Shown here piece by piece: positions 1-64,000 of a stretch of DNA of 64,000 bases. Every line of letters begins with the position of its first letter. Position 1 is the stretch's first letter. The notes beneath the pieces are model-generated. The model did not search any database, was not told where the DNA came from, and saw only the letters and a program-made list of their open reading frames with translations. The position numbers and the translations under genes were made by a program. Source of the stretch: Bacteroidales bacterium (lineage in GTDB: Bacteria; Bacteroidota; Bacteroidia; Bacteroidales; PXBB01); NCBI GenBank assembly GCA_028698995.1, contig JAQVVM010000016.1, positions 1 through 64,000 of the forward strand. The letters run 5' to 3'.

Positions 1-1
1 A

Positions 2-106
2 ACTATTTATAAAGTAAAAGCCACATCAGAAGCAGGCGTAGTATCACATATCATTTTAATTACCGAAGAACAGAAATACTTATCAAATCTGTTTCAATTT
101 GGGTGA
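2..106 (+). CDS. 3' end of an unidentified gene (partial)
   Basis: Frame 2 is open from the window edge to a TGA and encodes about 34 residues ending in SNLFQFG. The composition (KVKATSEAGV, HIILITEEQK) looks like protein rather than noise, and no long competing frame lies on the other strand. No domain can be recognised in so short a piece. It converges on the minus-strand lipoprotein gene that follows. Confidence 0.35.
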   Translation, partial: TIYKVKATSEAGVVSHIILITEEQKYLSNLFQFG

Positions 107-155
107 CCCAGTGTCGAAGTCAGGAGCACTATAAAAACCTTTACAAAAAATAAAT

Positions 156-620
156 TTATTGTTTAATGACTGAAATGGTTTCTCTTACAGAATTTCCATT
201 AAAAAGGTCTTTTACAATAGTCCATTCTTGTTTTTTCTTATTATAGTCCTTTACGGTAAATATATAATCAACCCATGTTGATTCTAAAATTGAAATGATA
301 AGCATTTCTTTGTTGTCGTCATGCACTTCGTAGGTGGCTCCATAATCTTTGGTAAGAAATGCGGAGGAATAATTTATCAACACATAAGCTTTGCTTGGAG
401 TGCCATGATAAAAGTTAAAGTACCCAAGGGTATCAGATGAATAAGTAATTGTAGAGTCGGAAGTCGCATCGTAATTTTTATAATAGGCAATTTCAACATC
501 TGTTATTTTCCATGGCCCTGAGCGCTTTTCAAGGTAATAATCCTCTCCGCATGACATCATTAAAAAGAGAGACACAAAAATTGCAGTTAATGCTGCACTA
601 TTAAAGAATGATTTTTTCAT
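156..620 (-). CDS. small lipoprotein, unknown function
   Basis: The ORF track starts at a GTG (641) that overlaps the upstream gene. I prefer the ATG at 620, which gives a clean signal peptide (MKKSFFNSA...) ending in the lipobox LMMSC and leaves 13 bases after the upstream stop codon. The mature protein of about 125 residues is rich in Tyr, Thr and Ser, and looks like a small beta-sheet lipoprotein exposed in the periplasm or at the cell surface. No family is recognised. It is the last gene of a three-gene minus-strand operon with two barrel-like proteins, so an accessory role for those proteins is plausible but inferred only from position. Confidence 0.75.
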   Translation of the reverse strand: MKKSFFNSAALTAIFVSLFLMMSCGEDYYLEKRSGPWKITDVEIAYYKNYDATSDSTITYSSDTLGYFNFYHGTPSKAYVLINYSSAFLTKDYGATYEVHDDNKEMLIISILESTWVDYIFTVKDYNKKKQEWTIVKDLFNGNSVRETISVIKQ

Positions 621-633
621 AAATAAAATTTTA

Positions 634-1386
634 TTATTCACCTAAAAACAGGCCTAAACTAAATTGTATAATTGATTGACGGTTGGATGAAGACATATAT
701 GCGCCCTGATAGTCCCAACTATTTCCTGAGGTAAAAGAGGACCAATCCAGACCAATTTCTGTGTAACCATTATCATTAGGTTTACTAAGATCAGAAATTG
801 AGGCTGTAGGTAAAACTGAATAAGCCTGAGAAAAACCAATAGATGCATATAGAGGAGCATAGGTAAAATTAACTTTAAATCCAAGTCCTATAAGCATATT
901 CATACCCGAGAAAGTTCCGTCAAGTAAATAGTTGCCATAAGATTTATATTTCCCAAAATAGTTGATATAAGCATCAAGATCTAGGCTATTAATGCCACAT
1001 ACAACAAAAGTACTGAAGCTTAAAGGACTTTCTCCAAAAGTAAAACCAATATTTGAAATGTAGTTATTCAGTCTTAAATCAAATTGTCTGGCCGAAAAAT
1101 CAGTGAGCTTAACAGGGTCTGTTGAAACAGTTAATTTATTAAAGTAAAATCCAAAGTGAAACATCTCGTAAAGAAGGTCTCCGCCATACATATAACCTAA
1201 GCCGGATCCCGGAAGCTTTAAATTACTGCTATTCAAGCCATTATAACTCTCAGCAAAAGTATTGAAATCTTTATATTTAATAAATGAATAGCTTGGACCT
1301 CCATAAAAGGACAGGCCAATAGGCTGCGCTTTAGCAGAAAACGCAACAATAAATAATAACAAAGAGAGGATACATATTTTTTTCAT
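634..1386 (-). CDS. outer-membrane beta-barrel-like protein
   Basis: A 250-residue protein with a clear signal peptide (MKKICILSLLLF...AKAQ) followed by glycine- and aromatic-rich segments such as LSFYGGPSYSF and GLGYMYGG. Alternating hydrophobic strands and a terminal QFSLGLFLGE strand are typical of small Bacteroidota outer-membrane barrels. No catalytic motif is seen. It begins 2 bases after the stop codon of the 234-residue gene upstream and is followed closely by the lipoprotein gene, so the three are probably co-transcribed. Function is unknown; the barrel assignment rests on composition and export signal. Confidence 0.7.
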   Translation of the reverse strand: MKKICILSLLLFIVAFSAKAQPIGLSFYGGPSYSFIKYKDFNTFAESYNGLNSSNLKLPGSGLGYMYGGDLLYEMFHFGFYFNKLTVSTDPVKLTDFSARQFDLRLNNYISNIGFTFGESPLSFSTFVVCGINSLDLDAYINYFGKYKSYGNYLLDGTFSGMNMLIGLGFKVNFTYAPLYASIGFSQAYSVLPTASISDLSKPNDNGYTEIGLDWSSFTSGNSWDYQGAYMSSSNRQSIIQFSLGLFLGE

Positions 1387-1388
1387 GG

Positions 1389-2093
1389 TTATTTATTTGT
1401 GTTTAATAAAACAAAAAGCGACAAACCAAAATTAGATGGTTTAAATGAATAAAAACTAAGTGTGTTATCATCCGCAAACTCTTCTGTTCCTATTGGAATA
1501 GCATAATATGCTCGGAGTCCCAAAAAACCGGGCATGTAGTCAAAGTATATTATAACACCTCCTGTTATGTTCATCAAGTCGGAAAAAACAATTTTATTGC
1601 CGTATAAAGTGCCCTTATTTTTGCTCCATTTAGTACTTTTATAAACTCCAACAGGTGTTCTTTTTGTAAAAAGCTTAAAACTGCCAATATCAAGACCTGC
1701 GCCAATAGCAAATTTGTTCAACTTAATGGCATTTCCCCAAAAGATGGTGTTGTATCTGGTTTTAATACCCAATTTCCATTCCTCGTTTGAAAGTGGTTCG
1801 GTAAAGGTTGATTCATTTTTAGAATGTCTGAAAAGCCATTCAAAATCCATTTGCCATAACCCCGAAAAAGATCTGAAGCCAATAGCCGGTCCATGTAAAA
1901 TATCTCTGTATTTGAAATCGGCCCCGTATTGCTGATCGTATAAGTACATGGTTGATTTCAAATTTCCCAAACCCGGTGAATATTTTCCCATGCCGTATCC
2001 AAAATAAAAGCTGGAGCCATTATCTCCCTTTTGAGAAAATGCTGCAAAGGAAAAAATAAAAATAAAATAAAAGAGAAGTGTATGTCTTTTCAT
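1389..2093 (-). CDS. outer-membrane beta-barrel-like protein
   Basis: A 234-residue exported protein with signal peptide MKRHTLLFYFIFIFSFAAFSQ. The mature part starts with GSSFYFGYGMGKYSPG and shows repeated amphipathic strands, for example AIGAGLDIGSF and NFGLSLFVLL near the C-terminus, as expected of a small barrel. It is the first gene of the operon with the following barrel protein and lipoprotein. I found no exact TAnnTTTG box directly upstream, so its promoter is unassigned. No specific family is recognised. Confidence 0.7.
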   Translation of the reverse strand: MKRHTLLFYFIFIFSFAAFSQKGDNGSSFYFGYGMGKYSPGLGNLKSTMYLYDQQYGADFKYRDILHGPAIGFRSFSGLWQMDFEWLFRHSKNESTFTEPLSNEEWKLGIKTRYNTIFWGNAIKLNKFAIGAGLDIGSFKLFTKRTPVGVYKSTKWSKNKGTLYGNKIVFSDLMNITGGVIIYFDYMPGFLGLRAYYAIPIGTEEFADDNTLSFYSFKPSNFGLSLFVLLNTNK

Positions 2094-2266
2094 GATGATT
2101 TTCTGTGTTTTTTTTACAAATATTGTTGTGTTTATTGTTCTATTAATATAAAAAAGACGATGTAACTAATGTCTCTTTACTTCAATAGAAATACTTATGT
2201 AAAATTACAAAAAAAAGGAAATATCTAAAACCACATTATCAAATTTCTCCAAAAAAATTAAATTAT

Positions 2267-2274
2267 TATCTTTG
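2267..2274 (+). promoter_or_regulatory. Bacteroidota -7 box TATCTTTG
   Basis: An exact TAnnTTTG match 35 bases before the ATG of the glutaminase-amidotransferase fusion gene. No clear -33 TTTG at standard spacing. Confidence 0.6.
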
Positions 2275-2309
2275 CTTCAATGATTTGAAAAGACAAATTA
2301 AAATTATTT

Positions 2310-4295
2310 ATGTGTGGCATTTTTGGTTTTTATAATTTTTCATTAAATAACTTTAAAGTAAATAGCAAGGCTTTTCATATTTTATTTAAAGAATCCCATT
2401 CCAGAGGAAAAGAAGCTTCAGGATTTGCTGCTATAAGTAATAAAGACCAGATTTTTTGTATAAAATCTGATTTGGATGGAAGAAAGCTTTCAAAAACAGA
2501 AGATTACAAAAAAATCATTAAAGCACTTGAAAATGAATTTATTCTTGCTGCAATTGGTCATTCGCGCATTGCAACACATGGTTCACAACTTTCGCATGGT
2601 AATAATCAACCTGTTTTTTCTCAGGACAATGAAATCTTTGCTGTTCATAATGGCATTATTACAAATGCTGACGTAATTTGGAAAGCCAGTGGGAAGGAAA
2701 GCCCTTCTCCGGAATTGGATTCCATTTCTTTAATTGAATATTACAGGCATTTGCTTATAAAATACTCAAAAACACAAGCCTTATATCAAATTTACAATGA
2801 AATCGAAGGTGCAGCAAGTATTGCTGTTTTGGATACTAGTGACAACAGTTTAGTACTGGCAACCAACACAGGCTCTTTATATTGTCTCATTCATAAAAAA
2901 ACGAATACCCTATACTTTGCATCAGAAAAAATTTTCTTCAAACCCTTACTTAAATTGTTTAAAATTCCTAACGATGAGGTAAAACATGTTATTCCAAAAT
3001 CCGCTATAATAGTAGAAAACAATACGTTTCATTGTGCAGATATTGGTTCATACTCTTGTGATAATGCACCTTTTATAAGGCGACAGCCAAATCAATCAAT
3101 AAAAATTATTGATTTCAGTTCTCCGAAATTACAATCAGATGCAAAAAGTTTATACGTTATTAAAAACGACATTGAAAAGCTAAAGCAGCATGACTTTGAT
3201 TACGAAAAAATCTACAGTTTAAAAAGGTGTACAAGATGTATCCTTCCTGAAACAACCCCATTTATTAAATTTGATGAAAATGGGGTATGCAATTATTGTC
3301 ATGAGCAAAAACCCATCAAATACAAAGGTATTGAAGAGCTTAAAAAACTAGTTGAAAAATACCGTAAAACGAATGGAGAACCTGACTGTTTGGCGGCTTT
3401 CAGTGGTGGAAAAGACAGTTCTTACGGTCTTCATTTTTTAAAGAATGAGCTGGGGTTACAGCCATTGGCTTATACTTACGACTGGGGAATGATTACTGAT
3501 ATAGCCCGAAGAAATCAGGCAAGAATTTTGGGAAAACTTGGTATAGAACACATTATTGTATCTGCTGATATAACCAAGAAACGAAAACATATCAGGCAAA
3601 ACATACGCGCATGGCTTAAAGACCCACACCCGGGCATGGTAACACTATTTATGGAAGGAGATAAACAATGTGAATTTTACGCAGATCGCCTCAAGAAAAA
3701 ATACGATATAAAACTGATGTTTTTTTTCAGGGGAAATGAGCTTGAAATAGATGAATTTAAAACAGGACATTGTGGGGTAAAAGACGCAGATCCCGGAGGC
3801 GTAATCCATCATCTCGAAGCATGGAAAAAATTAAAACTGCTGACTTTTTACAGTTTAAAATATTTTCAAAATCCCTCCTATTTTAACGCGTCTTTTTTTG
3901 ATACCTCTTTAGCCTTTTATACAACCTACATAAAAAAACACCATTATGTTTTTCTGTGGCATTATATCCCCTGGGTTGAAAGCGAGATATTATCAACTCT
4001 TAAACATTCCTATAATTTTGAATTACCGAAGGAAACTCTTCAAACCTGGCGTACAGATGATGGCACTTCAGCTTTCTATAATTACATTTATTATCATGTG
4101 CAGGGATTTACCGAGAATGATTCATTTCGGTCCCGTCAGATAAGAGCAGGAATAATGGATAGGGCAACAGCTTTGGAATTAGTACACAAGGAAAACAAAC
4201 CCCGTTACGAAGCCCTGCGATGGTATTTTGATGTGGTTGGCCTTGATGGTGATATGGTTTTGAGTAAGGTTGACAAGATGGAAAAAATGTATTAA
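2310..4295 (+). CDS. class II glutaminase fused to N-acetyl-sugar amidotransferase (WbpG/PseA/LegG type)
   Basis: The N-terminus (about 1-230) is a class II glutamine amidotransferase: catalytic Cys2 in MCGIFGFY, HSRIATHGS near residue 84 and HNGII near 112. The C-terminal half (about 300-661) carries a CTRC...CNYC zinc-ribbon-like pair and the PP-loop FSGGKDSS near 364, followed by regions typical of the N-acetyl-sugar amidotransferase family that adenylates and aminates a sugar during nonulosonate-type synthesis. Family members normally take ammonia from separate HisH/HisF-like proteins; here the glutaminase is on the same chain. The gene is monocistronic with its own promoter, and no sugar-nucleotide genes lie beside it. 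The substrate is unknown. Domain calls are firm; the sugar target is inferred. Confidence 0.85.
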   Translation: MCGIFGFYNFSLNNFKVNSKAFHILFKESHSRGKEASGFAAISNKDQIFCIKSDLDGRKLSKTEDYKKIIKALENEFILAAIGHSRIATHGSQLSHGNNQPVFSQDNEIFAVHNGIITNADVIWKASGKESPSPELDSISLIEYYRHLLIKYSKTQALYQIYNEIEGAASIAVLDTSDNSLVLATNTGSLYCLIHKKTNTLYFASEKIFFKPLLKLFKIPNDEVKHVIPKSAIIVENNTFHCADIGSYSCDNAPFIRRQPNQSIKIIDFSSPKLQSDAKSLYVIKNDIEKLKQHDFDYEKIYSLKRCTRCILPETTPFIKFDENGVCNYCHEQKPIKYKGIEELKKLVEKYRKTNGEPDCLAAFSGGKDSSYGLHFLKNELGLQPLAYTYDWGMITDIARRNQARILGKLGIEHIIVSADITKKRKHIRQNIRAWLKDPHPGMVTLFMEGDKQCEFYADRLKKKYDIKLMFFFRGNELEIDEFKTGHCGVKDADPGGVIHHLEAWKKLKLLTFYSLKYFQNPSYFNASFFDTSLAFYTTYIKKHHYVFLWHYIPWVESEILSTLKHSYNFELPKETLQTWRTDDGTSAFYNYIYYHVQGFTENDSFRSRQIRAGIMDRATALELVHKENKPRYEALRWYFDVVGLDGDMVLSKVDKMEKMY

Positions 4296-4436
4296 GCCCA
4301 ATGTCTTGTTATTTCCATCATTAAAGGTTTTATAAATAGAAAACACGCAAGACGGATTTGACAGGTTTCAGCGTCTTTACAACATTAAAGTTTTTGCTTC
4401 GGATTCAGTAAATTTATGTGCCAAAAACATTGACAT

Positions 4437-5894
4437 TCATTCTTTCGGTGGAAATAAAAAAGTTGTTACAACAGCTACAAGCATCGAAAACACAAACGTC
4501 ATTACTAAGCACGATACCCATTTCTCAAGCCCTGATTCAATCCAAAAAACAGTAAAGATAATGCCACCAATAATGGTACAAAGAGCTGCTTTGGCATGAA
4601 ATCTTTTCCAAAAGAGTGTGAGCATAATGACCACCGAAAAAGTGTCGCCAATACCTGCCCAAACATATTTTACAATATTATAAATCAGATTTTCTTTAAA
4701 AATAAGGGCAAAAACAAAAGCTGCAACAGCAAGTACCGTTGTTAAAATCCTTGAAATCAGAAGTTTCGAAATTTTAACTTTCCTTTTAAACAAATCGGGG
4801 GTGATAATATTTTCACTCATTTCTGTAGCGACTAAAATGAGAAGAGAATTTGCAGTTGATACGATAGCTGCAAAAACACCTGTTATAAGTATGGCAGCAA
4901 TAATATTTGGAAATATCTTAAACAAGACTGCCGGCATTATAGCTTCTCTGTCTTTAAGGGCAGCTGATTCGGGACCGAAAATAGCAATGCCAATCCATCC
5001 AAGCATTAAAGCACCTGTATAAGCTGCTACTGTCCATAAAACGGCAATATTTCTGGCTTTTCTTGCTTCTTTCTCATTTTCAATAGCCATAAACCTTACA
5101 GCTAGTTGTGGCATACCCCCAAGATAACCAAACATCCAACTGAACCCACTGATAATAATGACACCGGTACCAAATCCTTTTGTTAGACCAGTAATCTGAT
5201 AATAGGCAGGACCTGCTTTTTGCAAAGCCTCAGTGATGGAAGCAGCGTAAACATCGGGGTTATTACTTATGTACCAAATTCCAATAATAGGAGCTATAAC
5301 AAGTGTTATAACCATAAGTAAAGCCTGAATTACATCGGTGTAAACCACACTCTGAAAACCTCCGTAGATAGTATATGGAACAACCAAAAGCACAACAATC
5401 ACAATAGACCAATGAATATCAATATCAATAATCTGAGTGAATGTCTTACCTCCCCCTATAAACTGTGCTCCGATATAAAAGAAAAAGAAAAATGCAACAA
5501 CCAGACTTCCTACAATTTTTATATAAACACCTAATTGGCCATGTCGCTTTGAAATATAATCCATGAATGTATTGGCGTTATACTTTTGAGCTTCTTTTCT
5601 TAATTTACGAGCAATAAAAATCCATCCCAAAATGATTCCTGAAGCACAACCCAGCGCAGTCCACGCCTCTGCAATTCCCAATGCATAGGCTGCACCCGGC
5701 AGACCTAGCAATGCCCAGGCTGATTCTCCTGTTGCACGTTCTGAAAGTGCTGCTGCCCATCCAGGCAAATGTCGTCCGGCAATGGCATAGTCTTCTGAAT
5801 TTTTAACTTTCCTCCCTATGTAAAAGCCATAGGAAACTATTAAAACCATATAGGCTATCATGACAATAATGAGCTCTAACTGATTCGCTTCCAT
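4437..5894 (-). CDS. sodium:solute symporter (SSS family, PutP-like)
   Basis: A 485-residue integral membrane protein with about 13 hydrophobic helices. The start (YGFYIGRKVKNSEDYAIAGR) and the segment GESAWALLGLPGAAYALGI match the Na+/proline-type branch of the sodium:solute symporter family. It would bring a small solute, possibly proline or another carboxylate, into the cell using the Na+ gradient. The gene lies 11 bases after the SGNH hydrolase gene and is the last of a TPR-hydrolase-symporter operon, which may link extracellular release of a group to its uptake. The substrate cannot be read from sequence. Confidence 0.85.
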   Translation of the reverse strand: MEANQLELIIVMIAYMVLIVSYGFYIGRKVKNSEDYAIAGRHLPGWAAALSERATGESAWALLGLPGAAYALGIAEAWTALGCASGIILGWIFIARKLRKEAQKYNANTFMDYISKRHGQLGVYIKIVGSLVVAFFFFFYIGAQFIGGGKTFTQIIDIDIHWSIVIVVLLVVPYTIYGGFQSVVYTDVIQALLMVITLVIAPIIGIWYISNNPDVYAASITEALQKAGPAYYQITGLTKGFGTGVIIISGFSWMFGYLGGMPQLAVRFMAIENEKEARKARNIAVLWTVAAYTGALMLGWIGIAIFGPESAALKDREAIMPAVLFKIFPNIIAAILITGVFAAIVSTANSLLILVATEMSENIITPDLFKRKVKISKLLISRILTTVLAVAAFVFALIFKENLIYNIVKYVWAGIGDTFSVVIMLTLFWKRFHAKAALCTIIGGIIFTVFWIESGLEKWVSCLVMTFVFSMLVAVVTTFLFPPKE

Positions 5895-5905
5895 TCAAGT
5901 AAGTT

Positions 5906-7096
5906 TTAGTTTATTTCATCATCATTTTCAATTGAAGTCATAGACCGGATTGTGTCAGAAAGTGCTTCAAACAAAATATCAGAAGCAAGTTTATGCCCAT
6001 CTGTATTGAAATGGGGATCAATCTCGAAATAAAGTGTTTTTTTTGTTTGAATATATGTATTTCTGAAAGTTTCAAGCATATCAATACATATTATTTGATT
6101 TTCCAGACAATATTGTTTCAAAATTTTATTGGGTTTATAAATATCAATGTTTTCGGGTAAATACCCCAGTTGTTTTAATGCTTTTTCTCTACGCTCATCA
6201 TCAACCTGCTCACGTGTTGGTACAATGAGAATAACGATGTTTTCAACTTTGGTTCTCACACTGTCTAATACCCTAAAAGTTTCTGCCCATTTTAATTCAT
6301 AATCATGGGTGTAATCCTTTTTTAGAATATCAATGACATAGCTTCCAATAAGCCCAGAAGCAATACCATTTTTCTGAAGGAAAGTTTGTATAACGGGTAT
6401 AGATTTTAAACGGTCCACTATAAAGGAATAAAGATGTACGTGTCTTCTTAAAAAATCTTTATAATGAGTTGTTGATTTATTTTCTACAGATTGATTCTCT
6501 TTTATTTCTGAAACGGGTTGTTCATTGTTTTCGGCAGAGGTGGTATCAACATTATGCTGTGGTTTAAGCTCTATATCATCAATATCGTTTCCCACGAAAA
6601 AACTTAATATTACCATATCAGGGTCATACTTCATGCCTTCTTCAGTGAGCACCTCAAGGAATTTTTGTGGTCCAGTACCGGGGATTCCGGCTTTGATAAT
6701 TTCAATTTCAGGACTGACTCTTTCATTTAATAATTTTTCAAAAATTGACAGATAAGACTCTTCCAATTCGACACCGTGGCCAAAAGGAAAGGAATCTCCC
6801 AATCCCAAAATTCTGAATTTCCCATTTTTCTCATAAGGTCGTTCAGTATCTCTAAGACCTTTGGAATTGATTTTAATTACCCCTTTCAGTTCTGATTTTG
6901 GAAATGCTCCCTCAAAATTTGGGCTCATAAGTGTTACCCTTGAGTTATCAAACATCTCTTTAGGGTATTGAGCCAAAGTGTACATGCCCTGGTTACCAAA
7001 AATTCGCAATCCTACTTCAAGAAGGACCAAGATAATAATAAAAGTAAGTAATAAAACAGAAATATTAATTACAAAATTTTTAAGTTTTTTTTTCAT
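5906..7096 (-). CDS. membrane-anchored SGNH/GDSL-type hydrolase
   Basis: A 396-residue protein with one N-terminal transmembrane helix (about 8-32) and a periplasmic SGNH-hydrolase fold. Block I is GLGDSFPFG with nucleophile Ser102, block III is FFVGND (Asn170), and the C-terminal DPHFNTDGH supplies the Asp and His in the D-x-H-x-N form seen in AlgX/DHHW-like members. Such enzymes esterify or de-esterify glycans and lipids. It sits 20 bases after the TPR gene and 11 bases before the symporter. An Asn/Glu/Ser-rich linker near 190-210 separates the two halves. The substrate is unknown. Confidence 0.8.
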   Translation of the reverse strand: MKKKLKNFVINISVLLLTFIIILVLLEVGLRIFGNQGMYTLAQYPKEMFDNSRVTLMSPNFEGAFPKSELKGVIKINSKGLRDTERPYEKNGKFRILGLGDSFPFGHGVELEESYLSIFEKLLNERVSPEIEIIKAGIPGTGPQKFLEVLTEEGMKYDPDMVILSFFVGNDIDDIELKPQHNVDTTSAENNEQPVSEIKENQSVENKSTTHYKDFLRRHVHLYSFIVDRLKSIPVIQTFLQKNGIASGLIGSYVIDILKKDYTHDYELKWAETFRVLDSVRTKVENIVILIVPTREQVDDERREKALKQLGYLPENIDIYKPNKILKQYCLENQIICIDMLETFRNTYIQTKKTLYFEIDPHFNTDGHKLASDILFEALSDTIRSMTSIENDDEIN

Positions 7097-7116
7097 TCAA
7101 AATAAAATTTTTCTAT

Positions 7117-7716
7117 TTACTTACAGTTCTTTTGTATTTCTTCATAAGCTTGAGTATAACCAAGCTCTCCTGCTCTGCTTAAGCTCAGGCAGCCTTCTTC
7201 AATCTGTCCGAGTTTAATTTTTGCCATCCCCATTCTGTAATGAGAATTGGGATAATCTGGATTTATCTCCAACGCTTTTGTATAATCGAGAATGGCACCC
7301 CTATAATCTTCTAAAAAGAATTTGCACAACCCTCGATTATGATAGCCACCAATTTCTCGTGGATCAATTTCGATGACTTTATTGAAAAAACGTATTGCTT
7401 CAGTATAATTTTCTTTATAATAATTGCAATTCCCCTTTAGAAGATAAGAATATACAAAGTCGGGAAATTCATTAATGAGCCTGTCTGCATAAATCAGAGC
7501 CTCATCGTATTTGCCTTCTTTGGTAAGAAGCCACCCTTTACAATACAAAGCATATTTAGATTCCGGATCCATATTTATAATAGTATTGCGCATCTCTTTA
7601 GCTTTATCCAGTTCCAGATCAAATGATTGAAGAAATAATTCCTCAACTGTTGCCTGTGCATTAACATAATGTAAAGTCAGAATAAAAAGCGCAAAAAACA
7701 GAATAACTTTTTTCAT
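7117..7716 (-). CDS. exported TPR-repeat protein
   Basis: A 199-residue protein with signal peptide (MKKVILFFALFILTLHYVNAQ) and about four tetratricopeptide repeats, for example GNCNYYKENYTEAIRFFNKV and NRGLCKFFLEDYRGAILDY. It ends in EGCLSLSRAGELG...QKNCK, a Cys-x21-Cys cap that also ends two other TPR proteins in this window. It is the first gene of the operon with the SGNH hydrolase and symporter. TPR proteins mediate protein-protein contacts; the partner is unknown. Confidence 0.8.
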   Translation of the reverse strand: MKKVILFFALFILTLHYVNAQATVEELFLQSFDLELDKAKEMRNTIINMDPESKYALYCKGWLLTKEGKYDEALIYADRLINEFPDFVYSYLLKGNCNYYKENYTEAIRFFNKVIEIDPREIGGYHNRGLCKFFLEDYRGAILDYTKALEINPDYPNSHYRMGMAKIKLGQIEEGCLSLSRAGELGYTQAYEEIQKNCK

Positions 7717-7785
7717 GATTAAAAATTTAAAATTAATACTTCAATTTATTATATTTCAGCAAAATAAACCTGTTGAAAGCTATTG

Positions 7786-7793
7786 CAAATTTA
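7786..7793 (-). promoter_or_regulatory. -7 box TAAATTTG for the TPR operon
   Basis: An exact TAnnTTTG match on the minus strand about 70 bases before the TPR start codon. Confidence 0.45.
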
Positions 7794-7824
7794 ATTTATT
7801 TTCTTTACATCAGAGGTATTTTAT

Positions 7825-7846
7825 AATTTTACAAAATTGTAAAATT
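7825..7846. promoter_or_regulatory. perfect inverted repeat just upstream of PAP2 gene
   Basis: AATTTTACAA and TTGTAAAATT form perfect 10-base arms around a 2-base centre, ending 7 bases before the PAP2 ATG. The position suits an operator or a 5' leader hairpin that would mask the ribosome-binding region. No regulator is identified. Confidence 0.4.
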
Positions 7847-7852
7847 TAGGAC

Positions 7853-8638
7853 ATGAAAAAATGGTGGCTGTTAATATTTTATGTTGTTGTTGTTTTAAAC
7901 ATCCTGAAGGCACAATCCGATAGTACTGAAACATCTGTTGAATTAAATACAAGCTGTGGTTCCTATATCAAATCTTATATAAGCGACAGCAGAGATATCG
8001 TTAGATCTTTAGCTTTAAGTCAGCCCAAAGAATGGCTTTTTTACAGTGGTTTAGGAATAGGATGTGCTGTTTCGTATAAGTATGAATATGAAATAAATGA
8101 TTATTTTCAAAAAAACCAGCATAAGTCAATAAGTCTCTTTACACAAAATGTTATTGATCCCTATTTTGGGAAGGAACTTCTTGGAGGTGTTTTAATTTTT
8201 ACGGGTGTTTCTGCCATCTTAAAGAAAAACGAAGCAACCGAAACCGGATTAAATGCACTTAAAGCAGGGCTGTTAACCGGCGCTATTGTTTTTGGAGCCA
8301 AAATGTCCATTCAAAGAGCAAGGCCTTATATGTACGAAACATTTCCGTATAAAAGGAATCCGTTTTCAGACGATTTTCAATCATTCCCATCCGGTCACTC
8401 TGCCAATGCTTTCTCTATTGCTACTGTTTTTTCAGAAGCTTATAAAGATGAATACAGGGCTGTGCCATATATCTGCTATTCACTTGCGGGACTTATTGCC
8501 ATTTCAAGGGTTTACGACAATAAACATCATATATCGGATATCATAACAGGTAGTGCAATTGGATATTTTGTAGGCAGGCTTGTTTCACATAAAAAAAACT
8601 GGCATAAGTCATACAAACAAAAAATAAAGGTATTGTAA
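7853..8638 (+). CDS. PAP2-family membrane phosphatase
   Basis: A 261-residue protein with an N-terminal signal peptide and several hydrophobic segments. All three acid-phosphatase/vanadium-haloperoxidase motifs are present: KMSIQRARP near 150, SFPSGHSANAF near 178, and SRVYDNKHHISD near 219-230. Members dephosphorylate phosphatidic acid, phosphatidylglycerol phosphate or undecaprenyl pyrophosphate at the outer face of the membrane. Its last codons form one arm of a hairpin that probably terminates the convergent peroxiredoxin gene. The lipid substrate is not determined. Confidence 0.85.
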   Translation: MKKWWLLIFYVVVVLNILKAQSDSTETSVELNTSCGSYIKSYISDSRDIVRSLALSQPKEWLFYSGLGIGCAVSYKYEYEINDYFQKNQHKSISLFTQNVIDPYFGKELLGGVLIFTGVSAILKKNEATETGLNALKAGLLTGAIVFGAKMSIQRARPYMYETFPYKRNPFSDDFQSFPSGHSANAFSIATVFSEAYKDEYRAVPYICYSLAGLIAISRVYDNKHHISDIITGSAIGYFVGRLVSHKKNWHKSYKQKIKVL

Positions 8639-8654
8639 TTCATACAATACCTTT
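8626..8654 (-). terminator. intrinsic terminator of the peroxiredoxin gene, overlapping the PAP2 3' end
   Basis: AAAGGTATTGTA pairs perfectly with TACAATACCTTT around a 5-base loop. Read on the minus strand, the stem is followed by ATTTTTTTG, so it suits termination of the peroxiredoxin transcript. Its left arm is the last coding sequence and stop of the PAP2 gene, so it may act in both directions. Confidence 0.65.
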
Positions 8655-8690
8655 ACATCATGTATTAAAATCAAACTAAACACTAATCAT

Positions 8691-9323
8691 TTATTTTTTT
8701 CCAAGGTAGCTCGCAACACCATCGTGTGTAGGCTTCATGGCCTCTTCTCCCTTTTTCCAGTTGGCAGGGCAAACTTCGCCATTTGCTTCAAAATACTGAA
8801 GCGCATCAACGATGCGTATGGCTTCATCAACACTTCTTCCCAAAGGTAAATCGTTAACTAATTGATGGCGGACAATACCTTCCTTATCAATTAAGAATAA
8901 ACCACGGTAAGCTACTGGTGCTCCTCTAAATATCATTTCACCATTTTCATTGTAATCATATTCTCCCGCCAGAACACCATAATTTTCGGCTATCGCTTTG
9001 GTTAAATCTGAAACTATAGGAAATTTTACACCCTTAATTCCTCCTTCTTTTAACTCTGTATTAAGCCAAGCCCAATGAGAAAACTTTGAATCAATTGAGC
9101 AGCCGATTACAGCGACATTTCTTTTCTCAAACTCATCAATTTTATCCTGAAAAGCTAAAATTTCTGTAGGACAAACAAAAGTAAAATCTAAGGGATAGAA
9201 AAAGAAAATTACATGTTTTTTCCCAAGAAACTGTTCCAATGAAAAATTTTCAACAAACTCACCCCCATTTGTAACTGCATCGGCATGAAACAATGGAGCC
9301 TTTTTACCAACTAATACTGACAT
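8691..9323 (-). CDS. 2-Cys peroxiredoxin (Prx1/AhpC type)
   Basis: A 210-residue cytosolic thiol peroxidase that reduces hydrogen peroxide and organic peroxides. The peroxidatic Cys51 lies in PLDFTFVCPTEI and the resolving Cys185 in GEVCPANW, with the Arg-containing GLFLIDKEGIVRH segment typical of the family. The length and the extended C-terminus after the resolving Cys fit the Prx1 group rather than the 187-residue enteric AhpC. The gene stands alone with its own -7 box. No reductase partner is adjacent. Confidence 0.93.
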   Translation of the reverse strand: MSVLVGKKAPLFHADAVTNGGEFVENFSLEQFLGKKHVIFFFYPLDFTFVCPTEILAFQDKIDEFEKRNVAVIGCSIDSKFSHWAWLNTELKEGGIKGVKFPIVSDLTKAIAENYGVLAGEYDYNENGEMIFRGAPVAYRGLFLIDKEGIVRHQLVNDLPLGRSVDEAIRIVDALQYFEANGEVCPANWKKGEEAMKPTHDGVASYLGKK

Positions 9324-9366
9324 AATTCTAATATTTTTAAATTTTATTATTCTTAACTATTTTTTA

Positions 9367-9374
9367 CAAAAATA
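9367..9374 (-). promoter_or_regulatory. -7 box TATTTTTG for peroxiredoxin
   Basis: An exact TAnnTTTG match on the minus strand 44 bases before the peroxiredoxin ATG. Confidence 0.55.
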
Positions 9375-9429
9375 AATAATAGTTTTTATTTAGAATAAAT
9401 AAAAAAAGGATAAAATTTGTTAAACTGTG

Positions 9430-10248
9430 TTAAAAGTGTGCTATGGCAGCGAATGCACCTGCCACCATGGTGATGAATTTAATAAAGTTAAACCTGTGAT
9501 TTTCATCGGTTTCGAAGAGAATCGTTGTTGAAATATGCAGGAAAATACCAACAACAACAGCCATAATATAATTAAAGAAAATGGATGCATTATCAGTTAT
9601 TAAGGTTCCGGTAATATGAGTTGTAAGTGCTCCTGCAGGTGCTGATAGGGCAAAAATGAACAAGAATGATATGGCTTTAAATTTTGGCACATTGCTTTGT
9701 ATCATAAGCGACACAAGAACAATTGAGATTGGGATATTATGAATGATGATACCTGTGAGCAATCTGTTTTGTAGTTCATAACTACTCAGTCCGTTAGCCA
9801 ATGGCATCCCTTCAAGGAATGAGTGTAGAAAAAGGCCAATAAGGACGGGTATAAAGGCTATTGATTTTTCGGAATGACCGATTTCGTGGTTGTGATTGGT
9901 AGCGCGATGATGGTGACTTGTATGCCCGTGCTCTATACCTTTTGTGAGATAATCGAGAACGAGCTGAAAGAAGAAACCGGCCAAAATTAGAAGTCCAATA
10001 ACATGGGACATCATGCTGTTTTGGTTTTGATGAAATTGCTCATCGTGGGCACAAGCATCGTGGGGGGCTTGAGTAACAATAGAGCTGTAAATCTGCGGTA
10101 CAAGTTCATTGAACACGAGAGATATAAGGTAGGCTCCACTGAAAGCCACTAAAAGTTTAAGAAATTTTTCATTAAGCTTTAAGTAAAAAACACTGATACC
10201 GGCTATTATGACAGGAAGAAATAAGCCAAAAAAAATTTCGATTCTCAT
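9430..10248 (-). CDS. ZIP-family divalent metal transporter
   Basis: A 272-residue membrane protein with about eight helices. The metal-site helices are recognisable: LHSFLEGMPLANGL and IIHNIPISIVL. Two His-rich stretches lie in the loops, HDACAHDEQFHQNQ near residue 63-76 and HGHTSHHHRATNHNHEIGH near 107-125, the second being the variable cytosolic loop common in ZIP proteins. It probably imports Zn2+ or Fe2+. A -7 box lies about 47 bases upstream. The metal cannot be told from sequence. Confidence 0.88.
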   Translation of the reverse strand: MRIEIFFGLFLPVIIAGISVFYLKLNEKFLKLLVAFSGAYLISLVFNELVPQIYSSIVTQAPHDACAHDEQFHQNQNSMMSHVIGLLILAGFFFQLVLDYLTKGIEHGHTSHHHRATNHNHEIGHSEKSIAFIPVLIGLFLHSFLEGMPLANGLSSYELQNRLLTGIIIHNIPISIVLVSLMIQSNVPKFKAISFLFIFALSAPAGALTTHITGTLITDNASIFFNYIMAVVVGIFLHISTTILFETDENHRFNFIKFITMVAGAFAAIAHF

Positions 10249-10294
10249 TATAAAAAGATTGTAATTGTGTAAATCTCAATTAAGTGATATAATA

Positions 10295-10302
10295 CAAAGT
10301 TA
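10295..10302 (-). promoter_or_regulatory. -7 box TAACTTTG for ZIP transporter
   Basis: An exact TAnnTTTG match on the minus strand 47 bases before the ZIP start. Confidence 0.55.
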
Positions 10303-10341
10303 TATTATTTAGTTTTTATATTTAGAATTTTTCTAAATAAT

Positions 10342-12924
10342 TTATTCTATTCTAAAATCATCTGGAATTTCATTTTCCCTTCTTCTCCGCCTTCTTTCTT
10401 TTTCTTTTTCTGTTTCAAAGCGGCTGATTGTATCATTTTGAGAAGAAGAAAACTCCTCCCTGATTTTTTCAATGGTATTTTTTACGTCTGTTGTAAAATT
10501 GGTTGTTACATTTGAAACTGCAGATCTTGAATCATAACTCACTACGGGATTATCCACATTTCCGAGAATCTTAAGGAAGAGGGTTAAACCACCAAGACCA
10601 TCATCCTGAACAACACCAAAATCTTCGTTTTCTCGGTTTTCACGCCTTGCCTTATTCCCTAGTAGTTCTGATAAACGAACTTCAAGCCGGTAATCAATAC
10701 GATTATCAAAATGATGTGTACCTCTGGCAGAAATATTTACTGCATCAGATTTAATATCCATGTGAGGGATAGTAATACAGCTATTGCTGATATCAATAGT
10801 ATTTTCCAATGTTTCGAAGCGAATATGGTTTAAATCGCTAACCCTGACATACCGTGAAAGCTCTTTGATTGGTCCGTAACCGAGCAGTTCCCCGTTTTCA
10901 ATGACCAGTTGTGCCTGCGTTATTATGCTTGGCATATTAACTTCAAGACCGTTACTCCATGAGCCCGAAAAATCAACCGAGGCCGATAAAAAGCCTTTCA
11001 AGTTTTTATCTGTCAGATTTTCTTGTCCAAAATTATTTAACTGTATAAATAGTTTTGTAATATTACATCTGTTCAAAAGCGCCTTGCATTGAGTTAAAAG
11101 CACTGTTTCATTTCTCCCATCTACGCTTCCCGACAGGGATACATCCCCATCTAGGGCATTAAAACTTATGTTTTCAGCTGTAAGGACTTTATTGCTGAGG
11201 GTAAAATTTCCTGAAAAATTTGTGGTTTTAAATTTTTCAAAGCTTAAGTTGTCCGCAAAAATTCGAAATTTAAAATGAATTTTATCCGAAAAAGACAATT
11301 TATAAGAGGCGCTGTCTTCGTTATTTTGTTGGTCATTTTTTAGGATCTCATCAATCACCAGATTGGTACTAAAAAGAGAGGCATCAATCATAACCTTTTC
11401 GTCAGGGATAAAAAGATAGGCCAAGGCATTGCGGAAATACCCCTTAAAACTCATGTCGGATGAGCCATAGCGAGCACTTAATGAGTCAATTACAATATCA
11501 TTATTATTGAATTTCAACTCAGAGTTTACATCTGAAAACCCTCGGTTGTTGATCGAAAAACCGACATTCAGAAGTTTAAGCTGACCCTCGCATGTGCTAT
11601 TGATAAAATCATCGTGTGTGAAGGAATTAAAGCTGTTTAATTTTCCATTAAAAACAATGTCGGCAGAAAGCCCCCCCTCCACGTTTTCAAAAAAAGAAGG
11701 ATAAACCAAATCTGTCAACTCCTTGATATCTGCATTAACATTCACATTGAAATCAAGCTGTGGTTTGATGAAATTTTGAACCCTGGCTTGCCCCCTTATT
11801 TGTCCTTGCTTAAGCTTTGCTGAAAAATTTTCAAATGTTAAAGAAAAACTCTCAAATGTTTTCTCCAACCCATTGTTAAAAGAACCCTTAACACTAAGTT
11901 CAGAAAGATTGACATCAGTAGTTTTCTGTGTGAGAGATCCATCCTGCAATTCAAAATTAAGGTTGACATAAGGAGTAAAACCCTCTCCCATATCTCCCAC
12001 AATTTTTGTGTCAAAAATAACAATGCCTGAAGCATCATAATTATCGAGATATTTACGGTATTGATCCGGCCATTCCTTAATAAAGTCCTGAAGCTTTAAT
12101 CTGTTCGATGCAATAGTAAGGTTTAAATCAGTTGTATGTTCCTCAATAACAACTTTTCCTGTTACATTGAACACCATTTCACCCACTTTCAGTGAGCCGT
12201 CTTTAATATTGTACGATTCCTTGTCGGTGTTGACTTCTAATAAAAGATTGATATCAGCTTTCTTTTGAGGTAAAAAACTTATGTCATCAATAATTAATTT
12301 ATTTACAAATGCAGACGCATCTACATCCAAAGTAAAATTGTCACTATGAAATTTACCTTTCAAAGTGCCTTCGCCCACATAGAAGTCATAATGTTGGTGT
12401 AATGGGGCATGGTTGTATCTGAGCCTGAGTTTGTTGCATTTGATTTTTTCGAGATTTATCTCAAAAGCATCATTTATGGTATCTTCTGAGCTTTTCCAGA
12501 AAGTATAATTATTGGAATAATCGTCGTAAACACGAATATTCAGACTTGCATCGGACACATTGATGCCTTTAATGCTATAGCGTTGCAGAAAAATATTGAA
12601 AATATTGAAATTCAAATCCACCCTCTTTGCAAACAACAATGTGTCTTTGTTTTCGTTTAATATGGCATCTTTAGCGAACACATTTTGAATACTCAGCGTG
12701 GCATACGGAAAATTTTTCAACAAACTCAAATCAGTTTCTCCAATAATAATTTCAGTTTGAACATTTTTATTTAATTCAGCGACAAAAAATTCTTTAACTT
12801 CTTCGTTATAGTAGGTTGAAACAATAAATGCAAAAAGAAGAAAACCCAAAACCAATGTCCCGAAAACAATCAGAAAATATTTAACAATTTTAATAATTCT
12901 GTTATGAGAAATCTGGTTTTTCAT
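10342..12924 (-). CDS. AsmA-like inner-membrane-anchored protein
   Basis: An 860-residue protein with one N-terminal transmembrane helix (about 14-36), then a long periplasmic region of repeated beta-strands (for example VDLNFNIFNIF, LKLLNVGFSIN). This is the layout of the AsmA/YhdP/TamB group, now thought to bridge the envelope for lipid transport or outer-membrane assembly. The C-terminus ends in a charged tail with the Arg run RRRRRR. It is monocistronic with a -7 box 20 bases upstream. Family placement is by architecture, so the precise subfamily is uncertain. Confidence 0.8.
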   Translation of the reverse strand: MKNQISHNRIIKIVKYFLIVFGTLVLGFLLFAFIVSTYYNEEVKEFFVAELNKNVQTEIIIGETDLSLLKNFPYATLSIQNVFAKDAILNENKDTLLFAKRVDLNFNIFNIFLQRYSIKGINVSDASLNIRVYDDYSNNYTFWKSSEDTINDAFEINLEKIKCNKLRLRYNHAPLHQHYDFYVGEGTLKGKFHSDNFTLDVDASAFVNKLIIDDISFLPQKKADINLLLEVNTDKESYNIKDGSLKVGEMVFNVTGKVVIEEHTTDLNLTIASNRLKLQDFIKEWPDQYRKYLDNYDASGIVIFDTKIVGDMGEGFTPYVNLNFELQDGSLTQKTTDVNLSELSVKGSFNNGLEKTFESFSLTFENFSAKLKQGQIRGQARVQNFIKPQLDFNVNVNADIKELTDLVYPSFFENVEGGLSADIVFNGKLNSFNSFTHDDFINSTCEGQLKLLNVGFSINNRGFSDVNSELKFNNNDIVIDSLSARYGSSDMSFKGYFRNALAYLFIPDEKVMIDASLFSTNLVIDEILKNDQQNNEDSASYKLSFSDKIHFKFRIFADNLSFEKFKTTNFSGNFTLSNKVLTAENISFNALDGDVSLSGSVDGRNETVLLTQCKALLNRCNITKLFIQLNNFGQENLTDKNLKGFLSASVDFSGSWSNGLEVNMPSIITQAQLVIENGELLGYGPIKELSRYVRVSDLNHIRFETLENTIDISNSCITIPHMDIKSDAVNISARGTHHFDNRIDYRLEVRLSELLGNKARRENRENEDFGVVQDDGLGGLTLFLKILGNVDNPVVSYDSRSAVSNVTTNFTTDVKNTIEKIREEFSSSQNDTISRFETEKEKERRRRRRENEIPDDFRIE

Positions 12925-12943
12925 AATATGAATATATATGCTG

Positions 12944-12951
12944 CAAAAGTA
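12944..12951 (-). promoter_or_regulatory. -7 box TACTTTTG for AsmA-like gene
   Basis: An exact TAnnTTTG match on the minus strand 20 bases before the ATG. Confidence 0.55.
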
Positions 12952-12987
12952 TAACTTATTTTATTTTAAATTATTCTTAAAAAACTG

Positions 12988-12995
12988 TAAATTTG
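12988..12995 (+). promoter_or_regulatory. -7 box TAAATTTG for TPR/J-protein pair
   Basis: An exact TAnnTTTG match 55 bases before the TPR ATG, divergent from the AsmA promoter 37 bases away. Confidence 0.55.
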
Positions 12996-13049
12996 CATTA
13001 AAATTACACAAGCACTATTATTCGGTGAAACGACAGTAAATATAAACTT

Positions 13050-13865
13050 ATGAAAAAATATATCTTGTTTTTTTATATAATCGCTTTTAGCAATATTTGT
13101 TTTGCTCAGGGTTCTGATGATTTTTTTTATAAGCGCGCCATAGAAAACAAAACAGCCGGAAAATATGAAGAGAGCTTGCAAGACCTTACCAAAGCGGTTT
13201 CAATAAACCCCAATAATGCTGAAGCCTATATTGAAAAGGGCTTTATAAATTTTCTTCTTTCAAATAACAACGATGCCCTAAGAGATTTTGACAGAGGCCT
13301 TGATTTGCTTCCTGCCAATGCTTTTGCCTACTTTGGTCGTGCAGAGCTTAAGATGGCCATGTACAATTACAGTGGAGCAGTTGTAGATTATACCAAAGCC
13401 CTTAAATATGATGAAACTTTGCTTGAAGCTTATATCAAAAGAGCGGATGCAAAAGCCATACTGTGTGATTACAGTGGTTCAATTCAGGATTACAGCACTT
13501 ACATATCCCATTTTCCCAATCATTATGACAGTTTTTTTAAAAGGGCCGGTGTTAAAATAGATCTTAGGGATATGGCCGGAGCTATTGAAGATTTGACTTT
13601 TTTTCTGGCTCAAAATCCCGAAAACAGTCTTGCTTACACTAAAAGGGGATATGCCAACAGTGCCATAAACAAACAGGAAGAGGCCCTGGCTGATTTTAAC
13701 AATGCCTTGTTATACGACCCTGAAAATAATGAAGCTTTTTACCACAGAGGGCTGCTTCATCATAAAATGGGGCAAAAAGATGAGGCTTGTCGTGATTTGA
13801 GCAGATCCGGAGAATTAGGACACCGCCTGGCTTACAGTGCCATAAGAATTTTATGCAGAGAATAA
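13050..13865 (+). CDS. exported TPR-repeat protein
   Basis: A 271-residue protein with signal peptide (MKKYILFFYIIAFSNICFAQ) and six to seven tetratricopeptide repeats, such as YSGAVVDYTKALKYDETLLEAY and QEEALADFNNALLYDPENNEAF. It ends in DEACRDLSRSGELG...RILCRE, the same Cys-x21-Cys cap found in two other TPR proteins here. The stop codon abuts the ATG of the J-domain gene (TAAATG), so the pair is translated from one message. A scaffold role is likely; the partner is unknown. Confidence 0.85.
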   Translation: MKKYILFFYIIAFSNICFAQGSDDFFYKRAIENKTAGKYEESLQDLTKAVSINPNNAEAYIEKGFINFLLSNNNDALRDFDRGLDLLPANAFAYFGRAELKMAMYNYSGAVVDYTKALKYDETLLEAYIKRADAKAILCDYSGSIQDYSTYISHFPNHYDSFFKRAGVKIDLRDMAGAIEDLTFFLAQNPENSLAYTKRGYANSAINKQEEALADFNNALLYDPENNEAFYHRGLLHHKMGQKDEACRDLSRSGELGHRLAYSAIRILCRE

Positions 13866-14390
13866 ATGCTTGTCAATTATTACAATATACTTGGCATCAC
13901 CCACAATGCTTCTATTTCCGAAATAAAAAAGGCATTTCGCATTAAAGCCAAATTGTGTCACCCTGACGTTAATAAAAGCTTCAATGCAAAAGCAGCTTTT
14001 CAACTCATTAATGAAGCCTATCAGATTTTAGTGGATGTTGAAAAAAGAAAACAGTACGACTATAAATGGAAAACCAGATACGGAAACACATTCCAAAATA
14101 AAGCATATGGAGGACAAAAGACCCAGAACACTAATTATTACAAGGCTTATACAAATTCAAACATTCATAATACAAAATCAGAGACCCCAATTGAAAGAAC
14201 TCAAATTGATCGTTTTTTATTTATAACTCTTTTTATCTTGGGTGGAGTTTCTGTTATAATGGGTATTTTAAGTCTTATTTACAGAGAATATAAAGGAATC
14301 GATAATCTGAGTGGACTATTGATGGGTATTTGGATGTTGATTCTTCTTTTTGCAGGGTGGAATTTTATCATAAAGGAAAATAAAAAGTAA
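13866..14390 (+). CDS. membrane-anchored J-domain (DnaJ-like) protein
   Basis: A 174-residue protein whose first about 65 residues are a J domain with the HPD motif at 32-34 (LCHPDVNK) and the expected QLINEAYQIL helix. A polar Asn/Thr/Tyr-rich linker follows, then two transmembrane helices (FLFITLFILGGVSVIMGIL and LLMGIWMLILLFAGW). It lacks the zinc-finger and client-binding domains of true DnaJ, so it is a J-protein that recruits Hsp70 to the membrane. Coupling to the exported TPR gene is tight. The client process is unknown. Confidence 0.85.
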   Translation: MLVNYYNILGITHNASISEIKKAFRIKAKLCHPDVNKSFNAKAAFQLINEAYQILVDVEKRKQYDYKWKTRYGNTFQNKAYGGQKTQNTNYYKAYTNSNIHNTKSETPIERTQIDRFLFITLFILGGVSVIMGILSLIYREYKGIDNLSGLLMGIWMLILLFAGWNFIIKENKK

Positions 14391-14429
14391 TTTTTAATGC
14401 TTATTTCACTTCAATAAATCAAATTTAAC

Positions 14430-14437
14430 TATTTTTG
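14430..14437 (+). promoter_or_regulatory. -7 box TATTTTTG for GLPGLI gene
   Basis: An exact TAnnTTTG match 56 bases before the ATG at 14493. Confidence 0.5.
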
Positions 14438-14492
14438 TTGTTTGTATAAAAAAATGAATCATCACAATTTTTAATTATTTAAACCTTCAAGC

Positions 14493-15167
14493 ATGAAAAA
14501 CCTTATTAAAAACATTTTATTTGTATTGCCGTTATTTATGATTATAACTGTAACACAAGCACAAAGACCCTTTAGCGGAATTGTTGAATACGAAATTTCT
14601 TATGCCGGTGAATTGGATCCTGCAACATTGGCCATGTTACCTCAAACTGTAAGTGTTGAAATTTTAGGACAAAAATCAAAGCTCGCACAACAACAAGGAG
14701 TTTTAAATATTATTAAAATCAGCAACGCTGAAACATTTACCTCAATTGTATTGATGGATATTATGGGTCAGAAATATTGCATTAAAACAGAAAAAGACGA
14801 AATTGAAGAATCCTTGAAGGATTTTCCTGTGCCAACAATTACAATTACTGAAGAAACAAAAACAATTGCCGGTTATGAAGCCAAGAAAGCTCTTTTTTCC
14901 TATTTAGATGCTGACACCGGTGAAGAAGTGGTTGAGGAAATCTATTTTACACCCGAAATTGGAGGTGAAAACTTTAATTTTGACACACCTTACAGAGGCA
15001 TACCAGGTCTTTTACTTGAATATTCAACAAATGCCGGTACTTTTACTCAAAAGATGGTGGCTAAAGACATCAAAAAGAAGAAAATTAAACCTACTTCTTT
15101 TATGATTCCAACAGATTATCAAACAGTTACTGCTGACGAACTGCGTGAAATTTTTGAAGGGATGTAG
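14493..15167 (+). CDS. GLPGLI-family exported protein
   Basis: A 224-residue protein with signal peptide ending near TQAQ. The centre and C-terminal half match the GLPGLI family of Bacteroidota: an early GIVEYEISY strand, then YRGIPGLLLEY near residue 170, the motif that names the family. Function is unknown across the family; the proteins are periplasmic or outer-membrane associated. It is monocistronic, with a promoter box just upstream and the long gap to the delta-60 gene downstream. Confidence 0.85.
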   Translation: MKNLIKNILFVLPLFMIITVTQAQRPFSGIVEYEISYAGELDPATLAMLPQTVSVEILGQKSKLAQQQGVLNIIKISNAETFTSIVLMDIMGQKYCIKTEKDEIEESLKDFPVPTITITEETKTIAGYEAKKALFSYLDADTGEEVVEEIYFTPEIGGENFNFDTPYRGIPGLLLEYSTNAGTFTQKMVAKDIKKKKIKPTSFMIPTDYQTVTADELREIFEGM

Positions 15168-15497
15168 TTTTTAAGATTTACTACAAGCCTTTTCTTAATC
15201 AAAATATATTGTCTTTTTACGGTTATTCAATTATTGTTTTGTGCAATAAGGCATGTCTTTTATGCCTACTGAGGTTTGCCAACCGTCTTTTTCCCTTCCT
15301 CACTCCATCTTAAAAATACCCCATAAAAACATCAAATTATTATTTTACATATTAAAATATTAATTAGTTTTGGGAAATTATATTTACCAGCAAACATTAA
15401 ACATGTACAAAAACATTTTTGCTTATCATTAACTTGGTTAATCTTTCTTTGTTTTATGGTAATGGGATAAACAAGTTATAAACCAATTTTAAAATAT
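15168..15497. other. intergenic region, 330 bases, little structure
   Basis: No ORF or RNA gene is seen. A weak hairpin AGGCAT/ATGCCT (15249-15267) lies about 80 bases after the GLPGLI stop; it lacks a following T run, so it is a poor terminator. The rest is AT-rich leader for the delta-60 gene without an exact TAnnTTTG box. Confidence 0.4.
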
Positions 15498-17066
15498 ATG
15501 AATATGAGAAATTTTAAACTGATTTTTACCATTCTAATAATTCTAAATACAGATGGTTTATTTGCGCAACAGGGAAACTTAGATATTACTTTTGGTACAG
15601 GTGGTAAAGTAACTACTGACTTTAATGGAGTCGATGATGGAGTCAATTCTATAGCAGTACAAAGTGATGGAAAAATTGTAGCTACTGGAATTTCAGGATA
15701 TTATCCATATAATTGGATCCAAATGGGTCTAGCAAGATATAATATTGATGGGACATTAGATAGCAGTTTCGCTTTAAATGGCAAATATGAACTACCTAGT
15801 AATCCCAATTTTTCATATGGAAATAGTGTAGCTATACAAACTGATGGTAAAATTGTTGTAACAGGAAATCAAACTGCGTATGGCTATTTTTTAATGCGGT
15901 TTAATACCAATGGCACATTAGACAATGGGTTTGGAACAAGTGGTATAATATATGATAACTATGTTACGGGTAGCAATAATAGTTATAGTTCATCATTAGT
16001 GATACAACCTGACCAAAAAATTATTATTATTGGTACTGTAATAACCCATCCTGACGATAGTATTTATTTCGCTTTAGCTCGTTATAATACTGATGGTAGC
16101 TTAGATAATAGCTTTGGCGCAAATGGCCATATTCATACGCGTATAAATGTTAATGATTGGGGTTATTCAGTTGCATTACAGTCTGATGGAAAAATTCTCG
16201 TTGCTGGCACTTCAGGTAATACTCCAAATTATGATTTCGCATTAGCCCGTTACAATACAAATGGTACTTTGGATAATACTTTCGGTATAGGTGGTAAATT
16301 AACTACTGCAATTGGCATAGATAAAGAAGAAGCATTATCAGTTGCTACACAATCAAATGGTAAAATAGTATTAGCAGGATATTCATTCAATGGCACAAAT
16401 GATGACTTCGCTTTAGTTCGATATAATCTAGATGGTTCTTTAGATAACAGTTTTGGAACAGGTGGCAAATTGACCACTGACTTTTTTAATGGTAAAGATC
16501 GAGCACTTTCTGTTACCATTCAACCCGATGGAAAAATATTAGCAGCTGGTAGCTCTTATGACATTTCGAATACCGACTTTGCTTTAGTTCGGTATAATAC
16601 TGACGGCACATTGGATACCAACTTTGGAATGGGCGGTAAATTAACTACCGACTTTTATAATGGCAATGATGGAGCTTCTTCTTTAGCTATACAACCCGAT
16701 GGTAAAATAGTATTAGCAGGAAGTGCCTATAACGGTACATATAGAGATTTTGCTTTAGCCCGATATGTATCAGGATTAGTAATAGGAATCATTGATTTCT
16801 CTAATATAAAAAATGAAATTTTAATTTATCCCAATCCAATTACACAATCTGCTACTTTGGAATACACATTAAATACCTCAGAAAAAATTTCTCTATATCT
16901 AATGGATATACAAGGTAAAACAATAAAGACTTTTGTTGAAAATGAAAATCAAGAATCGGGTAAGCATGAACAAAATATTATATTTCCTACAGACCTAGTG
17001 TCAGGTTGCTATTTTCTAATTATATCATCAGCAAATGGTCGGGTAAAAATAAAAATAATTAAGTAA
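15498..17066 (+). CDS. delta-60-repeat secreted protein with T9SS sorting domain
   Basis: A 522-residue protein: signal peptide (ending DGLFAQ), then about seven copies of the delta-60 repeat of roughly 50-55 residues, each reading like LARYNTDGTLDNSFG followed by AIQPDGKIVLAG, and a C-terminal type IX sorting domain (IYPNPITQSATLEY ... GCYFLIISSANGRVKIKIIK). The repeats probably fold as a beta-propeller, by analogy with the family. The product is expected to cross the outer membrane by T9SS and be attached or released. Two Met codons (1 and 3) are possible starts. No enzyme motif is seen. Confidence 0.88.
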   Translation: MNMRNFKLIFTILIILNTDGLFAQQGNLDITFGTGGKVTTDFNGVDDGVNSIAVQSDGKIVATGISGYYPYNWIQMGLARYNIDGTLDSSFALNGKYELPSNPNFSYGNSVAIQTDGKIVVTGNQTAYGYFLMRFNTNGTLDNGFGTSGIIYDNYVTGSNNSYSSSLVIQPDQKIIIIGTVITHPDDSIYFALARYNTDGSLDNSFGANGHIHTRINVNDWGYSVALQSDGKILVAGTSGNTPNYDFALARYNTNGTLDNTFGIGGKLTTAIGIDKEEALSVATQSNGKIVLAGYSFNGTNDDFALVRYNLDGSLDNSFGTGGKLTTDFFNGKDRALSVTIQPDGKILAAGSSYDISNTDFALVRYNTDGTLDTNFGMGGKLTTDFYNGNDGASSLAIQPDGKIVLAGSAYNGTYRDFALARYVSGLVIGIIDFSNIKNEILIYPNPITQSATLEYTLNTSEKISLYLMDIQGKTIKTFVENENQESGKHEQNIIFPTDLVSGCYFLIISSANGRVKIKIIK

Positions 17067-17371
17067 AACTGGTTTTAATTTAGTGGATGGCTCTCCTATC
17101 TTCCGATAGCAGAGTGCACCCCTCACACCACTGTACCCCGACATTTTAAAAATGAAGTGACAGGCTTCCGAATCACGTACCTGCCAGTTGGCAGGCTGGT
17201 ACAGCGGTTATACTAAAAATTATACCTTTGTATTGTGGTATCTTTTAAGCAAACCCATTTATCTGAATAAAAGACGAAATCATGCCTATGTGTTTGCAAC
17301 AGATATAATCAGAAAAGGCAATAAAAAATCGAAGATTCGGCAAAACCAAAGCAAAGCTTTAGTGTCAAAGC

Positions 17372-17961
17372 AAAGTAACAAGAAATAAAAAATCTTTTTT
17401 TCTAATCCATTTATGGAAGCGCCTTATGGGTAGGTTTTGATACCACGGTTTTGTCATGGAATTTGCATTGCTTCGCTGCAATTTCACACGCCAAAACCAT
17501 CCCCCCAATCTTTATCGCCACGGGTTGGAACCCCTGGCTATTAACATTGTTCCCCGCTGGGGAACTTTGGGTTCATCACTGTAATAATTGCACGCCAGAA
17601 CCAATAATCTTATTTATTATACCACGTGTTTCGCTTCGCTTCAGCCGTGGCAACAAATTTAGCAGTTCTCCGAACTGCTTTTTAGCACACTACAAATCTA
17701 AAAAGACAGAAAGAAGCATTTGGCATTCACGTTTACGAAGCGCGAAAACGGCCTTTTAAAAATTTGCTTAAAAATTGAGGGTTTCATTACACAACATAAA
17801 AATCATTTTCAGGCAATTAAAGCAACCAACGAGTGAGGGTGTTGTATCTAAATTCAACAAAGATTTCATCCCGAACGGCTTTGGTTGCGCCGGTAATGAA
17901 AACCGACTATTTTAGCAAATTTTTAAGCAGCCTTGATTTTTGAGTTACTTTGGATCAAGCC
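17372..17961. repeat. repeat unit A (longest)
   Basis: Carries the GGTTTTG/CAAAACC hairpin, a degraded GCCACGGGTT palindrome, GTTCCCC-gct-GGGGAAC (17549-17565), then about 130 extra bases absent from units B and C, then the large hairpin element and the GTTACTTTGG stem-loop. Confidence 0.8.
17756..17926. repeat. large nested hairpin element, copy 1 (MITE-like)
   Basis: Perfect 12-base outer arms TTAAAAATTTGC and GCAAATTTTTAA enclose GGTTTCATTAC/GTAATGAAAACC, then GCAACCAA/TTGGTTGC, all in register. This gives a hairpin of about 170 bases. No coding potential. Confidence 0.75.
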
Positions 17962-17969
17962 AAAGTAAC
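17944..17969. repeat. stem-loop GTTACTTTGG/CCAAAGTAAC, copy 1
   Basis: Perfect 10-base arms around ATCAAG, at the junction of units A and B. Confidence 0.75.
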
Positions 17970-18442
17970 AAGAAATAAAAAATCTTTTATTCTAATCCAT
18001 TTATGGAAGCGCCTTATGGGTAGGTTTTGATACCACGGTTTTGTCATGGAATTTGCATGTTTTGCGGCAAATTCACACGCCAAAACCATCCCCCAAATCC
18101 TTATAGCCACGGGTTGGAACCCGTGGCTATTAACATTGTTCCCCGCTGGGGAACTTTGGTTTCATTACTGCAATAATTGCACGCCAAAACATGAATCATT
18201 TAGCGCACATGTTTACGAAGCGCGAGAACGGCCTTTTAAAAATTTGCGTTAAAATGGGGGGTTTCATTACACATCTAGAAAATCATTTTTTAGGTAATTA
18301 AAGCAACCAACGAGTGAGGGTGTTGTATCTAAATTCAACAAAGATTTCATCCCGAACGGCTTTGGTTGCGCCGGTAATGAAATCCGATGATTTTAGCAAA
18401 TTTTTAAGCAGCCTTGATTTTTGAGTTACTTTGGATCAAGCC
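17962..18442. repeat. repeat unit B
   Basis: A 481-base unit with all hairpins intact: GAATTTGC/GCAAATTC nested in GGTTTTG/CAAAACC, the 13-base-arm palindrome ATAGCCACGGGTT (18103-18130), the GTTCCCC/GGGGAAC hairpin, the large hairpin element and the GTTACTTTGG stem-loop. Confidence 0.8.
18236..18407. repeat. large nested hairpin element, copy 2 (MITE-like)
   Basis: The same outer arms TTAAAAATTTGC/GCAAATTTTTAA and inner arms as copy 1, and nearly the same central sequence. It differs mainly in the left loop (acatctagaa against acaacataaa). Confidence 0.75.
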
Positions 18443-18450
18443 AAAGTAAC
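18425..18450. repeat. stem-loop GTTACTTTGG/CCAAAGTAAC, copy 2
   Basis: Identical to copy 1, at the junction of units B and C. Confidence 0.75.
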
Positions 18451-18801
18451 AAGAAATAAAAAAATAACAGCTCTCACTTCTTGCCGGCAAACTCCGATAC
18501 ATTTTTGAAACACTCACTTATGCTCCGGTTTTGTCATGGAATTTGCATGCTTTGCGGCAAATTCACACGCCAAAACCACCCCCCAATCCTTATAGCCACG
18601 GGTTGGAACCCGTGGCTATTAACATTGTTCCCCTCTGGGGAACTTTGGGTTCATCACTGTAATAATTGCACGCCAAAACATGAATCATTTAGCGCACATG
18701 TTTACGAAGACCGAGAACGGCCTTTTAAAAATTTGAGTTACTTTACTCACTAAACTTCTATTTTATAGGTGTTCGTGAAAGCAAAGCTTTAGTGTCAAGG
18801 C
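18443..18801. repeat. repeat unit C (lacks the large hairpin element)
   Basis: A 359-base unit with the perfect ATAGCCACGGGTT palindrome (18592-18619). After TTTTAAAAATTTG it joins directly to AGTTACTTT, so the roughly 170-base hairpin is missing at the same place where units A and B have it. Confidence 0.75.
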
Positions 18802-18838
18802 AAAGTAACAAGAAATTAAAAAAATCAATGTTTCTCTG

Positions 18839-19228
18839 CTATTTCTTGGTTATAACCAAATCAGTAATATCAAATGTAAAATCACTGCTTTTTAACTGTT
18901 CGTTTGTAAATTCACCCGGCTCAAAAACAAGACCGGCCATTGCTCCTTTTTTTGTTTTTCGGGGTTTAATACATAATTCAACAGTTTCTGATTCTGCGTT
19001 CAATATTGACTGCCAAAAGAAAGTCAAAGTAAATTTTACATGAATGGCTTCAGATGTTTTATTTTTAATTTGCAAAACCAATTGAAGGGGGCTGTCTTTA
19101 TTAAAAAACCGAGATCTTTTCCAACGGTATGAAGCCTCCACCTCATCGGAGTTACTAAAAACCGTAAACGATCTTTGTCCAAACATGTTCAGACTAAGAA
19201 GCAAAGCGATAAGAATTAAGAGTCTCAT
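18839..19228 (-). CDS. small exported protein, unknown function
   Basis: A 129-residue protein with signal peptide MRLLILIALLLSLNMFGQ. The mature part alternates strands (LQLVLQIKNKTSEAIHVKFTLTFFW) in a way that suggests an immunoglobulin-like or beta-sandwich fold; no catalytic motif or named family is recognised. Its stop codon lies 23 bases beyond the repeat block. The gene stands 73 bases after the cyclophilin gene in the same direction and could be read through from it. Confidence 0.65.
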   Translation of the reverse strand: MRLLILIALLLSLNMFGQRSFTVFSNSDEVEASYRWKRSRFFNKDSPLQLVLQIKNKTSEAIHVKFTLTFFWQSILNAESETVELCIKPRKTKKGAMAGLVFEPGEFTNEQLKSSDFTFDITDLVITKK

Positions 19229-19301
19229 AATAACATAATTAATAAAAAAAAGGTAAAAAGCAATTGCCCTTTACCTTTTAATAAAAAACCAAAACAAGTG
19301 A

Positions 19302-19904
19302 TTATTCAATATTGTCAACGATATAAACCCTAGTCATTTTAATATCAGTATTGGGTTTATCCATTCTGTTTCTTGGCACTTCAGCCATTTGAAAAATAAC
19401 TTCGATACCTTCAACAACTTGACCGAAAATAGCATGTTTGCCGTCGAGCCAAGGTGTAGGCACATGGGTGATAAAAAATTGACTGCCACCGGTATTAGGT
19501 CCTGCATTGGCCATAGATAAAACGCCGGCTTTGTCATGTTTTAATCCCGGTGCAAATTCATCAGGAATTGTGTAACCAGGACCACCGGTACCTGTTCCCT
19601 GTGGACATCCGGCCTGAACCATAAAATTAGGGATAATTCTGTGAAAAATTAGACCGTTGTAAAATCCTTCTTCAACTAATTTGATAAAATTTGCTGTTGT
19701 AATGGGTGCTTGATCTTCATAAAGAACAGCTTTAATAGTACCCATAGTAGTTTCAAAAACTACAAATCTGTTTGCTTTTTGGGGTTCTTGCATTGTTGTT
19801 GTCTCCTCTGTTTTTGAATTTTGTTGCTCTTCTGTTTTTGAATTGGCCAATTGGCACGAAAACAGAAAAACTAACGACATTAATAGTACACTCATTTTTT
19901 TCAT
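19302..19904 (-). CDS. cyclophilin-type peptidyl-prolyl isomerase lipoprotein
   Basis: A 200-residue protein with a lipoprotein signal (VFLFSC lipobox near residue 17), a short acidic Gln/Thr linker, and a compact cyclophilin domain from about residue 45. Recognisable parts are [41 protein letters not shown] and [11 protein letters not shown], which hold the active-site Arg, Phe, Gln and His-region residues. It would speed folding of secreted proteins at the periplasmic face. A -7 box lies about 44 bases upstream. Confidence 0.93.
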
Positions 19905-19947
19905 CTTTATTTTTTTTTGTTTTAAGTATTTAAATTTATTTCCATTG

Positions 19948-19955
19948 CAAAAATA
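19948..19955 (-). promoter_or_regulatory. -7 box TATTTTTG for cyclophilin gene
   Basis: An exact TAnnTTTG match on the minus strand 44 bases before the ATG. Confidence 0.55.
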
Positions 19956-20153
19956 AAAGATTTTTTGCGAATGTTGAAATGTTTTTTTGGGGAAATTCTT
20001 TTGTTTTCAACAAGAACTAAATTTTATAGATGTTCATGATTCAAATTTTTGAACAGATTTATAATTTGAAGTCAATTTTTTTATTTTAAATTTAATTTGG
20101 TTTTACTATTTTTACAGCAGAAAAAAATGTAAATTTACCTTAAAAATAAACAT

Positions 20154-22331
20154 ATGAAGAATATTACAATTTTGGTGTTTTCATTATTATTCTGTCAATA
20201 CATATTTTCGCAGCATGTGATTGAAACTTATAATAATGTAAAGGTTTATTCTGAAGTTCAACCCGACGATACAGGCACTGTCATAAAGCAGGAACAATCA
20301 GCTAAGGCAGATTTTACAAGATGGTATAATTATGGCGAAACCATGCAGTTATTTCATGGTTTAACATCAGTCGTCAACAGCGATTACTTGTTTTCAGATA
20401 CCACCATATTAGGTATAACCGGCTATGCGGGTGTAAAAATCCACAATCTAGGGGATGTATTGGATGTAAGCTCCCCTATGTTTAACAATAACACATTATA
20501 CCCTAACGCCCTTAAATTAGATGCTTTGAGTCGTTATTATTTGGATTCTCTGGCTTTTCATTGTGTTTATCAAAGAGGTATCACCGACACTACGATTGTT
20601 GACACCCTGATTTTTGAACTATCTGTCAATGCCGGCTTGGGAACTGTTTATTTTGCACCGGCAACACCTGTACCCGTTAATCTTGGTACCGACACAGTTT
20701 ATATAAAAAACCTGCCCTATACCTATCAAAGTAACACCTTAAATATTGCAAATAAACAAGTTTATAAAATTCCATTAACCTATCAGGACTATATAGCAGC
20801 TCAACCTACAGGGAATCTGATTGTTCAGTTTGCTACGACAAACCTTCCCGAAGTACAACCCGGCAGATTTGTTGTTTCTACTGTGAGTTTTAAGCCCGGA
20901 TATACATGGATACCCTTTCAGGACAATATAACTGCAAAGAACAGCATAATGTTTAAAACGCGTAAACAGTTGCAAAATCAATTCCCACACTATATCAAGC
21001 GTGATTTTAATGTATCCTATACAATCCCGACTGATGTCCGTTATAACTTTGCAGGAAGCTGGAACGGCTTGTTTATTCCTTCTTATGCCTATATGGGAGG
21101 CACCACATCCACTTATCCATACGAACATCATTTGATATATTATAAAATAAGAAGCCGTTTTAATATCACAGCCAATTATACAGCGAGCTTTCAGTGTTAC
21201 GGACAAAATGACGGTTATATCAATCTGAATGTAGCAGGAGGCACACCTCCCTATAATTTTTTATGGAGTAATGGTCAAACAACCCAAAATCTACAGAATT
21301 TAACTGCCGGTAATTACAGGGTAACCATTACAGATGCAGACAGTGTTCAAGCTATAAGAGCTTATGGTATTACACAACCTGCAAGCTCTATTCAATCAAC
21401 AATAACCTCCATTCCCACAAGCAGTTGCGGTGCAAGTGACGGGGAAATAGTCTTTTCGGGAACACAGGGAGGAACGCCTCCTTACTCTGTTTTGATTTTG
21501 GATTCTGATTCTGTAACTCAGGCTCCCAACGGCTTACCTGCCGGAATTTATACAGTTAAAATTATTGATGCAAATGGTTGCACACTCATCAAACAAGTTG
21601 GCATCAGCGAAACCGGAAGTGCAGCTCTAAATGACAATATTACCCCTATTTCATGCTACGGAGAAAGTGATGGCTCAATTAGTTTATCCCTTGTCAACCC
21701 TCCCGGTACACCTAGCTATTTATGGAGTAATGGTCAGACAACTTCGAACATACAAAATCTCTCTGAAGGTACTTACTCGGTAAGTATTTCAGATGGTAAC
21801 TGTATGATTTTTGAGACTTTTGTTATCAGTGAACCTGATTCTTTAAATATTACAGCTTCAATAATCAACCCAACGGGAGGATTGAACAATGGTATGATTG
21901 TTTTAACCGTTAGTGGTGGTACTCCCAATTATTCCTACTCATGGAGCTCTGGACAGACAACTAAAAACATCAGCAATCTTGATGCAGGAACTTATACTGT
22001 TACAGTTACCGACTCAAGATCTTGTGTAAAAATGAAAAGTTTCACCTTAACAACAACAAGCATTGAAAACAGCAACAATGACTTAAAGCTGGAATTTTTC
22101 CCAAATCCTGTTTCCGACAATCTTTCTGTTGTAATAAATGGATTGAACACAAGCACCTCGGGAGCGTATAAGTTATTAAACATACATGGACAATTGCTTA
22201 AATCTGGTGAGTTCTCTATAAGTAATAACAGCAATGTTTTTAATTTGAATTTTTCGGACTATGCTTCAGGTTTCTATTTAGTTGAAATTAGTATTGGGGA
22301 CCTACGAAAAACCGTTAAAATTTTTAAATAA
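20154..22331 (+). CDS. SprB-repeat T9SS-secreted surface protein
   Basis: A 725-residue protein. After the signal peptide (ending QYIFSQ) an N-terminal domain of about 330 residues has no recognised family. Four SprB-type repeats follow (about 340-640), seen in GGTPPYNFLWSNGQTTQNL, GGTPPYSVLI, GTPSYLWSNGQTT and GGTPNYSYSWSSGQTT, and each ends like AGTYTVTVTD. The C-terminus is a type IX sorting domain (FFPNPVSDNLSVV ... GDLRKTVKIFK). It is expected at the cell surface, perhaps in adhesion; no enzymatic motif is seen. A strong hairpin follows the stop. Confidence 0.88.
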   Translation: MKNITILVFSLLFCQYIFSQHVIETYNNVKVYSEVQPDDTGTVIKQEQSAKADFTRWYNYGETMQLFHGLTSVVNSDYLFSDTTILGITGYAGVKIHNLGDVLDVSSPMFNNNTLYPNALKLDALSRYYLDSLAFHCVYQRGITDTTIVDTLIFELSVNAGLGTVYFAPATPVPVNLGTDTVYIKNLPYTYQSNTLNIANKQVYKIPLTYQDYIAAQPTGNLIVQFATTNLPEVQPGRFVVSTVSFKPGYTWIPFQDNITAKNSIMFKTRKQLQNQFPHYIKRDFNVSYTIPTDVRYNFAGSWNGLFIPSYAYMGGTTSTYPYEHHLIYYKIRSRFNITANYTASFQCYGQNDGYINLNVAGGTPPYNFLWSNGQTTQNLQNLTAGNYRVTITDADSVQAIRAYGITQPASSIQSTITSIPTSSCGASDGEIVFSGTQGGTPPYSVLILDSDSVTQAPNGLPAGIYTVKIIDANGCTLIKQVGISETGSAALNDNITPISCYGESDGSISLSLVNPPGTPSYLWSNGQTTSNIQNLSEGTYSVSISDGNCMIFETFVISEPDSLNITASIINPTGGLNNGMIVLTVSGGTPNYSYSWSSGQTTKNISNLDAGTYTVTVTDSRSCVKMKSFTLTTTSIENSNNDLKLEFFPNPVSDNLSVVINGLNTSTSGAYKLLNIHGQLLKSGEFSISNNSNVFNLNFSDYASGFYLVEISIGDLRKTVKIFK

Positions 22332-22363
22332 GTCCGTATTCATTTTCCATTGTTTTTAAGCCT

Positions 22364-22399
22364 ACATGCTTCTTTTTTAAAAAGAAAGCTTAAGCATGT
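22364..22399 (+). terminator. hairpin after the SprB-repeat gene
   Basis: ACATGCTT pairs with AAGCATGT, with a second stem of T-run and A-run sequence inside. It lies 33 bases after the stop codon and 30 bases before the next promoter box, a fitting place for a terminator although no clean T tail follows. Confidence 0.5.
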
Positions 22400-22428
22400 T
22401 CCTCATGTTCTTATTTGTAATTATTTAT

Positions 22429-22436
22429 TAATTTTG
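22429..22436 (+). promoter_or_regulatory. -7 box TAATTTTG for porin gene
   Basis: An exact TAnnTTTG match 18 bases before the ATG at 22455. Confidence 0.55.
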
Positions 22437-22454
22437 AGCCCATAAAAGAACAAC

Positions 22455-24365
22455 ATGAGCACACAGAATCCGATTAAAAAACTTATCATAACAGGCTTTT
22501 TTTTGTTATTGTGTTTTTCAGGTTCTGCTCAAGCTATCAGCGAAACAAATAATGACACCATTTTTTTTCGTTATTTTAATTTTATAGATTTTGAAAATCC
22601 CTACGATAGGCCTGAAACCTATGTCGACACTATTCTTGATAATTTTCAACTGTATGAACCTGCACGCTTTGGCCAAGGACTTGGAAATACGGGCAAAGCA
22701 TTTAAAAATTATTATTTTATAACAAAACAAACAGAAGGTTTTTTGGCTTACGATAATGTCTTCAACAGCTATATGCCTCAGCCTGAAAACATCGTATATT
22801 ATAATGTAAGTTCACCTTTTACAGATCTTTACTACGTGATGGGAGGTAAAAAGGAACAAATACTTAAGGTAACCCATTCACAAAATATCAATAGAAATTT
22901 TAACGTAGGAATAAATTACAACATTATTAATTCTCCGGGTAGTTTCAGACGCCAACACAGCGATATCAGCAATTTTATTGTCAGCAGTCACTTTACAGGT
23001 AATAAAAAGAGATACAGAGTTATTGGTAATATTATTTTCAACAAATGCAACAATCAGGAAAACGGTGGACTTGATAATATAGAGGAGTTTAAAGAAGATT
23101 TGTTGGGCCGTCCCGAATTGTATGAGGTCAGGCTTATAAATACTCAAAACAAACTGAAAGAAAGGGGCATTTTTGTAAAACAATACCTGCATTTTGCCGG
23201 TAAAAATATCAAGGACAGTCTTGATCAAATCGTAAAGAAAGTCTTCCGAACCACATTAAGTCACACCATTTATGCAAAACGTGAAAGTTTGATTTACATT
23301 GATAATAATCCAAACCCATGGTACTATCCTTTAACACAATTTGACAACACTTATACAGGCGATTCCACACGATACAATATTCTTAAAAACGAACTTGACA
23401 TATCCCATATTTTTGCTTTCAGAAACGACTCAGTTCCCATGCTTACCCTAAGAATAGGTTTGGCACATCAGTACATTGACTTCAGACAGTTTATCAGCCT
23501 TAACACCGACTCTGTTATTCCCATCTTAAAAGAAAAATATTTTTTTAATCAATACATTCCAAAAGTAAATTTAGTTTTCAATCCTTCAAAAAAGCTCAAA
23601 ACCACATTACAGGCATATACAGTGTCGGGAGACTACAACAACAAGGACTTAGGCTTTTCAGGAAATCTTAACTACTCTATTAACAGCCAACATAATTTAG
23701 GCTTAGATGTTTCTTTTTCACATGTTCAACCAGCATTTATGAACAATCGTTTTATATCCAATCATTTTATCTGGGACTATGACTTTAATAAAACAGATAT
23801 TCTGCATTTTGGATTGGATTACTTTTTTAAAGGCTATACTGCAAAAGCTGAATTTATTAGAGCTTCCGATATCATTTATTATGATGCTTATGCCCGTCCC
23901 AAACAGTATGCAGGAGATATTGATATTATCCAAGTGGTTCTTAATAAAAATTTCCGTATCTATAAGTTCAATTTCAGCAACAATTTATTTTTTCAAAAAA
24001 ACAGCAACAGCAAGGTTTTACCCATGCCCTTATTTGCAGCCCACCATAGTTTGTACTGGAATACACATGTGTTCAAAAAAGCCTTGTTTGCCCAAATAGG
24101 GATTGATTTATGTTATAATACTTCTTACTACGGTTATAGTTATTTACCTGCTACGCGTTCTTTTTATATTCAGAACCATACTTTAACAGGTAACTACCCT
24201 GTCATTGATGTATTTCTAAATATGGAAATTAAAAATGCACGGATTTTCATAAAAGCCTACCATCTGAATGAACGATTAACAGGGACTGAAATGTACACTA
24301 CGACAGACTATCCATTGCAAGGACTGGCATTCAAACTTGGCCTATCATGGATGTTTAGGGATTAA
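22455..24365 (+). CDS. putative outer-membrane porin (Porin_10-like)
   Basis: A 636-residue exported protein (signal peptide near residues 8-27). The phrase SSPFTDLYYVMGGKKEQILKVTHSQNI and the following regular amphipathic strands match the Bacteroidota putative porin family often listed as Porin_10. The C-terminus LAFKLGLSWMFRD ends in an aromatic-rich strand as barrels do. It likely forms an outer-membrane channel; substrate unknown. Its last 11 bases overlap the 3' end of the convergent miaA gene. Confidence 0.78.
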   Translation: MSTQNPIKKLIITGFFLLLCFSGSAQAISETNNDTIFFRYFNFIDFENPYDRPETYVDTILDNFQLYEPARFGQGLGNTGKAFKNYYFITKQTEGFLAYDNVFNSYMPQPENIVYYNVSSPFTDLYYVMGGKKEQILKVTHSQNINRNFNVGINYNIINSPGSFRRQHSDISNFIVSSHFTGNKKRYRVIGNIIFNKCNNQENGGLDNIEEFKEDLLGRPELYEVRLINTQNKLKERGIFVKQYLHFAGKNIKDSLDQIVKKVFRTTLSHTIYAKRESLIYIDNNPNPWYYPLTQFDNTYTGDSTRYNILKNELDISHIFAFRNDSVPMLTLRIGLAHQYIDFRQFISLNTDSVIPILKEKYFFNQYIPKVNLVFNPSKKLKTTLQAYTVSGDYNNKDLGFSGNLNYSINSQHNLGLDVSFSHVQPAFMNNRFISNHFIWDYDFNKTDILHFGLDYFFKGYTAKAEFIRASDIIYYDAYARPKQYAGDIDIIQVVLNKNFRIYKFNFSNNLFFQKNSNSKVLPMPLFAAHHSLYWNTHVFKKALFAQIGIDLCYNTSYYGYSYLPATRSFYIQNHTLTGNYPVIDVFLNMEIKNARIFIKAYHLNERLTGTEMYTTTDYPLQGLAFKLGLSWMFRD

Positions 24366-25275
24366 GTGTGTTCAAAACAAAATCAATTTTTTTATTATCG
24401 TTCCAAAGTCCATTAATCCAATGTATTTTGATTCCATTTTTTTCCATACGTCTAAACCATGTCATCTGACGTTTGGCAAATTGATGAATGGCGGTATTTA
24501 ACAAACGAAACATGTCGTCATAAGATAAATCATTAGTCAGATACATGCTGACAAATTTATATTCCAAACCATAGTATTTAAGGACATCAGGAGTAACACC
24601 TTTTTTCAACAAATTTTCTACCTCTTCTATCATGCCATTCCTGAGCCTTTCTTCAAGTCTTATGGTAATCCGCTCTCGAACAAGTTCCCGTGGTAAATCC
24701 AACCCAAAAACAACACTCTCAAATTTGGTTGGGTTGGGAAGATTAGCTTTGTTTTTCTTATAGTATGTTTCAATCTCCAACGCTCTTAGCATGCGTTCTT
24801 TGTCACTTATATCGGTTTTATTATGGAGGGTTTTCATTGTTTTTAGCATCCGAATAATTTCTCCATCCGGTTTATCAGCCATTTCGTTTCTGAATTCTTC
24901 ATTGAAAGGAACATCAATAAGGGTATACCCTTTAAGCACTGATTCTATATACATACCTGTGCCGCCACACATCACAATATTTTTGCCCCGTGATTTAATG
25001 TCCCTGAATATTTGCTCAAAATCTTTTACAAAAAGGTGGACATTATAGGTAGTGCCTGCCTCAACAATATTGATAAGATGGTAAGGAATAATTTTATCAT
25101 GAATGGTGTACTCGTTTAAATCTTTTCCCGTTCCAATATCCATATCTTTATAAACCTGTCTTGAATCAGCACTTATTATTTCGGCATCGAGCTTATCTGC
25201 TATCAAGACGGCCAATTTGGTTTTCCCTGTAGCAGTAGGTCCTAAGAGGGTTATTAAAGGAATTTTTTTTAACAT
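24355..25275 (-). CDS. miaA: tRNA dimethylallyltransferase
   Basis: A 306-residue MiaA that adds an isopentenyl group to A37 of tRNAs reading UNN codons. The P-loop LLGPTATGKTKLA is at 11-23, and DSRQVYKDMDIGTGK, the family signature, follows near 37-51. The later segments VFGLDLPREL and HQFAKRQMTWFRR also match. The length is normal. The gene is single, convergent with the porin gene with an 11-base overlap, and divergent from the elbB-like gene. Confidence 0.95.
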   Translation of the reverse strand: MLKKIPLITLLGPTATGKTKLAVLIADKLDAEIISADSRQVYKDMDIGTGKDLNEYTIHDKIIPYHLINIVEAGTTYNVHLFVKDFEQIFRDIKSRGKNIVMCGGTGMYIESVLKGYTLIDVPFNEEFRNEMADKPDGEIIRMLKTMKTLHNKTDISDKERMLRALEIETYYKKNKANLPNPTKFESVVFGLDLPRELVRERITIRLEERLRNGMIEEVENLLKKGVTPDVLKYYGLEYKFVSMYLTNDLSYDDMFRLLNTAIHQFAKRQMTWFRRMEKNGIKIHWINGLWNDNKKIDFVLNTLNP

Positions 25276-25293
25276 TCTTTTTCTTTAGTAAAT

Positions 25294-25301
25294 CAAAAGT
25301 A
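25294..25301 (-). promoter_or_regulatory. -7 box TACTTTTG for miaA
   Basis: An exact TAnnTTTG match on the minus strand 19 bases before the miaA ATG. Confidence 0.5.
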
Positions 25302-25369
25302 AATAATTTGAAAGAAATTCTGCAAATAATAACAAGAAATTGGATAGATTCACTTAATCATATTTTCCC

Positions 25370-25377
25370 TATATTTG
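25370..25377 (+). promoter_or_regulatory. -7 box TATATTTG for elbB-like gene
   Basis: An exact TAnnTTTG match 31 bases before the ATG, divergent from the miaA promoter. Confidence 0.55.
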
Positions 25378-25407
25378 TAATATAAAAACAATAAAACAAA
25401 ATTTCTT

Positions 25408-26055
25408 ATGAAAAAATTTGCGCTCATTTTATCAGGTTGTGGTGTTTATGATGGTACAGAAATACACGAAACAACAATGACCATGCTTGCTATCAAAAAA
25501 TTTGGTGCCGATTATCAGATTTTTGCTCCCGACATTGATCAGTTCCACGTAATTAATCATGTTACCGGAAAAGAAATGAACGAAAAAAGAAATGTGCTGG
25601 TAGAATCTGCTCGTATAGCAAGGGGAAAAATCAAACCTTTGGAAGATTATAACCCATTAGATTTTGATGCATTAATTATCCCCGGAGGTTTTGGAGCTGC
25701 CAAAAACCTGTCAACTTATGCCATAGAGGGTACTCAAATGAAAGTAAATGAATTGCTTGCCGAGAAAATTCTGAATACTATTACTGCCAATAAAGCTATT
25801 GGTGCTTTATGTATAGCACCGGTCATTATTGCAAAAGTTGTTAAAGGGGCAGAAATTACTATTGGTTCTGATAAAGAAACCATAAGTGCTATTGAAAAAA
25901 TTGGAGGGAAACATACCACTGCCGAAAAAGGCAATGTGATTTTTGATAAAAAAACAAAAATATTTACGACTCCTTGTTACATGCTTGACGGAAACATCTA
26001 TGAAGTAGCTCTGAGTTGTGAAAATATCGTTAAGGCTATGCTTGAAGTCATATAA
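25408..26055 (+). CDS. elbB: ElbB-like glyoxalase (DJ-1/PfpI superfamily)
   Basis: A 215-residue protein close in plan to ElbB: VILSGCGVYDGTEIHE-like N-terminus (ALILSGCGVYDG), FDALIIPGGFGAAKNL near residue 90, and the nucleophile-elbow Cys in AIGALCIAPVI. ElbB has glyoxalase activity on dicarbonyls and was named for a link to isoprenoid synthesis. Its position beside miaA, whose donor is an isoprenoid, is suggestive but may be chance. Single gene with its own promoter box. Confidence 0.9.
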   Translation: MKKFALILSGCGVYDGTEIHETTMTMLAIKKFGADYQIFAPDIDQFHVINHVTGKEMNEKRNVLVESARIARGKIKPLEDYNPLDFDALIIPGGFGAAKNLSTYAIEGTQMKVNELLAEKILNTITANKAIGALCIAPVIIAKVVKGAEITIGSDKETISAIEKIGGKHTTAEKGNVIFDKKTKIFTTPCYMLDGNIYEVALSCENIVKAMLEVI

Positions 26056-26092
26056 TTTTTTGTTTTTTTAACTATTAATGAAATTGTTTTTA

Positions 26093-26100
26093 TACTTTTG
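26093..26100 (+). promoter_or_regulatory. -7 box TACTTTTG for TPR lipoprotein
   Basis: An exact TAnnTTTG match about 88 bases before the ATG at 26188. Confidence 0.5.
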
Positions 26101-26187
26101 CAATTCAAATTACTACAAATTGCCACCATTTTGTAATTAACAGAAATTTGATTTAGACAATACATTGTAATACAAAAGACTTAAGAA

Positions 26188-26649
26188 ATGAAAAAAATTT
26201 TATTACCAATTTTAGCTTTGGCCATTGTTGCAAGTTTTTCTGTGTCATGCAATATTTTTCGTAAACAAAGTAACTCTTCAGAAGTAGTTTATCAAGGAAA
26301 ATCTTTTGACGACTACATCAGAAGCGGAGACCGAAAACTTACAGCGCGAAATTACCAAGGAGCTCTTGAAGATTTTGACAAAGCAGTAGAAATGGATTCC
26401 TATAGTCCGGATGCATATAACTATCGAGGTATTGTCAGATATTACATGGACGATTTCGCCGGAGCTTTAATTGACTTCAATAAAGCCATCGAACTGCAAC
26501 CCGATTATGCAGAAGCTTACAACTTAAGAGGTATAGTAAAAGGAGAACTCAAAGACGAAAAGGGTGCTTGTGAAGATTGGGAAAGGGCATTTGAACTTGG
26601 TTTCTCTCACGCTTTTATGCTTCTCAAAAAGTTTTGTACTGAAGAATAA
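26188..26649 (+). CDS. TPR lipoprotein
   Basis: A 153-residue protein with lipoprotein signal (lipobox FSVSC, Cys near residue 21) and three tetratricopeptide repeats, such as YQGALEDFDKAVEMDSYSPDAY and FAGALIDFNKAIELQPDYAEAY. It ends with GACEDWERAFELG...KKFCTEE, the third copy of the Cys-x21-Cys cap in this window. It is probably tethered in the periplasm and acts in protein contacts; the partner is unknown. The gene is alone and convergent with the large surface protein. Confidence 0.85.
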   Translation: MKKILLPILALAIVASFSVSCNIFRKQSNSSEVVYQGKSFDDYIRSGDRKLTARNYQGALEDFDKAVEMDSYSPDAYNYRGIVRYYMDDFAGALIDFNKAIELQPDYAEAYNLRGIVKGELKDEKGACEDWERAFELGFSHAFMLLKKFCTEE

Positions 26650-26670
26650 ATCATTCTTAATTCTTATTCC

Positions 26671-29600
26671 TTAAAAATAAGCCCTTAGCTGAACATTCCC
26701 AAAATGTATGGTTTTATCTTTGTACGGCTTTCTCCCGTCATATATTAAACTCAGTTGCATATTATTTTTTAAATTTCTCTGATACATTACATTCCATGTG
26801 ATATTATTCCCTGTTTTTAAGCCTTCCAGCATTTCATAGGCAAGGGGTGTGTTATCAGGTGCATTATATAAAAGCTTTAAATAACTGACTTTAAAGTTAA
26901 AACTACCCTTTTCTAAATGACTGTATCTTAACTCATTACTAAAAATATAAGAAATTGCTTTTTCATGAAATAGCCCCGATAAATTCTCCTTAACCTCATT
27001 TTTAAAAGACAAACTATTTCTGAACCTGCTACTTTCCTGAAAGCTTATTACCGGTTCAATGGACATGAGCTCTAATTTAAAATCGCGAGCAGGAAAATAT
27101 GCTGAAAGGGACTTTTTTATGCCATTTTCGGCTGTGATATTAAAAAACATTTTTCTAAGAAAATGCCATCTCAGTTTTATACTGTTTTTAATGAGGGCTC
27201 TGGATTCAAAACCATTGACCATTAAGATTTTTGAGTTGTTGCTTTGGTGCTGATAATCAATACTCCAAACAGGCGAGTTTGAATTCACTGAAAAATTATT
27301 GCGAAATACAGAATTCATTGAAATTAATGCACTGTCATTAGTATTTGTTCCAATAGGATTAAATGCATCAAAGCCAAACAAGGTTGTTTTTTTTTGAATC
27401 TGGTAATTGGTGCGGTTTGAAAAATTTGATGCAAACTTTTTAAACCCTTTTTCATTGCGCCAGATGGCTGCAGGTAATATATTTAAAATTTGATTATAGC
27501 TACTCGAAAAAGCTTTTATATATTCGTTTGTTGGCATATAGATGCGAATATAATTGGCCTGATCCTGAAATGCTGCCACTTCAAATTCATCAAGATCTTT
27601 CAGGTTGTTGTTGTTATAATCTGTCCATGTGTAAACTCCCTGGCCGGCTTGAACTTCTACATAGGAAAATTCTTTTTTTACTTCCATCCCTGTTCCATAT
27701 TCGTAAAAAGAGTTTAATGACAACAAGCCTTTCCATATATTCCCATTGTACTCCACACGACCCAATACTGTATTATCAGCATTTATTCCCTGTTGTATAA
27801 GTTGATTGCTTAAATGATACAAACGTCTGTAAGCGGTATTAAAAAGAAAGTGGTGTGCAGGATTTTTATCTATATTTAACGAAATCCCTGATTCTTCAGC
27901 CTTGGAAGCAAGTTTAAAACGATTTTCCCCGACCATAAAGTCATTTCGTATCTTATAAAACAAGCGGTACTTATTTGTAGCAGTATCAGGGCTCTGAACA
28001 AAAATCTCATACTGTTCAAATTTTAACCCCCCCGGCATTAATGTGTCGGCTGCATTATTTATAAAGCGATTATCTTCAAATTGGTTTTCAAAACCCAATG
28101 TAAGATACCTGAACCTCTTTCCGAGCGTTGTTGTGTTTCTCAAGTATTCGGTATTATAAACAGGCATTTGTGTTTGGGTCAACACGCTGTTTTGAATAAT
28201 AAAGAAACCCATATAATGCCAATCCGCATTCAACTGATTTTGGTAAGCACTATAGTTTTTCTCCCTAAAGAAAACATTAAAACCATATCCGAAATGCCTG
28301 TTTTTTGTATCATAAAGAGAAATCTTAACTGAAGACAGGTGTTCATCGGCATCTTTAAGGTCAGAAATATTCCAGTTTCTGTTAAATTCAGTTTCTCTGT
28401 ATCGTTCAATTGGGTTGAATGTCTTTTGAGTCCACTCATGAGAAAGAGAGGATTTTAGTTTCCAGATTTTCAAGCTGTCTTTGCCCAAAGGTTTTATAGT
28501 GTTGAAAAGAAATTTCAGTCCTATACCTTCATTGTCTTTTTTATCTATGGAAGAAAATGTATTAATGTCTTCATTGCTAATCGCCAATTCTAATGACACA
28601 TTTGAGTTTGGGTTTATGTTGTATAGAAATGAAGAAGTGAGCATTTGTTTTTTTTGCGGAGCAATTAGCAAAATCACAGGTTCATAAGCACCCTGTTTAA
28701 GTCCATTTTCAGGGGCAACCCATTCATAAACCCGCCCATTGAGAGTGCTTTGTTTTTGGTTGTAATTACCATTGCCTGCACCCACAAATGAAAACCTTAA
28801 TCTATAATGGGCACTGTCGGGGTTAACAGAAAACACATAAACTGTATCATATGAAAGGCCTGCCACAGTCGTATCTACAAGTTTATACATGATATAGTTG
28901 TCATCATAAGACATGCTTTCAACCCCTGATGATAACGCAAGTTGAAGACTGTCACCAATACCCGATAAAAGCGACTCATCTGCAGGTGATAATTCCTGAA
29001 ATAAGGTCTGATTTTTCATATCATGTTCAGAGAAAAAATTGAGACTGAATGACAATTTATCATTTTCGATAGTATTTCCCGAGTACACCATAGCCCGGGC
29101 ATAATTTTTATCAGCATACTCAAATTCAACAACAATCCTGCTGTCTTTTGTAATAAGCTGTCCCGGCATAAAAGTTATTTCAGCAGTATTGTAGTTTATT
29201 ATATAATCGTATTCCTGCCCCCTACTTAGCAACCTGCCATTAATAAAAACTCTTTCTGTTCCTGCCAGTATGATGATAAAAAGCTCATTATTATCCCCTT
29301 TTAATTTATATGGTCCCTGATTGCCTTCAATGGGAATTATGGAATTACGGGTATATTTCCCTTTTGAAATAGCAGCTCCGGATGTTGAGCTAATACGGTA
29401 TAATTCATGTTCCTCAGCATTTTTTCTTGAGTAATTAACACCTAATAACCCTCCTTGCGCTTTTTTGTTAAACCGCATGAAATACCCGTTTCGATTATCA
29501 ATTTCAAAGTCTCCTGCGGTTAGTTTTATATTATTATTATAAATCTGAATAAATACTTTCTCGAAGTCCTGAATTTGTTGGGTATTACCATCTGGTTGAA

Positions 29601-30162
29601 CTGGAATATTATTATCGGTAATAGCTGCAGCAATGTATAAATCGTCTGACAGTTGACCTGATAACTGAAGGTTGAGGGTAGAACTAACGACCACATCTTG
29701 CTGATTACCAATAGAAATACCACGCGAAATACTCCCACTTGAACTGATATTTCCCAAACCGAAAATATCTCCCTGTGTTTTAGGTGAAGAATAAATATAA
29801 AAACTATTCTCACCATCCTGTCGTTTTTGCAATAATCCTTCTTCTTTTAATCTAATCATTTCAGGAATGTAATGTCTTAATACCCTGTACCTTATATTGA
29901 TATAACTGTGATTTTCCCTGAATAAACGATCACATATAAGCAGTGCACGCGGATAGTCAATACCCAGCAAACTATCGGGAAGTGCGACTCCATTGGCATC
30001 AAAAAAAATAACAGAACCGGGTATAATGCTTAATGTGTCAATTCTGATAGTGTCTTGACAAAGGTCAAGGCTTTTAGCACGCCGGTTGTCCCATGATTGA
30101 CTCCATAGAGTATCAATGCCTGAAAAACAAAAAAAAACACTTATGAATAGAAAGGCTTTCAA
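26671..30162 (-). CDS. very large exported barrel/surface protein (SprA-like features)
   Basis: A 1163-residue exported protein (signal peptide to about SQSWDN). An N-terminal region of about 110 residues is followed by SISRGISIGNQQ and DDLYIAAAITDNNIPVQPDG, then QQIQDFEKVFIQIY and LTAGDFEI, a block that recurs in large Bacteroidota outer-membrane proteins and recalls the SprA translocon. Long runs of beta-strands continue to the end (FNFKVSYLKLLY, GNVQLRAYF). It is less than half the length of SprA, so it is not SprA itself. It may be a dedicated barrel of unknown cargo; the family link is tentative. Confidence 0.6.
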   Translation of the reverse strand: MKAFLFISVFFCFSGIDTLWSQSWDNRRAKSLDLCQDTIRIDTLSIIPGSVIFFDANGVALPDSLLGIDYPRALLICDRLFRENHSYINIRYRVLRHYIPEMIRLKEEGLLQKRQDGENSFYIYSSPKTQGDIFGLGNISSSGSISRGISIGNQQDVVVSSTLNLQLSGQLSDDLYIAAAITDNNIPVQPDGNTQQIQDFEKVFIQIYNNNIKLTAGDFEIDNRNGYFMRFNKKAQGGLLGVNYSRKNAEEHELYRISSTSGAAISKGKYTRNSIIPIEGNQGPYKLKGDNNELFIIILAGTERVFINGRLLSRGQEYDYIINYNTAEITFMPGQLITKDSRIVVEFEYADKNYARAMVYSGNTIENDKLSFSLNFFSEHDMKNQTLFQELSPADESLLSGIGDSLQLALSSGVESMSYDDNYIMYKLVDTTVAGLSYDTVYVFSVNPDSAHYRLRFSFVGAGNGNYNQKQSTLNGRVYEWVAPENGLKQGAYEPVILLIAPQKKQMLTSSFLYNINPNSNVSLELAISNEDINTFSSIDKKDNEGIGLKFLFNTIKPLGKDSLKIWKLKSSLSHEWTQKTFNPIERYRETEFNRNWNISDLKDADEHLSSVKISLYDTKNRHFGYGFNVFFREKNYSAYQNQLNADWHYMGFFIIQNSVLTQTQMPVYNTEYLRNTTTLGKRFRYLTLGFENQFEDNRFINNAADTLMPGGLKFEQYEIFVQSPDTATNKYRLFYKIRNDFMVGENRFKLASKAEESGISLNIDKNPAHHFLFNTAYRRLYHLSNQLIQQGINADNTVLGRVEYNGNIWKGLLSLNSFYEYGTGMEVKKEFSYVEVQAGQGVYTWTDYNNNNLKDLDEFEVAAFQDQANYIRIYMPTNEYIKAFSSSYNQILNILPAAIWRNEKGFKKFASNFSNRTNYQIQKKTTLFGFDAFNPIGTNTNDSALISMNSVFRNNFSVNSNSPVWSIDYQHQSNNSKILMVNGFESRALIKNSIKLRWHFLRKMFFNITAENGIKKSLSAYFPARDFKLELMSIEPVISFQESSRFRNSLSFKNEVKENLSGLFHEKAISYIFSNELRYSHLEKGSFNFKVSYLKLLYNAPDNTPLAYEMLEGLKTGNNITWNVMYQRNLKNNMQLSLIYDGRKPYKDKTIHFGNVQLRAYF

Positions 30163-30325
30163 TATTATTTTCTTCTTTATATTGTAAAATTATTTAAAAA
30201 ATAACATCAACAGAAAAGATGGTAAAATATTTATTCTAAAGAAGGGATGTACACATCTCCTATAAAATGTTGAAAAAGCCACATTTTTGTTTCATGTTGT
30301 TCTATTTTTCAATCTTTTTCTTTAT

Positions 30326-30333
30326 TATCTTTG
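30326..30333 (+). promoter_or_regulatory. -7 box TATCTTTG that fixes the start of the alcohol dehydrogenase
   Basis: An exact TAnnTTTG match. The ORF-track start (TTG at 30331) lies inside this box, so translation must begin downstream, at the ATG at 30355. Confidence 0.65.
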
Positions 30334-30354
30334 AAAACAAAAACAATAATAAAA

Positions 30355-31497
30355 ATGGATAATTTTAAAGTTTACAACCCCACTAGTTTGTTTTTCGGCA
30401 GAAATGTTATTGAAAAACTTAACAGCTGTATTGATGAAACAGGAAAAAGAATTTTGCTTATCTATGGTCAAGGTTCCGTAAAGAAAAACGGTGTTTATGA
30501 TGCCGTAAGAAAGCAAATAGAAATGGCCGGTGCAACCGTTTTTGAATACTCCGGCATCAAATCAAATCCTGTTTACACAGATGTTGATGCTGCTGCTGAT
30601 ATGGCAAAAAAAAATAATGTTGACCTCATTATCGCTTTAGGAGGCGGCAGTGTTATTGATTCTGCAAAAATGACCGCCCTGACAGCTTGCGTCAATCATT
30701 CATCATGGGAATTTTTCATCAGAAAAACTACTGTTGAAAAAGCCTTGCCGCTCATCTGTGTTCTCACATTGGCTGCTACCGGAAGTGAAATGAACCCCTA
30801 TGCTGTGATTCAGAATGATGCTGTCGGGCAAAAATTAAGTTACGGGCATCCTTTGATTTTTCCAAAATATGCTTTCCTCGACCCATCCTACACCATCAGC
30901 GTTCCATACAATTATACAGCCTATGGAATTGCAGATGTTGTTGCCCATGCTCTCGAAGCTTATTTTGGTAAAGGACAGGCTGATCTTACAGACAACATTG
31001 TTGTTGAAATTATTAAAGAAAGCATACATAAAGGGCAGATGCTTTTAAACGACTTGAATAATTATGAATTAAGGGCAGATATAATGTTGGCCGCCACAAT
31101 GGCTCTTAATGGCATTACAATGTACGGACGGTCTTTTGGAGATTGGGGAACCCACAGTATTGGACATGTGTTATCATCATTGTACGGGCTGCCCCATGGC
31201 GCCTCTCTGACAATTGCTTTTCCTGCATGGATGAAGCTGCATAAAAACAAATTAGACAAACAAATTGCTGTCCTGGGCAAAAAAGTATTCAATTCAAATT
31301 CAGCAGAAGATACAATTTATGAATTTGAAGGCTTCTTTAAGAAAATTAAAACACCCACAAGGCTTTATGATTTTGTGCCTCAATTTGATAAAGACAATAT
31401 TATCATAGAGTTATCTAAAAATAAAGTAAATGGGAATTACCACAACATCAGTGAGAGTGATTACAAGGTTTTAGTTGAACTTATGACAGCCCATTAA
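30355..31497 (+). CDS. iron-containing alcohol dehydrogenase (butanol dehydrogenase/YqhD type)
   Basis: About 380 residues from MDNFKVYNPTSLFFG, the usual start of the NAD(P)H-dependent butanol dehydrogenase/YqhD branch. The nucleotide loop GGGSVIDSAK, the segment AATGSEMNPYAVI, and the metal ligands in GIADVVAHALEAYF and SIGHVLSSLYGLPHGASL are present. It reduces aldehydes to alcohols, in fermentation or aldehyde detoxification. The eight extra residues in the ORF track are rejected because they overlap the promoter. Confidence 0.92.
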   Translation: MDNFKVYNPTSLFFGRNVIEKLNSCIDETGKRILLIYGQGSVKKNGVYDAVRKQIEMAGATVFEYSGIKSNPVYTDVDAAADMAKKNNVDLIIALGGGSVIDSAKMTALTACVNHSSWEFFIRKTTVEKALPLICVLTLAATGSEMNPYAVIQNDAVGQKLSYGHPLIFPKYAFLDPSYTISVPYNYTAYGIADVVAHALEAYFGKGQADLTDNIVVEIIKESIHKGQMLLNDLNNYELRADIMLAATMALNGITMYGRSFGDWGTHSIGHVLSSLYGLPHGASLTIAFPAWMKLHKNKLDKQIAVLGKKVFNSNSAEDTIYEFEGFFKKIKTPTRLYDFVPQFDKDNIIIELSKNKVNGNYHNISESDYKVLVELMTAH

Positions 31498-31530
31498 AAA
31501 GCTGTTTCCTGCGTAGAACAACACAAAATA

Positions 31531-31902
31531 TTACAATGTTTTAAAAGAACCCCTGAAGTTGCAAAATTTTTTATCGCCATAGGATACCTGTACGCTGACA
31601 TCGTAAAAGTCTGATGTAGATTTGTTTTTAATATCAATCTCAAGTATGTTATTTTCAAGAGGATTGACAGGTAACTGAAATTTAATAGATTGGCAATTGA
31701 ACATCATTAATGGTTTTTCAACAGCAGCAATCATAACTGATTTAATAATATGAACAAGACATACACCCGGCAAAACAGGGTTTTCGGGAAAATGTCCCTT
31801 AAAAATATCATGATCAGGGTCTAAAGTAATAACTGCAAAAGAATTGCATCCATCTTCACTTATTTCGAGTGATTTAATATTGAACAATGTATCAATTTTC
31901 AT
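31531..31902 (-). CDS. hotdog-fold 3-hydroxyacyl-ACP dehydratase-like protein (FabZ/ApeI-like)
   Basis: About 123 residues with the hotdog signature GHFPENPVLPGV. In FabZ the helix after this motif carries the catalytic Glu (PGVLIIEAMAQ); here it reads PGVCLVHIIKS, so the Glu is replaced by His, as in some ApeI-like members. It may dehydrate, or only bind, acyl-ACP. The ORF-track start is a TTG inside the RNase H gene; the ATG at 31902 follows the RNase H stop by 4 bases with a purine-rich leader, so the two genes are co-translated. It might serve the ACP/KS operon 12 kb away, but that is inference. Confidence 0.75.
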   Translation of the reverse strand: MKIDTLFNIKSLEISEDGCNSFAVITLDPDHDIFKGHFPENPVLPGVCLVHIIKSVMIAAVEKPLMMFNCQSIKFQLPVNPLENNILEIDIKNKSTSDFYDVSVQVSYGDKKFCNFRGSFKTL

Positions 31903-31906
31903 AATT

Positions 31907-32548
31907 TTATTTCCTTCCAAAATCAGCAGGAATTTCTCCCCATGCCTTGGTTTCCCATTTTAATATTTTATTGTCGTAAGAATTATTTGTCAGCCAGTTT
32001 TCAGCTCTTAGAATAAGTTCAAATACATATTTGTTAATTGCATTTACTTCCTGTTTGGTGGCGGCTTTCTTTTGTTTAACCCACTTAATGGCAACTTTAC
32101 TATCAGAATATATCGGCAAAATGATATTTTCTTTTTTGCAAAATGCAAGTGCATGAACAAGAGCCAGAAATTCGCCAATATTATTCGTGGCACTATCAAA
32201 GGGTCCTTTTTTAAAAATGAGTTCTTTATTATATGTGTAAACGCCTTGATATTCCATTTCGCCTGTTTTCATATTACAAGCTGCATCAACAGAAATGCTC
32301 TTTAAAATGGGATCGCTGTAAAGCTCAAACAATGCATCTTGTTTCCCTTCATTAACACTATGCTGATTTTTAATAAAGCATGCATGGCCTTCCAAAAAGG
32401 CCTTCTCTGCTATCTGCTTGTTTTCAAAACTTTTAAATAAAGCATCGGGAAATCCCTTCACTGCTTTTTCACATAAAGCCCATGAGTCAAAAATACCAGT
32501 TTTATGTCCTTTCCAAACAACATAAAATTTCTTTTTTAATTTACCCAT
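31907..32548 (-). CDS. rnhA: ribonuclease HI with viroplasmin-type N-terminal domain
   Basis: A 213-residue RNase H1. The first about 50 residues (KFYVVWKGHKTGIFDSWALCEKAVKGF) are the viroplasmin/hybrid-binding domain. The catalytic domain follows with acidic residues in SVDAAC, NIGEFLAL and YSDSKVAIKW. It removes RNA from RNA:DNA hybrids and this two-domain form is usual in Bacteroidota. It lies 13 bases after the M23 peptidase gene and just before the dehydratase-like gene in one minus-strand operon. Confidence 0.92.
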   Translation of the reverse strand: MGKLKKKFYVVWKGHKTGIFDSWALCEKAVKGFPDALFKSFENKQIAEKAFLEGHACFIKNQHSVNEGKQDALFELYSDPILKSISVDAACNMKTGEMEYQGVYTYNKELIFKKGPFDSATNNIGEFLALVHALAFCKKENIILPIYSDSKVAIKWVKQKKAATKQEVNAINKYVFELILRAENWLTNNSYDNKILKWETKAWGEIPADFGRK

Positions 32549-32561
32549 TGCATGAAGAACA

Positions 32562-33461
32562 TTAACTTAATCGGATTTTTCTGCCTATACGCAAAATGGT
32601 TGTGCTTTTCATATTGTTTAAACGGCATAGGGCTCTTACGGATGTTCCATTTCTGCGAGCTATTGTAGAAAGAGTGTCTCCGCTTCGAATCGTATAATAA
32701 TGTACTTTTCGAGCTTCTACAAGGTATTCAAAATGTTTTTGTTCAAGGAATAAGGTATCTTGTTTTAAACAAAACGAACCAAAATCAATAATATCATTTG
32801 GGTTTATGGGTTCTCCGAAATACCTTACTTCAAAATGAAGATGACTGCCATAAGAGCGTCCTGTATTGCCACCCAAACCTAAAACTTCACCTGACCGCAC
32901 AGGTGTGTTTGGTTCAACAAATTTTTGTGATAAATGTGCATACAAGGTTTCAAGCCCATTGAAGTGTCTCACAACAACTACATGACCGTAAGATCTACTA
33001 TAAGTAGATATCCTTACAATACCATCAAATGCATTATAAACACTATCTCCTGTATAAAGCTTTACATCCACGCCATAATGGTATCTGCTTCTTCTGAAGC
33101 CAAATTGTGAAGTCACATTTCCGCAAAAGGGATGGGAATAACAACACATATTTTCATTATCGTTAAGAACGAGAATTGTTGTATCTTCTTTCTTTGTAAA
33201 ATCATATCTTCTGATATGAATTGTATCATTACACCATCCAAACCTAAACAAAGTATCGGAATGAAGAAAAAGAAGTGATGTGTCTTCGAGGTTAAAAATG
33301 GATGAAAAAGAAACTCCTTTTAAAAAGTCGGAGCTTTCAGAATAAAATTCCTCTTCAACATCTCCTCCTTCTTCAAGAATTTCTTCTTGAGAAAACAAGA
33401 TGTTTGGAATAATTTGAAGAAAAAGAAAAAAAAGAAAAGAAATAAATAAACGCTTTTGCAT
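32562..33461 (-). CDS. M23 metallopeptidase with C-terminal LysM domain
   Basis: A 299-residue exported protein (signal peptide to about LFSQ). After a spacer of about 85 residues comes a lysostaphin-type M23 domain with zinc ligands in HYGVD (His128, Asp132) and HLHFE (His207, His209). A LysM domain follows at about 255-299 (YTIRSGDTLSTIARRNG), which should hold the enzyme on peptidoglycan. It cuts cell-wall cross-links, or activates other hydrolases, as in the EnvC/NlpD group. All ligands are present, so it is probably active. First gene of the operon with RNase HI. Confidence 0.92.
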   Translation of the reverse strand: MQKRLFISFLFFLFLQIIPNILFSQEEILEEGGDVEEEFYSESSDFLKGVSFSSIFNLEDTSLLFLHSDTLFRFGWCNDTIHIRRYDFTKKEDTTILVLNDNENMCCYSHPFCGNVTSQFGFRRSRYHYGVDVKLYTGDSVYNAFDGIVRISTYSRSYGHVVVVRHFNGLETLYAHLSQKFVEPNTPVRSGEVLGLGGNTGRSYGSHLHFEVRYFGEPINPNDIIDFGSFCLKQDTLFLEQKHFEYLVEARKVHYYTIRSGDTLSTIARRNGTSVRALCRLNNMKSTTILRIGRKIRLS

Positions 33462-33572
33462 AATTTGATTTAAAGTAAAACAAGCTACAAAAATATTAAA
33501 ATTGTTTTAGAACTGCAAAAACATGGAAAGCTTTATTAGAATTGTTATAAAAAATTTTAACTAAACATTTTT

Positions 33573-34043
33573 TTAATTATGGTATGGAATATTTTTAATG
33601 ATTGTGAAAGCTCTATATAACTGCTCAGTAAGAAAAAGCCTTACCATCTGATGTGTAAAAGTCATTTGCGACAACGCAATTTTTTCTTTATACAAATTAT
33701 GAATATTTTCAGAAAATCCATACGCCCCTCCAATGACAAGAGTAAGTGTTTTACAGCCCGAATTTTGTTTTTTCTCAACATATCGGCTGAATTCAGTAGA
33801 ATTAAATAAAAGCCCTTTTTCGTCAAGCAAAACAACATGAGTGTGCTGATATAATATTTTCAAAAGCAATTCTTCTTCTTTTTTTAATAAAAACTCTTTA
33901 TTGTTTGTACTGGAATTTTTTACTTCAGGAAGCTCTATAATATTTATACCACAAAAATGTTTAATTCTACTTAGATATAAGGAGATACCTTCTTTGACAA
34001 ACGCATCCGTTGTCTTACCAATACATATGATATTAATATTCAT
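33573..34043 (-). CDS. rlmH: 23S rRNA (pseudouridine1915-N3)-methyltransferase
   Basis: A 156-residue SPOUT methyltransferase that methylates pseudouridine 1915 of 23S rRNA in the assembled ribosome. The N-terminus (MNINIICIGKTTDAFVKEG), the knot segment LVIGGAYGFSE and the C-terminal FLTEQLYRAFTIIKNIPYHN are those of RlmH, and the length matches exactly. Single gene on the minus strand. Confidence 0.95.
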   Translation of the reverse strand: MNINIICIGKTTDAFVKEGISLYLSRIKHFCGINIIELPEVKNSSTNNKEFLLKKEEELLLKILYQHTHVVLLDEKGLLFNSTEFSRYVEKKQNSGCKTLTLVIGGAYGFSENIHNLYKEKIALSQMTFTHQMVRLFLTEQLYRAFTIIKNIPYHN

Positions 34044-34200
34044 ACATATAAATTATTATTGATATTAACAAAAATTGAGAATGTTTAACGTTGCAAAATA
34101 ATAAAAAAATTATAGATTTGCCAATATTAATTTTGGCTTAGTTATTGAGCTTTTCCCTTTGCAAACAGTAAATATACATGATATTACAAAACAAATTAAG

Positions 34201-34599
34201 ATGAAAACAGTAATAAAGTTAATTCTTCCACTTATATTTTTCAGCACAATTTCAATTAGTTTTTCACAGGAAGATGTGTCTTCAAAGGTTATTACTGCTA
34301 TCAGGGCGGGTAACGCAAGGGCACTTTCAGGTCATTTTCATGCTACAATTGATTTAACGTTATCAGACAACGATGGTACTTACAGTAAATCGCAAGCAGA
34401 GATGATTGTAAAGGATTTTTTTGAAAAAAACCCTCCTGCAAGTTTTTCCGTTAGCCACCAAGGCTCATCACGTGATGAATCTCATTTTTATATAGGCACT
34501 TATGTTTCGAGAACACAAGATCAGTTCAGAATCTATTTCCTCTTAAAGTCTTTTTCAGATAAATTGTTAATACAACAATTACAAATACTGTCTCAATAG
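34201..34599 (+). CDS. DUF4783-like exported protein
   Basis: About 132 residues when started at the ATG at 34201, which gives the signal peptide MKTVIKLILPLIFFSTISISFSQ; the 14 residues before it in the ORF track lack signal-peptide character. The mature part (AIRAGNARALSGHFHATIDLTL, then IVKDFFEKNPPASF) matches the DUF4783 pattern of Bacteroidota, small periplasmic proteins with an NTF2-like fold. Function is unknown. Confidence 0.75.
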   Translation: MKTVIKLILPLIFFSTISISFSQEDVSSKVITAIRAGNARALSGHFHATIDLTLSDNDGTYSKSQAEMIVKDFFEKNPPASFSVSHQGSSRDESHFYIGTYVSRTQDQFRIYFLLKSFSDKLLIQQLQILSQ

Positions 34600-34656
34600 G
34601 CTCTACCGACAAATTCTCTTCATAACAAAAAAATAACATTTGTTTTAAAAAAACCT

Positions 34657-34664
34657 TAATTTTG
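34657..34664 (+). promoter_or_regulatory. -7 box TAATTTTG for the wza/wzc pair
   Basis: An exact TAnnTTTG match 25 bases before the ATG at 34689. Confidence 0.55.
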
Positions 34665-34688
34665 CAATTTGACTTGCATCATTAATCA

Positions 34689-35486
34689 ATGATTATAAAT
34701 AAACTTATGTTAATACATTTTAATTTCAGGCAAATTCTGTTTTGTATTTTAATAATTTTTTTTTCAATAGCTCTTTCATCTTGCACACCCAGAAAAAAAT
34801 TACTTTATCTTCAAGGGCTTGAAAGCAGCCAGGAAAATAACATTCCCAACGTTTTAAGCAAATACAAACTAAGACAAGGGGATATGCTATATGTAAAAGT
34901 CCAGACAATGGATGATAAGACTTTCAAATTATTTAACTCCGACTGGCAAAATGGAAACTCAACGTCTGAGCTTTCACTTTTTGTAGAAAGTTATATTGTT
35001 GATGAAAGTGGAAGCATAGAATTACCTATTGCAGGAAAAATCAATGTTGCAGGTTTAAATTTAATTGAGGCTCAAAATCAAATTCAGGACAGCATTGAAG
35101 GATATCTCGTTGATGCAAGTGTTGTAGTAAAACTCATTAATTATAAAGTTACAGTTTTAGGAGAAGTAACCCGACCGGGAACATTTAAAGTTTATGACAC
35201 ACACATTAATTTACTCGAAGCTCTCAGTATGGCAGGAGATCTTACAGTATTTGGAAATAGGGAGAATATTAAAGTATTAAGAAAGTCCGATAACAATAAA
35301 ATTGAAGTACTTGATATTACTAAGGCCAATGTTATTAATTCCGATTTTTTTTATCTTATGCCTTATGACGTGGTTTATGTAGAGCCTCTGAAAGCAAAAT
35401 CATTAGGATTTAAAGAGTTTCCTTTCACAATACTTTTTTCCAGCATCACAACAGTAATAGTTCTCATTAATTTTTTTACTAAATAA
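34689..35486 (+). CDS. polysaccharide export outer-membrane lipoprotein (Wza type)
   Basis: A 265-residue lipoprotein (lipobox LSSC near residue 32) with a polysaccharide-export domain (KYKLRQGDMLYVKVQTMD, then GSIELPIAGKINVAGLNLIEAQ) and an SLBB-type domain (VTVLGEVTRPGTFKVYD). A C-terminal hydrophobic segment follows. It forms the outer-membrane channel through which capsule or exopolysaccharide leaves the cell. Its stop is 11 bases before the GTG of the Wzc-type kinase, its expected partner. A Met at residue 7 is another possible start. Confidence 0.9.
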   Translation: MIINKLMLIHFNFRQILFCILIIFFSIALSSCTPRKKLLYLQGLESSQENNIPNVLSKYKLRQGDMLYVKVQTMDDKTFKLFNSDWQNGNSTSELSLFVESYIVDESGSIELPIAGKINVAGLNLIEAQNQIQDSIEGYLVDASVVVKLINYKVTVLGEVTRPGTFKVYDTHINLLEALSMAGDLTVFGNRENIKVLRKSDNNKIEVLDITKANVINSDFFYLMPYDVVYVEPLKAKSLGFKEFPFTILFSSITTVIVLINFFTK

Positions 35487-35497
35487 ACAATTATAAG

Positions 35498-37978
35498 GTG
35501 ACAAATAATTTTGACAATAATAGTGTTTTTGAAAAAGAAGAAAATGTTGATATTAAATATTATATCTTCAAATTCATAAGTTATTGGTATTATTTTCTTA
35601 TCTGCATACTTTTGTCTTTAATAGTAGCCTACGCTATAAACAAATACTCCTCAACAATATATAGGGGAAAGGTAACGATATTAGTAAAAGATGATGAAAG
35701 ATGGAATCTCGGAGGTCAAAATTTTCTTGAAAGTTTGGACATGTTTAAATCAAAAAAGAATTTTAACAATGAACTCAAAGTTTTAAGTTCTTTTTCTCTC
35801 ACGGAGCGAACCTTGAATAAACTTGACTTTTTAATAACTTATAATAAAAAAGGGAAATTCAGATATAAGGAAATTTATGGTAAGTCACCATTCTCAGTAG
35901 TCATTGATTCTAACCACAATCAAATAATCGGACATCCCTTTCTAATTGAAATAATAAACAGGGACAAATACCGACTTAAGATTGAAAAAGAAAAGAATTT
36001 AAGTGTTATTAATCTTAGAAATAAAGATTTTATTGAACTTGCAGACATTAAAAAAACAGTTAATCAAGAATTATTTTTTGGGCAAGAATATGAAACAGAA
36101 TTTTTTAGTTTTAAAGTTTTTCTGAATGAGTTATTTACTGAACAAGATTTAAATGAAGACTTTAGCTTTATCATTAACAACCCAAACTCTTTACTCAGAT
36201 TTTATAATTCAAACACAGAGGTAAAAGCTATCGATCCCAGAGGTGGTGCAACTGTAGTTGAAGTGATTTTCTCACATTCCAGCCCCTTGAAAATAATTAA
36301 TTACTTAAATACTCTGGCAAGCGAGTATATCAACATAGATCTCGATGATAAAAATTTAAGAGCCGATAACACGGTAAATTTTATCAATAATCAGCTATAT
36401 GAGGTTCGCGATTCATTATATGTTGACGAAAACCGTTTGTTAAATTTCCGAACAGAAAACAATATCATGGATGTAGCCATGCAAACAACAATTTTGTTTA
36501 CGCAGCTTCAGGAGTATGATAAGGTGAGGGCTCAGGAAGATATGAAATTAAAGTACTATAAGTACTTATATGAATATCTGCACAGCCATTCGGATTATAA
36601 TGATGTTCTTGCCCCATCAACAATGGATATCAATGATGTAAATTTAAATGGTCTTGTTGCCCAGTTGAGTGATCTCTCAAAAGAAAGACACATGTTGACA
36701 ATGAGTTCCACATCAAGAAACCCTTATATAACAGTTTTAGAAGGCCAGATTGAGAATACAAAACAAGCCATTCTGGAAAATGTTAACAATATCGTTAATC
36801 TTACAGAATTAAAGATGCGTGAAATTGAGGGAAAATATCAGGAACTTGAAACTCAGATAAGCAGATTACCGCAAAGAGAAAAAGAATATGTGGGCATCAT
36901 TCGAAAATTTTCTGTTAGTGAAGAAATGTACAATTTTCTGTTACAAAAACGAGCCGAGTCGGCCATAGCAAAAGCATCTATATTACCAGATCATAAAATC
37001 CTTGATAAAACTGTATTGGAAAAAGGAGGACAGCCAATCTCCCCCAGAAAAAAATTAAATTATATCATATCGCTCATTCTTGGCCTATTTATTCCAGCTT
37101 TTATCATTTTGATAATTGATTTCTTTAACAATAAAATAACTGATAAACAAGACATTGAATCGAGGACAAATGTTCCAATACTTGGTGTAATCACTCAAAG
37201 TGATCTTGGTATTACAAAAGTTGTGGCTGAAAAACCGAAATCAATTATTGCAGAATCATTCAGGGCCATAAGAATTAACTTACAATTTTTCCTTAAGGAA
37301 GAGAAAAAAAATGTAATAGCAGTTACATCTACCATTTCAGGGGAAGGGAAAACATTTTGTTCCATAAATATTGCTTCTACTTTTGCTTTAGCTAACAATA
37401 AGGTAATAATTCTCGGTTGTGATTTAAGGAAACCAAGAATTTACAATGATTTTGATGTTACTAATAATATTGGAATTTCAACATATCTTATAGGTAAAAG
37501 CCTCTTAGAGGATATAATAATAAAAACAAATGTCCCCAATCTTGATATAATTACCTCAGGGCCTGTTCCTCCAAATCCCGCAGAACTTTTAGAGACAAAG
37601 AAAATGTCGGACTTGTTGCAATATTTAAAAACTATTTATGATTATGTAATCATTGATACCCCCCCTGTTGGCTTTGTGGCTGATGCTTTTGTAATGACAA
37701 AAGACATAGATGCTTATGTTTTCGTTATGCGTCAGAAAATGACCTTAAAAAAAGCAGTTGAAAATTTAAATGCCATAAAACAAAACATTGAAATTCCAAA
37801 CCTTAGCATTTTGTTAAATGGTGTTTCTTTCGAATTTTCAAAATACGGATATGCCGGTTATGGATACGGTTATGGCTATGGCTATGGGTATGGGTATTAT
37901 GAGGACGATGAACACAAGAACGATAGCAATAAAAAGAAAAAGAAAAGAAGTTTAATTAATAGACTTTATCGCACCTAA
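35498..37978 (+). CDS. Wzc-type polysaccharide chain-length regulator and tyrosine autokinase
   Basis: An 826-residue inner-membrane protein starting with GTG. Two transmembrane helices (about 30-50 and 525-545) frame a periplasmic Wzz-type domain with coiled coil. The cytosolic BY-kinase has Walker A in STISGEGKTFCS (about 610-620), Walker A' in ILGCDLRKPRI and Walker B in YVIIDTPPVG. The tail carries ten tyrosines in a Tyr-Gly run ending YYEDDE, the autophosphorylation cluster, then a basic stretch. It works with the Wza protein upstream. No glycosyltransferase, flippase or phosphatase follows, so the rest of the export locus must lie elsewhere. Confidence 0.93.
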   Translation: MTNNFDNNSVFEKEENVDIKYYIFKFISYWYYFLICILLSLIVAYAINKYSSTIYRGKVTILVKDDERWNLGGQNFLESLDMFKSKKNFNNELKVLSSFSLTERTLNKLDFLITYNKKGKFRYKEIYGKSPFSVVIDSNHNQIIGHPFLIEIINRDKYRLKIEKEKNLSVINLRNKDFIELADIKKTVNQELFFGQEYETEFFSFKVFLNELFTEQDLNEDFSFIINNPNSLLRFYNSNTEVKAIDPRGGATVVEVIFSHSSPLKIINYLNTLASEYINIDLDDKNLRADNTVNFINNQLYEVRDSLYVDENRLLNFRTENNIMDVAMQTTILFTQLQEYDKVRAQEDMKLKYYKYLYEYLHSHSDYNDVLAPSTMDINDVNLNGLVAQLSDLSKERHMLTMSSTSRNPYITVLEGQIENTKQAILENVNNIVNLTELKMREIEGKYQELETQISRLPQREKEYVGIIRKFSVSEEMYNFLLQKRAESAIAKASILPDHKILDKTVLEKGGQPISPRKKLNYIISLILGLFIPAFIILIIDFFNNKITDKQDIESRTNVPILGVITQSDLGITKVVAEKPKSIIAESFRAIRINLQFFLKEEKKNVIAVTSTISGEGKTFCSINIASTFALANNKVIILGCDLRKPRIYNDFDVTNNIGISTYLIGKSLLEDIIIKTNVPNLDIITSGPVPPNPAELLETKKMSDLLQYLKTIYDYVIIDTPPVGFVADAFVMTKDIDAYVFVMRQKMTLKKAVENLNAIKQNIEIPNLSILLNGVSFEFSKYGYAGYGYGYGYGYGYGYYEDDEHKNDSNKKKKKRSLINRLYRT

Positions 37979-38011
37979 TTTCTTCTCAAGATTTTTTCAC
38001 TACTCTATTTT

Positions 38012-39106
38012 ATGAAAAAGAGTTCCGGTTCGAAATTTATACCATTATCCGACTGGCTGGGAGATATTAAGAAACCAGTTGTTATTGCAGGTCCGTGCAG
38101 TGCCGAAAGTGAAGAGCAAGTTTTTAAAACAGCCAAAGCTTTGGCCAAAATTCCAGGTGTGAAAATCTTCAGGTCTGGTGTATGGAAACCAAGAACCAGT
38201 CCCCATTCATTTAAAGGACATGGTGTTGAGGCCTTAAAATGGTTACAAAATGTAAAAAGAGAAACCGGTCTATTAACTGCTGTTGAAGTAGCTTCTCCAA
38301 AACATGTCGAACTTTGTTTAAAATTCAATATAGATATTATCTGGGTTGGTGCAAGAACAACGGTAAGTCCTTTTTCAATAGAAGAATTGACAAGGTCACT
38401 TGAAGGAATTGATATACCGGTTATGGTAAAAAATCCATTAAATCCTGATCTGGAATTATGGGCAGGAGCCATTGAAAGATTTTTTATATCGGGGCATAAA
38501 AAAATTATTGCCATTCACAGGGGGTTTCACACCTATGAAAAAACACCATACCGCAACAATCCTATCTGGGAAATTCCCATAGAACTTAAACGGCGTTATC
38601 CGCAATTGCCTTTTTTCTGTGATCCCAGTCATATTACCGGAAATCCTGATTTTATTGAAGATATTTCCCAAAAAGCACTTAATCTAGATATGTGCGGTTT
38701 GATGATTGAAACACATATAAATCCGGACAGTGCTATTTCAGATGCTTTTCAACAAATTACACCTGCTCGGTTAAAAATTCTGTTAAAAAAACTTTCGATA
38801 CCTCAGAAAAACGAAGATTTTAAAATTGTCAAGCAACTTGAAGACTTACGGAATGGAATTGATATTGTAGATAATCAAATTTTGAACTTATTGAAACAAA
38901 GAATGGACATAGTCGAAAAGATTGGTCTCTACAAGAAAGAACACAAAATCACTGTTTTACAAATTAAAAGATGGAATAGTATTATCAATGAAAGACTGAC
39001 TTTAGCTGAGAAACTTGGATTAAACAAAGACTATATTGAAAAAATGCTTAAAATTTTGCATGAAGCATCAATCCTTCTACAACATCAGATAATTAACAAG
39101 AAATAA
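38012..39106 (+). CDS. bifunctional DAHP synthase / chorismate mutase
   Basis: A 364-residue fusion. Residues 1-265 are a type I DAHP synthase of the KdsA-like branch (VVIAGPCSAESEEQV, FRSGVWKPRTSPHSF, FFCDPSHITG), making the first intermediate of aromatic amino acid synthesis. Residues about 275-364 are an AroQ-type chorismate mutase (LRNGIDIVDNQILNLLKQRM). The DAHP-then-mutase order is usual in Bacteroidota, where the mutase domain also senses prephenate. It begins 33 bases after the kinase gene but has no functional link to it. Confidence 0.94.
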   Translation: MKKSSGSKFIPLSDWLGDIKKPVVIAGPCSAESEEQVFKTAKALAKIPGVKIFRSGVWKPRTSPHSFKGHGVEALKWLQNVKRETGLLTAVEVASPKHVELCLKFNIDIIWVGARTTVSPFSIEELTRSLEGIDIPVMVKNPLNPDLELWAGAIERFFISGHKKIIAIHRGFHTYEKTPYRNNPIWEIPIELKRRYPQLPFFCDPSHITGNPDFIEDISQKALNLDMCGLMIETHINPDSAISDAFQQITPARLKILLKKLSIPQKNEDFKIVKQLEDLRNGIDIVDNQILNLLKQRMDIVEKIGLYKKEHKITVLQIKRWNSIINERLTLAEKLGLNKDYIEKMLKILHEASILLQHQIINKK

Positions 39107-39139
39107 AAATAATCTGTAATTTTACAAAAAATATTTTTA

Positions 39140-39370
39140 ATGCTTCAACACGAAAAAAACGCTTCATATAAACGCATAAAGGTATATTATACTTTTAAAA
39201 TTACCTCTGAGGAACACCGACAGCTTAAATCTTTTATTAAAGAACACAAGCTGCCATGTAAAAAAAGATATAAAATCAACTTCAAAATTAACACTAATGT
39301 TATAATTGCCTTAGCTTTGGCGATTATATTAATCATTCTTATAATTTTATTTACAAAGATGTTCTTATAA
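39140..39370 (+). CDS. small single-pass membrane protein
   Basis: A 76-residue ORF with a basic, soluble N-terminal part (KRIKVYYTFKITSEEHRQL) and one strong C-terminal transmembrane helix (NVIIALALAIILIILIILF). It lies 33 bases after the DAHP synthase stop and converges on the GNAT gene without overlap. Composition favours a real tail-anchored protein, but no homologue is recognised and the opposite strand is also open. Confidence 0.5.
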   Translation: MLQHEKNASYKRIKVYYTFKITSEEHRQLKSFIKEHKLPCKKRYKINFKINTNVIIALALAIILIILIILFTKMFL

Positions 39371-39387
39371 TTTATTTTCACCGAACT

Positions 39388-39813
39388 TTATTCCCAAACC
39401 ATTTTATAGTGTACTATACCGGCTTCAATAAAGGCATCACCCTCAATTTTAAACCCATGGCGTTTATAAAAATTTACAGCTTTATCTTGTGAGTGAAGAT
39501 AAATTGGTTGATTATTTTTTAGAACATCTGCCATCACAGCTTTTAATAAATGAACGCCCAAGCCTTGATTGCGAAAAAGCTTCAACATGGCAAAACGTTC
39601 CAATTTAATCCCCGCAGAAGTATTTCTCCACCGGGCTGTAGCTATTGCTTTTTTGTTATAGAATAGCAAATAATGCTTTGCATCTTTGTCTTTTCCATCA
39701 TACTCTAATTTAATATCAACATGCTGTTCCTCAACAAAAACTTCTTTTCTTATAGCAGATGACAAAGCAATCAATGCTTTATCGTCAAAATTAAAACTAA
39801 CAACTTCAGTCAT
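39388..39813 (-). CDS. GNAT-family N-acetyltransferase
   Basis: A 141-residue acetyltransferase. The acetyl-CoA binding loop is FRNQGLGVHLLKAVM after the beta-4 strand IKLERFAML, and the C-terminal strand-helix AVNFYKRHGFKIEGDAF is typical. The N-terminal FRKEVFVEEQ-like segment (IRKEVFVEEQHV) resembles the ElaA/YjcF branch. It transfers acetyl to a small amine or a protein; substrate unknown. Single gene. Confidence 0.88.
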   Translation of the reverse strand: MTEVVSFNFDDKALIALSSAIRKEVFVEEQHVDIKLEYDGKDKDAKHYLLFYNKKAIATARWRNTSAGIKLERFAMLKLFRNQGLGVHLLKAVMADVLKNNQPIYLHSQDKAVNFYKRHGFKIEGDAFIEAGIVHYKMVWE

Positions 39814-39959
39814 ATTTACTTACTCCCTTTTGAACAAAGATAATTCAAATTATTTTTTCAGCTTTATTTAATGTCAATTTGAATATATTTAAAAAATCAT
39901 GTATTCATTTCCAATAATTTTTAGGTACTTTTACAAACATAAATTTAAAAAAATAAATC

Positions 39960-41939
39960 ATGCAAAATATTGCTCAACGAGTGATGAAAATTATCTTCTT
40001 CACGTGCTTCACAATGGCTTTTATTTCTTTTTCCGGACATAAAGTTTATGGACAGCAGTCTGATTCTTACTACCCTCACGATGACGGTTTCAAAGCCGGC
40101 ATTATGTCCAAAAGAAGTATTCAGAGCCCAAATGCTCTATTATATCAGTATGACGTTATTTTTTACCACCTTGATATTGCCGTTGAAAGAACATCGGTTG
40201 ATGTTGAGGGCAATGTAAAAATTAAATCAAAGGTTGTCAGCAGCCAGTTAGATACTTTTGCTTTTGAACTGGTGCCTGAATTAAACATTGATTCTGTGTT
40301 AATAGATGGCACATTGCGTAATTTTACACGTTCGGGAGATGAAGTTTTTGTAGAAATAGTACCACCACTGGCTCAAAATGTTGTTTTTGATGCCGTCATT
40401 TATTATGGAGGAACACCTCAGAGCGGTGGTTTCTTTTCCGGAATATCAAATGCCACATCTCCTTCGTGGGGCAATCAAATTACATGGACTTTATCAGAAC
40501 CATTTAATGCAAAATCATGGTTTCCCGTTAAGCAGGTTCTGAGCGATAAAGCTGATTCGGTATATATTTTTGTTACAACAGATGCTTCAAACAAAGTAGG
40601 TTCAAATGGATTACTTACAGCAATTGATTCACTTGGTAATAATAAAGTATGTTATAAATGGATTTCACATTACCCGATTGCATATTACCTGATTTCTGTT
40701 ACAGTTGGGGAATATATTGATTACAGCTTTTATGCACATCCGGCCAACTTTGCTGATTCTATTTTAGTTCAAAATTTCATTTATGATAATCCAGCAACAC
40801 TGCCATATTTTAAACAACAAATTGACTTGACTGGCGATTTTATAGAACTCTACTCTGAATTATTTGATTTATACCCTTTTTGGGAAGAAAAATACGGACA
40901 TTGTATGGCTCCTTTCAGTGGTGGCATGGAGCATCAAACCATGACATCTCTAGGCTCCTTTAGTTTTACACTGACTTCTCACGAACTTGGGCATCAATGG
41001 TTTGGCGATTATGTAACCTGTGCCACATGGAATGATATCTGGATCAATGAAGGTTTTGCAAGTTATGGCGAATATCTGGCCTTAGAGCATTTAGACAGCG
41101 GTTCTGAAGTTCAATGGCTTGCTGATTGTCATAATAATGTAAAATCTGCTCAAGGGGGGAGTGTATATGTCCCTTTAACTGAGTCTGAAAATGTAAACCG
41201 TATTTTTGATTCCAGACTTTCTTATAAAAAAGGAGCTGCCATTATTCATATGATACGCCATGAGTTACAAAACGACAGCCTTTTTTTTGAAACACTAAAG
41301 ACCTTTCTAAGTATTTATAAAGACAGTGTAGCCACAGGCAATGATTTCAGAATAGTTCTTGAGGATATTTCGGGGAAAAGTTTTGTCAATTATTTTAACC
41401 AATGGTACTTTGGGGAAGGTTATCCTATTTTTGATATCGTATGGTCAACTTTTAATGACAGCTTGTACATTTCTTGCAATCAGACCACATCCTCTTCTGT
41501 AACTCCATTTTTTAATGTACTGTTGCCTTTTCATATACAAACAACCAATGGAGATACTTTGATTCTTTTACAACAGAACCAACCAACTGAGGTTTTTGCT
41601 TTAGCATTTCCTGATAATATCACAGCACTTGAATTCGACAGCGAAAACTGGATTCTGAAGGATGTGAACAGCATAACCCAAGGTATTAAGAATAATGATG
41701 CCATTTCAGCATTTGCCATGTATCCAAACCCGTCATCAAGACTTATCAATGTGCAATTTGACAAACCTATGAACAGGATTATTGAAATTATGGATTTTTC
41801 TGGTAGGAAGCTTATTGAAAAAACCTGTTCCGAAGCGCTTTCGGTAATTGACATCAACCAACTTGAGAGTGGTGTTTATTTTATCAGGGTTTTAGATTCT
41901 GAAGGTTTACAAACACAGCGAAAATTTATAAAATATTAG
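39960..41939 (+). CDS. M1-family aminopeptidase with T9SS sorting domain
   Basis: A 659-residue secreted metallopeptidase. Signal peptide (to about KVYGQ), an N-terminal beta domain, then the gluzincin catalytic site HELGHQWFGD near residue 341 with the third ligand Glu in WINEGFASYGE 18 residues later. The substrate-recognition motif appears as GGMEH rather than the usual GAMEN (SGGMEHQTM). A type IX sorting domain closes the chain (MYPNPSSRLINVQF ... QTQRKFIKY). It probably removes N-terminal residues from peptides outside the cell. It is followed after 3 bases by the alpha/beta hydrolase gene. Confidence 0.92.
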   Translation: MQNIAQRVMKIIFFTCFTMAFISFSGHKVYGQQSDSYYPHDDGFKAGIMSKRSIQSPNALLYQYDVIFYHLDIAVERTSVDVEGNVKIKSKVVSSQLDTFAFELVPELNIDSVLIDGTLRNFTRSGDEVFVEIVPPLAQNVVFDAVIYYGGTPQSGGFFSGISNATSPSWGNQITWTLSEPFNAKSWFPVKQVLSDKADSVYIFVTTDASNKVGSNGLLTAIDSLGNNKVCYKWISHYPIAYYLISVTVGEYIDYSFYAHPANFADSILVQNFIYDNPATLPYFKQQIDLTGDFIELYSELFDLYPFWEEKYGHCMAPFSGGMEHQTMTSLGSFSFTLTSHELGHQWFGDYVTCATWNDIWINEGFASYGEYLALEHLDSGSEVQWLADCHNNVKSAQGGSVYVPLTESENVNRIFDSRLSYKKGAAIIHMIRHELQNDSLFFETLKTFLSIYKDSVATGNDFRIVLEDISGKSFVNYFNQWYFGEGYPIFDIVWSTFNDSLYISCNQTTSSSVTPFFNVLLPFHIQTTNGDTLILLQQNQPTEVFALAFPDNITALEFDSENWILKDVNSITQGIKNNDAISAFAMYPNPSSRLINVQFDKPMNRIIEIMDFSGRKLIEKTCSEALSVIDINQLESGVYFIRVLDSEGLQTQRKFIKY

Positions 41940-41942
41940 GTT

Positions 41943-43382
41943 GTGTTATCGAATAAAAATTTATCTGTCTTTTTGATAGTTTTTATTTTTCTCCCCCATG
42001 TTTTAAAGGGACAATCTCACCTTATTCAGGCATACAAAATCGCAACTATCAGCAAATCATCTCTTAATTATATTCCGGGGGTTCCTGCACAATTTGATGT
42101 TGACATGTATTACATTTCTTATCATACAACAGATGCTCATGGACATACAACTCTTGCTTCCGGAGCTTTTATGCTGCCGGTAACAGACAGTTGTAATTTT
42201 TTTCCTTTAATGTCTTTTCAGCATGGAACGGTTTTAAAGAAAAATGATGTTCCTTCCCGCAATAATGGAGAAGCGATGGTGGGACAGATTTTTGCATCTC
42301 TTGGTTATATTGCTTGCATGCCTGATTATCTTGGTTTGGGTGATGGTATTGGTTTACACCCCTATCTTCATGCTGAGACGCAAGCAAATGCAACAATTGA
42401 TTTGATGAGAGCTTGCAGAGAGTATATTAATGACAGTTTGGAAATATATGACAACGGTCAAGTTTTCCTTGCCGGTTATTCACAGGGTGGTCATGCCACC
42501 ATGGCAGCACACAAGAAAATACAGGATGCCCAGTTGGAACAGGAATTTAATATTATTGCTTCAGCCCCGGGCTCAGGACCCTATTACCTATCGGGTGCTC
42601 AATCGGAAATGGTATTTCTTGCTCCTGATTATTCAAGGCCGGGTTATATTGTTTTTCTGATTTGTGCTTATAATGACGCCTATCAAAACTTGTTCAATCA
42701 TCCTTCTGAAATTTTTAAATCGCCTTATGACTCTTTGATTCCGATTTATCTTAATGGCAATTATTCCATGTCTCAGCTCAATAATATACTGCCTGATTCT
42801 TTGCATAAATTTTTACAGGACTCTGTTTATCAAGCAATTATAAATGATTTTGACAATAAAACTTTACCTTTTTGGCAAAATATGGTTGCCAATGACAACT
42901 ATAACTGGAATCCTCAGGCACCAATTAAAATGTATTACTGTGAGGCCGATGAACAAGTAAGTTACTTAAATGCAACCAATGCATTTCAAGCCATGACAGA
43001 CAGTGGTTCAACAACAGTGGAAGCCATAAATTTGAATCCTTCTTATAATCATGGAAGTTGTTCGAATCCTTACATATATATGACTGTTTTGTGGTTCAAT
43101 TCCTTGAAAATACCGTGTACAAACACCAATCATATAAATGCTGATGCAGAAAGAAACATTAGAATCCATCCAAACCCAATTACAAATTTTATTTCAATCT
43201 CAGGGCATCAGGTGCATGATAAAATTTTAATTTACAATGCTTTGGGGCAGCCTATTTACAGTGCTGAAGCTTTTAGTACTGATGACTTAATTATTCGTAC
43301 AGAACACTTGAGTGCGGGGCTTTATTTTATATCAATAATTAATACTTCAGGTTTGTTTGTTACTCAGAAAATAGTAAAATAA
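41943..43382 (+). CDS. secreted alpha/beta hydrolase (lipase-like) with T9SS sorting domain
   Basis: A 479-residue protein starting at GTG 3 bases after the aminopeptidase stop. After the signal peptide (to about LKGQ), the hydrolase domain shows the nucleophile elbow GYSQGGHAT near 177-185, a likely acid in YYCEADEQVSY and a His in NHGSC. The layout fits fungal-LIP-like secretory lipases and esterases. The C-terminus is a type IX sorting domain (IHPNPITNFISISG ... GLFVTQKIVK). It is likely co-expressed with the peptidase for use of external polymers. Confidence 0.85.
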   Translation: MLSNKNLSVFLIVFIFLPHVLKGQSHLIQAYKIATISKSSLNYIPGVPAQFDVDMYYISYHTTDAHGHTTLASGAFMLPVTDSCNFFPLMSFQHGTVLKKNDVPSRNNGEAMVGQIFASLGYIACMPDYLGLGDGIGLHPYLHAETQANATIDLMRACREYINDSLEIYDNGQVFLAGYSQGGHATMAAHKKIQDAQLEQEFNIIASAPGSGPYYLSGAQSEMVFLAPDYSRPGYIVFLICAYNDAYQNLFNHPSEIFKSPYDSLIPIYLNGNYSMSQLNNILPDSLHKFLQDSVYQAIINDFDNKTLPFWQNMVANDNYNWNPQAPIKMYYCEADEQVSYLNATNAFQAMTDSGSTTVEAINLNPSYNHGSCSNPYIYMTVLWFNSLKIPCTNTNHINADAERNIRIHPNPITNFISISGHQVHDKILIYNALGQPIYSAEAFSTDDLIIRTEHLSAGLYFISIINTSGLFVTQKIVK

Positions 43383-43440
43383 TTTTGAGATTACTGTCCG
43401 CTTTCAGACAAAAATAAAGTACTCAAATAAAGTTTTGGTA

Positions 43441-44847
43441 TTACTTCATTCGAGAACCAAATCTTATTGTTTCTTTTTTTATGAGCTTTCTAAGTTTCAA
43501 TTGTGTCATTACAATAAAGATTGTTCTGTAAATTAATTCGTATGTTCCTCTTTTTAGTTTTTTAATTTTTTTGAAATAAAACAAAGTATTTCTAAAAATG
43601 TCTAAAAATCTATAAGCTGTTATATTATATTTAAAAATTTTGATATAATCTTCATTGGTTAAAACTGAAAGGTTTACATTACTGATATTTGTTTTCTGGT
43701 CAATAAGATTTCCTTGAGACTTCATAAGATCAAAAAAAGAAGTACCCTCTAAAGCCTGAATGGGAGAAAGCACTGGCAAAATATGATGTTTTCTGCAAAA
43801 TTCAATGGTTTCAATAATTGATTTATGTGAATCGTGCTGCAAACCTATTGTAAACCATGCAGATATAAGGATGCCATTATTCGTAATGAATTTAACATTT
43901 TCGCTGATATCAGCCATAAAATTTGACTTGTCTTTAATACCCATTTTGGGAGCAGTAGCCATATTTTTCATGTCATCTGGGTTCAGGGTTTCAAAACCTA
44001 TAAAGGCATGAGTTAATCCTCCTTCGGAAGCATGTTTAATAACTTCTTTTCCTTTATCATGTGCAGCAGCATCAAGATTTGCCTGTCCCGACCAAAATCT
44101 TTTCTCAGGTAATTTTGCAATTTTCGGATACAATTCCAAATAATAATCATAAGAGCCATGGCGTCCAAAAACAGTATCATCCAACAGATAATACATTTTG
44201 CCCAGTGTATTAATTTCAGCAACGACATCCTCTGTTTTTTTAAATCGCATTCTGGTTCCAAACAAAGTACTAACGGCACAGAAGTTACAGTTTATGGGAC
44301 AACCCCTTGAAGTAAAAACCATATCAAAAGCATATTTTCCTTTGTAGAGCTGCCTAAGAGGGACAGGAAAGGAAGTAATGTCGGGAAGCACAGAAAGATA
44401 GTAATTTTTGAAATTGCTTAAATCCAGGTTTTCATTGGGAGATGTGATGTAAAAGTCTTTAAGTTCATTATTCTGAAAATCGTTTAATAACACAGGCCAT
44501 AATTTTTCGCCTTCACCCACCACAACAGCGTTGGCGTGTTCTTTTGTACGCTGAGGAATAACAGAAGCCTGCGGGCCTCCCATGATTACAATTTTTCCTA
44601 GTGTTCTGAATTTATCTGCAATTTTAAAAGCTGTTTCTGTGGCAGGCGCTCTAAAACTTATGCCGATAAGGTCATAATCTCCCTGAAAATCAATAGATGA
44701 AAAATCTTCCCAGAGAAGGTCGGTGAATGTATAATCATGCTCCGGTGCACATGAAGCCAATATGGGCAAAGCCAAAGGCTGCATAAATGGTTTTTTCGTT
44801 TTTAAAGGGTCGTTCTCGGAGGCTGCAAGAATTAGGTAAATTTTCAT
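43441..44847 (-). CDS. radical SAM protein with B12-binding-type N-terminal domain
   Basis: A 468-residue protein. Residues 1-140 have the alpha/beta layout of a cobalamin-binding domain (DYDLIGISFRAPATETAFKIADKF, then IVIMGGPQAS), without the His of the DxHxxG motif. The radical SAM core has the cluster cysteines Cys183, Cys187 and Cys190 in RGCPINCNFC. Such enzymes often methylate unactivated carbons or rearrange rings. It is the last gene of the ACP/ketosynthase operon, 32 bases after the second ketosynthase, so it probably modifies an acyl-ACP or the final lipid. The reaction is unknown. Confidence 0.85.
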   Translation of the reverse strand: MKIYLILAASENDPLKTKKPFMQPLALPILASCAPEHDYTFTDLLWEDFSSIDFQGDYDLIGISFRAPATETAFKIADKFRTLGKIVIMGGPQASVIPQRTKEHANAVVVGEGEKLWPVLLNDFQNNELKDFYITSPNENLDLSNFKNYYLSVLPDITSFPVPLRQLYKGKYAFDMVFTSRGCPINCNFCAVSTLFGTRMRFKKTEDVVAEINTLGKMYYLLDDTVFGRHGSYDYYLELYPKIAKLPEKRFWSGQANLDAAAHDKGKEVIKHASEGGLTHAFIGFETLNPDDMKNMATAPKMGIKDKSNFMADISENVKFITNNGILISAWFTIGLQHDSHKSIIETIEFCRKHHILPVLSPIQALEGTSFFDLMKSQGNLIDQKTNISNVNLSVLTNEDYIKIFKYNITAYRFLDIFRNTLFYFKKIKKLKRGTYELIYRTIFIVMTQLKLRKLIKKETIRFGSRMK

Positions 44848-44879
44848 CTGTAATAAAATTTTATGATTGGTCAGATGCT

Positions 44880-46094
44880 TTACTTCATAAGCTTAAAAAT
44901 CAGAGAAGCATTATGCCCTCCAAAACCGAATGAATTGCTCATGGCATAATTTATTGTATGATGGCGGCTTTGAGTCACAAAGTTCAAATCAAGTTCAGGA
45001 TCGGGTACATCAATATTAATTGAAGGGTGAATTTTTTGTTCTAAAATACTTTTAACGGTAATAGCTGCTTCAATAGCTCCGGCAGCTCCAATAGTATGTC
45101 CTATCATAGATTTTGATGAAACCACAGGAATATCGGAACAATTAGCACCAAAGAGTTTTTTTATGGCTTTGGTTTCATAAAGGTCATTTAGTGTTGTGCT
45201 CGTGCCATGCGCATTTATATGATTAATTTGCTTTGGGGAAATTCCGGCATGCTCAAGTGCTTTACGCATCGTGATAAACATACCCTCTCCGTCTTCTTTC
45301 GGTGAGACAATATTGTAAGCTTCACTGGTTAGTGCATAACCGGATAGCTCAGCCAAGATTGCAGCGCCTCTTTTTCGAGCATTTTCTTCAGCTTCCAGAA
45401 TCAATACTCCTGCTCCTTCGCCAATAACGAAACCGCTGCGGTTTTTTGAAAAGGGACAAGATGCTTTTTGTGGATTCTCATTTTCGGTTGAGAGGGCGTA
45501 AATGGCGTTAAAACCTTTGATTTCTTCAGGATTAATAATAGAATCGGCACCACCGGTAATGACCAAATCAGCTTTTCCGGAGCTTATCAAATCATAGCCT
45601 AAAGCAAGAGCATAAGCAGAAGAAGCACAGGCAGTTGCAACTGTATAGTTCGGTCCTTCAAATCCATATTCTAAGGAAATCCATGCGCTTATGGAATTAT
45701 TCATGCCCTTTAAAATCATGGTTTTTATGTCCTGGTCTTTTTCTACTGAAGAGTTTCCTGTGTTGACAACGCCCAAAATAACGGCACATTTATCCTTTTC
45801 ATAAAAATCCATGTTTATCTGATGCCTTTCAACAGCTTCTTTAGCACATACTAAAGCCATTTGAGTTACCCTTGTCATCTGACGCGCTATTCTCTTTTTA
45901 ATATAATTCTGAGCATACACCTCAAATTCCGAAGATACTTCAGCGGCAATTTGTGTTTCAAGTTCAGACGGTTCAAAGAGCGTAATCCTTCCAACACCCG
46001 ATTTCCCTTTAAGAAGAGCCTGCCATGTATCCTCGATATTTAAACCCAGTGCTGTGATAGCATTTATTGCGGTAACGACTACTTTTCTTTGCAT
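44880..46094 (-). CDS. beta-ketoacyl-ACP synthase (FabF type), second in operon
   Basis: A 404-residue condensing enzyme with a complete triad: Cys156 in TACASSAYA, His296 in AHGTSTTLND and His333 in MIGHTIGAAGA, with Lys328 before it. It should decarboxylate malonyl-ACP and extend an acyl chain. It sits between the dehydrogenase-like gene (8-base gap) and the radical SAM gene. Two distinct active ketosynthases in one small operon imply separate initiation and elongation steps, or two chain types; this is inference. Confidence 0.93.
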   Translation of the reverse strand: MQRKVVVTAINAITALGLNIEDTWQALLKGKSGVGRITLFEPSELETQIAAEVSSEFEVYAQNYIKKRIARQMTRVTQMALVCAKEAVERHQINMDFYEKDKCAVILGVVNTGNSSVEKDQDIKTMILKGMNNSISAWISLEYGFEGPNYTVATACASSAYALALGYDLISSGKADLVITGGADSIINPEEIKGFNAIYALSTENENPQKASCPFSKNRSGFVIGEGAGVLILEAEENARKRGAAILAELSGYALTSEAYNIVSPKEDGEGMFITMRKALEHAGISPKQINHINAHGTSTTLNDLYETKAIKKLFGANCSDIPVVSSKSMIGHTIGAAGAIEAAITVKSILEQKIHPSINIDVPDPELDLNFVTQSRHHTINYAMSNSFGFGGHNASLIFKLMK

Positions 46095-46102
46095 ATTCTA
46101 TT

Positions 46103-47125
46103 TTAGCTATAAGGATTAAATTCCTGATGAGTAAAGACTGCTGTAACAGCCATTAATTCCTCTTTTGTAAATAACTTTTTATCCCTGTATTCCATTGCAA
46201 ATTTATTAAATATATTCCTGACATAAGAAATAATTTGACTGCGGAACTCAAGAGTGGTAGAAACTTCGACACTGGGGTATGTATGGAAACCTTTACCCGT
46301 TTTAACACCCATAATACCTTTTGCAGAATTTTCAGTAAGAAACAGAAGCAAAGGTTTTATTTGCTCCGGATTTTCATGTAAATACATGTAGTTGTTGATT
46401 GCATATATCAAGGTGTCAAAACCAATGTAATCCATCAACATAAAAATTCCCATTGGAAAAAGTTCTTCTCTGATTACATTATCAGCCACATCAAAAGGAA
46501 TATTATTTGCAACACAATAATTAAAAAAGGTTGATTGAATCTCAAGGAAATAACGATTAGCCGCAAATGCAGTGTTTGTGTTTTGCAAAATAAATTGTTT
46601 TTCAATTGAAGTAATAAACGATTTTAAGGTGTTTACATATCCTTCATTAAAATGTGAAGATAAAATTATTTCGGTGATATTTGTTGTTTCAACAGGAAAG
46701 AAAAAATGCAGTCCTGCAAATCTATCCTTAAAAGAGTTGGGAATTGAAAACCTGTCGGGTATGATAGAGGAACTGTTACTAACGATAATAGCATCTTTAT
46801 TAATAATATTTTCCAAGGATTTGAAAAGAATGTTCTTATTATTTAAATCTTCAGAAATGGTTTCAATAATTAAAGAGCATAAGCTTAGATTTTCAAAATT
46901 ATCGGTAATTCTAACCCTGTCAATCTTTTGCTGTACTTCTTCATCAGAAGTTATTAAAAGTTGACGTTCTCTTTCATTTTTTTTTAGAAATTTCCTTTGT
47001 TCATAATAGGCGTTGGACCTATTAAACCATACTATTTCAAACGGATACTTAATAAGGTGGTTAAAAAGGCTCTTCCCCATTTTTCCACCTCCGATAATAC
47101 CTACAAATTTAATATCCTGCTCCAT
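46103..47125 (-). CDS. 3-hydroxyacyl-CoA dehydrogenase-like protein
   Basis: A 340-residue protein with an NAD-binding Rossmann start (VGIIGGGKMGKSLF) and the short-form hydroxyacyl-CoA dehydrogenase core: VSNSSSIIPDRF (Ser), FAGLHFFFPVE (His), then the C-terminal helical domain with GIMGVKTGKGFHTY. Family members interconvert 3-keto- and 3-hydroxyacyl thioesters. The operon has no FabG-type ketoreductase, so this enzyme may fill that step on ACP-bound chains. Its start abuts the stop of the ketosynthase-like gene (47125/47126). Confidence 0.82.
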   Translation of the reverse strand: MEQDIKFVGIIGGGKMGKSLFNHLIKYPFEIVWFNRSNAYYEQRKFLKKNERERQLLITSDEEVQQKIDRVRITDNFENLSLCSLIIETISEDLNNKNILFKSLENIINKDAIIVSNSSSIIPDRFSIPNSFKDRFAGLHFFFPVETTNITEIILSSHFNEGYVNTLKSFITSIEKQFILQNTNTAFAANRYFLEIQSTFFNYCVANNIPFDVADNVIREELFPMGIFMLMDYIGFDTLIYAINNYMYLHENPEQIKPLLLFLTENSAKGIMGVKTGKGFHTYPSVEVSTTLEFRSQIISYVRNIFNKFAMEYRDKKLFTKEELMAVTAVFTHQEFNPYS

Positions 47126-48169
47126 TTAATTTGCTTTATTGAGTAGAATCATTCCATGCTGTAATCCGTTATAATGATTATAGATTAAAATATTATTTAT
47201 TTCTTTCTGTGGCTTCACTTTTATTACCTTATCGGGAATGGGGTAAGTGTTGATAATATAAGTTGCCAGCCAAAGAGCAAAAGCAGAAGCAGTAGGAAAT
47301 TCACCACACAAATTTTTAAAACAGAAAGCAGCTTTGCCTTTAAACATACTGTTGTAAAAGTCATTGTACAAACTATCTGTTCTGGCGTCTCCATTATAAC
47401 CCAACATAATAGCATCCACATCAGAAGGCTTCATGTTATTTTTTTTCAAGAAATTTCTCAAGAGTTCAAATATTTCAGCAGGGTTTTCTGTTGTAATTTG
47501 TCCTACATCTTTTATCTGAGCTAACACATTTCTTTGTGTAGCTTCAATCACAAACATAAAGGCTCCTTCACCGCAAACTGTGCCGATAGTTCCTGATTCG
47601 AGCAACGATTCCGGATTGCAATTTTCTTTTTTAAACCTTCCTTTCAAAAGATTAATATTAAAATTCCAGTCAGAAATTTCTTCAGCAGCACCAAGAAGAA
47701 CTTTTGTTTTATTTGATTCAAGGAACATCTGAGCATCAAGCAGCGCATTTTCAAAAGCCAAACCTTCATGCACATGAGTATTGTTATATCCCTTATTATT
47801 ACACATCATAGAAAGTGTTCCTGCCAATGAATTCGGGGTGCTTTGAACAAAATTTGTGGGTGTTAATGTTCCTTCCTGATATTTCTCAATCTGGTTTAAA
47901 AATTTCATACTGTCATCAACACCTCCATTAGCTGTTGCTAAAATAATCCCTTCAACACCAATATGTTTTTGAAGCATTGGTAAACCTGTTCCAACTCCCA
48001 TGCGCATAAATTTTCCCATGCGCCTTAGTGTTGAAGCAGGGATAAGGCTTGTGTAATCGGGTTCTAAAGCAAAATACTTAATACCTTCATTGTAAATGGG
48101 GCCATTATTGAACAAATCCAAATCATAGGTCTTTTGATGAGAAATACATAAAAGGTCGCTGATAAACAT
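47126..48169 (-). CDS. ketosynthase-like protein without catalytic residues (chain-length-factor-like)
   Basis: A 347-residue thiolase-fold protein. It keeps ketosynthase landmarks (LRRMGKFMRMGVG, TNFVQSTPNSLAGTLS, VCGEGAFMFVIEA), but the active-site Cys region reads NTHVHEGLAF with His134 near the Cys position, and the HGTGT region reads GYNGDARTDSLYNDF. It is also about 50 residues shorter than its neighbours. It is therefore likely a structural partner of one of the flanking ketosynthases, as chain-length factors are in aromatic polyketide systems. Partner choice is inference. Five bases separate it from the first ketosynthase. Confidence 0.78.
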   Translation of the reverse strand: MFISDLLCISHQKTYDLDLFNNGPIYNEGIKYFALEPDYTSLIPASTLRRMGKFMRMGVGTGLPMLQKHIGVEGIILATANGGVDDSMKFLNQIEKYQEGTLTPTNFVQSTPNSLAGTLSMMCNNKGYNNTHVHEGLAFENALLDAQMFLESNKTKVLLGAAEEISDWNFNINLLKGRFKKENCNPESLLESGTIGTVCGEGAFMFVIEATQRNVLAQIKDVGQITTENPAEIFELLRNFLKKNNMKPSDVDAIMLGYNGDARTDSLYNDFYNSMFKGKAAFCFKNLCGEFPTASAFALWLATYIINTYPIPDKVIKVKPQKEINNILIYNHYNGLQHGMILLNKAN

Positions 48170-48174
48170 CGTTT

Positions 48175-49365
48175 TTAAATTTTGGAAAAAATTAAACTGG
48201 TACAGTTACTTCCAAACCCAAAAGAATTAGATAAAACATGTTTAATGTCAACATTATTCTGATACTTTTTCAGGGGCGGAGTTTGTTCGTCAATAGGGTT
48301 TTCGCAATAAAGGCTGGGATACAGCTCCTTATAGTTTAAACTCAACAATGCAATAATGGCCTCCATACTTCCGGCTGCACCAAGAGAATGACCGGTATAT
48401 GATTTTGTTGCGTTATACGGGGGAATTAAACCAAACACTTTAGATAAGCCGAGAAGCTCAACTTTGTCATTGTTTTCTGTACCTGTGCCATGTGTATTAA
48501 TATAATCAATCATACCGGGTTTAAGTCCGGCTGAAGTCAAAGCTTTTTCAATGGCCATTTTTACGCCTTCAGCTTCTTCGGATAAACTGGAAAGATGGAA
48601 GGCATCACTGGTGTTTGAGAAACCACTAATCCTTGCATATTTTTTTTTCACAAAGGTTTGTTCTTCTGCTTCGAGAACTAAATAAGCTGCTCCTTCTCCA
48701 AGAGATAATCCCTTCCGGTTTGTATCAAAAGGTCTGCATGGATCATCAGAAAGAATACGAAGGGCATTAAACCCATTCGCTGTATATTTTGACAGGCTGT
48801 CTGCTCCGCCCACAATTGCTCTTTTAACACGACCTGATTGAATTAGTTTTGTCCCCATCGTTATAGCATTTGCAGAAGAAGAGCATGCAGTATTTATGGT
48901 ATTGCTGATACCTCTGATTTTAAATTCTTCAATAATTTTTAAAGCATGTGCAGCAAAGGGGTATGAAAACAAATAGACAGAGGGCTTTTCAGGAAGCTGA
49001 GCATCAGCAAAAAGTTCATCATGAGCACACATACCACCCACTGTGCTGGCTGAAATAAAAGCCGTGTCGAAGGAAGAAATTTCTTCAGGCGCCAAGCCGG
49101 CATCATGTATGGCTTCATTAAAAGCAATCATTGCAAGAATATCAGTGCGCGTCAGTCCCAATTTACTCGTAAGTTTTATACTTTCAATCAGAGTTTCAGT
49201 ACTTTTGTTCACTTCTCCGAAAAAGTGTGTTTCAGCATATTTTGAAGCAAAAAACCGGGATTTTTTAATACCAGTTTGACCTGAGCGAAGACCTTTTAAA
49301 TTTTCATTAACGTTTGAGCCTAAAGCAGAGACCAAACCCATGCCGGTTACAAAAACATTAATCAT
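48175..49365 (-). CDS. beta-ketoacyl-ACP synthase (FabF type), first in operon
   Basis: A 396-residue condensing enzyme with a complete active site: Cys161 in NTACSSSANA, His292 in THGTGTENND, Lys321 and His326 in KSYTGHSLGAAGS. Its start overlaps the end of the ACP gene by 8 bases, so it is translationally coupled to its carrier protein. It differs clearly from the second ketosynthase, so the two are not a recent duplication. With the degenerate third copy next to it, it could form a KS/CLF-type pair. Confidence 0.92.
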   Translation of the reverse strand: MINVFVTGMGLVSALGSNVNENLKGLRSGQTGIKKSRFFASKYAETHFFGEVNKSTETLIESIKLTSKLGLTRTDILAMIAFNEAIHDAGLAPEEISSFDTAFISASTVGGMCAHDELFADAQLPEKPSVYLFSYPFAAHALKIIEEFKIRGISNTINTACSSSANAITMGTKLIQSGRVKRAIVGGADSLSKYTANGFNALRILSDDPCRPFDTNRKGLSLGEGAAYLVLEAEEQTFVKKKYARISGFSNTSDAFHLSSLSEEAEGVKMAIEKALTSAGLKPGMIDYINTHGTGTENNDKVELLGLSKVFGLIPPYNATKSYTGHSLGAAGSMEAIIALLSLNYKELYPSLYCENPIDEQTPPLKKYQNNVDIKHVLSNSFGFGSNCTSLIFSKI

Positions 49366-49627
49366 GCTGCTTCTGTTTTTCTATAATAAAGTCGGCCATT
49401 GTATTAATATTAATCAATATTTTGCGTCCCTCTGTTGTGCTGTTAATCTTAATACCATATTCTCTTTCAAGAAGTACTATTAGTTCTAAAGAATCTATTG
49501 AGTCCAGTCCCAGAGAACCCCCGAAAAAAAGTTCATCATCTTTGATGTCTTCAGGTTTTTTATCTAATAAGTTAAGATATTCAATTATCTGTATTTTAAG
49601 TTGTAGTTTTAAATCTTCCCTATTCAT
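49358..49627 (-). CDS. acyl carrier protein
   Basis: An 89-residue carrier protein. The phosphopantetheine attachment site is Ser43 in GLDSIDSLEL, followed by the recognition helix IVLLEREYGIKI. The FFGGSLGLDS lead is unlike the DLGADSLD of housekeeping AcpP, which suggests a pathway-specific carrier. It opens the operon and overlaps the first ketosynthase gene. No phosphopantetheinyl transferase is nearby. Confidence 0.92.
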   Translation of the reverse strand: MNREDLKLQLKIQIIEYLNLLDKKPEDIKDDELFFGGSLGLDSIDSLELIVLLEREYGIKINSTTEGRKILININTMADFIIEKQKQHD

Positions 49628-49656
49628 ACATTATAACTTTCTAATAAAACAAGTTG

Positions 49657-49664
49657 CAAAATTA
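49657..49664 (-). promoter_or_regulatory. -7 box TAATTTTG for the ACP/ketosynthase operon
   Basis: An exact TAnnTTTG match on the minus strand 30 bases before the ACP ATG. A minus-strand TTTG lies 16 bases further upstream (49681-49684), slightly closer than usual. Confidence 0.6.
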
Positions 49665-49704
49665 CAAAAAATTAGCCAGGCAAAATCATAAGAATTGATG
49701 GTTT

Positions 49705-49736
49705 TTTGTACCAAGTCATTTTTTTATATAATTTTG
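49705..49736 (+). promoter_or_regulatory. promoter TTTG-N20-TAATTTTG of the sensor kinase gene
   Basis: TTTG (49705-49708), a 20-base gap, then TAATTTTG (49729-49736): the best full match to the Bacteroidota -33/-7 pattern seen in the window. It is divergent from the ACP operon promoter, about 40 bases apart. Confidence 0.65.
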
Positions 49737-49754
49737 AAAATAAAACCATAAAAA

Positions 49755-52700
49755 TTGAAGAAGCATCATCTGTCATACTTTTTTTGGGGCTTAATGTTTT
49801 CATTTTGTTTGATATTTTTATCAATCCTTATTTATAACAAACAATTAAATAAAGAGAAACAAGCGAGACACATAGAAAAAAAAATCCATCTATTTGAAAA
49901 GGAGATGCAAACTGATATTGGTTTGCTTGAAGATATTTTCCTTGACACCCTAAAATCATCAAAAGAAAAGTATAAAGAAGCCCTCAATCTAAAAGACAAG
50001 GGTATAATTTTGTTTGTCTCCCACAGAGATTCTTTAATTTTTTGGTCGCACAATACCGTACTTTTTACTAATGCTGTGCTCCTTAATGATAGTAATAGAA
50101 TGATTAAATCTGATAACGGATGGTTTTTGAAAAAAGTTAAAGAGCAGGATGATTGGATTTTTACAGCCTTACTCCTTATAAAAAATGAATATAATTACGA
50201 AAACAAATTCCTTGAAAACAACTTAAATACTGATCTGGGAATGAATTTCGATAAAATTAAATTGCTTTTTGATAATTCGGAACCACTTGTTAAAGATTTA
50301 TCTGAAAATTATTTATTTTCATTAGAAGTTGAAGATTCCCATGTACTTTCTGAAGCTGAACAAATTATCATTTTTGTTCTTTTTTTAATCCTTTTGTACC
50401 TGCTTATCTTTACACTGGGAAAGATTTTTAACAAATTTGTCCTGAGAGGAAGAAGTATTATAATCGGCTTTGTTTTTCAAACTTCCATCTTGTTGATTTT
50501 CAGATGGTTGATGTTTGAGTTTAAATGGCCTGATTTTATATATTCTCTTGAAATTTTTTCCCCAAAATACTTTGCCAGCTCTGAACTGTTACCTTCTTTA
50601 GGTGACCTAACCTTAAATACTTTTTTCCTCTTCATTATTGTTTATTTGGGTTGCTATAAAAGTGTAACCGAGTCAAACGCTCATGAAACAAAATTCAGAC
50701 TCTTTTCCTTGATAGTTGTATATACTTTAGCAATGATTTTTTGCTATGCATTAATAATATTTATTATTAAAAGCCTTGTTGTTGATTCGAATATTTATCT
50801 TTTATTTAATAACTTTTACGAAATCACGGTTTTAAGTATTGTTTCAATAGGGCTAATCGCCATCCTCTTTTTTGTTTATTATTTTATTATACGGAGTTTT
50901 ATTCAGCAGTTTTATCGTTTTAATAAATCTTACTTATTGTATTTTTTGATTTCATTAGTTATTTCATTCATTCAATTTTTTATTATAAAAGAAGTTTGGT
51001 TATCCGTGTTCTTTCTTATTGTGCTACTTCTATCGGGATATTATGGTTATAAAAAAGTAAATTTTTTCTCCAAAACAGTTTATATAATGCTATTTATTTT
51101 GATATTTGCTATAATAACCACATATCAAATTAATAAAAATGCTCATGAAAAAGAAAAAAATATACGCACACTGTTTGCAGTAAATCTTTCATTTGATAAA
51201 GACCCTCTGGCTGAATTTTTATTTATTGATATTGCAGATCGTCTCCCTTTGGATTCAGTACTCATAACATTGGCAAAAGACCATGTAAAAAATGAAGAGG
51301 AATTAAAAAAACATTTAAAGAAAAATTATTTTTCGGAATATCTTGATAAATATGAAATGCAACTCACTATTTGCGATTCAGATGACAAACTTTTTTTGAA
51401 GCCCGGAAATATTGAAGTAAATTGCAGAAGTTTTTTTGACGAAATGATAACAACTTATGGAAAACCAACAGGTACACCCTATTTTTATCAACTACAATAT
51501 ACATCAGGACAAAATGCATATTTGGTAGATTTTCCGATATATTATGCCGAAAATAATAGTCATAAAAGTTTTTATATTGAATTGTTTTCAAAATTTATTC
51601 CCAAGGAATTAGGTTATCCCGAACTATTAATTGATAAGAATGTACGGATTAATACTACTGCATTTGATTATAATTATGCAAGATACCTTAACTCGCAGCT
51701 CATACAACAATTTGGACAGTATGCCTATTTTACAGATATAAATGATTATAAAAGTGATTCCTCAAGCTTATTTTTTTTCGATCAAAATGCTTACAGTCAT
51801 TTGTATTACCGTGCCGATGATAATATTGAACTTATAATTAGTAAAAAGAAAACAAGTGCCATTGATTATTTTGCAGGTTTATCTTTTATTTTCTTCCTTT
51901 TCAGTATTGTATGGTTTATTATTAAAATTGTCCTTCTGCAAAATTTGTCGTTCAGCAAGTCCATGTTTAATTTCAGTAACAGGGTCAAATTTGCAATGGT
52001 TTTTATTGTCATTATTTCTTTTGTTGTAATAGGGGTGGTAACACTACGCTATATCATTACAACTTATAACAACAAAAACAATGATGTACTGAGTGAAAAA
52101 GCACACTCCATTCTTATTGAACTAGAAAACAAATTGATACAAGCCGAAGAAATCAGTCCCGATATGCAGGATTATGTTAAAGACCTGCTCGTGAAATTTT
52201 CAAATATCTTTTTTACTGATATAAACATGTATGATATTTCGGGAAATTTAATAGCATCTTCTCGTGAAAAAATATTTGATGAAGGTCTTGTTTCAAGGAA
52301 AATGAACAGCTCGGCTTATTATCACATGACTTTTGAACGGAAAACTTTTTTTGCTCATAACGAAAACATAGGTGGACTGAACTATTTGTCTGCTTACATA
52401 CCTTTTAGAAATTTTGAAGACAAAACAATAGCCTATGTTAACCTGCCTTATTTCGCCAAGGAAAGTGATCAGAGAAGAGAAATTGCATCCTTTCTTGCTG
52501 CTTTTATAAACATTTATATTTTACTCATTCTGTTGTCAATAGGTGTAGCTTTGCTATTGTCAAATTATGTTTCAAAACCATTGTACATGATTAGAGAAAA
52601 GTTAAGCCATTTTGAGCTGGGCAAGTCGAACGAAAAAATTAAATGGACCAAAGAAGATGAAATTGGCAGCCTTGTAAGCGAATACAACCGCCTGATTGAT

Positions 52701-53405
52701 GAACTTTCTGATAGTGCTACAAAACTTGCACAGTCCGAACGTGAGTCCGCATGGCGTGAAATGGCAAAACAGGTTGCCCATGAAATAAAAAACCCTCTGA
52801 CACCGATGAAGTTAAGTGTCCAGCACTTACTGAAAACATGGCATAATAAGTCAGATGACTTTGATGACAGAATTGAGAAGTTCTGCAAAATGATGACCGA
52901 TCAGATTGATACACTTTCAGATATTGCAGGCAGTTTCTCAGATTTTGCAAACATGCCTGTGGCTCATAATAAAAGCATTGATCTTAAAGATATTTTGACA
53001 GATGTGGCGCTATTTTATGAAAATATCGTTGAAACTGAAATCTCATTAGTCATTGATAAAAGCAAAAGGTATATCATCACAGCAGATGAAAAACAACTCA
53101 AAAGAGCCTTAAGCAACCTTGTTAAAAATGCGTTACAGGCTACGGAGAAAGTTAATCATCCAAAAATTGAAATAGGCCTTTCTGAAACAGAATCTGAATA
53201 TGTTGTTTATGTTAAAGACAATGGTATAGGGGTGCCAAAGGAACTGGCTTTAAAAATATTTACACCCAGTTTTACAACAAAAAACTCGGGAATGGGTTTG
53301 GGCTTAGCCATTGTTAAAAGCATCACCGAAAGCTTTAATGGCAAAGTTTATTTTGAATCTCAGGAAAATGAAGGGTCTTGTTTTTATCTGGCTTTTAAAA
53401 GGTGA
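49755..53405 (+). CDS. very large NtrY-like sensor histidine kinase
   Basis: 1216 residues from a TTG start; the first ATG is 14 codons in (49797), but the TTG start supplies the basic N-terminus MKKHH before the first helix. One helix, a small extracytoplasmic domain, then about eight clustered helices (about 205-455), a second outer domain, further helices near 710, 750 and 925, a HAMP region, and the kinase core with H-box VAHEIKNPLTP (His1009), N-box NLVKNALQA and G boxes DNGIGVP and GMGLGLAIV. It senses an unknown envelope signal. No response regulator is adjacent. It is divergent from the ACP operon. Confidence 0.88.
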   Translation: MKKHHLSYFFWGLMFSFCLIFLSILIYNKQLNKEKQARHIEKKIHLFEKEMQTDIGLLEDIFLDTLKSSKEKYKEALNLKDKGIILFVSHRDSLIFWSHNTVLFTNAVLLNDSNRMIKSDNGWFLKKVKEQDDWIFTALLLIKNEYNYENKFLENNLNTDLGMNFDKIKLLFDNSEPLVKDLSENYLFSLEVEDSHVLSEAEQIIIFVLFLILLYLLIFTLGKIFNKFVLRGRSIIIGFVFQTSILLIFRWLMFEFKWPDFIYSLEIFSPKYFASSELLPSLGDLTLNTFFLFIIVYLGCYKSVTESNAHETKFRLFSLIVVYTLAMIFCYALIIFIIKSLVVDSNIYLLFNNFYEITVLSIVSIGLIAILFFVYYFIIRSFIQQFYRFNKSYLLYFLISLVISFIQFFIIKEVWLSVFFLIVLLLSGYYGYKKVNFFSKTVYIMLFILIFAIITTYQINKNAHEKEKNIRTLFAVNLSFDKDPLAEFLFIDIADRLPLDSVLITLAKDHVKNEEELKKHLKKNYFSEYLDKYEMQLTICDSDDKLFLKPGNIEVNCRSFFDEMITTYGKPTGTPYFYQLQYTSGQNAYLVDFPIYYAENNSHKSFYIELFSKFIPKELGYPELLIDKNVRINTTAFDYNYARYLNSQLIQQFGQYAYFTDINDYKSDSSSLFFFDQNAYSHLYYRADDNIELIISKKKTSAIDYFAGLSFIFFLFSIVWFIIKIVLLQNLSFSKSMFNFSNRVKFAMVFIVIISFVVIGVVTLRYIITTYNNKNNDVLSEKAHSILIELENKLIQAEEISPDMQDYVKDLLVKFSNIFFTDINMYDISGNLIASSREKIFDEGLVSRKMNSSAYYHMTFERKTFFAHNENIGGLNYLSAYIPFRNFEDKTIAYVNLPYFAKESDQRREIASFLAAFINIYILLILLSIGVALLLSNYVSKPLYMIREKLSHFELGKSNEKIKWTKEDEIGSLVSEYNRLIDELSDSATKLAQSERESAWREMAKQVAHEIKNPLTPMKLSVQHLLKTWHNKSDDFDDRIEKFCKMMTDQIDTLSDIAGSFSDFANMPVAHNKSIDLKDILTDVALFYENIVETEISLVIDKSKRYIITADEKQLKRALSNLVKNALQATEKVNHPKIEIGLSETESEYVVYVKDNGIGVPKELALKIFTPSFTTKNSGMGLGLAIVKSITESFNGKVYFESQENEGSCFYLAFKR

Positions 53406-53829
53406 TACTATTTTTAAACCTATTGGTTTTTTAGAAAATGTGTGGTATAATATATAAAACCTATTAAATATTTACACATTACTACTAAAAATTTGCCCGT
53501 ATGGGCATTAATATTAATAAAATAACACCAAAACTTTAAATATTTCCCGTCAGGGAATTAACATTGGGAACTATAGTCTTGCTTTTGTTAATGTCCATAC
53601 GGACAATAAAAAAAATGAACTTACATTTTTTATTAATATTAAAGTCCTACGGACTATAAAAAAACGGATTGAATAATGTGTAAATAAATATTGTACTTAA
53701 TATAAAAATCTAAAATAGATTTACTTGCCAATTCTACCTGCAGCGGTTTTGGTGCTGGCGATTCATTCAAACCACCATCTCAGAAAACCAAAAAGTATTA
53801 TTTTTTTCATGTGAATAAAAATTTCTAAA
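53406..53829. other. intergenic region holding a palindromic repeat element
   Basis: 424 bases between the kinase gene and the convergent T9SS gene. The first part holds the REP-like element described separately. The remaining about 140 bases contain a short open stretch on the minus strand (GGLNESPAPKPLQVEL) without a start, too short to call. Confidence 0.5.
53471..53684. repeat. REP/BIME-like element: four small palindromes between 11-base inverted repeats
   Basis: TTTACACATTA (53471-53481) and its exact complement TAATGTGTAAA (53674-53684) frame four hairpins. Two are in forward sense, TGCCCGTATGGGCA (53494-53507) and TTCCCGTCAGGGAA (53544-53557). Two are in reverse sense, TGTCCATACGGACA (53592-53605) and AGTCCTACGGACT (53643-53655). 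Read in its own sense each palindrome is followed by TTAA(c/t)A; the outer two both continue TTAATATTAATAAA. Confidence 0.75.
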
Positions 53830-54810
53830 TTAATAAACTAAAAGTTTTAGAGTTTTTAAACTCTTTTCATGCTGGATCCTAATGAAATACAGACCGCTGC
53901 TCTTAAAATCACTTCTGTGTAATTCAATTTCATTATGTTGCAAAGCGTTAAATTGCATAACACTATATCCTCGAATATCATAAACATCAATAATTGTTTC
54001 TTTTAAGTCTTTAAAATCCGAAAATATTATTTTTGTTGAGAAAGTGAAAGGATTCGGATTAATTTCTACACTATAGTTATTATCGTAGTAATTTATTTTA
54101 GTGTAAATAATTACGCCTTTATGATAACAAGTATTAAAATAGGCCGTATCAATAAAAATACCCCAAAGGTAATTTCCGTCAAATTTATAATGTACAGTGT
54201 CATTTATAGTTAAACACTTAAGAACAGTGGCGTTATCAACCATATTAAAATTCTTAAAAAGACCTCTCATATTGCCAATTCCTTCAAACAATGTATGAAA
54301 ACTAAATGGTGTATTATATGTTTTGATAGAAAAAGCCCTTTTCATTACACCATCTACTAAAAGCATATCTATACCAATACACCATGCTTTTACTTCATAA
54401 CCTAATTCGTTATATACAAAAAATGTATCCCCTACATTAATATTGAAATCATAAAGAATAAGTTCATTAATGCTGTCTTTTGGTATAAAATAAACTTTCC
54501 TTAAAAGAGTATCCTGTCGTATGGCACAAAGATATGATGTGTTAGAACTTGCTATCTGAATAGTTGAATCAATCAAACCATCGTTGTAATAAAGCTTATT
54601 ATAATTTATTGTGTTAATAATGGTATCATCAATTAATCCATAAAGTTTTGTTTGGTATTGCGTACTGTCAGGATAAAAACCAGTAAACTCTAAAACACTC
54701 CAGACCGCATTAGAGTCAGGGAAAGGGTGGTAGGCTTGCCCAATGCATATATTATGGCTTGTAAAAAATATTATAATAATAATGTGAAAACGGATGATGA
54801 GTTTTTTCAT
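53830..54810 (-). CDS. T9SS-secreted protein, tandem paralogue 1
   Basis: A 326-residue exported protein (signal peptide MKKLIIRFHIIIIIFFTSHNICIGQ) with a C-terminal type IX sorting domain (INPNPFTFSTKIIFSD ... KSLKTLKLLVY). The centre, with PKDSINELILYDFNINVGDTFF and GIGNMRGLF, is a family seen often in Bacteroidota secretomes with no known function. The first about 40 residues, and the DNA before them, are almost identical to those of the next gene, while the rest is clearly diverged. Confidence 0.82.
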   Translation of the reverse strand: MKKLIIRFHIIIIIFFTSHNICIGQAYHPFPDSNAVWSVLEFTGFYPDSTQYQTKLYGLIDDTIINTINYNKLYYNDGLIDSTIQIASSNTSYLCAIRQDTLLRKVYFIPKDSINELILYDFNINVGDTFFVYNELGYEVKAWCIGIDMLLVDGVMKRAFSIKTYNTPFSFHTLFEGIGNMRGLFKNFNMVDNATVLKCLTINDTVHYKFDGNYLWGIFIDTAYFNTCYHKGVIIYTKINYYDNNYSVEINPNPFTFSTKIIFSDFKDLKETIIDVYDIRGYSVMQFNALQHNEIELHRSDFKSSGLYFIRIQHEKSLKTLKLLVY

Positions 54811-54860
54811 GGTAATTTATTTTAATATTATTGTATTTAATCCGTCAACACCATTCTTTT
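54691..54860. repeat. 170-base near-identical block, copy 1
   Basis: Matches 55789-55958 at 168 of 170 positions. It covers the first about 40 codons and about 50 upstream bases of the paralogue 1 gene. The one coding difference is synonymous (Ile codon ATC against ATA). Confidence 0.85.
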
Positions 54861-54927
54861 ATATTATTAAAACACAAATGAAGGGAAAAACACATAATTA
54901 AAATTTTATTTTCTTCTCTATTGCTTT

Positions 54928-55908
54928 TTATTGAATAATAAATTTTATTGTTATAACTTTATTTTCGTCATGAATTAAAAGTAAATAAATACCTGGCTTA
55001 TAATTCGATTTATTTATGCAAATTTCTTTATCATATAATGATTCTTTACTTGATATTAATTTACCCTGACAACTATATATTTCAATAAAGATTTTATTGT
55101 TTAAAAAAAAATCAGGTAATGTTACATAAGAAATATCAGTAACAGGATTGGGAGAAATATTTATTTTAACATTTTCAATACTGGGACTTAGATTTGTGAT
55201 AATATTATTATGATAACATCCATGGAAGTATATTGTATCCCAGTATGGATTTGAAGTTGGAATTTTATCTATTCTATAAATCAAACTGTCATTTTGCCAA
55301 AAACATAAAATTTGGTTCCATTGGGCAGGAGGTGCAAGGGGATAAAAGTGAAAAAAAAGACCTTTATTATTTCCAATACCTTCAATCCACCATTGCCAAT
55401 ACGTAAATGGCCACACGTTATCGGTCATATTATACGCACTTCGAATTTGATTATTGTCCATTGTAGCACTATCAATGCCCCAACACTCAAATAATATTGA
55501 ATAACCATTTACATTTTGTAAATAAATAGTATCATTAATATTCAAATCAAAATCATATAACAATATTTCATTAATAGAATCTTTTGGCACAAAATATATT
55601 TTTTTAAAAACAATATCTTGTCTTAACGCCCCATGATAATAGGTATTAGGACTATTTTGCAAAATTACGGTATCTAATTCGTTTGAGAAAATTTTACTGT
55701 ATGCCATTGAGTCGATAATTGTATCGCCAAATAAACCGTAATGAATTGTATAATACTGTAAATCATTTTGTTGTACCGATGTAAAATGTAAAACACTCCA
55801 GACCGCATTAGAGTCAGGGAAAGGGTGGTAGGCTTGCCCAATGCATATATTATGGCTTGTAAAAAATATTATAATAATAATGTGAAAACGGATTATGAGT
55901 TTTTTCAT
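54928..55908 (-). CDS. T9SS-secreted protein, tandem paralogue 2
   Basis: A 326-residue exported protein of exactly the same length as its neighbour, with the same signal peptide and start of the mature chain (QAYHPFPDSNAVWSVL). After that the two diverge, keeping scattered matches such as KDSINE(I/L)xLYDF and GIGNxxGLF. The C-terminal sorting domain differs (ISPNPVTDISYVTLPDFF ... NKVITIKFIIQ). Function is unknown. Confidence 0.82.
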   Translation of the reverse strand: MKKLIIRFHIIIIIFFTSHNICIGQAYHPFPDSNAVWSVLHFTSVQQNDLQYYTIHYGLFGDTIIDSMAYSKIFSNELDTVILQNSPNTYYHGALRQDIVFKKIYFVPKDSINEILLYDFDLNINDTIYLQNVNGYSILFECWGIDSATMDNNQIRSAYNMTDNVWPFTYWQWWIEGIGNNKGLFFHFYPLAPPAQWNQILCFWQNDSLIYRIDKIPTSNPYWDTIYFHGCYHNNIITNLSPSIENVKINISPNPVTDISYVTLPDFFLNNKIFIEIYSCQGKLISSKESLYDKEICINKSNYKPGIYLLLIHDENKVITIKFIIQ

Positions 55909-55958
55909 GATAATTTATTTTAATATTATTGTATTTAATCCGTCAACACCATTCTTTT
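55789..55958. repeat. 170-base near-identical block, copy 2
   Basis: The partner of 54691-54860. It ends exactly on the stop codon of the small broken ORF upstream. Confidence 0.85.
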
Positions 55959-56161
55959 TACATCAATTTAAATTCCATCAATGAAAGATTCCAATTACTA
56001 ATATGATTTACAGTAGATTGAACAACTTTTAACTTAATATAATTATTAGGCGATGGTGTTTCCTGTATAGCTACATTCCCTTCCGAGTCCATTTTTAATT
56101 GTGCATTTATACTAAGATTTATTACCGTTAGAATAATTAATAATACATAAAATTTTCTCAG
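55958..56161 (-). pseudogene. truncated exported protein without an ATG
   Basis: An open minus-strand frame missed by the ORF track. It reads RKFYVLLIILTVINLSINAQ, a convincing signal peptide, then LKMDSEGNVAIQ and about 35 more residues to a TAA. The codon where Met is expected is CTG (56159-56161), so either CTG is used or the start has mutated. At about 67 residues it looks like the first part of a longer secreted protein, cut at the edge of the 170-base duplicated block. The start of the mature chain resembles tail-fibre-domain-like Bacteroidota proteins, but this is weak. Confidence 0.5.
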
Positions 56162-56397
56162 AGGTAATGTGTTTTAAGTTAATAAGAATGTACTTTGTAA
56201 ATTAAAACAAATCTAATATTGAAATGGTAAAAATGCAAATAATAATTTGTTAACGAATATTAATAAATGTTAAGTATTAATTTATTTTATAGTTATTCGG
56301 CTCTTTTGTCGATTAAATTTATTAAGTAAAAGGTAGTTGTTGAATTAATTCTTTGCATATCTCTGTAGAAGCTGGGCGCCTTATCGCTTGCACCTAA
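56162..56397. other. intergenic stretch with no recognised feature
   Basis: AT-rich sequence between the broken ORF and the VWA-like gene. I see no gene, strong hairpin or promoter box here. Confidence 0.4.
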
Positions 56398-58479
56398 TTA
56401 ATAGCTTCCGTTCCATTTTCGGGTAAACCATTCAATGCTAAGCAATAAAGCTATAAAGAACAAAAGCCCGTAAAGATTAATCAGCTCAGACATATCAATT
56501 TTTTCATAGATGACAGGCTTAATTTCTTCATTTTCAAGGATTTTGTTATACAAGGCGTCTAAGTTATTGGGGTAAAACAATTCTGCATTGTTTTTTACCG
56601 ACATATTGTATAAAATCCTGTGGTCGGCAATTGTATTGAGCGATTCAATATTGAGCGGTGCTACAATAAAAGAGCCTGTACGTTGTAATATATTATTTCC
56701 GTTTTTTACCTGTGCCTGATAGGTATAATGCCCTACCGGTAACCTTCCTGCATCAAGCGTATAGGAGTCGGATGTTTTTGAAAACACAAATGTAAAGACC
56801 TTGTTATTCTCATCTTTAACAGCCAAGTTGATATCTTCGGAATTAACAGGCTCAAAGCTTTCATTATACACTTCTGCATCAAAAAGAATATTTTCATTTT
56901 CATAAAAAATGTCTTTTGTAATAATCCTGAAGTTATCCTTGTTAAGTTTCAGAGCAAGATACTGAACGGTTTTGTTTATAATTTCGTTGGTGGCATCCTG
57001 ATTGCCGTTACGTGCAAAATCTACAAGCCGCCATCTCCAATAACCCTCACCGGTCATCACAGCTGTTTTCTTTCCATTCATTTCATTAAACATCAGCATA
57101 GGCTGTCTGGTAATAACTTGACCGATTTTTTGAAAAAAAACAATGTTAACAGAAGGCATAAAATTGTATTGTCCAAAGAAGCTGTTTAAAGGTGGCAATG
57201 ACCCTAATGTTATTTTTGTTTTGTCGTCAAGGGTAAAAAGATTAAAATCCCTGTTGAATGCAGGCATGGCCTCGTTAACATTACCCCTGACATTGGATAT
57301 GGTCAGTCCTGTATTCATGGTGTTAAATAAATTAATATTGCTTTGGTTACCGAGAATATAAAAGACAGGGACATCTGAGGTGTTTAATTTTGTAAAAAAA
57401 TGATTGGCTGCATTTGTTTGAGATGGGAGGTTGTGTAAAATAACCAGATTATACGACTCAAAATTGCCCCTGAAGCTTCCGGCTTCTTGGCTTATAACTT
57501 CATAATTGACATTGTTTTCAATAGCACTTTTTATGGCTGCTACATCTGGGTGTGGTGCATTGAACAGTAATAAAATTTTACTTCGGTTGTCGATGACATC
57601 AAAAAAGACCGTTGCAGCATTGTTTACAGTATTAATCTCTCCTTCAATTGGAGACAAGGATACAGAAATTTTCCTTTTACCGGGTTTATCGGCATCAAAA
57701 ACCAGACTTATTGTCTGAATAAAATCCTCATCATTAAAATTAAGCCTTTGATTATGGACTGTTTTGTCGTCAATATTTACAATAAGGTTGCAGGATTGAC
57801 CTTTAGCTTTATGAGCACTGATATTTATTTCGAGGGGAAATTTATTATTCAGAAAAACGACTTTATTGAAATGAAGTTTTTCGAGAATTGCATCTTTATA
57901 CACATTGGTATCTCCTAAAGCCAGTGTATAAATGGGATATGTGATATTATTAAGACTGTAAACAGGATTTATGCCTTTATTATACAAACCATCAGAGGCC
58001 AGAACCATGGCACCCACATTGCGATTATAAAATGTACTTCGTGAATAATCTAACATTTTTCCAATATCGGTAAGTTTTTCGTTGAAATTAAAACCAAGAT
58101 TCTCACTCACATTTTCGCCAAAACTAAATTGGAACACATGAAAGTCCGCTTCGAGTTTCTTCAAAAAATCATTTATTAGAGCAGGGTAGGTTTCGGAATA
58201 AAATGCAGAATCGGGATTAAATCTAATTGATTCTGAATTATCCTGAGCAAAGATGATAATTGGTTTTTCAGTTTGTCTGACCATCATTCTAAGAAGGGGA
58301 TTCAAAAGAAAAAAAGCAATAAAGCTGAAACAGATAAGTCTGATAAAAAAAAGCAAATAACGCGTTTTTTGGGGAAAATCTTCCTTGTTATTTCGGATGT
58401 AAAGAATATAAGCCAGTCCTCCTCCTAATAATAAAAAGAGTAAAAGATACCAAGCCGAATAGTCGAAAATAATTTTCAA
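56398..58479 (-). CDS. membrane protein with VWA-like domain (BatA-neighbour type)
   Basis: A 693-residue protein. Two N-terminal helices (about 10-27 and 40-63) precede a von Willebrand A-like region (IIIFAQDNSESIRF, then GAMVLASDGLYNKGINP) and a later region with a glutamine-amidotransferase-like fold (RSKILLLFNAPHPDVAAIKSAIE). A C-terminal helix (LINLYGLLFFIALLLSIEW) ends the chain. The metal site is DNSES rather than the classic DxSxS. Similar proteins are common in Bacteroidota, of unknown role. A -7 box lies 32 bases upstream. Confidence 0.75.
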   Translation of the reverse strand: MKIIFDYSAWYLLLFLLLGGGLAYILYIRNNKEDFPQKTRYLLFFIRLICFSFIAFFLLNPLLRMMVRQTEKPIIIFAQDNSESIRFNPDSAFYSETYPALINDFLKKLEADFHVFQFSFGENVSENLGFNFNEKLTDIGKMLDYSRSTFYNRNVGAMVLASDGLYNKGINPVYSLNNITYPIYTLALGDTNVYKDAILEKLHFNKVVFLNNKFPLEINISAHKAKGQSCNLIVNIDDKTVHNQRLNFNDEDFIQTISLVFDADKPGKRKISVSLSPIEGEINTVNNAATVFFDVIDNRSKILLLFNAPHPDVAAIKSAIENNVNYEVISQEAGSFRGNFESYNLVILHNLPSQTNAANHFFTKLNTSDVPVFYILGNQSNINLFNTMNTGLTISNVRGNVNEAMPAFNRDFNLFTLDDKTKITLGSLPPLNSFFGQYNFMPSVNIVFFQKIGQVITRQPMLMFNEMNGKKTAVMTGEGYWRWRLVDFARNGNQDATNEIINKTVQYLALKLNKDNFRIITKDIFYENENILFDAEVYNESFEPVNSEDINLAVKDENNKVFTFVFSKTSDSYTLDAGRLPVGHYTYQAQVKNGNNILQRTGSFIVAPLNIESLNTIADHRILYNMSVKNNAELFYPNNLDALYNKILENEEIKPVIYEKIDMSELINLYGLLFFIALLLSIEWFTRKWNGSY

Positions 58480-58510
58480 ATCACGAATATATTAAAGGTT
58501 AAGCCATATA

Positions 58511-58518
58511 CAAAACTA
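58511..58518 (-). promoter_or_regulatory. -7 box TAGTTTTG for the VWA-like gene
   Basis: An exact TAnnTTTG match on the minus strand 32 bases before the ATG. Confidence 0.5.
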
Positions 58519-58534
58519 ATGTTTTTTTTAATGT

Positions 58535-59875
58535 TTACTTAATTTTCACACTTCGCCAGTTGTATTTGTAGAAATACAATGCAGACAGTATGCCCAGAAT
58601 AAAAAAGTAAATAACCTCGACACTCCATACCCAACGAATCGGGAGATTAAGAACAAGACCCATATAATACACACCAAAGATATAAATTGAAATGGTAACA
58701 ACTTCGATTAAAAGAGCCAGCATTGTTTTTCCTGTTCCTGAAATCCCGTTAAATATGATTGATGATACAGACAATAAGATAAGTGCAAAAGTAATAATGT
58801 GTAGAACAGGAATAGTGGCTTCAATTAGTCCGGTATCTGGAGTGTAAAGCCCAATTACCTTTTCAGGAATAAAGATATACCCTAAAACAATGAGCAATGT
58901 AATTGACAGACTCAGAAAAGCAATTTTTTTAATTACAGGAATTATTTTTTCGTACTCCCCGCTTCCCATAAGATTACTTACCATTGAACTTGCAGCTGAG
59001 CTTAACCCCCAAACAGGAATCATCAGAACCATATAAATGCTTCTGATAATATTTGAAACTGCAAGTTCATGTGCACCAATTTTTTCAATTATGAGAAAGA
59101 AAATAAACCAGGCGCCAAAAGAAACAAAATTCTGTATCATTACAGGGCCCGAAAGACGCACAAGGCTTTTAGCTAATTCAAAATTAGGTTTCACGAATTT
59201 AAAAAGCGCATATTTTCTGTTATCAATTTTTAAAACGGACCATATCATTAAAAAAACAGTGGCAGAAATTTCAGCAAAAACCGAAGCCAGAGCCGCGCCG
59301 GCTATTCCTATTTCGGGCATACCCAATGCCCCAAAAATGAGTCCGTAATCAAAAATAATATTGATTATAGTCATTAATAGGGTACTGTAAATCAATATAC
59401 GGGTTCGTAAAACACCCACAAAAAAGGCTCTGAACACGATATTAACGTATGCAAACAAGATACCCCAGCGACGGTATGCCATAAAATGTTTGGTTTCAGA
59501 ACCTAAAGTTTCGTTGTTTATTATCGTATCGAGAATATTATCAGACAAGAAAATCAGCAAAGAAAAAAGGAGCAGTCCCATTATCAACATAATGTAAATA
59601 CTATGGGAAAATATCTTGCCTATTTCTGAATAATTTTCTTCTCCATTGCGCCTTCCAATCATTATTTGGACACCGGTTCCAAAACCAAAACCAAAAATAA
59701 TAAACACAAAGTAATAAAGTCCTCCCAGTGCACCTACTCCCAATGCTATTTCTCCGACATGTGCCAAAAAAATGGTATCTACAACATTGATGATGTTTTG
59801 AGCAACTAAACCCAGAATAATTGGCAGGGCAATCTTTCTGATATTTTTATATGATATATCGAAAGTGTTAAGCAT
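58535..59875 (-). CDS. MATE-family multidrug/Na+ efflux transporter
   Basis: A 446-residue membrane protein with twelve helices in two halves. The start (IALPIILGLVAQNIINVVDTIFLAHVGEIALG) and the loop GFGFGTGVQIMIGRRNGE are family hallmarks, repeated in the second half as WGLSSAASSMVSNLMGSGE. It exports cationic compounds in exchange for Na+ or H+. It starts 2 bases after the rlmI stop, so the two share a transcript. Confidence 0.93.
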   Translation of the reverse strand: MLNTFDISYKNIRKIALPIILGLVAQNIINVVDTIFLAHVGEIALGVGALGGLYYFVFIIFGFGFGTGVQIMIGRRNGEENYSEIGKIFSHSIYIMLIMGLLLFSLLIFLSDNILDTIINNETLGSETKHFMAYRRWGILFAYVNIVFRAFFVGVLRTRILIYSTLLMTIINIIFDYGLIFGALGMPEIGIAGAALASVFAEISATVFLMIWSVLKIDNRKYALFKFVKPNFELAKSLVRLSGPVMIQNFVSFGAWFIFFLIIEKIGAHELAVSNIIRSIYMVLMIPVWGLSSAASSMVSNLMGSGEYEKIIPVIKKIAFLSLSITLLIVLGYIFIPEKVIGLYTPDTGLIEATIPVLHIITFALILLSVSSIIFNGISGTGKTMLALLIEVVTISIYIFGVYYMGLVLNLPIRWVWSVEVIYFFILGILSALYFYKYNWRSVKIK

Positions 59876-59877
59876 TT

Positions 59878-61050
59878 TTATTCAATATAAAGAACCAGAC
59901 CTTTCAGATATTCACTTTCAGGGTGAAAAGCGTTAACAGGATGATCGGGAGCTTGTGTTAACTGGTGAATTATTCTTGTTTTACGTCCTGTTTTAATAGC
60001 AGCAGCTATGACCGTTGATTTAAACAGGTTCATATCAACAACCTGAGAACATGAAAAAGTGAAAAGTATTCCTCCACTGTTTATTTTTTCAATAGCCTCG
60101 GCATTTAATCTTTTATAACCCTGTACTGCATTGTGTTTCACCTCTCTATGTTTGGCATAGGCAGGTGGGTCGAGGATGATGACATCATATTTTTCTTCTG
60201 TGTTTTTAATAAAATCAAGGGTATCCGAAACAAATGATTTATGATTCAAACCTTGCATTTCGTTTAACAGAATATTATCCTCGGTGAGCTGAATCGCTTT
60301 TTTAGAGCTATCTACAGAATGAACAAGAGCAGCACCTGCTTTAAGTGCATAAATACTGAATCCACCGGAGTAGCAAAAAGTATTAAGAACATTTTTCCCT
60401 TTTACATAATGATTAAGCAATCTGCGATTTTCGCGCTGGTCGATAAAGAAGCCTGTTTTTTGACCTTCAATAAAGTCAATATTGAAATGGTGTCCATATT
60501 CACTAACTATACATTTATCAATTCTTTGGTAAATAAAGGAATTTTGTGTTTCGTAAAAACGAGGTAAAGTGTCATTGCTTTTATCATAAACCGACTTCAA
60601 TTCTTCACCATAAATTTCCTTAAGAGCTTGAGAAAAAACCTGTATTTGTCTGTGCATACCTATACTATGTGCCTGAATAACAGCATGTCCGTTGTAAAAA
60701 TCAACGATAAGTCCCGGCAATCCATCGCTTTCGGCATGAATAAGGCGATACACATTAAAATCTTGATTATTAATAATGCCACAATTTTGCCTGTACGTGT
60801 AGGCATCCTGAATTTTTTTTAACCAGAAATTATAGTCGAAATTTGTTTGTTCAAAGGATACAATACGAACAGCAATAGACCCATCCTGATAATGTCCGGA
60901 TCCAAGAAAATTATCCTTGTTATCGAAAACCTCAACCATGTCGCCTTCAGCAGGTGTGCCATATATTTTTTTTACCGCACCCGAAAAAATCCAAGGATGA
61001 AAACGTCTTGCAGCTTCATCTTTTCCAGATTTTAATATGATTTTTACCAT
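59878..61050 (-). CDS. rlmI: 23S rRNA (cytosine1962-C5)-methyltransferase
   Basis: About 390 residues from MVKIILKSGKDEAARRFHPWIFSGAV. The N-terminal PUA-like domain is followed by the methyltransferase core with NTFCYSGGFSIYALKAGA (SAM loop), VHSVDSSKKAIQL and the catalytic region LDPPAYAKH; the Cys in FTFSCSQ is the expected nucleophile region. The ORF track adds 26 residues, but these lie across a TAccTTTG promoter box, so the ATG at 61050 is preferred. Co-transcribed with the MATE gene. Confidence 0.92.
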   Translation of the reverse strand: MVKIILKSGKDEAARRFHPWIFSGAVKKIYGTPAEGDMVEVFDNKDNFLGSGHYQDGSIAVRIVSFEQTNFDYNFWLKKIQDAYTYRQNCGIINNQDFNVYRLIHAESDGLPGLIVDFYNGHAVIQAHSIGMHRQIQVFSQALKEIYGEELKSVYDKSNDTLPRFYETQNSFIYQRIDKCIVSEYGHHFNIDFIEGQKTGFFIDQRENRRLLNHYVKGKNVLNTFCYSGGFSIYALKAGAALVHSVDSSKKAIQLTEDNILLNEMQGLNHKSFVSDTLDFIKNTEEKYDVIILDPPAYAKHREVKHNAVQGYKRLNAEAIEKINSGGILFTFSCSQVVDMNLFKSTVIAAAIKTGRKTRIIHQLTQAPDHPVNAFHPESEYLKGLVLYIE

Positions 61051-61065
61051 CTTTCCAAATTTTTG

Positions 61066-61073
61066 CAAAGGTA
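61066..61073 (-). promoter_or_regulatory. -7 box TACCTTTG that fixes the rlmI start
   Basis: An exact TAnnTTTG match on the minus strand 16 bases before the ATG at 61050 and inside the longer track ORF. Confidence 0.6.
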
Positions 61074-61149
61074 GAATTTGTTTCTTGATATTATGAATGG
61101 ATTTATACAAAGAAGCGCAAAAAAACAAACACGCCTTTGCTTACAATAA

Positions 61150-61193
61150 GAATGATACATTTATAACTTTGGGGATAATCTCAAGTATCATTC
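61150..61193. other. dyad GAATGATAC/GTATCATTC between rlmI and the T9SS gene
   Basis: Perfect 9-base arms around a 26-base loop, downstream of the T9SS gene stop. It could end that transcript, though no T run follows. Confidence 0.35.
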
Positions 61194-61251
61194 AAAGGTG
61201 TAACAAATCTTATTAAACCTCAATAAATAACTTAGAAAAAAGGGTTTTATC

Positions 61252-62337
61252 TTATTCTATTAAAAGCTTTCCTGTAAAAATGCCATCCGATAAGGTTAGT
61301 TTGTAGAAATATAGCCCTTTTGATACTAATGCTAAAGAATTTTCAGTATGGTTATTTGTAATCTGATTGAAAACGGTTTTCCCGTTTATATCAAACAATT
61401 CAAGAAGGAAATCGTCATCAGTGTCACTGACATTGAAAACAACGGTTTCAGAACTTGGGTTGGGGTAATATGAAATGTGCTTTGTTAAAACCTCATCAAA
61501 ACCTGTTGTACAACTGTAAAGGCAATAAGTAATTGTAAGGTCAACAGTACCAGTGTTGAGGTCTAAATTACCTCCCGAAAGATCACAAAAATCAAAAGTA
61601 CCAGTCATTAGACCTGTGTTATTAGTGTTGTGGGCAATACAGAATCTTCCGGTACCATTAATTTCATCGTCATTTTTCCAATCGTTTCCAACCCTTACCA
61701 TGCCATCATTTTGACATACAGCAGGTGTTGCCAAAGTGTCTTTATTAAGAAAATCGTGGTTAACAATCAATTCGGCACTTGCAGAATTGATAAAACTTTT
61801 TGAATTCAGAAAATCATTGGTTTGAATATTAAGATTATTAGTAAAGCTGGCAAGATTAAGTACGTTTGAAGCCAGAACAGAACCGGAGTTAATAAATACA
61901 CCGGATACATCATTCATAAGCTGGTCAGCATTCAAGATGGCATTCGCATTGTTTGTGAAAGAAGCATTATTATAAAGGCTGTCGCTTGTGAAGGTACCGT
62001 TATTGATTATTGTTCCTGCTCCCAGAGCAACCCTTGGAATATTAAAATTTCCTGTTACAGTTAATGCACCACCATAAAGAGCAAGTGCCCTCATAGGAGA
62101 GTTACCAATCAATGAACCTGTGGAATTAACAGTTATTGAACCTGTGGTATAAGCATAACTGGTGTCAAGAGTTACAGTGTGGTTTATTATTACAGTACTC
62201 CCTGGTAAAGGGGGTATACCTCCCCATGTTAAAGGGTTTGTCCAGTTGCCATTGGCAATCGAGGTTATTTGCGCATTGACAGTATCTGTAAAAGAAATTA
62301 CCAAGAATGCAATAAGTACTGTTAATATTTTTTTCAT
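61252..62337 (-). CDS. T9SS-secreted beta-helix-like protein
   Basis: A 361-residue exported protein (signal peptide to VNAQ). The body has short repeats rich in Asn and Thr, for example NNGTFTSDSLYNNASFTNNANAIL, that fit a right-handed beta-helix or filamentous repeat. A type IX sorting domain closes it (YYPNPSSETVVFNVSD ... SDGIFTGKLLIE). The early part (ANGNWTNPLTWGGIPPLPGSTVIINHTVTL) is a common opening of such secreted proteins. Function is unknown; surface or matrix role inferred. A -7 box lies about 45 bases upstream. Confidence 0.85.
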   Translation of the reverse strand: MKKILTVLIAFLVISFTDTVNAQITSIANGNWTNPLTWGGIPPLPGSTVIINHTVTLDTSYAYTTGSITVNSTGSLIGNSPMRALALYGGALTVTGNFNIPRVALGAGTIINNGTFTSDSLYNNASFTNNANAILNADQLMNDVSGVFINSGSVLASNVLNLASFTNNLNIQTNDFLNSKSFINSASAELIVNHDFLNKDTLATPAVCQNDGMVRVGNDWKNDDEINGTGRFCIAHNTNNTGLMTGTFDFCDLSGGNLDLNTGTVDLTITYCLYSCTTGFDEVLTKHISYYPNPSSETVVFNVSDTDDDFLLELFDINGKTVFNQITNNHTENSLALVSKGLYFYKLTLSDGIFTGKLLIE

Positions 62338-62381
62338 TTTTTTAGGTTTTAGGTTATAATTTAGTTAAGAGAAATATCTGG

Positions 62382-62389
62382 CAAAAATA
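62382..62389 (-). promoter_or_regulatory. -7 box TATTTTTG for the beta-helix-like gene
   Basis: An exact TAnnTTTG match on the minus strand 45 bases before the ATG. Confidence 0.5.
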
Positions 62390-62481
62390 TGCTTTATATT
62401 AGACAATTTATAATTTATTTAGTTTTAAATGAAAATAATTTGAGCCGAATATACTTATTACATGATTTATCATTATTTATT

Positions 62482-63261
62482 TTATAACATAAGTCTAATT
62501 AGGTTTTTAATATTTTTCAAAAAACTCTTTTTTCTCGTAATATTATGTTTTAAAAGGAGGTTTCCAATAAAAGACCAATCGGGAATTGCGTTTTTATTTA
62601 TTTTATTTTTTCGCCACTCTTCATTCATAAGATGAACAACATACCAGTTTTTATTAACTTTATATTGAAAAGTGATCAGTAATTTTACAAAGAGCCATCT
62701 GTCAGGGTTGCTGATTTCTTTGATAAAATGATTTAAGTTCTGTTTTTCAATATGATTGTTCAGAATTGCTATCGGTAGGTGCCAATCTGTATTGTTTGCT
62801 TTTACTGTAGCCAGAGATTCGTTGTAGCAATCAAGCATTAAGTGGCTTTTTTCAGGGCATTTCATGATATTGCCCACAACAGGAAAATTATGATGCGTTC
62901 GAAAAAGGTATGGCTCAGAAAAATCGAGTGTTTTTAAGCAAATAACATCCATATCTGTCCACCAGCCACCTTTTTCGTAAAGTAACCGATAGCGGAATAT
63001 ATCTGAGAATCCTGCGTAACTGCCTTTCCCGTGTCCAAATTGATTGGTGCTGGAATAGGAAAAAATTGCCGAAGCAGGTATAATTTGCGAAGCATCTTCA
63101 ATAATTGTTTCAAGGGGTAAAGCCGTCTCTAATTTATCATACAACCACAAATGAAATTCATGTCCTTGTGCAATGAAAGAATGGATACATAAAAGTTCAA
63201 CAGGTGATAAATGCTTACCTATCCATAAGCCATGAACAATTTTGTTGCTTTCTTGGAGCAT
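62482..63261 (-). CDS. DXD-motif glycosyltransferase (capsular/OCH1-like)
   Basis: A 259-residue glycosyltransferase of the DXD sugar-binding group. The start VHGLWIGKHLSPVELLCIHSF is typical, the sugar-nucleotide and metal site is GGWWTDMDVICLK (Asp103 and Asp105), and SDIFRYRLLYEKGG precedes it as usual. It adds a hexose to a surface polysaccharide. It lies next to the Wzt-like transporter gene, so an O-antigen-type polymer is the likely acceptor. The sugar is unknown. Confidence 0.88.
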   Translation of the reverse strand: MLQESNKIVHGLWIGKHLSPVELLCIHSFIAQGHEFHLWLYDKLETALPLETIIEDASQIIPASAIFSYSSTNQFGHGKGSYAGFSDIFRYRLLYEKGGWWTDMDVICLKTLDFSEPYLFRTHHNFPVVGNIMKCPEKSHLMLDCYNESLATVKANNTDWHLPIAILNNHIEKQNLNHFIKEISNPDRWLFVKLLITFQYKVNKNWYVVHLMNEEWRKNKINKNAIPDWSFIGNLLLKHNITRKKSFLKNIKNLIRLML

Positions 63262-63280
63262 CTGGTATAATTATATGGTA

Positions 63281-63288
63281 CAAAATTA
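63281..63288 (-). promoter_or_regulatory. -7 box TAATTTTG for the glycosyltransferase gene
   Basis: An exact TAnnTTTG match on the minus strand 20 bases before the ATG. Confidence 0.5.
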
Positions 63289-63372
63289 GAAATTAATTTG
63301 ATAAAATTAAGCCCACTAAAAATAAACAAAAAAAGCAAGACAAGCTTCCAAAAGGGAAGAAGAGATATATTC

Positions 63373-64000
63373 TTAAAGTTTTTGAACAATCCATTTTAAT
63401 TTTGGCTTTAGAATGCCGGGGTCAGGCGGGTAGTATTTTCGCCATTCTGAGTTTAATTCCTCATCACTGAATTCAATCTTAAATGAAAGCACATAAGATA
63501 AATTCATAATATTATCAATTTTATTTTTTGCCACAAAAATGCTTAATGTGTAAACTGAACTGTTAAGCATATTGCATGGAATTATTGCTTTGGAGCAGTA
63601 ATGACCTATTTCTTTGTGACTGTCAGGATGAACAATATCTCTTGTGTTACTGATAAAAACCAAAACACCTGATTTATCTGTAAGTCCTATTCCCATATCA
63701 ATAAAAACGTCAGAAGTTCTTTTAAAAAAATCAATACTCACCTCAATATCATCATCAATAACAATTTTTTCATCTGTGTTTTTATTGATAGCTTTTACCT
63801 GAATTTTTCGGATATAAAAAAACTCGTTCCCTGGTGTATCTAATTCAGAAGACCATTCAATAATAGGCAACGGAAGTTTCTGCATCGTGTCATCTTCACC
63901 GTAATACCTTTCCCAAACTTTATCTTTAGTATCATTTTCATCATAAAATTTTGTATCATCCGAATAGGAGATAACATCTTTTTGTGTTAATGATTCTGAA
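63373..64000 (-). CDS. C-terminal part of a Wzt-like O-antigen ABC transporter ATPase (partial, runs off the window)
   Basis: The track ORF starts at an internal Met (63885), but the frame stays open to the window edge (reading DTKFYDENDTKDKVWERYYG before that Met), so the true start lies beyond base 64000. The visible part is a Wzt C-terminal carbohydrate-binding domain: FYIRKIQVKAINKN, then DDDIEVSIDFFKR and GVLVFISNTRD. In the family this domain follows the ABC ATPase and recognises the capped O-antigen before export. The ATPase itself is not in the window. The glycosyltransferase downstream fits an O-antigen locus. Confidence 0.78.
   Translation of the reverse strand, partial: SESLTQKDVISYSDDTKFYDENDTKDKVWERYYGEDDTMQKLPLPIIEWSSELDTPGNEFFYIRKIQVKAINKNTDEKIVIDDDIEVSIDFFKRTSDVFIDMGIGLTDKSGVLVFISNTRDIVHPDSHKEIGHYCSKAIIPCNMLNSSVYTLSIFVAKNKIDNIMNLSYVLSFKIEFSDEELNSEWRKYYPPDPGILKPKLKWIVQKL

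Follow-up and report, generated by a model that had tools for sequence, protein, structure and literature searches.

The block at 17348-18822 of the window (the whole stretch of 64,000 nucleotides that was analyzed, from a Bacteroidales bacterium) is a noncoding array of approximately 2.5 tandem units, measuring 590 bp, 481 bp and, in the truncated third, 362 bp. We consider it likely, with a probability of roughly two in three, that this block arose by local tandem multiplication of a composite, non-autonomous mobile repeat whose core, module Y, would be a transcribed RNA spread by MITEs. The tandem array, the dispersal of its modules in the host genome, the covarying structure of Y and the presence of its relatives throughout the phylum were all observed directly, and in one genus the elements that carry Y have inverted ends and target duplications.

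Organization of the array

The units start in register after positions 17387, 17977 and 18458, and each is ordered as module X, which contains hairpins H1, H2 and H3, followed by module Y of approximately 250 nt. Units 1 and 2 are 97% identical over 177 nt, and units 2 and 3 are 93% identical over 169 nt. All modules lie on the + strand. In unit 1, a spacer S between the end of Y and the next X (17388-17437, recurring in contigs C24, C68, C75, C87 and C95) precedes H1 (GGTTTTG/CAAAACC, 17446-17499), H2 (the CCACGGGTT palindrome with one arm mismatch, 17512-17550) and H3 (GTTCCCC/GGGGAAC, 17546-17589), and a complete Y1 follows at 17726-17978 with a score of 290.5 bits against covariance model R1. 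The second spacer S (17978-18027) leads into X2 at 18036-18178 (H1 18036-18088, H2 18100-18139, H3 18135-18178) and into a complete Y2 at 18206-18459, which scored 295.5 bits. The third unit retains X3 at 18526-18667 (H1 18526-18578, H2 18589-18628, H3 18624-18667), and its Y3 (18695-18820, 34 bits) is reduced to the 5' end, with the core lost, joined to a T variant of the terminal hairpin at 18737-18820.

The original prediction of a tandem array of multi-hairpin units at 17348-18816 was correct, with three in-register units and shared blocks that are 93-97% identical. It also described one fixed hairpin series for all three units; this holds for H1, H2 (the ATAGCCACGGGTT palindrome) and H3, but only units 1 and 2 contain the large nested hairpin and the GTTACTTTGG stem-loop in full. 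Direct repeats were said to frame the block, and the copies at 17348-17386 and 18778-18816 do match at 38 of 39 positions. They derive, however, from the terminal hairpin of the repeat itself, of which they form the 3' arm: the first lies in a partial T arm (17348-17389) and the second within Y3. Since the 39-mer recurs with 1-2 mismatches at other loci, in contigs C75 and C95, the 39-base repeats belong to the unit, and a target-site duplication was ruled out.

The array sits between converging genes, one on the + strand at 15498-17066, which encodes a DUF5122 propeller that has a type IX secretion tail, and one on the - strand at 18839-19228. No gene explains the block, as had been noted, and the sole open reading frame of at least 100 amino acids inside it (17451-17759) had no match in Pfam. 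A separate 171-bp tandem repeat occurs at 16357-16766, within the coding sequence of the propeller gene upstream.

Structure and strand of the Y module

Y is a nested hairpin that ends in CTTGAN-Tn-GTTNCTTTTG-NTCAAG-CAAAAGNAAC, and its six-base loop forms further pairs upstream. This 3' pseudoknot motif occupies 17932-17969 in Y1 (CTTGAT 17932-17937, stem-loop 17944-17969, loop ATCAAG 17954-17959) and 18413-18450 in Y2 (CTTGAT 18413-18418, stem-loop 18425-18450, loop ATCAAG 18435-18440). The alignment of 27 Y copies, taken from three genera, supported a nested structure in which 24 of the 58 pairs show compensatory changes. When the pseudoknot was added, 98.7% of cells paired and 25 pairs were changed on both sides, compared to 9.6 pairs in shuffled alignments, and none of 500 shuffles attained 25. 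Sliding the partner by 1-3 columns lowered pairing to 35-54%. Compensatory changes are thus found beyond chance, as in a structured non-coding RNA.

Both overlapping helices of the terminal motif covary, the hairpin itself included. The loop pattern TTTTGNNTCAAGNCAAAA leaves the complementary test bases free. Of 83 distinct sequences drawn from many genomes, 80 had a free base after CTTGA that was complementary to the one preceding TCAAG, compared to 40.9 expected. Because there is no spacer nucleotide between the two 3' strands, a relaxed H-type pseudoknot holding both helices is impossible, and the helices would have to adopt a kissing-type geometry or form in alternation. The motif would bring the T-rich linker alongside a stem strand rich in A, an arrangement found in the triple-helix pseudoknots by which the 3' ends of RNAs are protected.

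The two strands of Y are not equivalent. On the + strand there were 21 G-U cells compared to 4 A-C cells, and the region 18218-18457 folded as RNA with -74.1 kcal/mol (z -5.5) on the + strand and -58.7 kcal/mol (z -4.1) on the - strand. The excess of G-U over A-C together with the better + strand fold indicates that selection seemingly acts on one strand. Such selection is most simply read as acting on RNA, and single-stranded DNA is the alternative.

The repeats might instead be plain palindromic DNA of the ERIC or BOX kind, whose structure, if it has any importance, would act as a hairpin in DNA or as a substrate for a transposase, and which makes no RNA. Y partly resembles its own reverse complement, with 33.9 and 27.7 bits on the - strand, and its sites are intergenic and tolerant, both of which would suit plain DNA repeats. 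We nevertheless regard them as unlikely, given the 21 to 4 ratio of G-U to A-C on one strand, the conservation and covariation of loop sequences and of the pseudoknot motif outside the long palindrome, and the separation of the MITE terminal inverted repeats from Y.

These findings are most consistent with Y being a structured element of one strand, most likely a transcribed RNA, in which the nested stem would be closed beside a 3' pseudoknot formed when the six-base loop of the hairpin pairs with the upstream CTTGAN, the T-rich linker joining the two. Such a structure may serve the element's own upkeep by providing a stable, exonuclease-resistant 3' end, perhaps with a bound protein. That Y would be a transcribed, stable RNA serving the element's own persistence is proposed with moderate confidence.

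Dispersal of the modules and their mobile carriers

The 1491-bp block had approximately 78 matches in its own 4.47-Mb assembly, and the H2 palindrome CCACGGGTTNNAACCCGTGG was present in 46 copies (at most 3 mismatches) compared to 2 for the reversed control in the same genome. Copy counts in the host genome are lower bounds because several contigs end inside the repeat. Y was found alone in contigs C17, C28, C51, C54, C111, C113 and C117, X alone in C1, C27, C104, C117 and others, and X repeated without Y in C68; serial X-Y units were also mapped, and a relative of another genus (G002) has the same X-then-Y order. X may be a second, REP-like hairpin cluster that accompanies Y in this bacterial family. 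In genome G001 (locus L071 on C99), a palindrome CCTGCCTGCCGGCAGGCAGG lies where a Y copy has its terminal hairpin, which gives the impression of one repeat inserted into another.

Relatives of Y were sought with a covariance model built from the 27 sequences of three genera. Of the 149 genomes of the order, 43 contained such relatives, many of them with E below 1e-10, and within the window the array and its antisense were the sole sequences to exceed 9 bits. Outside the family, the best matches reached approximately 100-110 bits and retain the entire architecture with greatly diverged sequences, and nearly all of them share the terminal motif CTTGAN-T(4-6)-..GTTNCTTTTGN-NTCAAG-NCAAAAGNAAC; copies in genomes G070 and G146 have the hairpin with a changed loop. 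The loop pattern TTTTGNNTCAAGNCAAAA occurred in 48 of 198 Bacteroidota genomes with up to 55 copies each, and the reversed control gave 0-2 matches per genome. Among plasmids, pHALHY01 of Haliscomenobacter hydrossis DSM 1100 matched the Y model at E 3e-11 (NC_015511.1:26-234, - strand) and was the only match found; phage and viral collections gave none.

Same-strand, noncoding Y arrays also occur in unrelated genomes. As the copies in G405, G362, G389 and G374 share one orientation and lie 300-500 bp apart, an integron-like cassette array with attC sites was considered, and it was rejected because the units stand back to back with no consistent open reading frame between them. The identity of neighboring units, 93-97% here and near-identical in the unrelated G389 and G374 arrays, fits ordinary tandem duplication after insertion, by which Y, once inserted, would multiply locally.

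In the genus of G311, G492 and G493, Y lies inside an element of 476-486 bp with inverted ends AACTGAsTATCCGC. These elements are flanked by 6-bp AT-rich target duplications that were perfect in 11 of 19, with a mean match of 0.82 compared to 0.49 with shuffled flanks. They are non-coding, multi-copy and short, and by their sequence features we classify them as MITEs. A longer, autonomous element with these inverted ends and a target duplication was not found in 2.0 Mb of G311. On contig C1 of G311 (1396178-1396587) there is a shorter MITE of 425 bp that shares the inverted ends, is flanked by a perfect 6-bp target duplication and is possibly an internally deleted derivative.

In the host genome, two solo-Y elements have other inverted ends, CCTGACTTCGACAATGCRTCACC, which are shared with a relative's copy and read CCTGACTTCGACAATGC in the host elements. 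No clear target duplication was seen at the host-genome copies, solo-Y elements included, and no inverted ends of the solo-Y or MITE kind surround the array in the window. The copies of G108 have yet other ends, AGCTACCGTGTACCCACA. As the ends differ among carriers, the fold is what they have in common and the carriers are different. Y would spread through Bacteroidota genomes as cargo of MITE-type transposons, mobilized in trans by a DDE-type transposase, and the host-genome copies probably moved likewise. The end of an IS-like element at positions 1-126 of the window (also in contigs C24, C40, C100 and C107), with terminal sequence CTCCTGACTTCGACACTGGGTCACC and C-terminal peptide TIYKVKATSEAGVVSHIILITEEQKYLSNLFQFG, has termini that resemble the solo-Y ends, which makes it a candidate helper. 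All five contigs break at this end and the body of the element is absent from the assembly, so that it is known from the 126-bp fragment alone; its 34-amino-acid peptide had no match in plasmids, relatives or Pfam.

The original prediction of a non-autonomous mobile family expanded in place was borne out by the approximately 78 genome matches, by X and Y occurring also alone and by the MITE relatives in another genus, and the unit is not unique to this site. Its assignment to a REP or BIME family moved by a REP-associated tyrosine transposase (RAYT) appears very unlikely. The short palindrome CCACGGGTTNNAACCCGTGG with its 46 copies and the five Y1_Tnp genes of the host genome would be in keeping with such a family. 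However, no significant X or Y match lies beside any of the five genes, the RAYT-like ones are flanked by other palindromes, the foot of the array's palindrome reads CCTTATAGCCACGGG and so has no GTAG/CGTC tag, the unit measures 480-590 bp, and its main module is a strand-specific structure of approximately 250 nt. The relatives, moreover, leave 6-bp target duplications, which Y1 transposition is not known to do.

The RAYT-like host genes (L001-L004) are four in number and have their own short flanking palindromes (e.g., GACCTCGGAGAGGTC and CTCTGAAAGAGC), which differ from those in the array; the copy at L004 is seemingly interrupted by other repeat sequence. At L005 (G000:C26:24515-27874, - strand), a Y1_Tnp (IS200-like) domain was found by Pfam embedded in frame between the methylase segments of an Eco57I/MmeI-like restriction-methylase open reading frame of at least 1114 amino acids.

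A guide of the omega-RNA type, with Y as the RNA of a TnpB/IscB-class transposon nuclease and the solo copies as non-autonomous elements, would account for a multi-copy, transposon-borne and structured module of approximately 250-400 nt with a pseudoknot motif. We judge it highly improbable: no match to HEARO, group I and II introns or any other family of Rfam 15 was obtained at the gathering score or at E up to 1, no associated gene was noticed beside the copies (whose neighbors lack systematic annotation), and the carrier is bounded by inverted ends with target duplications rather than by ends of the IS200/IS605 type. A rather unlikely further reading is that Y is a phylum-wide mobile pseudoknotted RNA acquired separately by different transposons for help in trans, as a guide, a transposition cofactor or a maintenance factor. 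If true, this would be an RNA gene spreading selfishly by hitching on MITEs.

The sites of insertion were biased. In G311, 12 of 24 element-bearing intergenic regions were convergent, compared to 162 of 899 (18%) of the others, and in the host genome, by mechanical calls of open reading frames, 11 of approximately 25 blocks with two neighbors lay between converging genes and 1 between diverging genes. Y would settle mostly near gene 3' ends. This strong bias to convergent sites near stop codons could mean that Y protects or terminates the mRNA of the upstream gene, but the bias is also expected from insertion tolerance, co-directional sites showed no orientation preference (6 same, 6 opposite), and no T-run follows the terminal hairpin. 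The lack of orientation coupling argues against a role of Y in the neighbor's mRNA, and such a gene-end function seems to us quite unlikely. Insertion near stop codons fits tolerance of a mobile element that carries Y.

Relation to known repeats and structured RNAs

No prior description was found in the open-access papers searched, subscription journals lying outside that scope; the Y family is apparently undescribed, although a motif as common as this may have been remarked on before. Small noncoding repeats are usually seen as decayed transposons and their interior is disregarded, whereas here the interior is the conserved part. The same compensated fold across differing ends, in many copies per genome, points to selection on an RNA or a single strand. 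The CTTGAN..NTCAAG pseudoknot motif provides a searchable signature by which the function of the repeat becomes testable in culturable Bacteroidota.

ERIC, RU and BOX, the last likewise a small modular intergenic repeat type, are known from narrow lineages, whereas the Y domain spans the phylum and has a conserved pseudoknot motif. The likeness to ERIC and RU lies in their being modular, folding intergenic repeats of 100-500 bp (PMC2229807, PMC2759123). The BrickBuilt MITE of Porphyromonas gingivalis is similarly non-coding and multi-copy, with inverted ends and internal direct repeats predicted to fold (PMC4596501). BrickBuilt, however, owes its folding to a minisatellite, and from copy to copy its target duplications vary in length and sequence (PMC4596501), whereas Y is a fixed, covarying, RNA-like domain that recurs throughout the phylum in elements with different ends. 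With REP/BIME and REPIN sequences and their RAYTs the array shares a high-copy palindrome, in X, and modules that form intergenic mosaics (PMC2817692, PMC3116915, PMC3733652), but it has neither a cognate RAYT nor the GTAG/CGTC tag, its structure is large and strand-specific, and its relatives show inverted ends and target duplications. HEARO/omega-RNA, GOLLD, ROOL and OLE are, like the proposed Y RNA, long structured non-coding RNAs whose function is obscure or linked to mobile elements (PMC12286853); Y differs from them in having no Rfam match and no associated gene found, and in occurring in up to dozens of dispersed copies and in tandem arrays. Neither MITEs nor structured RNAs are new as such, but a conserved, pseudoknot-bearing domain carried throughout the phylum on MITEs with different ends had no counterpart in Rfam or in the open-access literature searched.
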